From an uncultured Bacteroidota bacterium (lineage in GTDB: Bacteria; Bacteroidota; Bacteroidia; 2-12-FULL-35-15), in NCBI GenBank assembly GCA_903919535.1, contig CAIXIP010000160.1, positions 1 to 35,187 of the forward strand: DNA of 35,187 nucleotides, written 5' to 3'. A model generated the notes under the pieces. It worked only from the letters and a program-made list of their open reading frames with translations. It had not been told where the DNA came from and made no database searches. Position numbers and translations under genes: made by a program. This document shows, piece by piece, positions 1 to 35,187 of this stretch. The stretch's first letter is position 1; each line of letters begins with the position of its first letter.

Positions 1-2403
1 CAAACAGTTTACGTGAATGACATACCCTCCAACCAGCTTGACAATTGGACTACCATTGAATCAGAAAGATTTAGCAATCCAGTGATGCGTTTGTTTCACA
101 CAGAATTAGAAGCTGTTTATGAAGAAAAAAACAGAGGGTTAGATAATGACGGAGAAAAATCATGGGAAGCATTATTTGAAGGATTATTTCCTAACAACAC
201 CTACGGTTCACAAACAACAATTGGGACAATCGAACATTTAAAAAATCCTTCTCTTACTGAAATAAAAAAATATTTCAACACATATTATGTTCCAAACAAT
301 ATGGCAATATGCCTTTCGGGAGATTTTGATCCGGATGCAACTATTAAATTAATAGATAAAAAATTCAGTTCATGGAAAAGTAAACCAGTTCCAGTTTATC
401 AACCATATATCGAAAACCCAATTGCCACTCCTGTTGTGAAAGAAGTTTTTGGACCCGATGCCGACAATGTAATGTTAGGATATCGCTTTTCTGGTGCTAA
501 CACCAAAGATGCAGATCTGCTGATGCTACTGAGTAAAATTTTATCAAATGGAAAAGCAGGATTGATCGATCTGAATTTAAATCAAAAACAAAAAGTTTTA
601 CAAGCAGGAGCATTCGATATGGAATTTAAAGATTACTCCTCATTGGTTTTGAATGGGAATCCGAAAGAAGGTCAAACACTAGAACAATTAAAAGACCTTC
701 TGCTTGAGCAATTGAATAATGTAAAAAAAGGGAATTTCCCGGATTGGCTTTTAAGTGCAATCATTACCGATATGAAATTGCAACAAACAAAAATGTATGA
801 ACGAAACAGTCAACGCGCTGACGCATTTGTTAATGCATTTATTTCAGGAACGCCATGGAATGATCAAGTAAATACAATTGCTCGATTGGAAAAAATTACA
901 AAACAAGACATCATTAATTTTACACAAAAAAACTGTACCGATAATTATGTTATCGTTTATAAAAGAACAGGAGAAGACAAAAACGTACAAAAAGTTACTA
1001 AGCCAACTATAACTCCGGTTCAGGTTAATCGCAACGACCAAAGTGCATTTGTAAAAAACATAATTAACTCTCCCGCTAAGGATATTGAGCCCGTATTTCT
1101 TGATTATCAAAAAGACATTAAACATCTTTCTGTAAAAAATAACGTTCCATTATTATATACAGAAAATACCGAAAACAAAACATTCGGATTGTATTATACG
1201 TTCGAAATGGGCACCGATAATAATAAACGCTTGGGTATGGCAATTGATTATTTAAAATATCTAGGAACAGAAAAGTATTCAGCCGAAGCATTGCAGCAAG
1301 AATTTTATAAGCTTGGTGTTAACTTTGGAGTGTATTCAAGTGCTGATCAAATTTGGGTTTATGTAGCAGGACTAACTGAAAATTTTGACAAAGCAACTCA
1401 ACTTTTCGAAGACCTTTTAGCGAATGCAAAACCTGATGAAGAAGCATTGAAAAATTTAGTTTCCGATATTTTAAAAAAGCGTGAAGATGCGAAGTTAGAT
1501 AAAAATGAAATTTTGTGGAGCGCACTTTCATCTTATGGAAAATATGGAAAAATTTCTCCTTACACAAACATTTTATCAAACACTGAATTACAAAAAGTAA
1601 CGTCAAAAGAATTAATAGAAATTACAAAACAACTTACATCTTTTGAGCATGATGTACTTTATTATGGCAGCAACAAAAGCGAAGAAGTTATAAATGTATT
1701 AAACAAAAACATGCATTTACCTGCTACTCTTACACCTGTTCCAAAACCAATTAAATACAATGAATTGGAAGCAGGTTCAAATGTATATGTGGTAGATTAC
1801 GATATGAAGCAAGCAGAAATAATTATGCTCTCAAAAGATGAATTATACAACAAAGACAATGTTCCATCTATACGCATGTTTAACGAATATTTTGGTGGTG
1901 GAATGTCATCAATTGTGTTTCAGGAATTACGTGAATCAAAAGCGTTAGCGTATTCTGTTTTCGCTGATTATTCTGTTTCAGATAAAAAATCTGACCCGAA
2001 TTATGTGTTTTCTTATATTGGTACACAAGCAGATAAACTGCCTGAAGCGATGGCAGGAATGATGGAATTGATAAACAACATGCCTGAGTCTGAAAATAAT
2101 TTCAAGGCATGTAAAGAAGCAATTACACAAGGTATACGAACAGAAAGGATTACCAAGGAAGGTATTCTGTTTAACTACAAAAATGCGCAACGATTAGGAT
2201 TAAATTATGATATTAGAAAAGATATTTTTGAAAAAGTTCCAGGTATGAAATTCGAAGATGTTAAAGCATTTGAATCAAGCCATATTAAAAACAAAAAATA
2301 TACGGTTCTTGTTCTTGGGAAAAAGGAAAGTTTAGATATGAAAACGCTTGAAAAATATGGCAAAGTAAATTTCCTTTCACTGGAAGATATTTTCGGCTAC
2401 TAA
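1..2403 (+). CDS. M16 family metallopeptidase, 5'-truncated
   Basis: The reading frame is open from the first base, so the true start lies before the window; the GTG at 13 is only the first in-window start-like codon. About 800 residues remain. They show the two-lobe M16 (pitrilysin/insulinase) layout: the back of the first catalytic domain with the downstream zinc-ligand region (an ELEAVYEEKNRG segment near residues 35-46), then M16_C-type segments, including YYVPNNMAICLSGDFD and, late in the protein, FGGGMSSIVFQELRESKALAYS, split here as the typical GGxxSxxFxxLRE core. The HxxEH motif is expected upstream and cannot be checked. In Bacteroidota such proteins of about 950 residues are exported peptidases, but the signal peptide is not in view. 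It converges with the glycosyltransferase at 2444 and shares a hairpin with it. Confidence 0.9.
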   Translation, partial: QTVYVNDIPSNQLDNWTTIESERFSNPVMRLFHTELEAVYEEKNRGLDNDGEKSWEALFEGLFPNNTYGSQTTIGTIEHLKNPSLTEIKKYFNTYYVPNNMAICLSGDFDPDATIKLIDKKFSSWKSKPVPVYQPYIENPIATPVVKEVFGPDADNVMLGYRFSGANTKDADLLMLLSKILSNGKAGLIDLNLNQKQKVLQAGAFDMEFKDYSSLVLNGNPKEGQTLEQLKDLLLEQLNNVKKGNFPDWLLSAIITDMKLQQTKMYERNSQRADAFVNAFISGTPWNDQVNTIARLEKITKQDIINFTQKNCTDNYVIVYKRTGEDKNVQKVTKPTITPVQVNRNDQSAFVKNIINSPAKDIEPVFLDYQKDIKHLSVKNNVPLLYTENTENKTFGLYYTFEMGTDNNKRLGMAIDYLKYLGTEKYSAEALQQEFYKLGVNFGVYSSADQIWVYVAGLTENFDKATQLFEDLLANAKPDEEALKNLVSDILKKREDAKLDKNEILWSALSSYGKYGKISPYTNILSNTELQKVTSKELIEITKQLTSFEHDVLYYGSNKSEEVINVLNKNMHLPATLTPVPKPIKYNELEAGSNVYVVDYDMKQAEIIMLSKDELYNKDNVPSIRMFNEYFGGGMSSIVFQELRESKALAYSVFADYSVSDKKSDPNYVFSYIGTQADKLPEAMAGMMELINNMPESENNFKACKEAITQGIRTERITKEGILFNYKNAQRLGLNYDIRKDIFEKVPGMKFEDVKAFESSHIKNKKYTVLVLGKKESLDMKTLEKYGKVNFLSLEDIFGY

Positions 2404-2412
2404 AAAATTATG

Positions 2413-2459
2413 ATCGCGAATAGAGATGAGTAGTTAACTCATTCTATTCGCGATTTTTT
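2413..2459. terminator. Shared hairpin terminator between convergent genes
   Basis: Arms at 2413-2431 and 2437-2454 pair over 18 bp with one bulged G (2425) and a 5-nt loop. Six T follow on the plus strand (2454-2459), giving a good intrinsic terminator for the M16 gene. For the minus strand the T-rich tract (complement of 2402-2410) is interrupted, so termination there should be weaker. The right arm contains the stop codon (2444-2446) of the glycosyltransferase. Confidence 0.85.
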
Positions 2460-3868
2460 ACTATATAAATTTCACAATAACTATAATTTTTTTCAAATCG
2501 TTTTAGTAGCTCCCATTTTTTTGAACTTTTAAGCTGTTCAATTGTTTCGCTTTTTTCAAAGCTTGTTTGTATTAGATATTCCGTTTCATTTGTTGCTTCC
2601 TCCTGAACATTTTTAAATATCCTTTCCGGCAAAACATATCCGGCATATTTATCTGTAAGATAAGTCCGCATTAAAAAATTGGCATTGATATTTTTGTCCT
2701 GCAAATGTTCGGCCTGGCAGTAATTTGTCATTTCAAGGCTCACTTCAACTGCATCCACATAACTTAAAGAATGATCGCTTACGTGCTTTTTATCAAAACA
2801 AAAATACCCCCCCACGCCAACAATTGATAAAACAACAGGATAGATAATTCTGTTTGCATCTGAAAATATTTCGATTAAGAAAAAAGAAAAAATGATTACA
2901 AATGGGGCAAAAATAGAAAGCAAATAACGAGGTGAATAAAAATTAGCAGAGCTGAAAATCAAATAGAAGATAATATAAATACTGAGCAAAAAAATTATTT
3001 TTGATTTCGTGGATGTCAACTTGTTTTTTTTAATAAAAAAGAAAATTACTAGACAAGCTATCAAAAGGAATGATAATAAATTGCGGCCTTGATAAATAAA
3101 TAGAAAAGCAGAATAATTTTTAAATTTCTCAAAGATCGTAGTCATCATAAAATTATCGCCATTTGTATATAGTGGCAAAAAGAAATATCCTGTTTTAATT
3201 TTTTGCAGAATAAAAAACACGGATGATAATAGAATTGGGGCACCAATAAAAATTAATTTCAAAAGATCATTTTTGAAATTAAATTTATTTTTTTTAATCA
3301 CAAAGACTTCAATCAATTGCCAAAAACCGCAGCATAAAACAACAACTATTCCTGATTCTTTAGTCAATAACAAAAATGTTCCGAAAATCAAATAGAGCCA
3401 TCTGTTATTTTTTAAAAAGCAATAGATCGTTAAAAGACTAAGCAAAGCAACCATCATTTCAGGAAGCAATAACGCTGATTGTGCTAAAAATAATGGTTGA
3501 ATAAAAAGAACAGAAGAAGCAATAATTGCAACTTTCTCAGAAAAAAAAGTCAGACAAAATAAATATGTTACAATTAACAATAAGATTGAAATCAATAAAG
3601 GGAAAAGATGACTCGCTGCTATACTGTTTCCGAGTAGATGCATTGCTGAGGCATTCATAAAATGAAAAAACAAAGGATGTCCTCTTGAAATATCGAAAGG
3701 AATGGCGCCAGGCAATAAACTTAGTCCGTTTTCATACATCAAGTGCACTGCAGTTGAGTATGGCCATGCTTCATCCCAAAAATAAGGCAAACTTAAAGAT
3801 GGGACTTTTAGTCCAATCAGCAGCAATATCAAGGCAATTAAAAATATGAATCCCTTATTTTTTTGCAT
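2444..3868 (-). CDS. GT-C fold membrane glycosyltransferase (family 39/ArnT-like)
   Basis: The 474-residue protein is strongly hydrophobic, with roughly ten predicted membrane segments in the first 350 residues and a soluble C-terminal tail of about 115 residues. The first extramembrane loop carries YFWDEAWPY (Asp32-Glu33), the acidic motif of GT-C enzymes that use lipid-linked sugar donors, followed by RGHPLFFHF, equivalent to the HPP motif of the PMT/ArnT group. From family knowledge it would move a sugar from a polyprenyl phosphate onto a protein or lipid on the periplasmic side; acceptor and sugar cannot be inferred. It stands alone, divergent from the isocitrate dehydrogenase gene and without a polysaccharide cluster nearby. 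A TAnnTTTG box lies 43 bp upstream. The last codons are inside the shared terminator hairpin. Confidence 0.85.
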   Translation of the reverse strand: MQKNKGFIFLIALILLLIGLKVPSLSLPYFWDEAWPYSTAVHLMYENGLSLLPGAIPFDISRGHPLFFHFMNASAMHLLGNSIAASHLFPLLISILLLIVTYLFCLTFFSEKVAIIASSVLFIQPLFLAQSALLLPEMMVALLSLLTIYCFLKNNRWLYLIFGTFLLLTKESGIVVVLCCGFWQLIEVFVIKKNKFNFKNDLLKLIFIGAPILLSSVFFILQKIKTGYFFLPLYTNGDNFMMTTIFEKFKNYSAFLFIYQGRNLLSFLLIACLVIFFFIKKNKLTSTKSKIIFLLSIYIIFYLIFSSANFYSPRYLLSIFAPFVIIFSFFLIEIFSDANRIIYPVVLSIVGVGGYFCFDKKHVSDHSLSYVDAVEVSLEMTNYCQAEHLQDKNINANFLMRTYLTDKYAGYVLPERIFKNVQEEATNETEYLIQTSFEKSETIEQLKSSKKWELLKRFEKNYSYCEIYIVKNRE

Positions 3869-3911
3869 TATTTTCGTCTTAAACCGAATACTAATTTTTC
3901 TACCCAGATCA

Positions 3912-3919
3912 CAAATGTA
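3912..3919 (-). promoter_or_regulatory. -7 box for the glycosyltransferase gene
   Basis: On the minus strand the sequence is TACATTTG, a full match to the Bacteroidota -7 consensus TAnnTTTG, 43 bp before the start codon. I find no TTG at the usual 19-21 bp upstream, so the -33 part is weak or absent. Confidence 0.5.
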
Positions 3920-3995
3920 GTATTAAATCTTTCACTATAATTAGCACCCCACAGCTCATTTACACTGATTTGATTGATTATTGGATAAAATGCTG

Positions 3996-4020
3996 ACGAA
4001 TGTCAGTTTGCGACATTCGT
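3996..4020. repeat. Perfect 9-bp inverted repeat, candidate operator of icd
   Basis: ACGAATGTC (3996-4004) and GACATTCGT (4012-4020) are perfect reverse complements separated by 7 bp. The spacer contains the TTTG of the -33 element of the icd promoter, so a dimeric regulator bound here would compete with RNA polymerase. There is no T-tract after it, which argues against a terminator. The regulator is unknown. Confidence 0.6.
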
Positions 4021-4037
4021 TCAAAATCTTATATTTG
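4007..4037 (+). promoter_or_regulatory. Promoter of icd
   Basis: TTTG at 4007-4010, a 19-bp spacer, and TATATTTG at 4030-4037 match the Bacteroidota promoter form TTTG-N19-21-TAnnTTTG in both halves; it is the best complete promoter in the window. The start codon is 55 bp after the -7 box, giving an A-rich leader of about 50 nt without a Shine-Dalgarno sequence, as is usual in this phylum. Confidence 0.75.
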
Positions 4038-4092
4038 CATCTCTTAAAAAAAACACAGAACTTTTAACTTTCAACTTAAAACTATAATTAAC

Positions 4093-5337
4093 ATGAGCAA
4101 AATTAAAGTAAACAACCCTGTTGTTGAATTAGATGGCGATGAAATGACACGCATCATTTGGAAATTTATTAAAGATAAATTAATCCTTCCATACCTTGAC
4201 CTGGATATCAAATATTATGACCTTGGACTTGAACATCGTGATGCAACAAATGATCAGGTAACTATAGATTCAGCTGAAGCAATAAAAAAATACAACGTAG
4301 GTATCAAATGTGCTACTATCACTCCCGATGAAGAGCGTGTAATAGAATTCAAATTAAAGCAAATGTGGAAATCACCAAATGGTACAGTTCGTAACATTTT
4401 GGATGGAACAGTATTTCGTGAACCAATCGTTTGTAAAAATGTTCCTCGTTTAGTTCCAAATTGGACAGCACCAATCTGTATTGGTCGTCATGCATTTGGT
4501 GATCAATACCGTGCAACAGATTTTGTAACAAAAGGAAAAGGGAAATTAACAATTAGTTTTACTCCTGAAGATGGAAGTCCTGCTCAATCTTTTGAAGTAT
4601 TTAACTTTAAAGGTGATGGCGTTGCAATGGCAATGTATAATACTGATGAATCTATCAAAGGTTTTGCTCACTCTTGTTTTAACACGGCACTACAAAAAAA
4701 ATGGCCTTTATACCTTTCTACTAAGAATACCATTTTGAAAAAATATGATGGTCGTTTTAAAGATATTTTTGAAGAAATTTATCAAGCTGATTACAAAACA
4801 AAATTTTTAGCAGCTGGTATTGTATACGAACACCGTTTAATTGACGACATGGTTGCATCTGCTTTAAAATGGAATGGCAATTTTGTTTGGGCTTGTAAAA
4901 ATTATGATGGAGATGTTCAATCAGATACTGTTGCACAAGGCTTTGGTTCATTAGGTTTAATGACATCTGTACTTGTTACTCCTGATGGAAAAACGATGGA
5001 AGCTGAAGCGGCACATGGAACCGTAACACGCCACTACCGTGAACACCAAGCAGGCAGACCAACATCAACAAATCCAATAGCATCAATTTTTGCCTGGACA
5101 CGTGGATTAGAATTTCGCGGTAAATTAGATAATAACCAAGAGTTGATCAATTTCTGTCACGCACTTGAAACAGTTTGTGTTGAAACTGTTGAATCTGGTA
5201 AAATGACTAAAGATCTAGCGGTTTGTATTCATGGCAACAAAGTAAATCATGGCGAACATTATTTATATACCGAAGAGTTTTTAAATGCGTTGGATGCTAA
5301 TTTACAAGCAAAACTTGCTAAAAAAGTAACAGCTTAA
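4093..5337 (+). CDS. icd: NADP-dependent isocitrate dehydrogenase, dimeric eukaryote-like type
   Basis: Oxidatively decarboxylates isocitrate to 2-oxoglutarate with NADP in the TCA cycle; cytosolic homodimer. The 414-residue protein follows the eukaryotic IDH1/IDH2 pattern rather than that of E. coli Icd. Substrate residues are all visible: [18 protein letters not shown] with Ser94, Asn96, Arg100 and Arg109, [11 protein letters not shown] with Arg132 and Tyr139, Lys211, and metal ligands Asp251, Asp274 and Asp278 in LIDDMVA and [19 protein letters not shown] (Arg313, His314) is the NADP 2'-phosphate site, which supports NADP over NAD. The gene has its own promoter, overlapped by a perfect inverted repeat, and its own terminator, so it is a single-gene unit. 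The other TCA gene in the window, aconitase, is 24 kb away. Confidence 0.97.
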
Positions 5338-5352
5338 AATTTAAATCTGTTT

Positions 5353-5393
5353 TTAAAAAAAAGCAATTTCATTAAAATGGAATTGCTTTTTTT
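5353..5393 (+). terminator. Terminator of icd
   Basis: A 10-bp stem with one G-U pair (5363-5372 with 5377-5386), 4-nt loop, preceded by an A-tract and followed by seven T (5387-5393). It ends one base before the -7 box of mscL. Confidence 0.85.
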
Positions 5394-5394
5394 A

Positions 5395-5402
5395 TACTTT
5401 TG
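5395..5402 (+). promoter_or_regulatory. -7 box for mscL
   Basis: TACTTTTG matches TAnnTTTG, 27 bp before the mscL ATG. The region where a -33 element should be is occupied by the icd terminator hairpin, and no correctly spaced TTG is present. Confidence 0.5.
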
Positions 5403-5429
5403 CTGTTCAAAATCATAAAAACAAGAAAA

Positions 5430-5816
5430 ATGGGATTAGTTTCAGAATTTAAAACCTTTGCAATGAAGGGCAATGTAGTTGACCTTGCCGTGGGTGTTGT
5501 TATAGGCGGTGCTTTTGGTGGCATTGTAAAATCATTGGTAGATGACATTCTTACTCCAGCAATTTTGACTCCTGCTCTAAAAGCAGCTCATTTAGCTGAT
5601 TTAAGCCAACTCGTAGTTCCGGGCACGGCAATCAAATATGGCAATTTTATTTCGCAAATAATTTCATTTGTTCTCGTTGCGATTGCTTTATTTATGGTAA
5701 TAAAGGCAATGAATGCGGCAAAAAAGAAGGAAGATGCAGCTGCAGCTCCTGCCCCTCCAGCAGGGCCAACTCAAGAACAATTGCTTACTGAAATAAGAGA
5801 TCTATTAAAAAAATAA
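5430..5816 (+). CDS. mscL: Large-conductance mechanosensitive channel MscL
   Basis: MscL forms a homopentameric inner-membrane pore that opens under membrane tension to release solutes on hypo-osmotic shock. I chose the ATG at 5430 because the family's N-terminus, GLVSEFKTFAMKGNVVDLA, begins there; an in-frame TTG at 5400 would add ten residues and lies inside the promoter. The 128 residues hold the amphipathic N-terminal helix, TM1 (about 16-40, VGVVIGGAFGGIVKSLV), a periplasmic loop, TM2 (about 70-95) and a cytoplasmic helix (TQEQLLTEIRDLLKK) after an Ala/Pro-rich linker. The DUF3078 gene follows after 13 bp, so the two are probably co-transcribed. Confidence 0.96.
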   Translation: MGLVSEFKTFAMKGNVVDLAVGVVIGGAFGGIVKSLVDDILTPAILTPALKAAHLADLSQLVVPGTAIKYGNFISQIISFVLVAIALFMVIKAMNAAKKKEDAAAAPAPPAGPTQEQLLTEIRDLLKK

Positions 5817-5829
5817 TAAACGATTAAAA

Positions 5830-6783
5830 ATGAAAAATATCACACTATTTGTGTTTGCCTTTGTAATCACATTATCATCTATTGCACAAAATCCTGACAC
5901 TGCAAAATCTGCCCCAAAGAACTGGAAAAAAGGTGGCATTGGTGGAATTAATTTTTCACAATCAAGCTTTACTAATTGGGCTGCCGGAGGAGAAAATTCA
6001 CTCGCACTTACTGCTCTTTTGAGTTTTCATGCAAACTATAAAAAAGAAAACGCCTCCTGGGATAATTCACTTGACCTCGCTTATGGAATGCTTCAAACAG
6101 GTGTAGCACCAATGCGAAAAAATGAAGACAAGATTGATTTCTCTTCAAAATACGGGCATTATGCATTCTATAAACATTGGTATTACTCTGCACTAGTGAA
6201 TTTTAAAAGCCAGTTTGCCGATGGATATAATTACCCAAACGATTCAACTGTAATTTCACATTTTATGGCACCAGGATATTTATTAGGCGCTCTTGGTATG
6301 GATTACAAAACTGCTGACAACAGTTTTTCATTATTCTTGTCTCCATTAACATCTAAAACAATTTTTGTGAATGACCAAAAGCTAGCAGATGCTGGTGCTT
6401 ATGGTGTTGTAAAGGCAAAATATGATAGTGTGGGAGGTGTATATATGTTGGTTGAAAAAGGAAAAACGGTGAGTAGTTTATTTGGAGGCTATTTAAAAAT
6501 GACATTTAAAAAAGATATTTTTAAAAATGTAAACCTTGCAACTAAATTAGAATTGTTCAGTAATTATTTAAAGAATCCACAGAACATTGTCGTTAACTGG
6601 GAAACATTGATTGGATTAAAAGTAAATAAATATATTTCTGCAAGCGTTAGTACAAACCTTATTTATGACAATGACATTCCTGTTCCTGTAAAGCGAGAAG
6701 TGAATGGCGTTAAGGTTGATGGAACAGGCCCTCGAGTTCAATTTAAAGAAGTATTAGCTATTGGAATTTCATATAAATTTTAA
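5830..6783 (+). CDS. DUF3078 family outer-membrane beta-barrel protein
   Basis: The 317-residue protein starts with a signal peptide ending ...SSIAQ (about residue 19). It then shows the alternating aromatic pattern of outer-membrane strands and ends in ISYKF, with the C-terminal Phe typical of barrel proteins. Features of the Bacteroidota family DUF3078 are recognisable: WKKGGIGGINFSQSSFTNWAAGG near the N-terminus (quoted in part: FSQSSFTNWAAGGENS), FYKHWYYSALVNFKSQF and LKNPQNIVVNWETL. No biochemical function is established that I know of. It follows mscL by 13 bp and is closed by its own terminator, so mscL-DUF3078 is probably a two-gene unit; this pairing gives no clear functional hint beyond the envelope. 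Confidence 0.85.
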   Translation: MKNITLFVFAFVITLSSIAQNPDTAKSAPKNWKKGGIGGINFSQSSFTNWAAGGENSLALTALLSFHANYKKENASWDNSLDLAYGMLQTGVAPMRKNEDKIDFSSKYGHYAFYKHWYYSALVNFKSQFADGYNYPNDSTVISHFMAPGYLLGALGMDYKTADNSFSLFLSPLTSKTIFVNDQKLADAGAYGVVKAKYDSVGGVYMLVEKGKTVSSLFGGYLKMTFKKDIFKNVNLATKLELFSNYLKNPQNIVVNWETLIGLKVNKYISASVSTNLIYDNDIPVPVKREVNGVKVDGTGPRVQFKEVLAIGISYKF

Positions 6784-6800
6784 TATTAAAGTTATATTTT

Positions 6801-6834
6801 AAAAATCCTCTTCGATTACGAAGGGGATTTTTTA
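6801..6834 (+). terminator. Terminator after the DUF3078 gene
   Basis: A 12-bp stem (AAATCCTCTTCG with CGAAGGGGATTT, one G-U pair) around the 4-nt loop ATTA, followed by a T-rich tract. Confidence 0.85.
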
Positions 6835-6845
6835 TTTTTATACCA

Positions 6846-7124
6846 TTGAAAACAAAAACACAAAGGGATAAACAAATAATTGAGCTAACACAAATTCCTG
6901 GCGTTGGCATCTCTATTGCCAACGACCTAATAAACATCGGCATAGTTTCTATTAATAACCTAAAAAACAATGATCCAGAATGGCTTTATCATCAATCGAA
7001 TAATTTTGCTGGAGTAATTCAAGACAGGTGTTTACTCTACGTTTTCAGATGCGCTGTTTATTATGCAAGTGAAACAAATCATAATAAAGAAAAATTAAAA
7101 TGGTGGAATTGGAAGGATAAATAA
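6846..7124 (+). CDS. Cdd1-type helix-hairpin-helix protein
   Basis: The 92-residue protein has one helix-hairpin-helix near residues 14-28 (LTQIPGVGISIANDLINIGI), then DPEWLYHQ, QDRCLLYVFRCAVYYAS and a C-terminal LKWWNWKD. This order and the closing WWNWKD are characteristic of the Cdd1 family ('pathogenicity locus', named from Clostridioides), whose function is unproven; the helix-hairpin-helix suggests non-specific DNA binding. The only start codon that keeps the conserved core is the TTG at 6846; there is no in-frame ATG before or inside the helix-hairpin-helix. The gene begins just after the DUF3078 terminator. A near-consensus -7 box (TACCATTG, 6841-6848) overlaps the TTG and cannot serve that start. 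Confidence 0.85.
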   Translation: MKTKTQRDKQIIELTQIPGVGISIANDLINIGIVSINNLKNNDPEWLYHQSNNFAGVIQDRCLLYVFRCAVYYASETNHNKEKLKWWNWKDK

Positions 7125-7133
7125 CAATGGTGT

Positions 7134-7141
7134 TATATTTG
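7134..7141 (+). promoter_or_regulatory. -7 box for the GldM-C-like gene
   Basis: TATATTTG, full consensus, 14 bp before the ATG at 7156. A TTG at 7109-7111 is 22 bp upstream, slightly longer than the usual spacer. Confidence 0.55.
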
Positions 7142-7155
7142 CTAAATACTAAATA

Positions 7156-7566
7156 ATGAAAAGATTCATCACAATCATAATTGCATTATTCTTCGCAAGT
7201 TCATTGTTTTCTCAAGAAACAAATGAATCAAACAGAGGCACTATAACTGTTCAGAAAAGAGGAACGTTATCCAAAATTCAATTTGACGATGTAAATTATC
7301 GTTTGATAGGTATTGATCAATATGGAAATGTTTTAGACAGTGCCGTTTTAGAATTTCAAATGTCCGTTACAATTAAAGGTGTATTTTATGCCGAACAAAC
7401 AGTTGGATCAGCCCTCACTTACAAAATGCAGCAGCAACTTGGCAGATGTGATCGTTCCTCAAAAATATTTTTCGATAAAATAAAAGCAAAAGATCAAAAT
7501 GGAACTGTAGTTGAAATGCCCAAATTTCAATATAGTTTTGGTTACAGGGATGAGAATAACGAGTAA
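7156..7566 (+). CDS. Small secreted protein resembling the GldM C-terminal domain
   Basis: The 136-residue protein has a clear signal peptide (MKRFITIIIALFFASSLFSQ) and no lipobox, so it should be periplasmic or secreted. The mature part is a single beta-rich domain of about 110 residues. The run DVNYRLIGIDQYGNVLDSA, then SALTYKMQQQLGRCDRSSK and IFFDKIKAKDQNGTVVEMP, resembles the pattern of GldM C-terminal domains (a strand with Phe/Tyr, a helix-like stretch, then Gly/Ser-Lys-hydrophobic-Phe-x-x-Ile-x-Ala and Asp-Gly). That match is from memory of the pattern, not a search. GldM is a type IX secretion motor subunit; this short protein lacks its membrane anchor and the other three domains. A single Cys is present. 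It could equally be an unrelated Bacteroidota hypothetical protein. Its stop is two bases from that of the convergent helicase gene. Confidence 0.7.
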   Translation: MKRFITIIIALFFASSLFSQETNESNRGTITVQKRGTLSKIQFDDVNYRLIGIDQYGNVLDSAVLEFQMSVTIKGVFYAEQTVGSALTYKMQQQLGRCDRSSKIFFDKIKAKDQNGTVVEMPKFQYSFGYRDENNE

Positions 7567-7575
7567 TCTTACTCG
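7560..7575. repeat. 16-bp near-palindrome spanning two convergent stop codons
   Basis: CGAGTAA and TTACTCG are perfect reverse complements separated by TC. Each arm contains one TAA: that of the GldM-C-like gene (7564-7566) and, on the other strand, that of the helicase (7569-7571). No T-tract follows on either strand, so it is not a standard intrinsic terminator. Confidence 0.6.
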
Positions 7576-8996
7576 AAAAAATCTTTATTGAAATTTACCA
7601 GATACAATTTTTGCGAAGCACGAGAAACTGCCGTATATAGCCACCTTAGATATTCCGTATTAATCATTTCATCAGTTAAATACCCTTGCTCCACAAATAC
7701 ACATGGCCACTGTCCGCCTTGAGCTTTATGGCAGGTTACAGCATAGGCAAATTTTACTTGCAAGGCATTAAAAAATTTATCTTCTTTAACTGCCTTTAAT
7801 CGCATCCCCCTGTCTGCTATATCACTGTAATCTGCAGATACGGATTCATATAACTTTTTATTATCGGCTTGAGATAAAGCAGGCGACTCACTCATAACAG
7901 TATCTAAAAGCATGCGCACATCTAATTCTTGTTCGTCAGGATAATCAATCATTCTTATACGTACATCGGCAAAACGAAATCCGTGCATTTCCTGAATCTT
8001 TCCTACATGAACTAATTGAATAATATCGCCATTAGCAATAAATCCGGCTTTAGATTCTTCAGGCAACCAGAAATAATTATTCTTTACTACCATCATGTAA
8101 TCGCCTGTCGACAATTCATTTTCTTGCCAACGAATACGCACACGAATCTGCTGATTGAAAATATTCGCACGCTTATTTGACCTGCAAATAACCATTGTTT
8201 CTTCTGCTCCATAATTGCTATATGCGCTATTCAATGCATCTTCCAACTCATCACCACCAAGTCGGATAATATCTTTAAAATTCTCAACATCAAAATGTGG
8301 TTTTAAATTCCTTTGATCTTTAATTTGATTTCGAATACTAGTTGCATTGGATAAAATTCCCGAATTTTCATTTTGCCTTAAAACCTCTGTTAATTCGTAA
8401 TAATCAACAGGAAAAGAAAACGAAGCCTTTAAAAACTCAATATCCAAAGCCGGACTTACATCCAAGCCTACTGGTGGCAACTGGGCGGTATCCCCTATAA
8501 AAATTAATTTGCAATTTGTGCCATTAAAAACATATGAAATAAGATCATCCAACAAACTACCACCACCAAACATTCCACCATCATTCAATCCTCCCGAACT
8601 TGAAATCATCGAAGCTTCATCGACAATAAAAATGGTGTTAGTATGCAAATTTTGTTGCAATTGAAAAGCTAGTCTACCATCTGAATTGGGCTTGCGAAAA
8701 TATATTTTTTTATGAATTGTAAATGCCTGCTTTTTCGTATAATTTGAAAGCACTTTAGCGGCTCTTCCAGTTGGAGCAAGCAATACTGTTTTCCCATTTA
8801 AAGCAGGTAAACTTTGCACAAGTGAACTAACAATAGTTGTTTTTCCTGTTCCAGCATAGCCTTTAATTACAAAAATCTGATCTGAATTTTTTCCTAAAAT
8901 GAACTCAGAAAGTTTACTCAATAAAGTGCTTTGTCCACTTGTTGCTTCAAATGGAAAATGCTGTAATAAAATTCTTTTGAATTCTTCTTGATTCAT
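7569..8996 (-). CDS. RecD-like superfamily 1 DNA helicase / AAA ATPase
   Basis: ATP-driven DNA helicase or translocase. Superfamily 1 motifs appear in order in 475 residues: Walker A GYAGTGKTT (46-54), motif Ia LLAPTGRAAK (72-81), Walker B VDEASM (125-130), motif III GDTAQLPPVG (168-177), a motif IV/V region, the UvrD_C_2-type CHKAQGGQW (422-430) and motif VI LYTAVSRA (453-460). It is shorter than RecD2 because it lacks the long N-terminal helix-hairpin-helix region, and no recB or recC is nearby. A Gly-rich insert (GGLNDGGMFGGGS) lies between motifs II and III, before a helix. The family is widespread in Bacteroidota as a stand-alone protein and its exact role is not settled. It is divergent from DUF3822-rsmD-coaD with no clear promoter; TATCTTTA (9003-9010 complement) is a one-mismatch -7 box. 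Confidence 0.9.
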   Translation of the reverse strand: MNQEEFKRILLQHFPFEATSGQSTLLSKLSEFILGKNSDQIFVIKGYAGTGKTTIVSSLVQSLPALNGKTVLLAPTGRAAKVLSNYTKKQAFTIHKKIYFRKPNSDGRLAFQLQQNLHTNTIFIVDEASMISSSGGLNDGGMFGGGSLLDDLISYVFNGTNCKLIFIGDTAQLPPVGLDVSPALDIEFLKASFSFPVDYYELTEVLRQNENSGILSNATSIRNQIKDQRNLKPHFDVENFKDIIRLGGDELEDALNSAYSNYGAEETMVICRSNKRANIFNQQIRVRIRWQENELSTGDYMMVVKNNYFWLPEESKAGFIANGDIIQLVHVGKIQEMHGFRFADVRIRMIDYPDEQELDVRMLLDTVMSESPALSQADNKKLYESVSADYSDIADRGMRLKAVKEDKFFNALQVKFAYAVTCHKAQGGQWPCVFVEQGYLTDEMINTEYLRWLYTAVSRASQKLYLVNFNKDFFE

Positions 8997-9096
8997 TGAT
9001 GGTAAAGATAATCAAACCTTCCAATAAAAATTTGCTACTTATAAAGGCCATTGCAAATTCAGATTTCTGAATATGTATTGCTGGACAAAAAAAAAG

Positions 9097-9104
9097 TATA
9101 TTTG
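9097..9104 (+). promoter_or_regulatory. -7 box for the DUF3822-rsmD-coaD series
   Basis: TATATTTG, full consensus. It ends 8 bp before the ATG at 9113 and overlaps the alternative GTG start at 9104, which argues for the ATG. The nearest upstream TTG (9078-9080) is only 16 bp away. Confidence 0.6.
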
Positions 9105-9112
9105 TGTCTATT

Positions 9113-9988
9113 ATGACCAGCACCTTAAAAAATAAAATATCACTTATAAATTCGTTTATTGATGAAGCTTTTGATGTCAAGAAAACAACATCATTTCAAC
9201 TTATCATTCAGATTGGTATTGATGGGGTTTTGCTCGCTGTAAATGAAAAAGACAAGCATAAATACATCGCGTTTGAAAACTATACGTTCCAAGACATTTA
9301 CAATTTCGATGCAATTGAAGACTTATTAGATGAGCTTTTAAAAGAAAGCAAGCTACTGAATCACAAATACAAAACGGTTACCTGTTCAATAATAAATAAT
9401 CTTTCTACATTGGTTCCAAATGCACTTTTTGAAGCTGATAGCATTAGGAAGTATTTGAAATTCAATTCCACATTGGAGGGAAATGAATTTATTATTGCCA
9501 ATGATCTAAATAGTATTGAATCTAAAAACATTTTTGCATTGCCATTCAATCTAAAAGTGAAATTAGATTCCTTGTTTAACAACACCCGTTACCACCACTT
9601 CTCGAGTGGATTGATCGATAGCATTTTGGTTCAGAATAAAAACCAAACCAGCAAAAAATTGTTTGTGCATGTTCAGTCAACCCATTTCGAAGCAATAGTT
9701 GTAGATGGAAACAAGTTGCTTTTTTATAACACTTTCAATCATCATTCGGCAGAAGATTTTATTTATTACTTACTATTTGTTTGCGAGCAATTGCAACTGA
9801 ATCCAGAAAAAGTTGAGCTTGTTTTTTTAGGGGAAATTGTAAAAGAATCGGCAATTTATGCTATTGCACAAAAATACATTCGTAACATTAAATTTGGCGA
9901 ACGAGCTGATAATGCTGATTACAGTTATCAGTTGCAAAACCTGCCAAAACATTTTTACTTCACGCTCTTTAACAATTATTTTTTATAA
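9113..9988 (+). CDS. DUF3822 family protein
   Basis: The 291-residue cytoplasmic protein has no signal peptide or membrane segment. DUF3822 proteins are Bacteroidota proteins usually encoded directly before rsmD and coaD, as here. By remembered fold relation they belong near the actin-like ATPase superfamily; in this sequence the phosphate-binding loops are not convincing, so ATP binding is unproven. Visible conserved stretches are LFVHVQSTHFEAIVVDGNKL (about 186-205), LLFYNTFNHHSAEDFIYYLL and VELVFLGEI. I start at the ATG at 9113 because the GTG at 9104 is inside the -7 box. The stop overlaps the rsmD start by one base (TAATG), a sign of translational coupling. Confidence 0.85.
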   Translation: MTSTLKNKISLINSFIDEAFDVKKTTSFQLIIQIGIDGVLLAVNEKDKHKYIAFENYTFQDIYNFDAIEDLLDELLKESKLLNHKYKTVTCSIINNLSTLVPNALFEADSIRKYLKFNSTLEGNEFIIANDLNSIESKNIFALPFNLKVKLDSLFNNTRYHHFSSGLIDSILVQNKNQTSKKLFVHVQSTHFEAIVVDGNKLLFYNTFNHHSAEDFIYYLLFVCEQLQLNPEKVELVFLGEIVKESAIYAIAQKYIRNIKFGERADNADYSYQLQNLPKHFYFTLFNNYFL

Positions 9989-10524
9989 TGCGTATCGTTA
10001 GCGGAACTCACAAGGGAAGAGTTATCCACCCTCCCAAAAACCTGCCTGTTCGACCAACAACCGATTTTGCAAAGGAAAGTCTATTCAATATCCTCAACAA
10101 TCATTTTGAATTTGATGGGTTAAAGATCCTGGACCTGTTTTGCGGAACAGGTAACATTTCATACGAATTTGCTTCACGCGGATGTGGTTCTATTACTTGC
10201 GTTGACAGTCATTTTCATTGTTGCGATTTTGTAAAAAAAACAAGTTCCACTTTTAAAATGGAACAAATTAAAGTTATCAAATCAGATGTTTTTTCTTTTC
10301 TGAAAAATGGAGGCAATCAGTATCATATTATTTTTGCTGATCCACCTTATGATATGGAAAATTTCAAAACAATACCCGAACTTGTTTTTGAAAAATCTTT
10401 ATTAAAACCAGATGGTTGGCTTATCATTGAACATGGACCGAACACAGACCTTTCCAGCCTCGAACATTTTACCGAACACCGTAAATATGGGAATGTAAAT
10501 TTTTCAATTTTCGTGAATGCTTAA
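9988..10524 (+). CDS. rsmD: 16S rRNA (guanine(966)-N(2))-methyltransferase RsmD
   Basis: Methylates N2 of G966 in 16S rRNA, in the small-subunit head, using S-adenosylmethionine. The 178-residue class I methyltransferase shows the RsmD N-terminus RIVSGTHKGR, the family motif VRPTTDFAKESLFNIL (21-36), the SAM loop LDLFCGTGN (48-56), acidic CVDS at the end of strand two and the catalytic DPPY (118-121). Length fits the family (about 180-200). It is coupled to the DUF3822 gene by a one-base overlap, and coaD follows after 45 bp, the order commonly seen in Bacteroidota. Confidence 0.96.
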   Translation: MRIVSGTHKGRVIHPPKNLPVRPTTDFAKESLFNILNNHFEFDGLKILDLFCGTGNISYEFASRGCGSITCVDSHFHCCDFVKKTSSTFKMEQIKVIKSDVFSFLKNGGNQYHIIFADPPYDMENFKTIPELVFEKSLLKPDGWLIIEHGPNTDLSSLEHFTEHRKYGNVNFSIFVNA

Positions 10525-10538
10525 GCTATTCTCATTTA

Positions 10539-10552
10539 TTCGTAAATTCGTA
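10539..10552. repeat. Tandem TTCGTA motif upstream of coaD
   Basis: Two TTCGTA copies (10539-10544 and 10547-10552) in the short rsmD-coaD spacer, with start points 8 bp apart. The same hexamer occurs four times in the gldA leader. Function unknown; it may be a genome-wide intergenic word. Confidence 0.4.
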
Positions 10553-10569
10553 TCAAAATCTTAATTTCA

Positions 10570-11043
10570 ATGATCATGAAAAAACGCATCGCCATCTTTC
10601 CCGGGTCATTCGACCCAATCACCAAAGGACATGAAAGCATTGTTAAACGAGCTCTTCCTTTATTTGATGAAATAATAATTGGCATTGGAGAAAATATCCA
10701 TAAATCTTATTACTTTCCGCTCGAAAAGCGTAAACAATGGATAAAAAAAGTGTTTAAAGGCGAATCAAAAGTACGTGTTGAAAGTTATACAGGTTTAACA
10801 ATTGAGTTTGCTAAAAAGATGAAAGCAAATTATATCCTACGTGGATTAAGAACTTCAGCCGATTTCGAATTTGAAAAAGCTATTGCTCAAAACAATAAAA
10901 TAATGTCTCCTGCAATCGAAACTATATTTATTCTTCCTACCCCAGAACTTTCAGCAGTTAACTCAACTATTGTTCGGGATATTGTTAGAAATGGTGCTGA
11001 TGCCAGTCATCTTATCCCAAAAGGAATCAACTTAAAAGGTTAA
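10570..11043 (+). CDS. coaD: Phosphopantetheine adenylyltransferase CoaD
   Basis: Transfers AMP from ATP to 4'-phosphopantetheine to form dephospho-CoA, the penultimate step of CoA synthesis; cytosolic hexamer in the family. The nucleotidyltransferase motif GSFDPITKGH (12-21, a T/HxGH variant with Lys-Gly-His), the RGLRTSADFEFE substrate loop and the C-terminal NSTIVRD (131-137, ISSTxxR equivalent) are intact. Length, about 155 residues, is normal. The annotated start is the first ATG; the ATG two codons later (10576) gives the more usual N-terminus MKKRIAIFPGSFD and may be the real one. It probably belongs to the same transcript as rsmD. Confidence 0.97.
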   Translation: MIMKKRIAIFPGSFDPITKGHESIVKRALPLFDEIIIGIGENIHKSYYFPLEKRKQWIKKVFKGESKVRVESYTGLTIEFAKKMKANYILRGLRTSADFEFEKAIAQNNKIMSPAIETIFILPTPELSAVNSTIVRDIVRNGADASHLIPKGINLKG

Positions 11044-11076
11044 CAAAAACAATATTCAGGCAAAGTTTTTGTTATT

Positions 11077-12522
11077 ATGTTAATCAAAATTATTATGATG
11101 CAAAGATCACTAGCTATTACTTTATTTATTTTATGTTTCAGTTTTTCATATTCTCAAAATGTGAAAATAAATGGCGTTGCTAAATCATACGAAAACAAAG
11201 AAATTGGCTTATGGGTGAATAATGATTTTATTTCTAAAACTCAAAAACAACTTACCTATTCAGCTATTGATTCAGTCGGTAATTTTTTATTGGAATTTAA
11301 CAGTAGAGAAATTCAATACGTTACCTTAAAAATTGAAAAATGCATTGCATCAATGTATATAGAACCTAATGCAAACTATGAAATAATTATTCTGCCTCCA
11401 GATTCTACTACCTACCAAAATCCAAACATTGAGCATGATGTAAAAATATCAATCAAGTTGAAGAGCAAAACCGAAATAAATGCATTAACAATGGATTATG
11501 ATAAACGTTTCGATGATTTTTTAAGCGTAGATTATAAATCCTTTGTGAGCAGAAGGTCTAAGCCTGAAATAGATTCATTTAAATTGACAATGCTTGATTA
11601 TTATTCTACTGTCAAAAACCCGTATTTCAACTCTTATATAACTTATACAATAGCTGCTTTGGAAGAAAAAACAAATGTTAGCAGTAAAAAATTATATGAA
11701 AATTATCTACAAGGAAAACCTATCGTTTATAACAATCCCGAATACATGAATTTTTTCGATGCTTACTATAAGCAGAAACTTCAAAACTATTCGCTCACCA
11801 AAGAAGGCGCATTATTAAAGTTTCAAATTGACGGAAGGGGCAGTTTTGCTGGAACGATGGAGGTATTAAAAAAAGACGCATTTTTAAAAAATGACACTAT
11901 CCGTGAATTAGTTGTATTAAAAGGATTATATGAAAGTTATTATGACGGAACATTTCAAAGAAAAAACATTGTACCTATGCTTCGTCAAATTGTAGCAGAA
12001 AGTAAAATTCAGGAACATCAACGAATTGCTCAGAACATATTGAATTCATTTTCAAAATTAAAAGTTGGAGGGACTGCTCCTTTCTTTGAATTGCCAGATA
12101 AAAATGGATTAACGCACAGCATCGATGAACTGCGTTCAAAAAAATATATTTATCTAATGTTCTTTGATAAAAACTGTACGGCATGTTTGCAACAAATGAA
12201 AATCATTCCTTCATTAAAAAAGAAATATGGCGGACAAATTGAATTTGTCAGTATTTCAACTGATAACAAAACAGCTGAACTGAAAGACTTTTGCACAAAA
12301 AACCCTAAATATGATTGGCTGTTCCTATATGACAATAGTGGTGGTGTTTTGAAAAATAATTATGAATTAAAATCTTTGCCAGCATACTTTTTAATTAATC
12401 CGGAAGGAAAATTTGTTCAAGTTCCTGCAGAAAGTCCGGATGAAGATATTGATCGTGCCTTTTTTGACATCACTAAACCTAAAGGCAAAATATGGGGTGT
12501 TGGGGATAAGAAAAACCGCTAA
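11077..12522 (+). CDS. TlpA/ResA-like thioredoxin-fold protein, exported
   Basis: Exported thiol-disulfide protein of 481 residues. A signal peptide (RSLAITLFILCFSFSYSQ) follows one of three possible ATG starts (11077, 11095, 11098); no lipobox is seen. Residues about 25-330 form an N-terminal region of DUF4369-like character with beta strands followed by helices, and the last 150 residues are a thioredoxin domain: APFFELPDKNGLTHSIDELR, then CTAC (Cys367-Cys370) in place of the usual CxxC dipeptides, and the cis-proline loop LPAYFLINPEGK. This two-part structure is common for Bacteroidota periplasmic or outer-membrane-associated redox proteins; the substrate is unknown. It lies 33 bp after coaD, and its stop overlaps the convergent Nudix stop by four bases. 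Confidence 0.88.
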   Translation: MLIKIIMMQRSLAITLFILCFSFSYSQNVKINGVAKSYENKEIGLWVNNDFISKTQKQLTYSAIDSVGNFLLEFNSREIQYVTLKIEKCIASMYIEPNANYEIIILPPDSTTYQNPNIEHDVKISIKLKSKTEINALTMDYDKRFDDFLSVDYKSFVSRRSKPEIDSFKLTMLDYYSTVKNPYFNSYITYTIAALEEKTNVSSKKLYENYLQGKPIVYNNPEYMNFFDAYYKQKLQNYSLTKEGALLKFQIDGRGSFAGTMEVLKKDAFLKNDTIRELVVLKGLYESYYDGTFQRKNIVPMLRQIVAESKIQEHQRIAQNILNSFSKLKVGGTAPFFELPDKNGLTHSIDELRSKKYIYLMFFDKNCTACLQQMKIIPSLKKKYGGQIEFVSISTDNKTAELKDFCTKNPKYDWLFLYDNSGGVLKNNYELKSLPAYFLINPEGKFVQVPAESPDEDIDRAFFDITKPKGKIWGVGDKKNR

Positions 12523-13127
12523 ACAATTTCTTTCATAACTTCTTTTATTGATTCATAAGTATTGGCATATACCTTTTTCAATTTATTTTCAGCCAACCAT
12601 TTTACTTCTGTAATACCTTCTTCTATTTGGGGAATTAATTTAGAATCATCTGAACAGGTCATTTCAAACCAATATGTTCTCTTTAAGATTGGCTTTTCTT
12701 CCATAAAGTAAGTATGGTAAGTAGAAGGAAGTTCTTTGCAAATTTTCAACTTTGTAATCCCGCACTCCTCTTCCACTTCTCGAATAGCTGCCTTTTTTAC
12801 ACCTTCTCCTTTTTCTATTTTCCCCTTTGGAAGATCCCATTTACCATTTCGGTAAATAAATAACCATTCTTCTTTGGGGTTTTTAACCAAGCCTCCAGCT
12901 GCTTCTATGATTCGGAATAGAGAACTAAAATAAGTATACAACTTCTTCTCACTTGTGTTAAAAAAATAGAGCGAATTCAAATCATTTCGATTCATTAATT
13001 CATCGTAATAAAAGCGCATTTCGTCAGATGAATTAATTGCAGTCAAAACACCCCCTTTAGCTAATTTGATAAGGTTTTTATCGTTAATCAAATAGATATT
13101 TTTGTCTTGAGAAAATATTTTTATCAT
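12519..13127 (-). CDS. Nudix hydrolase
   Basis: Hydrolyses a nucleoside diphosphate linked to another group; the substrate cannot be told. The Nudix box is complete between Gly102 and Ile124: Gly-x5-Glu108, then REVEEECGI (116-124), with the metal-binding Glu119-Glu120-Glu121 cluster. The 202-residue protein has an extra N-terminal domain of about 70 residues before the Nudix fold (AAGGLVKNPKEEWLFIYR), as in a Bacteroidota subfamily. PKG just before the box (100-102) is typical. The gene is divergent from pyrE with a compact promoter region; its last four bases overlap the stop of the thioredoxin gene. Confidence 0.92.
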   Translation of the reverse strand: MIKIFSQDKNIYLINDKNLIKLAKGGVLTAINSSDEMRFYYDELMNRNDLNSLYFFNTSEKKLYTYFSSLFRIIEAAGGLVKNPKEEWLFIYRNGKWDLPKGKIEKGEGVKKAAIREVEEECGITKLKICKELPSTYHTYFMEEKPILKRTYWFEMTCSDDSKLIPQIEEGITEVKWLAENKLKKVYANTYESIKEVMKEIV

Positions 13128-13154
13128 TGCTTAAAAATTAAAATTAGTTAACTC

Positions 13155-13162
13155 CAAAACTA
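13155..13162 (-). promoter_or_regulatory. -7 box for the Nudix gene
   Basis: TAGTTTTG on the minus strand, full consensus, 27 bp before the start codon. Only 10 bp separate it from the pyrE -7 box on the other strand. Confidence 0.5.
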
Positions 13163-13172
13163 AATTGTTTAA

Positions 13173-13180
13173 TATATTTG
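13173..13180 (+). promoter_or_regulatory. -7 box for pyrE
   Basis: TATATTTG, full consensus, ending 4 bp before the ATG at 13185. Transcription starting at the usual distance would begin at or next to the start codon. No correctly spaced TTG is visible upstream. Confidence 0.6.
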
Positions 13181-13184
13181 TGTG

Positions 13185-13826
13185 ATGAAACAAAATGAAG
13201 AATGTGCTTTAAAAATTGCCGAATTCTTACTGCAAATTAAAGCAATAAAATTACAACCCAACAAACCTTTTACTTGGGCATCAGGATGGAAATCTCCAAT
13301 TTACTGTGATAACCGTGTAACATTGTCGTATCCAAAGGTGCGCACATTTATCAGACAAGAATTTGTAAATGCAATAACTGAAAAATTCGGAAAACCTGAT
13401 GTTATAGCAGGTGTTGCAACTGGTGGAATTGCTCAGGGAGCATTAGTAGCACAAGAATTAGGATTACCTTTTGTTTATATTCGTAGCGAAGCTAAAAAGC
13501 ACGGCTTAACAAATATGATTGAGGGAGTTGTTGAAAAAGGGCAATCAGTTGTAGTTATTGAAGATCTTATTTCGACAGGAGGAAGTAGCTTAAAAGCAGT
13601 GGAAGCTTTACGTGAAGCAGGTTGCGAAGTAAAAGGAATGGCAGCTATTTTTACTTACGGATTTAAAACAGCAACAGATAATTTCAAAGCTGCAAAATGC
13701 AAGCTAGTTACTTTAAGTAATTATGAATTGCTTATTAAACAGGCTTTACAATCAAATTATATTACGGATAAAGATCTTAAGTCATTACAACAGTGGAGAG
13801 AAAACCCTGCGGAATGGATGAAATAA
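13185..13826 (+). CDS. pyrE: Orotate phosphoribosyltransferase
   Basis: Joins orotate and PRPP to give orotidine monophosphate in de novo pyrimidine synthesis; cytosolic homodimer. In 213 residues the orotate loop TWASGWKSPIYCDNR (30-44), the catalytic flexible-loop segment RSEAKKHG (100-107) and the PRPP-binding motif VVVIEDLISTGGSS (122-135) are all intact. I start at ATG 13185; the GTG one codon upstream would add one residue. The SRPBCC gene follows after 61 bp, a pairing I know from other Bacteroidota. CTP synthase (pyrG), in the same pathway, is at the far end of the window. Confidence 0.97.
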   Translation: MKQNEECALKIAEFLLQIKAIKLQPNKPFTWASGWKSPIYCDNRVTLSYPKVRTFIRQEFVNAITEKFGKPDVIAGVATGGIAQGALVAQELGLPFVYIRSEAKKHGLTNMIEGVVEKGQSVVVIEDLISTGGSSLKAVEALREAGCEVKGMAAIFTYGFKTATDNFKAAKCKLVTLSNYELLIKQALQSNYITDKDLKSLQQWRENPAEWMK

Positions 13827-13887
13827 TTCTCCCATAAATGCAATGAATTGAATTACAATCAGAAAATTAAACTTAAAAAAATCCAAT

Positions 13888-14292
13888 ATGTCATCTCTTA
13901 AATTAGAAAGCGAAATTGTTGAAATTGAAAATTCGGCCGAAAACATTTTCACTTATTTAAGTGATTTCAAAAATTTCGAAAAATTAATGCCGTCACAAGT
14001 TACAAACTGGACAGCAACAACTGATGAATGCTCGTTTACTATAAATGGAATGGCAACTATTGGAATGAAAATAGTTGATAAGTTTTCTCCCGTAAAAATC
14101 AGCATAACGTCTCATGGAAAGGTTCCATTTGAGTTCAAGCTTTACGTCCTCATTACAGTTATTGACCCTACGAGATGTAAAGGCCAACTAACATTTGAAT
14201 CGGATATGAATCCTATGATAAAAATGATGGTTGAAAAACCGCTGGGTAATTTCTTTAATATGCTAGCGCATAAAATGAAGGATATTAAATAA
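13888..14292 (+). CDS. SRPBCC (START/polyketide cyclase-like) family protein
   Basis: A 134-residue single-domain protein with the SRPBCC helix-grip outline: an N-terminal strand and a helix (SAENIFTYLSDFKNFEKLMP), beta hairpins in the middle, and a long C-terminal helix (KPLGNFFNMLAHKMKDIK). The family binds hydrophobic ligands, but nothing in the sequence identifies one. No signal peptide, so it should be cytosolic. It follows pyrE, probably on the same transcript, and converges with the DinB gene across 22 bp without a visible terminator. Confidence 0.8.
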   Translation: MSSLKLESEIVEIENSAENIFTYLSDFKNFEKLMPSQVTNWTATTDECSFTINGMATIGMKIVDKFSPVKISITSHGKVPFEFKLYVLITVIDPTRCKGQLTFESDMNPMIKMMVEKPLGNFFNMLAHKMKDIK

Positions 14293-14314
14293 TTACAATA
14301 TCGCTTTTTCTTAC

Positions 14315-14824
14315 CTAAAGATATTTTGTTTTAATAACGTTAATATGGTGCGTGGTATGTCCGGCAATCATAAATAAAACAGAAAGAACAGTCATAATAT
14401 TGCCATTCACATTTCCAACCTGACTCATTGTTTCCTTATCAAACTGTCTGAATAACGCTAAGTTTGCCCCACGAACAATTGCAAATTCATGCGCCAGGTC
14501 GTAAAGCGTTCTGTTTTTAAAATTAGCATTTGCCACATATGAGTTTTCATCAAATCCCGGCATAACGGTTTTATCTCTTCTTGCAAAACGCAAAGCTCTA
14601 CAACCCAAAATCCGCTCCGTGTCAATGATATGACCAAGTACTTCCTTGATTGTCCATTTATCGGTTGCATAAGCGTAATTCTCTTTTTCCTCAGGTATCT
14701 CCGAAATAATGGATTGCATGTCGATAATTTGATTTTCCAACGCTTTTATAATGTCGTTTGATTTTACCAAATTAATATATGTAGTATAATATGCAGGATG
14801 CTCTGTTACTTGTGGTCTTTCCAT
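14315..14824 (-). CDS. DinB/YfiT-like metal-dependent family protein
   Basis: The 169-residue protein has the four-helix DinB outline with the three-histidine metal site: His65 in LGHIIDTERI and His156/His160 in AGHTTHHINVI. Characteristic KWTIKEVLGHI and EVLGHIIDTERI sequences place it in the DinB_2 group, which includes putative metal-dependent hydrolases and bacillithiol- or mycothiol-type S-transferases. No reaction can be assigned. It lies four bases downstream of the M3 peptidase stop on the same strand, so the two form an operon. Confidence 0.9.
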   Translation of the reverse strand: MERPQVTEHPAYYTTYINLVKSNDIIKALENQIIDMQSIISEIPEEKENYAYATDKWTIKEVLGHIIDTERILGCRALRFARRDKTVMPGFDENSYVANANFKNRTLYDLAHEFAIVRGANLALFRQFDKETMSQVGNVNGNIMTVLSVLFMIAGHTTHHINVIKTKYL

Positions 14825-14828
14825 GTTC

Positions 14829-16553
14829 TTATATTTTTTCTAATTCACTTTTTACAAAATCAGCAAGTTCCTTTACATAAGCTTGAGAGAAATTAAATTC
14901 AATCCCTGCAGCCTTATATAATTCAGGTATTGATTTAGTATAACCTAATGTCAATGCCGCTTCATAATTATTTAATCCTTGCTCGGGATTTCTTTTATAA
15001 TTACGCCATACAGCAATAGCACCAAGTTGAGCCATACCATATTCAATGTAATAAAAAGGCACTTCAAAAATGTGTAACTGATTTTGCCAGCTGCGTGACT
15101 TTGCTTCTTCAAAACCTTTCCAGTCAATCACCTTACTTTGGAATTGACTAATAACTTTTTCCCAATTTTTCATTCGTTCGTCAACAGAATGTTTAGGGTT
15201 TTCATATATCCAATGTTGAAATTTATCAACTGCTGCAATCCAAAGTAACGTATTTAAGGATTTTTCTAATTGCTCTTTCTTTGCCCGCTTTAGATCATCT
15301 GGATTTTTGAAAAACACATCCCAATGTTCCATCGAAATTAATTCCATCGACATAGAAGCTAATTCTGCAACTTCAGAAGGAGTGCTTTTAAAATCAACAA
15401 GTTCAAGATTACGTGTAACAAATGAATGAATTGCATGTCCGCCTTCGTGCACCATAGTTACCAAATCGCGATGTGTTCCAACTGAATTCATGAAAATAAA
15501 TGGAACACCAATTTCGTATAATGGATAATTATACCCACCAGGAGCTTTCCCTTTACGAGATTCAAGATCCAGGTGCCCCATCGTCTTCATGATCTCCAAA
15601 TATTCGCCATAAGATTGACGAACTTTGTAAAAACACTCAATCGATTTGTCAAGCAATTCTGCACCACTCGTAAATGGTTTTAAGGCTGGCTTACCTTCTA
15701 AATCAACATCCGTATCCCAAGGTTTCAGACTCTCTAATTTGAGAGTTTTTTTTCTCTCCAGATCCGATGCCTCTGCTAATGGAAGAATTTCTTTTGCGAT
15801 TGATTCATGAAAGTCGGTACAGTCTTTTACTGTATAATCAAAGCGACCTAATTCATCAAATTTATAATCACGATAGTTTGCAAACCCCGCATTTAAAGCA
15901 ACCTGATTACGAAGTTCAATCAATTCAGAAAACAATTCGTTCAGTTTATCTTTCTCTTCATTACGTCTTTGTTGAACTTTAAAATAAATTTCTTCGCGTA
16001 AATTTCTATCGGTATCCTTTAAAAAACTTGCAGCTTTTTGTAACGTAATTTCTTCACCCTTCCACCCAATGGTCATGGCAGCAGCAATTGCTCCATATTT
16101 CTGTGATTCAGTCTGGATTTTTGTAAGCAATGGAATATTTTCATCACGATAAAGTTCAAGTGCTTTCTTAACTCCTCTTAAATAAATATGATATTTTTCT
16201 TGGTCAAGGTCTTTTAAATAGACTGATGCAACAAGCTTTTTATTAAGATCATTACTATAAGGAGCAACATGTGGCTCTATTTCAGTCACAAAAAAATTGT
16301 ATGAATCCAACAACTCCTGATTAGTGGTATCGCAGGTCATTTTTATATAACGCCAAGCCATATCTTCACTCAATACAGCTTCAAGTTCACTTCTGTCTAA
16401 CAACCATTTTTCGAGTTCGTTTGCAGAAGATATATTTCGTTCTTTGAGATCTTGAAAATAGGATTTTATTTTGTCCCATGAATCAATACATAATTCTTGG
16501 GGTAAAAAATTCCGGATAGGTTTAGTCGGAATGATAACTTGATTTGTTTTCAT
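14829..16553 (-). CDS. M3 family oligoendopeptidase (PepF-like)
   Basis: A zinc metallopeptidase that cleaves short peptides in the cytosol. The catalytic motif HEGGH (369-373) lies in MVHEGGHAIHSFV, and the third ligand Glu follows about 25 residues on in STPSEVAELASM. Flanking features of the oligoendopeptidase F group are visible: KGKAPGGYNYPLYEIGVPFIFMN is recognisable in part (GKAPGGYNYPLYE), and FEVPFYYIEYGMAQLGAIAV near the C-terminus. The 574 residues match the family (560-600). There is no signal peptide. It heads a two-gene unit with the DinB gene; the DUF5606 terminator lies just upstream, so M3 transcription must start in the 30-40 bases between, where no consensus -7 box is seen. 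Confidence 0.95.
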   Translation of the reverse strand: MKTNQVIIPTKPIRNFLPQELCIDSWDKIKSYFQDLKERNISSANELEKWLLDRSELEAVLSEDMAWRYIKMTCDTTNQELLDSYNFFVTEIEPHVAPYSNDLNKKLVASVYLKDLDQEKYHIYLRGVKKALELYRDENIPLLTKIQTESQKYGAIAAAMTIGWKGEEITLQKAASFLKDTDRNLREEIYFKVQQRRNEEKDKLNELFSELIELRNQVALNAGFANYRDYKFDELGRFDYTVKDCTDFHESIAKEILPLAEASDLERKKTLKLESLKPWDTDVDLEGKPALKPFTSGAELLDKSIECFYKVRQSYGEYLEIMKTMGHLDLESRKGKAPGGYNYPLYEIGVPFIFMNSVGTHRDLVTMVHEGGHAIHSFVTRNLELVDFKSTPSEVAELASMSMELISMEHWDVFFKNPDDLKRAKKEQLEKSLNTLLWIAAVDKFQHWIYENPKHSVDERMKNWEKVISQFQSKVIDWKGFEEAKSRSWQNQLHIFEVPFYYIEYGMAQLGAIAVWRNYKRNPEQGLNNYEAALTLGYTKSIPELYKAAGIEFNFSQAYVKELADFVKSELEKI

Positions 16554-16580
16554 CGAATAATTCGTTGGGGAGTAGAAAAA

Positions 16581-16620
16581 GAAAAATAAAAAATCCGGTG
16601 CTTATGCAACTCCGGATTTT
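16581..16620 (-). terminator. Terminator overlapping the end of the DUF5606 gene
   Basis: A perfect 9-bp stem, AAAATCCGG with CCGGATTTT (16612-16620 and 16590-16598), around a 13-nt loop, followed on the minus strand by T-rich sequence. The DUF5606 stop codon (16602-16604) lies in the loop, so the left arm in transcript order is coding. Confidence 0.8.
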
Positions 16621-17153
16621 CTAACGCCTTGTACTTTAACTTTCGAGCTCGCTGTTTTAACAGGTTTTGAGCTGGTGTCTTTTAATTTCGTTTTGCTGGC
16701 TGCTTTTGCATCAGCTCCTGCTTTGATTTTTGTTTTTTCTTCAGACTTTTCTTCTTCGGTTTTTTCTTCCTTTTTTTCAAGCAAGCCTTCTTTTTGAAGA
16801 ATGTTATACCAGCTAATTACTTTTTTTATGTCTGATGTATGAACTCGTTCTTCGTCATACTCGGCAAAAGCAGTTTTGAAATAACTTCTTAGTTCTGCGT
16901 CAGGGGATTTATGATTAATACATGGTGCACCTTTTTCCTTATCATAAATTTTTTGTAAAACATCTTTCAATGCTACATCATCTCCTGTTGAATACATGCT
17001 CACATCTTCCAAAGCACTCACACGATGAGTTGAATATGCCGGGATACGCTTTTTATCAATTAATGATTCTACTATTAATCCGTTTTTTGTTTGAGCTATT
17101 ACTTTATAAAGTCCGCTCATTCCTGCAATTGAAATAATTCCGCTTAAATCCAT
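16602..17153 (-). CDS. DUF5606 family protein with charged C-terminal tail
   Basis: The first 120 residues match the Bacteroidota family DUF5606: MDLSGIISIAGMSGLYKV, QTKNGLIVESL, IPAYSTHRVSALEDVSMYS, and a helical part with VISWYNILQKEGLLE. The beginning resembles a small SH3-like barrel. From about residue 125 the protein becomes low-complexity: first Glu/Lys-rich, then basic with Ala, Ser and Lys, ending GVRKSGVA. Such tails often bind nucleic acid or ribosomes, but that is inference only. No known function. A full-consensus -7 box lies 20 bp upstream, and the terminator is built into the gene's 3' end, so the gene is a single-gene unit. Confidence 0.85.
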   Translation of the reverse strand: MDLSGIISIAGMSGLYKVIAQTKNGLIVESLIDKKRIPAYSTHRVSALEDVSMYSTGDDVALKDVLQKIYDKEKGAPCINHKSPDAELRSYFKTAFAEYDEERVHTSDIKKVISWYNILQKEGLLEKKEEKTEEEKSEEKTKIKAGADAKAASKTKLKDTSSKPVKTASSKVKVQGVRKSGVA

Positions 17154-17173
17154 AGTTTTTTTAGTTTAATGCA

Positions 17174-17181
17174 CAAAGTTA
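17174..17181 (-). promoter_or_regulatory. -7 box for the DUF5606 gene
   Basis: TAACTTTG on the minus strand, full consensus, 20 bp before the start codon. No TTG at 19-21 bp. Confidence 0.5.
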
Positions 17182-17292
17182 AAAAATTATTAATAGCTGA
17201 TTTAATTGAAAACAATCAAAATTTTATAAATCATAATTAAAGAGGTATTTATGTAATTATGAATAATTTACAAACCAGCATTTATCAAGTCT

Positions 17293-17736
17293 TTACTCAA
17301 AGAAAGGTATATTTTCCAAATAGTTATAATTATTGGTCGAATAATCCATTTGGCAACAAAAATGATTGAGTCCATTCGTAATCACCAAATATTTCACTTT
17401 AAAATTCATGTTGTACCGTGCCACCTGATCAAACACATCTTGAGTGATCTTTACTTCTGGAGCTTTACACTCTACCATTAAATAAGGAGTCCCACTTTTA
17501 TCATACACTAAAACATCTGCCCGTTTTTGCAATTGATTATACTTTAAACCCATTTCCACAGCAATTAATGAGGCTGGAAATTTCTTTTCATGTATTAAAA
17601 ACTGTAAAAAATTCTGACGCACCCATTCTTCAGGAGTTAGTATCACATATTTTTTTCGAATAGCGTCAAAAATCTGTGTGACTAGTCCTTTCTGCTTAAG
17701 TTTGAACTGATATGTTGGTAAATTAAGTGCTTGCAT
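17293..17736 (-). CDS. Stand-alone HsdR N-terminal-like (PD-(D/E)xK) protein
   Basis: The 147-residue protein consists of one domain resembling the N-terminal nuclease domain of type I restriction HsdR subunits (HSDR_N_2 type). Candidate PD-(D/E)xK residues are Asp74 in RADVLVYD and Glu89-x-Lys91 in VECKAP, followed by VFDQVARYNM (a QxxxY-like helix) and YLVITNGLNHFCC. No helicase or methylase gene is nearby, so this is not a type I restriction system. Proteins of this size occur throughout Bacteroidota near holA, as here (holA is 1 kb away beyond amn), which suggests a housekeeping nucleic-acid role; that context is from memory. No consensus -7 box was found upstream. Confidence 0.88.
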   Translation of the reverse strand: MQALNLPTYQFKLKQKGLVTQIFDAIRKKYVILTPEEWVRQNFLQFLIHEKKFPASLIAVEMGLKYNQLQKRADVLVYDKSGTPYLMVECKAPEVKITQDVFDQVARYNMNFKVKYLVITNGLNHFCCQMDYSTNNYNYLENIPFFE

Positions 17737-17839
17737 TGAATACCACGATAGTACGAAATATTTTTTCGAAATCGCACTTGTTTTTTATTAAAAATTTCTA
17801 ACAAACCAAATAAACGCGCCATATTTTGTATTTTCGCTT

Positions 17840-17852
17840 GAATTTTAAATTC
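17840..17852. repeat. 13-bp palindrome upstream of amn
   Basis: GAATTT-T-AAATTC is a perfect palindrome around one central base in the 199-bp region between the divergent HsdR_N-like and amn genes. In AT-rich DNA this can occur by chance. The rest of this spacer has no full-consensus -7 box on either strand. Confidence 0.3.
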
Positions 17853-17935
17853 ATTTTTTTACAAAACATTTGTTATTCGTATATTGTAAAAAATTCAGTT
17901 ATAACAAAAACAATAAAAATCTGTAATTATAATAC

Positions 17936-18709
17936 ATGAAAAGCAAAGAAGAAATAGTACAAAATTGGTTACCTCGATACACCGGAACTCCATTAAATGA
18001 ATTTGGAAAATACATTTTACTTACAAATTTTAGTAAATATGTAAAAATGTTTGCTGAACTAAACAATGTGAAAATTAACGGTTTGGATATGCCTATGCCA
18101 AATGCCACAGCGCATGGGATTACAATCATCAATTTTGGAATGGGGAGTGCAAATGCAGCAACAATTATGGATCTGTTAAGTTCAATTGAGCCGAAAGCTG
18201 TTTTATTTTTAGGAAAATGTGGTGGTTTAAAAAAGAAGAATGAATTGGGAGATTTAATCTTACCAATTGCTGCAATACGTGGCGAAGGAACATCAAATGA
18301 TTATTTTCCAGCAGAAGTTCCTGCTTTACCGGCATTTAATTTACAAAAAGCCATCTCAACAACCATACGAAATCATAATAAAGATTATTGGACTGGAACG
18401 GTGTATACTACCAATCGTAGAGTTTGGGAACATGATGATGAATTTAAAGATTACTTGCGCAAGATACGTGTGATGGGAATTGACATGGAAACTGCTACTA
18501 TTTTTACTACAGGATTTCATAATCATATTCCGACTGGCGCTTTGTTATTAGTAAGTGACCAACCTATGATAGTAGAAGGTGTTAAAACTGCTGAAAGTGA
18601 TTTAAAAGTAACTCAGAATTTTGTTGATGACCATTTAAAAATTGGCATTGATTCACTCAATGAACTTATTAATAATGGTTTAACAGTTAAACATTTAAGA
18701 TTCGATTAG
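17936..18709 (+). CDS. amn: AMP nucleosidase, short form
   Basis: Cleaves AMP to adenine and ribose 5-phosphate, lowering the adenylate pool. The 257-residue protein has the nucleoside phosphorylase fold: FGMGSANA (67-74), LFLGKCGG (90-97) and the ribose-binding GIDMETATI (181-189), then a conserved LLLVSDQPM. It is much shorter than E. coli Amn (about 480 residues) because the N-terminal regulatory domain is absent; this short form is the one annotated as AMP nucleosidase in Bacteroidota. A related nucleoside phosphorylase activity cannot be excluded from sequence. holA follows after 39 bp, so amn-holA and the CHAT-like gene may be one transcript. Confidence 0.88.
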   Translation: MKSKEEIVQNWLPRYTGTPLNEFGKYILLTNFSKYVKMFAELNNVKINGLDMPMPNATAHGITIINFGMGSANAATIMDLLSSIEPKAVLFLGKCGGLKKKNELGDLILPIAAIRGEGTSNDYFPAEVPALPAFNLQKAISTTIRNHNKDYWTGTVYTTNRRVWEHDDEFKDYLRKIRVMGIDMETATIFTTGFHNHIPTGALLLVSDQPMIVEGVKTAESDLKVTQNFVDDHLKIGIDSLNELINNGLTVKHLRFD

Positions 18710-18748
18710 CATTTAAAATTAATTCGCACAAATTTGTTTTCATAGCAT

Positions 18749-19798
18749 ATGGAATTTAATGAGATAATGTCGGAATTAAAAAAGAAGGTGTATCGCCCTG
18801 TTTATTTTTTAATGGGCGAAGAACCTTATTTTATTGATATTATTTCTGATTATATTGAGAACAATGTGTTGGATGAAATGGGTAAAGAATTTAATCAAAC
18901 CGTTCTTTATGGCCGAGATGTAAATGCGTCTGATATAATTGGTGCAGCAAAGCGCTTCCCAATGATGAGCGAACATCAGGTGATTATTGTAAAGGAAGCA
19001 CAGAATATTCGTGACCTTGTTGCTAAAGAAAAAGAAGGCGACAAACAAAAAGATAAGGAAAAAGCAAAATTACCTTTCGAAAGTTATCTAGAAAACCCAC
19101 AAAAATCAACAATTCTTGTAATTTGTTACAAATACAAAACAATTGATAAACGCACCAGCATTGCAAAATTCATTGAAAAAAATGCGGTGCTTTTTGATTC
19201 AAAAAAAATATACGATAATCAGGTTCCTGCCTGGATCAATAATTATTTGCAAGGAAAAGAATTTACCATTGGTCCCAAGGCAAGCGCTTTACTTACTGAA
19301 TATTTAGGAACAAACCTCAGTAAAGTTTCCAATGAGTTGGATAAATTAATAATAAATCTTCCTCAAAAAGCGGAAATCACTGTTGATCAAATCCAAGCGA
19401 ATATAGGGATTAGCAAGGATTACAATGTGTTTGAATTACAAAATGCCATCGGTAAAAAGGAGGTTTTAAAAGCAAATCGTATCATCAATTATTTTGCTGC
19501 TAATGACAAAGAGCATCCTTTAGTAATGACCGTTTCTTCCCTTTACGGATATTTCTGTAAATTACTATCCTATCACTTTGTTACTGATAAATCAAAAGGA
19601 AGCATCGCTTCTGCATTAGGAGTCAATCCTTTTTTTGTGAGTGATTACGAACGTGCTGCAAAAAACTTTTCTGTAGATAAATTAAGAAGGATCTTTGCGT
19701 ATTTACGCGAGTATGATCTTAAATCAAAAGGCGTGGAAACGGGTTCAGTTACAGAAGGAGAGTTGTTGAAAGAGTTGCTGTTTAAAATATTGCATTAG
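18749..19798 (+). CDS. holA: DNA polymerase III subunit delta
   Basis: Delta opens the beta sliding clamp as part of the clamp loader. The 349-residue protein has the delta outline: an N-terminal degenerate AAA+ domain without a Walker A motif (VYFLMGEEPYFIDIISDYI, FPMMSEHQVIIVKEAQNI, STILVICYKYKTIDKR), a helical middle with LGTNLSKVSNELDKLI, and a C-terminal collar domain (VFELQNAIGKKEVLKANRII). A Lys-rich insert (KEKEGDKQKDKEKAK, about residue 93) sits in the AAA+ domain, as is often seen in this phylum. It lies between amn and the CHAT-like gene with short gaps on both sides (39 and 26 bp). Confidence 0.94.
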   Translation: MEFNEIMSELKKKVYRPVYFLMGEEPYFIDIISDYIENNVLDEMGKEFNQTVLYGRDVNASDIIGAAKRFPMMSEHQVIIVKEAQNIRDLVAKEKEGDKQKDKEKAKLPFESYLENPQKSTILVICYKYKTIDKRTSIAKFIEKNAVLFDSKKIYDNQVPAWINNYLQGKEFTIGPKASALLTEYLGTNLSKVSNELDKLIINLPQKAEITVDQIQANIGISKDYNVFELQNAIGKKEVLKANRIINYFAANDKEHPLVMTVSSLYGYFCKLLSYHFVTDKSKGSIASALGVNPFFVSDYERAAKNFSVDKLRRIFAYLREYDLKSKGVETGSVTEGELLKELLFKILH

Positions 19799-19824
19799 TA
19801 TAATCATCCTTAATTATTTTTTAA

Positions 19825-20427
19825 ATGAAAAAAGGCATCTACTGTTTAGAGGGTTTGTGGGCGCATGATTTAAAAAATAAATCGACCGTGCTTCCTATTT
19901 TGGAATTATTGGAAAAAGGTGGCATTTCTAATTTCATTCATCATACCTGTGCAACAAAAGAAGAACTAGGCTTTTTTCTTGAAAAATGGAAACAAAAAAC
20001 CATAAAAAATAAATACCCAATTTTATATCTCGCGTTTCATGGTAAAAAAGGACACATTTATATTACAGACAAAACAACTCTTTCACTAAACGACCTTGCT
20101 GAAACTCTTGGCGATTCGGCTGATGGGAAAGTAGTATTTTTTGCATCCTGCGAAACATTAAATACCGGAGGAAGAACAATTCAGGCATTTCTAAAAAAAA
20201 CAAATGCAATAGCGGCTATTGGCTATAAACAAGAAGTTGATTGGATGGTTGCTACAGCCTTCGAGCTTTTAGTTTTAGATGCACTGCAGCAAGATAAATT
20301 TGACAGCAAAGGAATCGAGAATATAGAACGAAAAATAAAATCAGAATATGGCAATCTTCACCAGATATTAGATTGCCGAATTGTTATAAATAAATACATT
20401 CATTTTCCTAGAAAAAGAACTACGTAA
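19825..20427 (+). CDS. Small CHAT/caspase-like protein, probable cysteine peptidase fold
   Basis: The 200-residue cytosolic protein has two conserved-looking blocks of the CHAT (caspase HetF-associated) fold: ILYLAFHGKKGHIYI with His72 and KVVFFASCETL with Cys109, each at the end of a hydrophobic strand, followed by GGRTIQAFLKKTNAIAAIGY, an acidic-aromatic segment and a helix FELLVLDALQQ. The His-Gly and Ala-Ser-Cys-Glu-Thr pattern and the 37-residue spacing fit a His-Cys dyad. The N-terminus (MKKGIYCLEGLWAHDLKNKS) belongs to a small uncharacterised family, I think one listed as DUF6642, but I cannot confirm it. There are no TPR or other partner domains, unlike typical CHAT proteins. It starts 26 bp after holA, so it is probably co-transcribed. 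Peptidase activity is inference. Confidence 0.75.
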   Translation: MKKGIYCLEGLWAHDLKNKSTVLPILELLEKGGISNFIHHTCATKEELGFFLEKWKQKTIKNKYPILYLAFHGKKGHIYITDKTTLSLNDLAETLGDSADGKVVFFASCETLNTGGRTIQAFLKKTNAIAAIGYKQEVDWMVATAFELLVLDALQQDKFDSKGIENIERKIKSEYGNLHQILDCRIVINKYIHFPRKRTT

Positions 20428-20530
20428 TATCAATATCTTAAAAAATATTTTTTGTCATTTTGAATAAAAAGACGAATTTCAACAAAAAAGCTTCGCGTTA
20501 TTCAGCATCATAAATAAAAAATCTTTACAC

Positions 20531-20938
20531 ATGAATCATTGGCTTGTAAAATCAGAACCGTATAAATACAGTTGGACACAATTCGTAAAAGATAAAAAAG
20601 CTGTATGGGATGGCGTCCGTAATTATTCCGCTCGAAACAATATGCGAGCTATGAAAAAAGGTGATCTTGTTTTGTTTTATCATAGCAATGAAGGACTTGA
20701 AATTGTTGGCATTGCGAAGGTGATTAAAGAAGCTTATCAAGATCCAACAACAGAAGATACAGCATGGAGCGTTGTTGAACTTGCACCATTTAAAGCACTA
20801 AAAAAAACTGTTACATTGGCGCAAGTAAAAGCTGATAAACAATTAGCCGATATTCAATTGGTTAAACAAGGACGTTTATCCGTGGCTTCGATAAAGCCTT
20901 TTGAGTTTGATAGGATTCTTGCGATATCAGAAAGTTAA
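20531..20938 (+). CDS. EVE domain-containing protein
   Basis: The 135 residues are one EVE domain (PUA-like/YTH-related fold): HWLVKSEPYKYSWTQF, WDGVRNYSARNNMRAMKKGD, VLFYHSNEGLEIVGIAKV and a C-terminal LSVASIKPFEFDRIL. EVE proteins are thought to recognise modified bases in DNA or RNA; the aromatic residues that would form the cage (Trp4, Trp15, Trp26 and Tyr32) are present. The gene lies 103 bp after the CHAT-like gene and ends in a strong terminator. No consensus promoter is seen in that gap, so it may share the upstream transcript or have an atypical promoter. Confidence 0.93.
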   Translation: MNHWLVKSEPYKYSWTQFVKDKKAVWDGVRNYSARNNMRAMKKGDLVLFYHSNEGLEIVGIAKVIKEAYQDPTTEDTAWSVVELAPFKALKKTVTLAQVKADKQLADIQLVKQGRLSVASIKPFEFDRILAISES

Positions 20939-20960
20939 AAAATATTATTCGAAGTAAAAT

Positions 20961-20994
20961 AAAAAAAGGGAAGCAAAATGCTTCCCTTTTTTTT
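20961..20994. terminator. Bidirectional terminator between the EVE gene and metK
   Basis: Seven A, GGGAAGC (20968-20974), 5-nt loop, GCTTCCC (20980-20986), eight T. The symmetrical A and T tracts allow termination of the EVE gene on the plus strand and of metK on the minus strand. Confidence 0.9.
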
Positions 20995-21011
20995 CGAAAT
21001 AAAAATTTCAA

Positions 21012-22274
21012 TTATTTTAATTTAAATGCTGCTTTCACTTTTGCAACATAATCTAATTTCTCCCAAGTAAACAATTCAACTTTTACTTTCTTTTCTTTTC
21101 CATCAGGAGTTTTAAAAGTTTTGGTAACAATTTCTGATTTACGTCCCATGTGTCCGTATGCAGCTGTTTCGCTATAGATTGGATTACGCAATTTCAAACG
21201 TTGCTCAATAAAGTATGGACGCATATCAAATACACTTTCTACCAATTTTGCAATTTCGCCATCGTTCATTTTTACTTTTGCAGTACCATAAGTATTCACA
21301 TAAATACCCATCGGTTTTGCAACACCAATTGCATAAGACACTTGTACTAATATTTCAGAACAAACACCTGCAGCAACCATATTTTTAGCAATGTGACGAG
21401 TAGCATAAGCTGCAGAACGATCAACTTTTGAAGGATCTTTTCCAGAAAATGCACCACCACCATGAGCACCTTTTCCACCATATGTATCAACAATTATCTT
21501 ACGACCAGTTAATCCTGTATCACCGTGTGGTCCACCAATAACAAAGTTTCCTGTTGGATTAATGTGGTAAGTAATTTTATCGTTAAATAATTTATGTAAA
21601 GATGATTTTAAATGTTTTTTAACGCGAGGAATTAAAATAGAAATTACATCTTTTGTAATTTGGACCTGCATTTTCTTTTGATCACCTTTTGTGAAATCAT
21701 CATGCTGAGTTGAAATAACGATAGTATCAATACGTACTGGCTGATTGTTGTCGTTATATTCAATAGTAACTTGTGATTTTGCATCCGGGCGAAGATATTT
21801 CATTTGCTTGCCTTCTTTACGAATAGCAGCTAATTCTAACAATAATAAATGCGCAAGATCCAATGGCAATGGCATATAATTATCAGTTTCGCTAGTTGCG
21901 TAACCAAACATCATTCCTTGGTCACCTGCTCCTTGCTCTTCTTTTTTCTGTCTGTCAACGCCTTGATTAATATCTGAAGATTGCTCATGAATGGCAGAAA
22001 GAACGCCACATGAATCTGCTTCGAACATGTATTCACTTTTTGTATAACCAATTTTTTTGATCACATCACGTGCAATCGTTTGAACATCTAAATATGCTTT
22101 AGATTTTACTTCACCTGCAAGAATAACTTGTCCTGTGGTTACTAATGTTTCGCAAGCCACTTTCGACTGTGGGTCAAATGCTAAAAAGTTATCAATTAAT
22201 GCATCAGAAATTTGATCTGCTACTTTGTCTGGATGTCCTTCCGACACCGATTCAGAGGTGAATAAATATCCCAT
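21012..22274 (-). CDS. metK: S-adenosylmethionine synthase
   Basis: Makes S-adenosylmethionine from methionine and ATP; cytosolic tetramer. The 420-residue protein carries [17 protein letters not shown] at the N-terminus with the catalytic His14, the methionine/ATP motif [11 protein letters not shown] (115-125), and the P-loop-like GGGAFSGKD (272-280). It is some 35 residues longer than the E. coli enzyme, with insertions around 190-235 as usual for Bacteroidota. No SAM riboswitch is apparent in the 140 bp upstream; that region holds only a one-mismatch -7 box (TATTTTAG, complement of 22315-22322) and a short inverted repeat. Confidence 0.97.
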
Positions 22275-22334
22275 CTACTATTTTTTTAAGTTTAATTTTT
22301 AAAATTTACGGACGCTAAAATACAATTAATTAAT

Positions 22335-22353
22335 CAATCTGAAAATGAGATTG
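22335..22353. repeat. Short inverted repeat upstream of metK
   Basis: CAATCT (22335-22340) and AGATTG (22348-22353) with a 7-bp spacer. It sits about where the -33 region of metK would be if the one-mismatch -7 box at 22315-22322 is used. Six-base arms are weak evidence. Confidence 0.3.
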
Positions 22354-22414
22354 TCAGAAAAGATTCCTAAACAGAAAGGCATAATTTCTCAGATAATTTA
22401 TAAAAGGAAATTGA

Positions 22415-24457
22415 TTACCAGATTCTCACTCTAACATTATCTTCACGATACATTGCATCACTCTTCTTAATATTAAAAGCTTTGTAAAATGCATCAATAT
22501 CTGATAATGGCCCATTAACCCTGAATTCAGAAGGAGAATGTACATCTGTATGTATTCGTTTTGCTAATGACGCATCAGTTCTGTTCACCATCCAGGCATA
22601 TCCATAAGCAAGGAAATAACGCTGTTCAGCTGTATAACCGCCAATCAACTCATTTGATTGACCTTGCTTTGTTTTTCTTAGCGCTTCTAATCCCATGATA
22701 ACACCACCCAAATCAGCAATATTTTCACCTTGTGTATTTTCGCCATTGAGATGAATACTATCCAGTACTTTGTAGTTATTATATTGTTCAACTATTAATT
22801 TTGTTTTTGCAATAAATTTTGCTCTATCTTCTTTTGACCACCAATCATTTAAGTTTCCATTCTCATCATATAAACTTCCTTGATCATCAAAGCCATGGGT
22901 GATTTCATGTCCAAAAGTGGAACCTCCTATTATGCCATACAAAACAGCATCATCAGGCATTCTTCCTTCAAATCCAGGAACTATAATATTACAAGCAGGA
23001 ACAACAATTTCATTATTTGTAGGGTCGTAATAAGCATTGTATGTTTGTGGAAACATTTCCCATTCTGTTTTGTCAACAGGCTTACCATATTTATTTATCA
23101 TATATTTATAATCCCACTTATCCACATTGATCATATTCTGCAAATAGTTGCTACGAGTAATTTCAAGGCTGCTCATATCTTTCCATTTATCAGGATAACC
23201 AACCTTCATATTAATTTTATTTAATTTACTCAAAGCTTTCTGTTTGGTAACATCACTCATCCAATTTAACTGCTTAATGTGCTCAGCATATACATCACGT
23301 ATGTTAGTACCAATCTCTACTAGCTTTTCTTTTGTCCCTTTTGGTAAATACTCAGCAACATATACTTGTCCGATCAATTCACCCAACGAAGCATCTGTTC
23401 TCTCTACAATTGTTTTCCATCTTGGTTTTTGCACTGAAACGCCTTCTAATATGGTAGAGTAGAAATAGAAGTTTTGGTTTGCGATTTGTTTGTCTGAAAA
23501 TGCTGCATATCTGTTTATTAAATTCCATTTCAGATAATTTTTCCAATCCCCTATTGAAGTAGTGGTGATAGTAGTTTGCAGTGCAGTAAAAAACTCGGGT
23601 TGCCCAACAACAACACTATCAATTTTTGGTAAGCCTAACTGAGTAAATGTCGTATTCCAATTTATTGCAGATGTAAGTTTACTCAATTGAGCAACCGACA
23701 TTTTATTGTAATTTTTATATGGATCTCGAAGATCTTCCATCTTGCGACAAGCTTTTGCAAGTTTGGTTTCTAATGTTATTATCTCATCGCTGATCTTATC
23801 TGCATCCTCTTTTTTCGAACCTGTAATTTCAAACATTTTGCTTACATGCTTAACATATTCTTTCCTGATCTTTGTTGTTCTTGGATCAGTATTAAAATAA
23901 TAATCTCTATCAGGCAAACCCAATCTGCATTGGCCAAGAGCAACAATATATTGTGAACTTTTTTTCTCATCTTTTGAAACACCATAACTGAACATGTTGG
24001 AAACTTCCATTGTAAAGAAATGAGCAACCATAGCTGTCAAATCTTCATTTGTTTTAATTGCTTCAATTTTTGTAAGGTCATCTGTTAGCGCTAATATTCC
24101 TTTTTTTTCAATGGTTAAGGTATCCATCCCACTGAAATAAAAATCGCCAATTTTTTGTTTATTACTTCCTTTAGGAGCATTTGCCTTAGCAGATGATTCA
24201 CATATTTTTTTTATTGATTCATTTATTGTATCTCCAATAGTTCTGAAAATACCATTACTACTTTCGGATGCTGGAATTGGATGTTTTTTAAACCAGGTGT
24301 TATTGGCAAACAAGAAAAAATTCTGACCCGGAGAAAATGACGAATCAATGTTTTCGGTTATTGGATCTCCAAAGAGACTTCCTGATTTTATTGTTGAGAA
24401 TTTAAAAGCACTAAAAATTAGCACTGCTGCAGTTAAAAGAAAAAATAGTTTTTTCAT
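22415..24457 (-). CDS. M13 (neprilysin-like) zinc metallopeptidase, exported
   Basis: A zinc endopeptidase acting on peptides outside the cytoplasm. The 680-residue protein starts with a hydrophobic signal (MKKLFFLLTAAVLIFSAFKFS) with no lipobox. The N-terminal M13 domain opens with NFFLFANNTWFKKHPIPASE, and the catalytic domain has HEITH (517-521) in GHEITHGFDDQGS and the third ligand in ENIADLGG (Glu578). NAYYDPTNNEIVVPA precedes it, as in the family. The family's C-terminal CxxW is represented by VRIW without the Cys. Bacteroidota have many such proteins, but the substrate is unknown. It lies 67 bp downstream of gldA on the same strand, without an obvious promoter, so it may be transcribed with gldA. 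Confidence 0.95.
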   Translation of the reverse strand: MKKLFFLLTAAVLIFSAFKFSTIKSGSLFGDPITENIDSSFSPGQNFFLFANNTWFKKHPIPASESSNGIFRTIGDTINESIKKICESSAKANAPKGSNKQKIGDFYFSGMDTLTIEKKGILALTDDLTKIEAIKTNEDLTAMVAHFFTMEVSNMFSYGVSKDEKKSSQYIVALGQCRLGLPDRDYYFNTDPRTTKIRKEYVKHVSKMFEITGSKKEDADKISDEIITLETKLAKACRKMEDLRDPYKNYNKMSVAQLSKLTSAINWNTTFTQLGLPKIDSVVVGQPEFFTALQTTITTTSIGDWKNYLKWNLINRYAAFSDKQIANQNFYFYSTILEGVSVQKPRWKTIVERTDASLGELIGQVYVAEYLPKGTKEKLVEIGTNIRDVYAEHIKQLNWMSDVTKQKALSKLNKINMKVGYPDKWKDMSSLEITRSNYLQNMINVDKWDYKYMINKYGKPVDKTEWEMFPQTYNAYYDPTNNEIVVPACNIIVPGFEGRMPDDAVLYGIIGGSTFGHEITHGFDDQGSLYDENGNLNDWWSKEDRAKFIAKTKLIVEQYNNYKVLDSIHLNGENTQGENIADLGGVIMGLEALRKTKQGQSNELIGGYTAEQRYFLAYGYAWMVNRTDASLAKRIHTDVHSPSEFRVNGPLSDIDAFYKAFNIKKSDAMYREDNVRVRIW

Positions 24458-24524
24458 AAATGATAGTTTTTTTGTTTAGACCAATGAGAAAAACTCTTCA
24501 CTTCGGTCAGAATAAAGTTGCGTT

Positions 24525-25433
24525 TTATTTTGTTAAATTTTTAAATACATCTTCCAAGCGCTGTTCTTCTTTATGCAGTGTAAGAACAGCCAAATTATTT
24601 TGAACAGCATATTGAAAAACCGCAGGACGAATGTCTTTTTCGGTATGCGATTCTAATTTCCAGGTATTTCCACTGATGTTTTTTACATCGAAAACTCCTT
24701 CAATGTTTTTCAATGAATTTTGTTTTATTTCCTTGTCAAATTCAACAGTAACAAACTGAATATTTTTTGCCTGCGAATTCTGCAAAACAGAAGTAATATC
24801 ATTCGCCACAATTTGTCCATTATTTACAATAATTACCCTATCACAAACCGCTTCTACTTCCTGCATGATATGGGTTGAAAGCATTACAGTTTTGTGTTTA
24901 CCAACAGAAATGATAAGATTACGTATTTCAGCTAATTGATTTGGATCTAAACCCGTTGTAGGTTCATCCAATATCAAAACTTTTGGGTCATGAATTAATG
25001 CTTGTGCTAATCCTACACGCTGACGATAACCTTTTGATAGTGCTCCGATTTTTTTCTTCTGCTCCACCTGCAAGCCTGTCATTTCAATCATTTCAGCAAT
25101 ACGCGACTTTACATTTTTTAGATGATGCAAGCCTGCAATAAATTCCAAATATTCCTTTACATACATTTCCAAATAAAGCGGATTATGCTCAGGCAGATAA
25201 CCAACATTTTTGCGAACTTCTAAGCTTTCTTCGGCCACATCGAATCCACAAACACTTGCTGTTCCCGAAGTTTGTGGAATAAAACACGTCAATATTTTCA
25301 TCATTGTAGATTTCCCGGCACCATTTGGACCAAGGAAACCAACTACTTCGCCTGTATTTACTTCGAATGAAACGTCATTTAATGCATGTTGCTCACCGTA
25401 AATTTTTGTTATGTTGTTTACTTTTATTGACAT
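24525..25433 (-). CDS. gldA: Gliding motility-associated ABC transporter ATPase GldA
   Basis: ATP-binding subunit of the GldA-GldFG ABC transporter required for gliding in Flavobacterium johnsoniae. In 302 residues: Walker A GPNGAGKST (35-43), signature LSKGYRQRVGLAQAL (132-146, the GldA form), Walker B LILDEPTTGLDP (153-164), the H-loop STHIMQEVEAVCDRV, and a C-terminal domain of about 85 residues. The N-terminus MSIKVNNITKIYGEQHALNDV agrees closely with GldA as I remember it (quoted in part here: NITKIYGEQHALNDV). gldF and gldG are not in the window, as is common because they are unlinked. A generic ABC-2 exporter ATPase remains a possible alternative. The leader carries four TTCGTA motifs. 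Confidence 0.87.
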   Translation of the reverse strand: MSIKVNNITKIYGEQHALNDVSFEVNTGEVVGFLGPNGAGKSTMMKILTCFIPQTSGTASVCGFDVAEESLEVRKNVGYLPEHNPLYLEMYVKEYLEFIAGLHHLKNVKSRIAEMIEMTGLQVEQKKKIGALSKGYRQRVGLAQALIHDPKVLILDEPTTGLDPNQLAEIRNLIISVGKHKTVMLSTHIMQEVEAVCDRVIIVNNGQIVANDITSVLQNSQAKNIQFVTVEFDKEIKQNSLKNIEGVFDVKNISGNTWKLESHTEKDIRPAVFQYAVQNNLAVLTLHKEEQRLEDVFKNLTK

Positions 25434-25442
25434 CTATTATTT

Positions 25443-25471
25443 TTCGTAATTCGTAAAGATTCGTATTCGTA
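25443..25471. repeat. Four TTCGTA repeats in the gldA leader
   Basis: TTCGTA at 25443-25448, 25450-25455, 25460-25465 and 25466-25471; on the transcribed strand TACGAA. They fill the 42 bp between the gldA -7 box and its start codon. Spacing is irregular (7, 10, 6). Confidence 0.55.
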
Positions 25472-25475
25472 GTCA

Positions 25476-25483
25476 CAAAGCTA
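25476..25483 (-). promoter_or_regulatory. -7 box for gldA
   Basis: TAGCTTTG on the minus strand, full consensus, 42 bp before the start codon. A TTTG lies 24 bp upstream (complement of 25508-25511), slightly long. It is 11 bp from the divergent rsgA box. Confidence 0.5.
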
Positions 25484-25494
25484 ATTCTTTTTGA

Positions 25495-25502
25495 TAAATT
25501 TG
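25495..25502 (+). promoter_or_regulatory. -7 box for rsgA
   Basis: TAAATTTG, full consensus, 32 bp before the rsgA ATG. The region where its -33 element should be holds the gldA -7 box. Confidence 0.5.
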
Positions 25503-25534
25503 ATGCTCAAAAAAATGTTAAACGGTAAAATTGA

Positions 25535-26476
25535 ATGAAGGGCGTTGTAATTAAATCGACAGGAAGTTGGTACACTGTTTTAAGTGAAAACGGTGTTGTG
25601 TTAGATTGCAGAATCAAAGGACTGTTTCGCATAAAAGGAATTAAAACAACCAACCCCATTGCTGTAGGCGACAATGTTGAGTTTGAGATGGAGAATGATG
25701 GAAAAGCAGTTATAAATAAAATTGCAGAGCGCAAAAATTATATAATCCGCAGGTCCATTAATTTATCCAAACAATCGCATATTCTTGCAGCAAATATTGA
25801 CTCAGCGTTTTTAATTGTAACCCTCGCATTTCCCCGCACCTCAGCAGGATTTATTGATCGTTTTTTATTGACGGCCGAAGCGTATCATATCCCAACAAGT
25901 ATTATTTTTAATAAAATTGATTTGTTTGAAGATGATGCTGTACTAATGAAAGAATTAAATGCTTTTATTGGAATTTATGAACGAATAGGATATAAATGCT
26001 ATAAAGTTTCTGCCACAAAAAAAGAAAACATTGCTTTGCTTCAAGACTTAACAAAAGACAAAACCACTTTAATTGCAGGACATTCGGGCGTTGGCAAATC
26101 TACCTTAGTGAATGCTATGGATTCGAATTTAGACTTGCGCGTAGGAGAAATTTCCGATGCTCATTCAAAAGGAAAACATACCACCACCTTCGCAGAAATG
26201 CATCCTTTGAACTATGGCGGATTTATTATTGATACTCCTGGAATCAAAGAGTTGGGATTGGTTGATATGGAAAAGGAAGAAATTTCGGATTACTTTCCCG
26301 AGATGCGAGCCTTGAGAAACAATTGCAAGTTCAATAATTGTTTACATCTGAATGAACCGAAATGTGCAATTATCGAAGCTGTTGAAAAAGGAGAAATCGC
26401 AGCATCACGATACAACAGTTACCTAGGAATTATGAATGGAGAAGAGTTGGACATCGCATATCAATCCTGGTTTTAA
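25535..26476 (+). CDS. rsgA: Ribosome small subunit-dependent GTPase RsgA
   Basis: A circularly permuted GTPase that checks late 30S ribosome maturation. The 313 residues follow the family order: an N-terminal OB fold (1-75), then G4 NKID (126-129), G1 GHSGVGKS (182-189), switch KGKHTTT and G3 DTPG, then a C-terminal zinc knuckle with Cys264, Cys269, His271 and Cys277 (CKFNNCLHLNEPKC). G4 before G1 proves the permutation. It is the first gene of a rsgA-dtd pair (35-bp gap) and is divergent from gldA. Confidence 0.97.
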   Translation: MKGVVIKSTGSWYTVLSENGVVLDCRIKGLFRIKGIKTTNPIAVGDNVEFEMENDGKAVINKIAERKNYIIRRSINLSKQSHILAANIDSAFLIVTLAFPRTSAGFIDRFLLTAEAYHIPTSIIFNKIDLFEDDAVLMKELNAFIGIYERIGYKCYKVSATKKENIALLQDLTKDKTTLIAGHSGVGKSTLVNAMDSNLDLRVGEISDAHSKGKHTTTFAEMHPLNYGGFIIDTPGIKELGLVDMEKEEISDYFPEMRALRNNCKFNNCLHLNEPKCAIIEAVEKGEIAASRYNSYLGIMNGEELDIAYQSWF

Positions 26477-26511
26477 AAGTAACATTAAGTATTTTTTTTA
26501 AAACTTTTCCC

Positions 26512-26964
26512 ATGCGACTAATTATTCAAAGAGTTTCCGAAGCATCAGTTACTATCGATGGAAAAATAAAAAGTGCTATTGACTTAGGCTTGCTGATTCT
26601 ATTAGGAATTGAAGACACTGACACAAACGATGATATTGAATGGCTTAGTGCAAAAACTACCAACCTCCGAATATTTAATGATGAAAACAATGTGATGAAC
26701 CTTTCTGTAATAGAAGTGAACGGAGATATTATTTTGGTTTCACAATTCACTTTACATGCCTCAACAAAAAAAGGAAACCGACCATCCTATATTAAAGCAG
26801 CAAAACCGGAAATTGCTATTCCCCTTTACAAAAAAATGATTCTTCAATTACAAACTGATCTTGGGAAGCCGATACAAACGGGAGAGTTTGGTGCAGATAT
26901 GAAAGTGAGTTTAATAAACGATGGACCTGTTACGATAAGTATTGATAGCAAGAATAGAGAATAA
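26512..26964 (+). CDS. dtd: D-aminoacyl-tRNA deacylase
   Basis: Removes D-amino acids (and glycine mischarged on tRNA-Ala) from tRNA. The 150-residue protein has the family N-terminus MRLIIQRVSEASVTIDG, the active-site SQFT (77-80) in LVSQFTLHAST, and the Gly-cisPro motif NDGPVT (136-141). The length is exactly typical. It lies 35 bp after rsgA without a promoter consensus between, so both translation-quality genes are probably one transcript. It converges with the permease gene over 11 bp with no terminator seen. Confidence 0.97.
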   Translation: MRLIIQRVSEASVTIDGKIKSAIDLGLLILLGIEDTDTNDDIEWLSAKTTNLRIFNDENNVMNLSVIEVNGDIILVSQFTLHASTKKGNRPSYIKAAKPEIAIPLYKKMILQLQTDLGKPIQTGEFGADMKVSLINDGPVTISIDSKNRE

Positions 26965-26975
26965 TGGTTGTTTAT

Positions 26976-28217
26976 TTACTCAAACCTCAACGCATCAATC
27001 GGATCAAGATTTGATGCTTTCACAGCGGGGTACAAACCAGCAATTAATCCCACGAACATACAAAGAATTATTCCACTGATTATCCAAACCCAAGGAACGA
27101 TAAAACCTACACCTAATTGAAAGGAAATTAAATTTCCTATTATGATTCCAAGTAAAATTCCCAGTAATCCTCCAATTTGACAAATTACTATTGCTTCTAC
27201 TAAAAATTGTTCCCTGATGAGCTTTTTTGTTGCACCGATTGCTTTTCTGATACCAATTTCTCGAGTTCGTTCCGTTACTGACACGAGCATAATATTCATT
27301 AATCCAATGGCTGCTCCTAATAATGTAATAATTCCTATAAGGGTTGCTCCTGCTGTTACTTTTTGAATATTATCAATCAACATATTTGCAAGATTATCAC
27401 TTTTGGTAACTTCAAAATTATTGTCTTCTCCGATACTAACTTTCCTTATTGTTCTAAAAACTCCTGTTGCTTCATTCGTTGCGGCTTCCATCAATTGTGA
27501 ATTATTAACCAAAACATTGATTGTAAATGTCATATTGGGTATCGAAAAATATTGTCGTACATTATTTAAAGGTAAAACACCTAATTTGTCGCCACCAAAG
27601 CCCATGCTATTGCCTTTCGATTTCAAAACACCAATTATTTTGTATTTGCCGCTTCCTATCGTAATCACTTTGTCGATAGGGTCATCTGTCTTTTTAAAAA
27701 GTGCGTCAATAACATCTTTCCCTAAAATAACCACATGATTGCCATACAAAACATCTTGAGCCGAAAAATTTCTACCTCTTTCGAGATCGTAACCTGAAGT
27801 CACTAAATAGTTTTCGTCCCCTCCCATAACACGAATATTCGGGTTAGTTTTTTTCGATTCATACTTCATAGTCGAATTCATAGAAGCAAATGTGGAAACA
27901 GACGGTTTTGCAGGAAAAGAATATTCCTTTGAAAAACGTATAGCTTCATCATATGTAATGCTTCTAAACCTTTTGGGTTTTTTGCCATTGCTTCCTATAC
28001 GCACACTCATTTCACGATTACGAATGCTGAATGTGTTTGCACCCATGCTTGTAAAATTGCTGTTTATTGAGGATTTTATTGCATCAATGGATGTAAGAAT
28101 CCCAACTAACGCCATTATACCAAACGAAATGATCAAAACGGTTAAAATCGTACGCAAAAGTTGGCTTCGGATTGCTCCGAGCGATATTTTTATATTTTCC
28201 TTAACAAATGAAGCCAT
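26976..28217 (-). CDS. MacB/FtsX-type ABC transporter permease
   Basis: The 413-residue protein has the MacB outline: one N-terminal membrane segment (about 20-42), a periplasmic domain of some 240 residues (MacB_PCD-like, with MGGDENYLVTSGYDLERGR and VVILGKDVIDALF), and three membrane segments near 290-312, 342-365 and 378-398. Between the last blocks, VTERTREIGIRKAIGA is the conserved cytoplasmic loop of the FtsX/MacB family. It ends ASNLDPIDALRFE, also typical. Such permeases work as mechanotransmission subunits for lipoprotein, peptide or drug export; the substrate is unknown. No partner ATPase is adjacent: gldA, 1.5 kb away on the other side of rsgA-dtd, belongs to a different class. A TAnnTTTG box lies 19 bp upstream. 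Confidence 0.92.
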   Translation of the reverse strand: MASFVKENIKISLGAIRSQLLRTILTVLIISFGIMALVGILTSIDAIKSSINSNFTSMGANTFSIRNREMSVRIGSNGKKPKRFRSITYDEAIRFSKEYSFPAKPSVSTFASMNSTMKYESKKTNPNIRVMGGDENYLVTSGYDLERGRNFSAQDVLYGNHVVILGKDVIDALFKKTDDPIDKVITIGSGKYKIIGVLKSKGNSMGFGGDKLGVLPLNNVRQYFSIPNMTFTINVLVNNSQLMEAATNEATGVFRTIRKVSIGEDNNFEVTKSDNLANMLIDNIQKVTAGATLIGIITLLGAAIGLMNIMLVSVTERTREIGIRKAIGATKKLIREQFLVEAIVICQIGGLLGILLGIIIGNLISFQLGVGFIVPWVWIISGIILCMFVGLIAGLYPAVKASNLDPIDALRFE

Positions 28218-28236
28218 TGCTATTATTGTAGAATTA

Positions 28237-28244
28237 CAAAATTA
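28237..28244 (-). promoter_or_regulatory. -7 box for the permease gene
   Basis: TAATTTTG on the minus strand, full consensus, 19 bp before the start codon. No well-spaced TTG. Confidence 0.45.
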
Positions 28245-28320
28245 ACAAACAAATAACAGGTATGTTGAAAATCATGAAAATATTTCAGGTAAAAATTACC
28301 TAAAAATTGCTACAATAGCC

Positions 28321-28328
28321 TATCTTTG
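28321..28328 (+). promoter_or_regulatory. -7 box for the ankyrin gene
   Basis: TATCTTTG, full consensus, 24 bp before the ATG. The only nearby TTG (28307-28309) is 11 bp upstream, too close. Confidence 0.5.
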
Positions 28329-28352
28329 ACAATCGCATAAAATATGTTTTAA

Positions 28353-29255
28353 ATGGCAAAAAAATACACTACTCTAACAAGATCCTTCCAATTCATTTTT
28401 TGTTTGTTAATTATTTCGCAAACAACATTTGCGCAACCGACAAAAAATGCACCAACAAAAAAAGCGCCAGCGCAAGGAGGCAAGCCTGGCAAAGTAACCG
28501 TTAAAGCAACTATTGCTGCCGACATGGATTGTCAGGTTACAATAAACGGTTCCGCTACAAAACTTAATGTAAAAGCCTATACTCCATTGCCTGTAACATT
28601 GGCTGGTGGAGACAATGCTATTGAAGCGATTTCTTCTGATAAAAAATCTACGTTTCATACAAGTATTAAAGCAAACGCAGGAGAAACGCCAATCATAGAA
28701 GTATCTTTTTTTGATGACAGCAAATTTCTGGATTACATAAAGCAAGGAAATGTTGGAATGGTAGAAACTGCGCTTAAAAAAAACCCTGCTTTAGCAGCAA
28801 ATGAAGACCAATCGTTAACAACATCACCTCTCGAAGTTGCAATTCAAAATTCACAACCCGAGATCGTTTTTTTATTAATGAGTCATGGAGCTAGTTTTAC
28901 AAAACCTGATAATATTTTCCCTTTGCATAAATCGGCTTTATTCGGTTCTCCAACAAAAACAGCAAAAGATAAAATCGCTCCAAATATTGCATTAGTTGAT
29001 TTTTTTATGAGCAAAGGTTGTAAACTAACAGACAAAGATGATGGGGGCAATACACCACTGCATTGTGCTGTTAGAGGTGGAAAACTAGAGTTAATAAAAT
29101 ATTTGATAGAAAAAGGTGCAGATGTAAATGCAAAAAATGATTTTGATGATACTCCTTTAAAAATTGCGCAGGATAAAGGGTTTGTTACCATTATCGATTA
29201 TCTGAAATCAAAAGGTGCAAAAGACACTGAGGCAAAAGAGGCAGAAGAAAAATAA
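28353..29255 (+). CDS. Exported ankyrin-repeat protein
   Basis: The 300-residue protein starts with a signal peptide (SFQFIFCLLIISQTTFAQ) and a Lys/Pro-rich linker. Residues about 45-115 form a small beta domain of PEGA-like character (MDCQVTINGSATKLNVKAYT). Ankyrin repeats follow, the clearest at about 230-263 (GGNTPLHCAVRGGKLELIKY) and 264-291 (FDDTPLKIAQDKGF), with two less regular repeats from about 127 (DYIKQGNVGMVETALKKNPA) to 215. The last 12 residues are highly charged. Ankyrin repeats bind other proteins, so a periplasmic scaffold or sequestering role is likely; the partner is unknown. Aconitase follows after 43 bp without an obvious promoter, so the two may be co-transcribed. Confidence 0.9.
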   Translation: MAKKYTTLTRSFQFIFCLLIISQTTFAQPTKNAPTKKAPAQGGKPGKVTVKATIAADMDCQVTINGSATKLNVKAYTPLPVTLAGGDNAIEAISSDKKSTFHTSIKANAGETPIIEVSFFDDSKFLDYIKQGNVGMVETALKKNPALAANEDQSLTTSPLEVAIQNSQPEIVFLLMSHGASFTKPDNIFPLHKSALFGSPTKTAKDKIAPNIALVDFFMSKGCKLTDKDDGGNTPLHCAVRGGKLELIKYLIEKGADVNAKNDFDDTPLKIAQDKGFVTIIDYLKSKGAKDTEAKEAEEK

Positions 29256-29298
29256 GAAATAAATTCAACAATATATTCAAACTTTAAATTAATTTATT

Positions 29299-31566
29299 AT
29301 GGCTTTTGACATTGAAATGATTAAGGCACTTTATGAAAAGTTGCCAGGGAAAGTGGAAGCAGCGCGAAAATTACTTGGTCGTCCACTTACATTAACGGAA
29401 AAAACACTGTATGCGCATTTGCATACTGACCAAAAAACTGAAGTTTTCCAACGTGGAAAATCTTATGTTGATTTTGCACCGGATAGAGTTGCTATGCAAG
29501 ACGCAACAGCTCAAATGGCATTATTGCAATTTATGCAAGCAGGTCGCCCAAAAGTTGCTGTTCCTTCTACCGTTCATTGTGATCACTTGATAACCGCTAA
29601 AAATGGCGCTAATGACGATTTAGCTTTCGCGAATAAAGAAAGCAAAGAAGTATATGATTTCTTAGGTTCTGTTTCTAACAAATACGGTATCGGTTTCTGG
29701 AAACCAGGTGCTGGAATTATTCATCAAGTAGTTTTAGAAAATTATGCATTTCCTGGTGGGATGATGATTGGAACCGACTCTCATACTGTAAATGCAGGTG
29801 GATTAGGTATGATTGCTATTGGTGTTGGTGGCGCTGATGCTTGCGATGTGATGGCTGGATTAGCTTGGGAATTAAAATTCCCAAAATTAATTGGTATCAA
29901 ATTAACAGGAAAATTAAATGGATGGACTGCTCCAAAAGATGTTATCTTGAAAGTTGCAGGTATTTTAACTGTAAAAGGCGGAACAGGTGCAGTTGTTGAA
30001 TATTTTGGCGAAGGTGCAACATCTATGAGCTGTACCGGAAAAGGAACAATTTGTAATATGGGTGCAGAAATTGGTGCTACCACTTCTACTTTCGGTTATG
30101 ATGCTTCTATGGAGCGTTATTTGAAAGCTACTGGTCGTGCTGATGTTGCTGAACTTGCAAACAAAGTAAAAGAACATTTAACTGCTGATGCAGAAGTTTA
30201 TGCTAACCCTTCAAAATATTTTGATGAAGTAATTGAAATCGATTTATCAACATTAGAACCTCATGTAAATGGACCTTTCACTCCAGATCTTGCAACTCCT
30301 ATTTCTAAATTAAAAGAGGAAGCAATAAAAAATGGTTGGCCATTAAAAATCTCTGTTGGTTTATTAGGCTCTTGTACCAACTCTTCTTACGAAGATATTT
30401 CTCGCGCAGTTAGTATTGCAAAACAAGTATCAAGTAAAAATCTAAAATCAAAAGCTGAATATTTAATTAATCCGGGATCTGAACAAATTCGTTACACCAT
30501 TAAACGCGATGGCTTTTTAGATGTGTTCGATCAAATTGGTGCTAAAGTATTTACAAATGCTTGTGGGCCATGTATCGGAATGTGGGATAGAATGGGTGCG
30601 GAGAAACAAGAAAAAAACACCATCATTCATTCATTCAACAGAAATTTTGCAAAACGTGCGGATGGAAATCCAAACACATTTGCATTTGTTGCATCTCCTG
30701 AAATAGTTACAGCAATGGCTATTGCAGGTGACATCACTTTTAATCCGTTGACAGATTTTTTAACAAACGAAAAAGGAGAAAAAGTAAAATTAGATGCGCC
30801 ATCCGGTGACGAATTACCTACAAAAGGCTTTGCTGTTGAGGATGCAGGTTATCAAGCTCCTGCTGCTGATGGAAGCAAAGTAACAATAAATGTATCTCCA
30901 ACCAGCGATCGTTTACAATTATTAGATCCATTTACTGCTTGGGAAGGTGTTGATCTTAAAGGATTGAAACTCCTTATCAAAGCAAAAGGAAAATGTACAA
31001 CCGATCACATTTCTATGGCTGGTCCTTGGTTAAAATATCGTGGACATTTAGATAATATTTCTAACAACATGTTAATTGGTGCTGTGAATTTCTTCAACGA
31101 AAAAACAGACAATGTAAAAAACCAATTGACCGGAGTTTATGAATCTGTTCCAAAAGTACAACGTGCTTATAAAGCTGAAAACATAGGTTCAATTGTTGTT
31201 GGTGACGAAAATTATGGCGAAGGTTCATCACGTGAACATGCAGCTATGGAGCCACGTCATCTAGGTGTACGTGCAGTATTAGTAAAATCATTTGCTCGTA
31301 TTCACGAAACAAATTTGAAAAAGCAAGGTATGCTTGGATTGACATTTGCAGATAAAGCAGATTACGATAAAATCAAAGAAGATGATGTGTTGGATATTGT
31401 TGGATTAAAAACATTTGCTCCAAATACTCCTTTAACATTAGTCTTGAATCATGCTGACGGAAGCAAAGAAGAAATTAAAGTAAACCATACTTACAATGAA
31501 CAACAAATTGAGTGGTTCAAAGCAGGTGGCGCTTTAAATATTATTCGTGCAAATGTGAAAGCATAG
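29299..31566 (+). CDS. acn: Aconitate hydratase, mitochondrial type
   Basis: Interconverts citrate and isocitrate through cis-aconitate in the TCA cycle, with a [4Fe-4S] cluster. The 755-residue protein follows the mitochondrial aconitase plan. Cluster ligands are Cys359 ([13 protein letters not shown]), Cys422 and Cys425 ([11 protein letters not shown]), with the same spacing as the mitochondrial enzyme (about 358, 421, 424). [12 protein letters not shown] and [10 protein letters not shown] (active-site Ser and Arg) are intact, and [20 protein letters not shown] starts the swivelling domain. It is closed by a 36-bp palindromic terminator. It could be transcribed from the ankyrin promoter, since no TAnnTTTG box lies in the 43-bp gap. 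Confidence 0.97.
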
Positions 31567-31580
31567 TAAAGAATAGAAAT

Positions 31581-31616
31581 AAAAAAAGCGTAACGAAATT
31601 TCGTTACGCTTTTTTT
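31581..31616. terminator. Perfect 36-bp palindromic bidirectional terminator
   Basis: A7, GCGTAACGAAA, TTTCGTTACGC, T7: each half is the exact reverse complement of the other. It should end the aconitase transcript on the plus strand and pyrG on the minus strand. Confidence 0.92.
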
Positions 31617-31620
31617 ATTT

Positions 31621-31636
31621 CGATTTTTGAAAATCG
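31621..31636. repeat. Second small hairpin after aconitase
   Basis: CGATTTT and AAAATCG separated by TG, just beyond the main terminator and just downstream of pyrG on the minus strand. Possibly a minor accessory of the terminator. Confidence 0.35.
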
Positions 31637-31651
31637 ACTCTCGAAAACAGA

Positions 31652-33385
<1,734 letters not shown>

Positions 33386-33430
33386 TCAATATTAGTTCAG
33401 AAAACTATCAAGTCAAAATCAAATAATGAT

Positions 33431-33470
33431 AAAAAAAATCCCTTATCCATTTTTTATAAAGGATAAGGGA
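33431..33470 (-). terminator. Terminator of the T9SS esterase gene
   Basis: Perfect 10-bp stem TCCCTTATCC/GGATAAGGGA (33461-33470 and 33439-33448) around a 12-nt loop, followed on the minus strand by eight T (complement of 33431-33438). Confidence 0.9.
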
Positions 33471-33493
33471 ATAAACTTTTTAGCAATTACGCT

Positions 33494-34789
33494 TTATTCG
33501 AAAATTATTTTTTTACTGAATACTTTTCCTTCGGAAACGACATTCACAAAATAAATTCCACTTGGTAAATTATCTCTACTTATTACAAACTGCTCAGACT
33601 TAATATTGCTATTGTTTCTAAGTTTACGTCCTAACACATCATATAATTCAATAGTGACTGAATGTCCAACAAACGATATTAAATCGATTTTAGTAGCGGT
33701 ACTTGCGGGGTTTGGGTAAATAGAAAAATCAGCATCTGCAGCAATTTCATTTACACCCAGTGCAGTAGTGTAGTTACAAGCTAAGGCTGTACCACAAGTA
33801 AAATGCTCTAAAAAATTTCGTGAAATCACCAAGGTTGTGTCTGCATAGGCTCCTCCTGGAACGTGGCCCGTTCCATAAAAAGGATGAAAACAATGAGTTA
33901 TGCCCTCTTGAGTAGCTTTTGCAGCAACGGATGAACTTCCGCAAACCTTCTGCATTTGATAACCAATAACATAAATATAAGCTGTACTATATGGTACAGT
34001 ATTGTCAGTTGTATAATGAAAACTTGCAACAGGGGTATCACCAGTATGCATCCAAGCTGTATCAGCAATTGCACCTGCTATATCAACTATTGCTTTTACT
34101 TTTGATGAATATCCTGGATTACCACTTAAACCTTCTATGCCACCTTTCATTCCAAGTTGTCCGGTTAATGATCCAACTGTAACACCTGTTGTGTCAATAT
34201 ATGGAGGAAACTCCGACAACTGATCCATATAAGCAAGATGCAACGCAATTAAAGCACCTGCAGAACTTCCCATAAAAAAGATGTTATTTGTATCAATATT
34301 ATAAGTGTTACCGCTTTCTTTAGCATTCTTTCTAAAAAAACGAACTGCCGCACGCCCATCATGTGTGCCACGCACAACCGCAGCGGCCGCATCAGTTGAA
34401 TCCAATATATGAGCTCCGCCAATAAAATTTGTCATTCCTAGGCGATAATCAATAGATGCTACGACATATCCCATTTTTGCGAAAGCATTTGCATATGGAA
34501 CAACATCAGAACCTGTTTTAGTTCCTGTATAAAAACTACCTCCATGAGCTATAATTATCAATGGACGATTAGTTGCAACATCTCCCACAGGTTGGTATAC
34601 ATCAAGCTTTAGTGGTGTAGCGGCACCAGTATATGACAAATTGTTGCCATAAACAACATTCGATGTAACGGTAGGTGTTGCCGGAAAAATATAATCATGG
34701 AATCGAACATTTCCACAATTTGAATTTGTTTGTGCCACTGAAGTCAGAAAAAACATACTTCCGGCAATAAATAGGTAAATTTTTTTCAT
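33494..34789 (-). CDS. Secreted alpha/beta hydrolase (esterase) with T9SS C-terminal domain
   Basis: The 431-residue protein has a signal peptide (MKKIYLFIAGSMFFLTSVAQ) and an alpha/beta hydrolase domain (about 50-330) of the carboxylesterase/BD-FAE-like type: oxyanion loop HGGSF (82-86), nucleophile Ser176 in GSSAG, and candidate Asp262 (TTDNTVPY) and His309 (GTGHVPGG) to complete the triad. The last 80 residues are a type A type IX secretion sorting domain: FSIYPNPAS (356-363), LYDVLGRKL, LPSGIYFVNV and a final FSKKIIFE. So it should cross the outer membrane by the type IX system and be surface-attached or released. The substrate is unknown (polysaccharide esters and peptides are both possible). 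It has its own terminator; a one-mismatch -7 box (TATCTTTA, complement of 34812-34819) lies upstream. Confidence 0.92.
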   Translation of the reverse strand: MKKIYLFIAGSMFFLTSVAQTNSNCGNVRFHDYIFPATPTVTSNVVYGNNLSYTGAATPLKLDVYQPVGDVATNRPLIIIAHGGSFYTGTKTGSDVVPYANAFAKMGYVVASIDYRLGMTNFIGGAHILDSTDAAAAVVRGTHDGRAAVRFFRKNAKESGNTYNIDTNNIFFMGSSAGALIALHLAYMDQLSEFPPYIDTTGVTVGSLTGQLGMKGGIEGLSGNPGYSSKVKAIVDIAGAIADTAWMHTGDTPVASFHYTTDNTVPYSTAYIYVIGYQMQKVCGSSSVAAKATQEGITHCFHPFYGTGHVPGGAYADTTLVISRNFLEHFTCGTALACNYTTALGVNEIAADADFSIYPNPASTATKIDLISFVGHSVTIELYDVLGRKLRNNSNIKSEQFVISRDNLPSGIYFVNVVSEGKVFSKKIIFE

Positions 34790-34848
34790 AGTTTTTTTGT
34801 TAGGGTTAGGATAAAGATAATAAAGCTGTTGTTTAAAAAAAATCCTTG

Positions 34849-34864
34849 TGATTTTTTAAAATCA
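34849..34864. repeat. Weak palindrome in the spacer upstream of the esterase gene
   Basis: TGATTTT and AAAATCA with a TT centre, in the 155-bp region between the outer-membrane protein and the esterase. No T-tract follows, and AT-rich palindromes like this are common by chance. Nothing else stands out in this spacer. Confidence 0.25.
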
Positions 34865-34944
34865 GAAAATTGTGATTGCGTATTTCCTTTGATTGGCTAA
34901 TTATAAGAACTACAGGCAGAATATTAGCACGTGAAAAAAATTAT

Positions 34945-35187
34945 TTAAAAAACATATTCAAGGCTAAATCCAGGAACAACGGCTTTGGATTTATAGGTTC
35001 CGCCAAAATTAGTTTCCTTATTAGTATCTGTACGTTTCATTCCTTCTATATATAAAAGGGATGCATCCACATGTATCTTTTTGGTAACATTAAAAGAAAC
35101 ACCTGCTGTTAAACCTAATTTGTCAGCATCTGGAGTTTCAGGTGTCAAATAACCTGCTTTAACAGGACTCATATCATAATAAGTTCC
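34945..35187 (-). CDS. OMPP1/FadL-type outer-membrane protein, C-terminal part
   Basis: The frame is open to the window's right edge, so only the last 80 residues are present. They show GTYYDMSPVKAGYLTPETPD, then ADKLGLTAGVSFNV, VDASLLYIEGMK and a final VVPGFSLEYVF with the C-terminal Phe of a barrel protein. The SPV...PDADxLGLTAG pattern with a hydrophobic strand after it is that of FadL/OMPP1/TodX channels for hydrophobic compounds, where a PDA(D/N)R segment precedes the last strands. Start, signal peptide and length are not visible. Confidence 0.8.
   Translation of the reverse strand, partial: GTYYDMSPVKAGYLTPETPDADKLGLTAGVSFNVTKKIHVDASLLYIEGMKRTDTNKETNFGGTYKSKAVVPGFSLEYVF

Follow-up and report, generated by a model that had tools for sequence, protein, structure and literature searches.

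A 200-residue protein of an uncultured Bacteroidota bacterium is best explained as an autonomous, accessory cysteine endopeptidase from a family that also contains a derived pseudoprotease branch, a reading to which we give a probability of roughly two in three. Its strongest support is that a histidine and a cysteine, placed by the predicted fold where a caspase-like protease would carry its catalytic dyad, are conserved together and were lost together on a single occasion. The window is the whole stretch of DNA that was analysed (35,187 nucleotides), and its relevant features are the following:

18749..19798, forward strand: holA (DNA polymerase III delta), upstream neighbour, assigned with Pfam
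19825..20427, forward strand: DUF6642 family gene, 200 amino acids, single-domain, predicted caspase-like (ORF with an ATG start; Pfam PF20347, 85.2 bits; AlphaFold2 model)
19843..19851, forward strand: CLE motif (Cys7-Leu8-Glu9) at the end of core strand 1, from the conservation table
20038..20040, forward strand: codon CAT of His72, in LAFHGKKG, the predicted general base after core strand 3 (66-70)
20149..20151, forward strand: codon TGC of Cys109, in FFASCETL, the predicted nucleophile after core strand 4 (103-106)
20531..20938, forward strand: EVE domain gene, downstream neighbour, assigned with Pfam

The first-pass annotation had described this open reading frame with its His72 and Cys109, and all three are present as described. 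The protein matches DUF6642, a Pfam family without assigned function, with an E-value of 5.8e-24 and a score of 85.2 bits against a gathering cut-off of 27 bits, over residues 3-186 and profile positions 2-180 of 182. Because of this match and because pairwise dN/dS is low among dyad-bearing relatives of the same genus (0.016-0.074), we consider the ORF a real gene; its own genome holds one copy. No NCBIfam model matched the window protein, and a literature search for DUF6642 found no papers. All members of the family are single-domain proteins, with a median length of 194 amino acids. One of them, L242 (341 amino acids), was considered as a domain fusion and rejected, since its extra length is read-through beyond the domain and holds no second domain.

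An AlphaFold2 model built on an alignment of 76 relatives (mean pLDDT 92.9, pTM 0.90) has six core strands (5-10, 37-42, 66-70, 103-106, 130-134 and 184-188) that form a caspase-like domain, together with a hairpin (77-79/85-87) and helices between the strands. His72 stands directly after strand 66-70 and Cys109 after strand 103-106, followed by a helix (116-126), strand 130-134 and further helices, in agreement with the earlier description of two residues that each end a hydrophobic strand and of a helical end. When the model was compared with the PDB by Foldseek, the top match was the SAVED-CHAT filament 8tl0 (E 2.9e-7), followed by caspases, Csx29 and Craspase. Re-alignment with VIA gave Z 14.3 and rmsd 3.5 over 173 residues for 8tl0_C, Z 11-12 for caspases and Z 11.3 for Craspase 7y85_D. 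A caspase-like fold had been set beforehand as a test of the first-pass annotation, and the model and its matches bear it out: a complete six-strand caspase-like fold of clan CD type is predicted within 200 residues, in which strand 3 is followed by the putative catalytic His and strand 4 by the putative catalytic Cys, as in that clan. Such a fold by itself does not prove proteolysis.

Is the protein a member of the CHAT family? It had been so described, and the nearest known structure is indeed a SAVED-CHAT protein, but membership at the level of sequence did not follow. Pfam CHAT (PF12770; cut-off 24 bits) does not match the window protein and gives weak matches in 3 of 76 relatives (best E 0.0019). 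In hhalign, His72 and Cys109 pair with the His and Cys of CHAT at a probability of just 13.5%, and one of 60 column-shuffled controls reached an equally high value. Neither the single protein nor a 76-member profile found anything relevant among PDB sequences, and Pfam C14 did not match the window protein. One relative matched Peptidase_C25 weakly (E 0.073), and separase was not among the matches listed. Given this weak sequence evidence, we classify the protein by its fold instead of by profile and leave it outside the CHAT family. A literature search on CHAT plus orthocaspase found no papers.

Comparison with the structural matches shows how little surrounds the domain in DUF6642. The alignment to 8tl0, the nearest solved fold, extends over the whole domain, but that protein is a filament-forming fusion of CHAT with a SAVED sensor, whereas the window protein is sensor-less and about 14% identical. 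The TPR-CHAT proteins Csx29 and Craspase (7y85, 8eey, 8d9f) also combine a caspase-like domain with a His-Cys dyad, namely H615/C658 in Csx29 (PMC10028731) and H585/C627 in Craspase (PMC9729208). They are, however, large TPR fusions working with a CRISPR effector, whereas DUF6642 proteins are unfused, measure about 190-200 amino acids and have no CRISPR genes in the loci examined. Csx29 combines an active CHAT2 with a pseudo-caspase CHAT1 (PMC10028731), whereas the putative pseudoprotease of DUF6642 is a protein in its own right. Caspases (family C14) have the same fold with six core strands but are only about 10% identical, and their Asp specificity is no established trait of DUF6642. The link to TPR, sensor or effector domains that is usual, though not strict, for CHAT is thus absent from the single-domain DUF6642 proteins. 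Two long proteins with clear CHAT domains (open frames of 1096 and 979 amino acids) are encoded elsewhere in the window's own genome, unlinked to the DUF6642 gene:

G000:C198:3322-4269 (locus L132) and C244:10442-11296 (locus L133): genomic CHAT proteins

The gene also stands alone in the genome. In 8 same-genus genomes without a DUF6642 gene, holA and the EVE domain gene lie next to each other, in most cases no more than about 150 bp apart, and this empty site indicates that the DUF6642 gene comes and goes by itself; holA and the EVE domain gene are the flanks of an insertion site, and holA is no functional partner. The family is distributed patchily, being found in 20 of 59 relatives, in 14 of the 125 genomes of a Cloacimonadota sample and in 10 of 396 in the phylum of L078. 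Phyla are intermingled in a quick tree of DUF6642, which suggests horizontal transfer. Neighbour clustering across 107 loci yielded no conserved operon partner, the clusters tracking lineages only, and tallies of Pfam and PADLOC assignments for 94 direct neighbours revealed no theme. The short upstream genes seen in several loci were considered as a partner or antitoxin and rejected, as they are mutually unrelated. With neither a fusion nor a conserved neighbour, the minimal protein without a partner domain that had been proposed is what we find.

Patchy occurrence as a lone accessory gene would also suit a single-gene stress or anti-phage effector, in which a triggered caspase-like protease would cleave host proteins and halt growth, and known CHAT proteases do act in CRISPR-linked immunity (PMC10028731; PMC9729208). 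A minority of relatives, all dyad-bearing, lie beside genes of defence type: (i) L094 adjoins BrxA and a PglZ-like ORF; (ii) L058 adjoins HsdM/HsdS-like genes with an AAA ATPase and a PtuB-like HNH; (iii) L090 adjoins putative type I R-M-like and dynamin-like genes; and (iv) L022, on a plasmid, has an Abi gene alongside. A putative type III R-M-like helicase likewise adjoins L102. We regard these few neighbours as a lead only. Against a defence effector, the immediate neighbours of the family are mostly unrelated housekeeping genes, and the defence neighbours differ from one another. Moreover, no PADLOC model matched the window protein at E-values up to 10; phage records and viral contigs held no DUF6642 relative, and plasmid records held one, in Brevibacterium. 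The candidate defence role suggested in the first-pass annotation was not supported, there being no conserved or consistent defence context among the loci examined, and we consider a stress or anti-phage effector unlikely.

The argument for an autonomous cysteine endopeptidase turns on the behaviour of its dyad across the family. Relatives were gathered by a His-seeded scan (AFHG seed) and, so that this seed would not bias the set, by a protein search of one family and by searches with the family HMM in the genus and class, the phylum and other phyla. The final alignment has 206 rows (both residues in 110, neither in 95, a single residue in none, one truncated), 15 of which are repeats of the same locus. 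Among the 191 distinct relatives, 95 have both residues, 95 have neither, none has just one and one is truncated; His72 and Cys109 are thus kept or missing together in all 190 that have both positions. Every full-length relative examined outside Flavobacteriaceae carries the pair, and it never varies among the dyad-bearing relatives, which span many phyla at 25-50% identity, so the two residues are not there by chance. Free variation of the two residues among homologues had been set as the second refuting test of the first-pass annotation, and it is not what we see. The possibility that the His is conserved because of the AFHG seed was rejected by the family-HMM searches of Cloacimonadota and of the phylum of L078.

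Other positions divide according to the dyad. G10, W12, P24, E47, W55 and Q155 are conserved only along with it, and such joint relaxation is as expected for an active-site neighbourhood. Cys7 and Glu9, on the other hand, hardly vary whether the dyad is present or not, so the CLE motif serves a purpose other than catalysis. The C-E-T-like motif that had been noted is real in the window protein (FFASCETL), but position 110 is mostly Ser in relatives and the exact motif is no family feature.

In a tree computed without the two dyad columns, the dyad-less proteins all group in a single clade of Flavobacteriaceae, which has 100/100 support and arises from within dyad-bearing lineages; the earlier quick tree agrees. 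Both residues were thus lost on a single branch, and their co-variation reflects one event, not many. Just outside this clade, with 100% bootstrap, lie L178 and L279, two proteins of Flavobacteriaceae that have the dyad, and their position gives the direction of the change as loss. Within the clade, the former His position has drifted (to P, T, E, Q, A, K, S, G and others) and so has the former Cys position (to A, L, T, K, S, E and others), and new invariant residues of the conservation table include D43, D57, F60 and N108. Pairwise dN/dS (Nei-Gojobori) is 0.01-0.12, with several pairs near saturation, and the model of a dyad-less member is again caspase-like (pLDDT 87, Z 13.4 to 8tl0_C). The clade is under purifying selection and is not decaying. 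In one genus, 110 of 199 genomes have a DUF6642 gene, and nearly all of those examined are dyad-less. This pattern reads as the loss of an enzyme function followed by new constraint on the same fold, and it shows that the caspase-like fold of DUF6642 has a use without catalysis. Inactive relatives exist among caspases too (c-FLIP). One Flavobacteriaceae genome, G1388, encodes the dyad-bearing L279 and the dyad-less L280 together, and L279 is sister to the whole dyad-less clade.

Could the family be non-catalytic throughout? In that case the proteins would be binding or sensing modules whose His and Cys serve ligand binding, metal binding or redox sensing and have been dispensed with in Flavobacteriaceae. 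A large clade that lacks both residues, yet keeps the fold under strong purifying selection and retains Cys7, Glu9, Tyr68, Gly73 and Gly133 in common with dyad-bearing members, is compatible with such a module. However, the His and Cys sit exactly at the dyad positions of caspase-like proteases and are invariant wherever the dyad is found, and their single joint loss, accompanied by relaxed constraint at neighbouring positions, is what the loss of an enzyme activity looks like. We therefore hold a family-wide non-catalytic role to be distinctly improbable. We give very little weight to a Cys-His enzyme with another chemistry on a caspase-like scaffold (e.g., acyl transfer or small-molecule amide hydrolysis): sequence leaves room for other chemistries on related Cys-His scaffolds, but the top structural matches are nearly all endopeptidases.

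How might an autonomous endopeptidase of this kind work? The window protein would be a soluble, one-domain cysteine endopeptidase of clan CD type, in which Cys109, activated by His72, makes a nucleophilic attack on a peptide bond of a small number of specific cytosolic proteins, perhaps just one. In known CHAT proteases, Cys and His come together only upon some input, and in Craspase the Cys-His distance shortens from ~7 to 3 Å upon target RNA binding (PMC9729208). Because DUF6642 proteins have no TPR, SAVED or other sensor domain, control would have to come from oligomerisation or self-assembly, from a trans-acting partner or from the substrate itself. The gene is an accessory one, gained and lost alone. 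Its dyad-less descendants, which keep the fold and are under selection, would act by binding, as pseudoproteases.

Bacterial caspase-like proteases known in immunity are, to our knowledge, large fusions dependent on a sensor domain or a CRISPR effector. A family of 190-200 amino acids that has the entire fold and no attached domain would offer the least elaborate version of the enzyme for study, and it could reveal by what means caspase-like proteases are controlled when they have no built-in sensor. Compared with Pfam's description of DUF6642, the fold and likely enzyme class are probably new, as is the well-polarised transition from protease to pseudoprotease in Flavobacteriaceae. The single co-loss, with an intact sister copy beside a dyad-less one in the same genome, provides a natural comparison of the two forms. 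We suggest, more tentatively, that DUF6642 as a whole comprises unrecognised autonomous one-domain caspase-like proteases, whose genes occur as solitary accessory genes in roughly a dozen phyla. One joint loss of the two catalytic residues would then have given rise to the pseudoprotease that became common in Flavobacterium-type bacteria, in a split like that between caspase-8 and c-FLIP. Most dyad-less Flavobacteriaceae proteins score ~200-311 bits against Pfam DUF6642, whereas most dyad-bearing ones score ~50-140, which argues that the catalytic form is under-represented in the Pfam model. Our reading thus offers a functional hypothesis for a family whose best-scoring members are the ones predicted to be catalytically dead.

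Two minor observations concern other loci. A DUF6642 match in genome G612 (G612:C1:331171-331407) is partial, contains an in-frame TAG and may be a decaying copy. In the window itself, positions 17293-17736 (reverse strand) encode a stand-alone protein of 147 amino acids whose sole domain is HSDR_N_2 (the N-terminal domain of type I restriction enzyme R), and this gene is conserved near an AMP-nucleosidase-like gene and holA in the genus.
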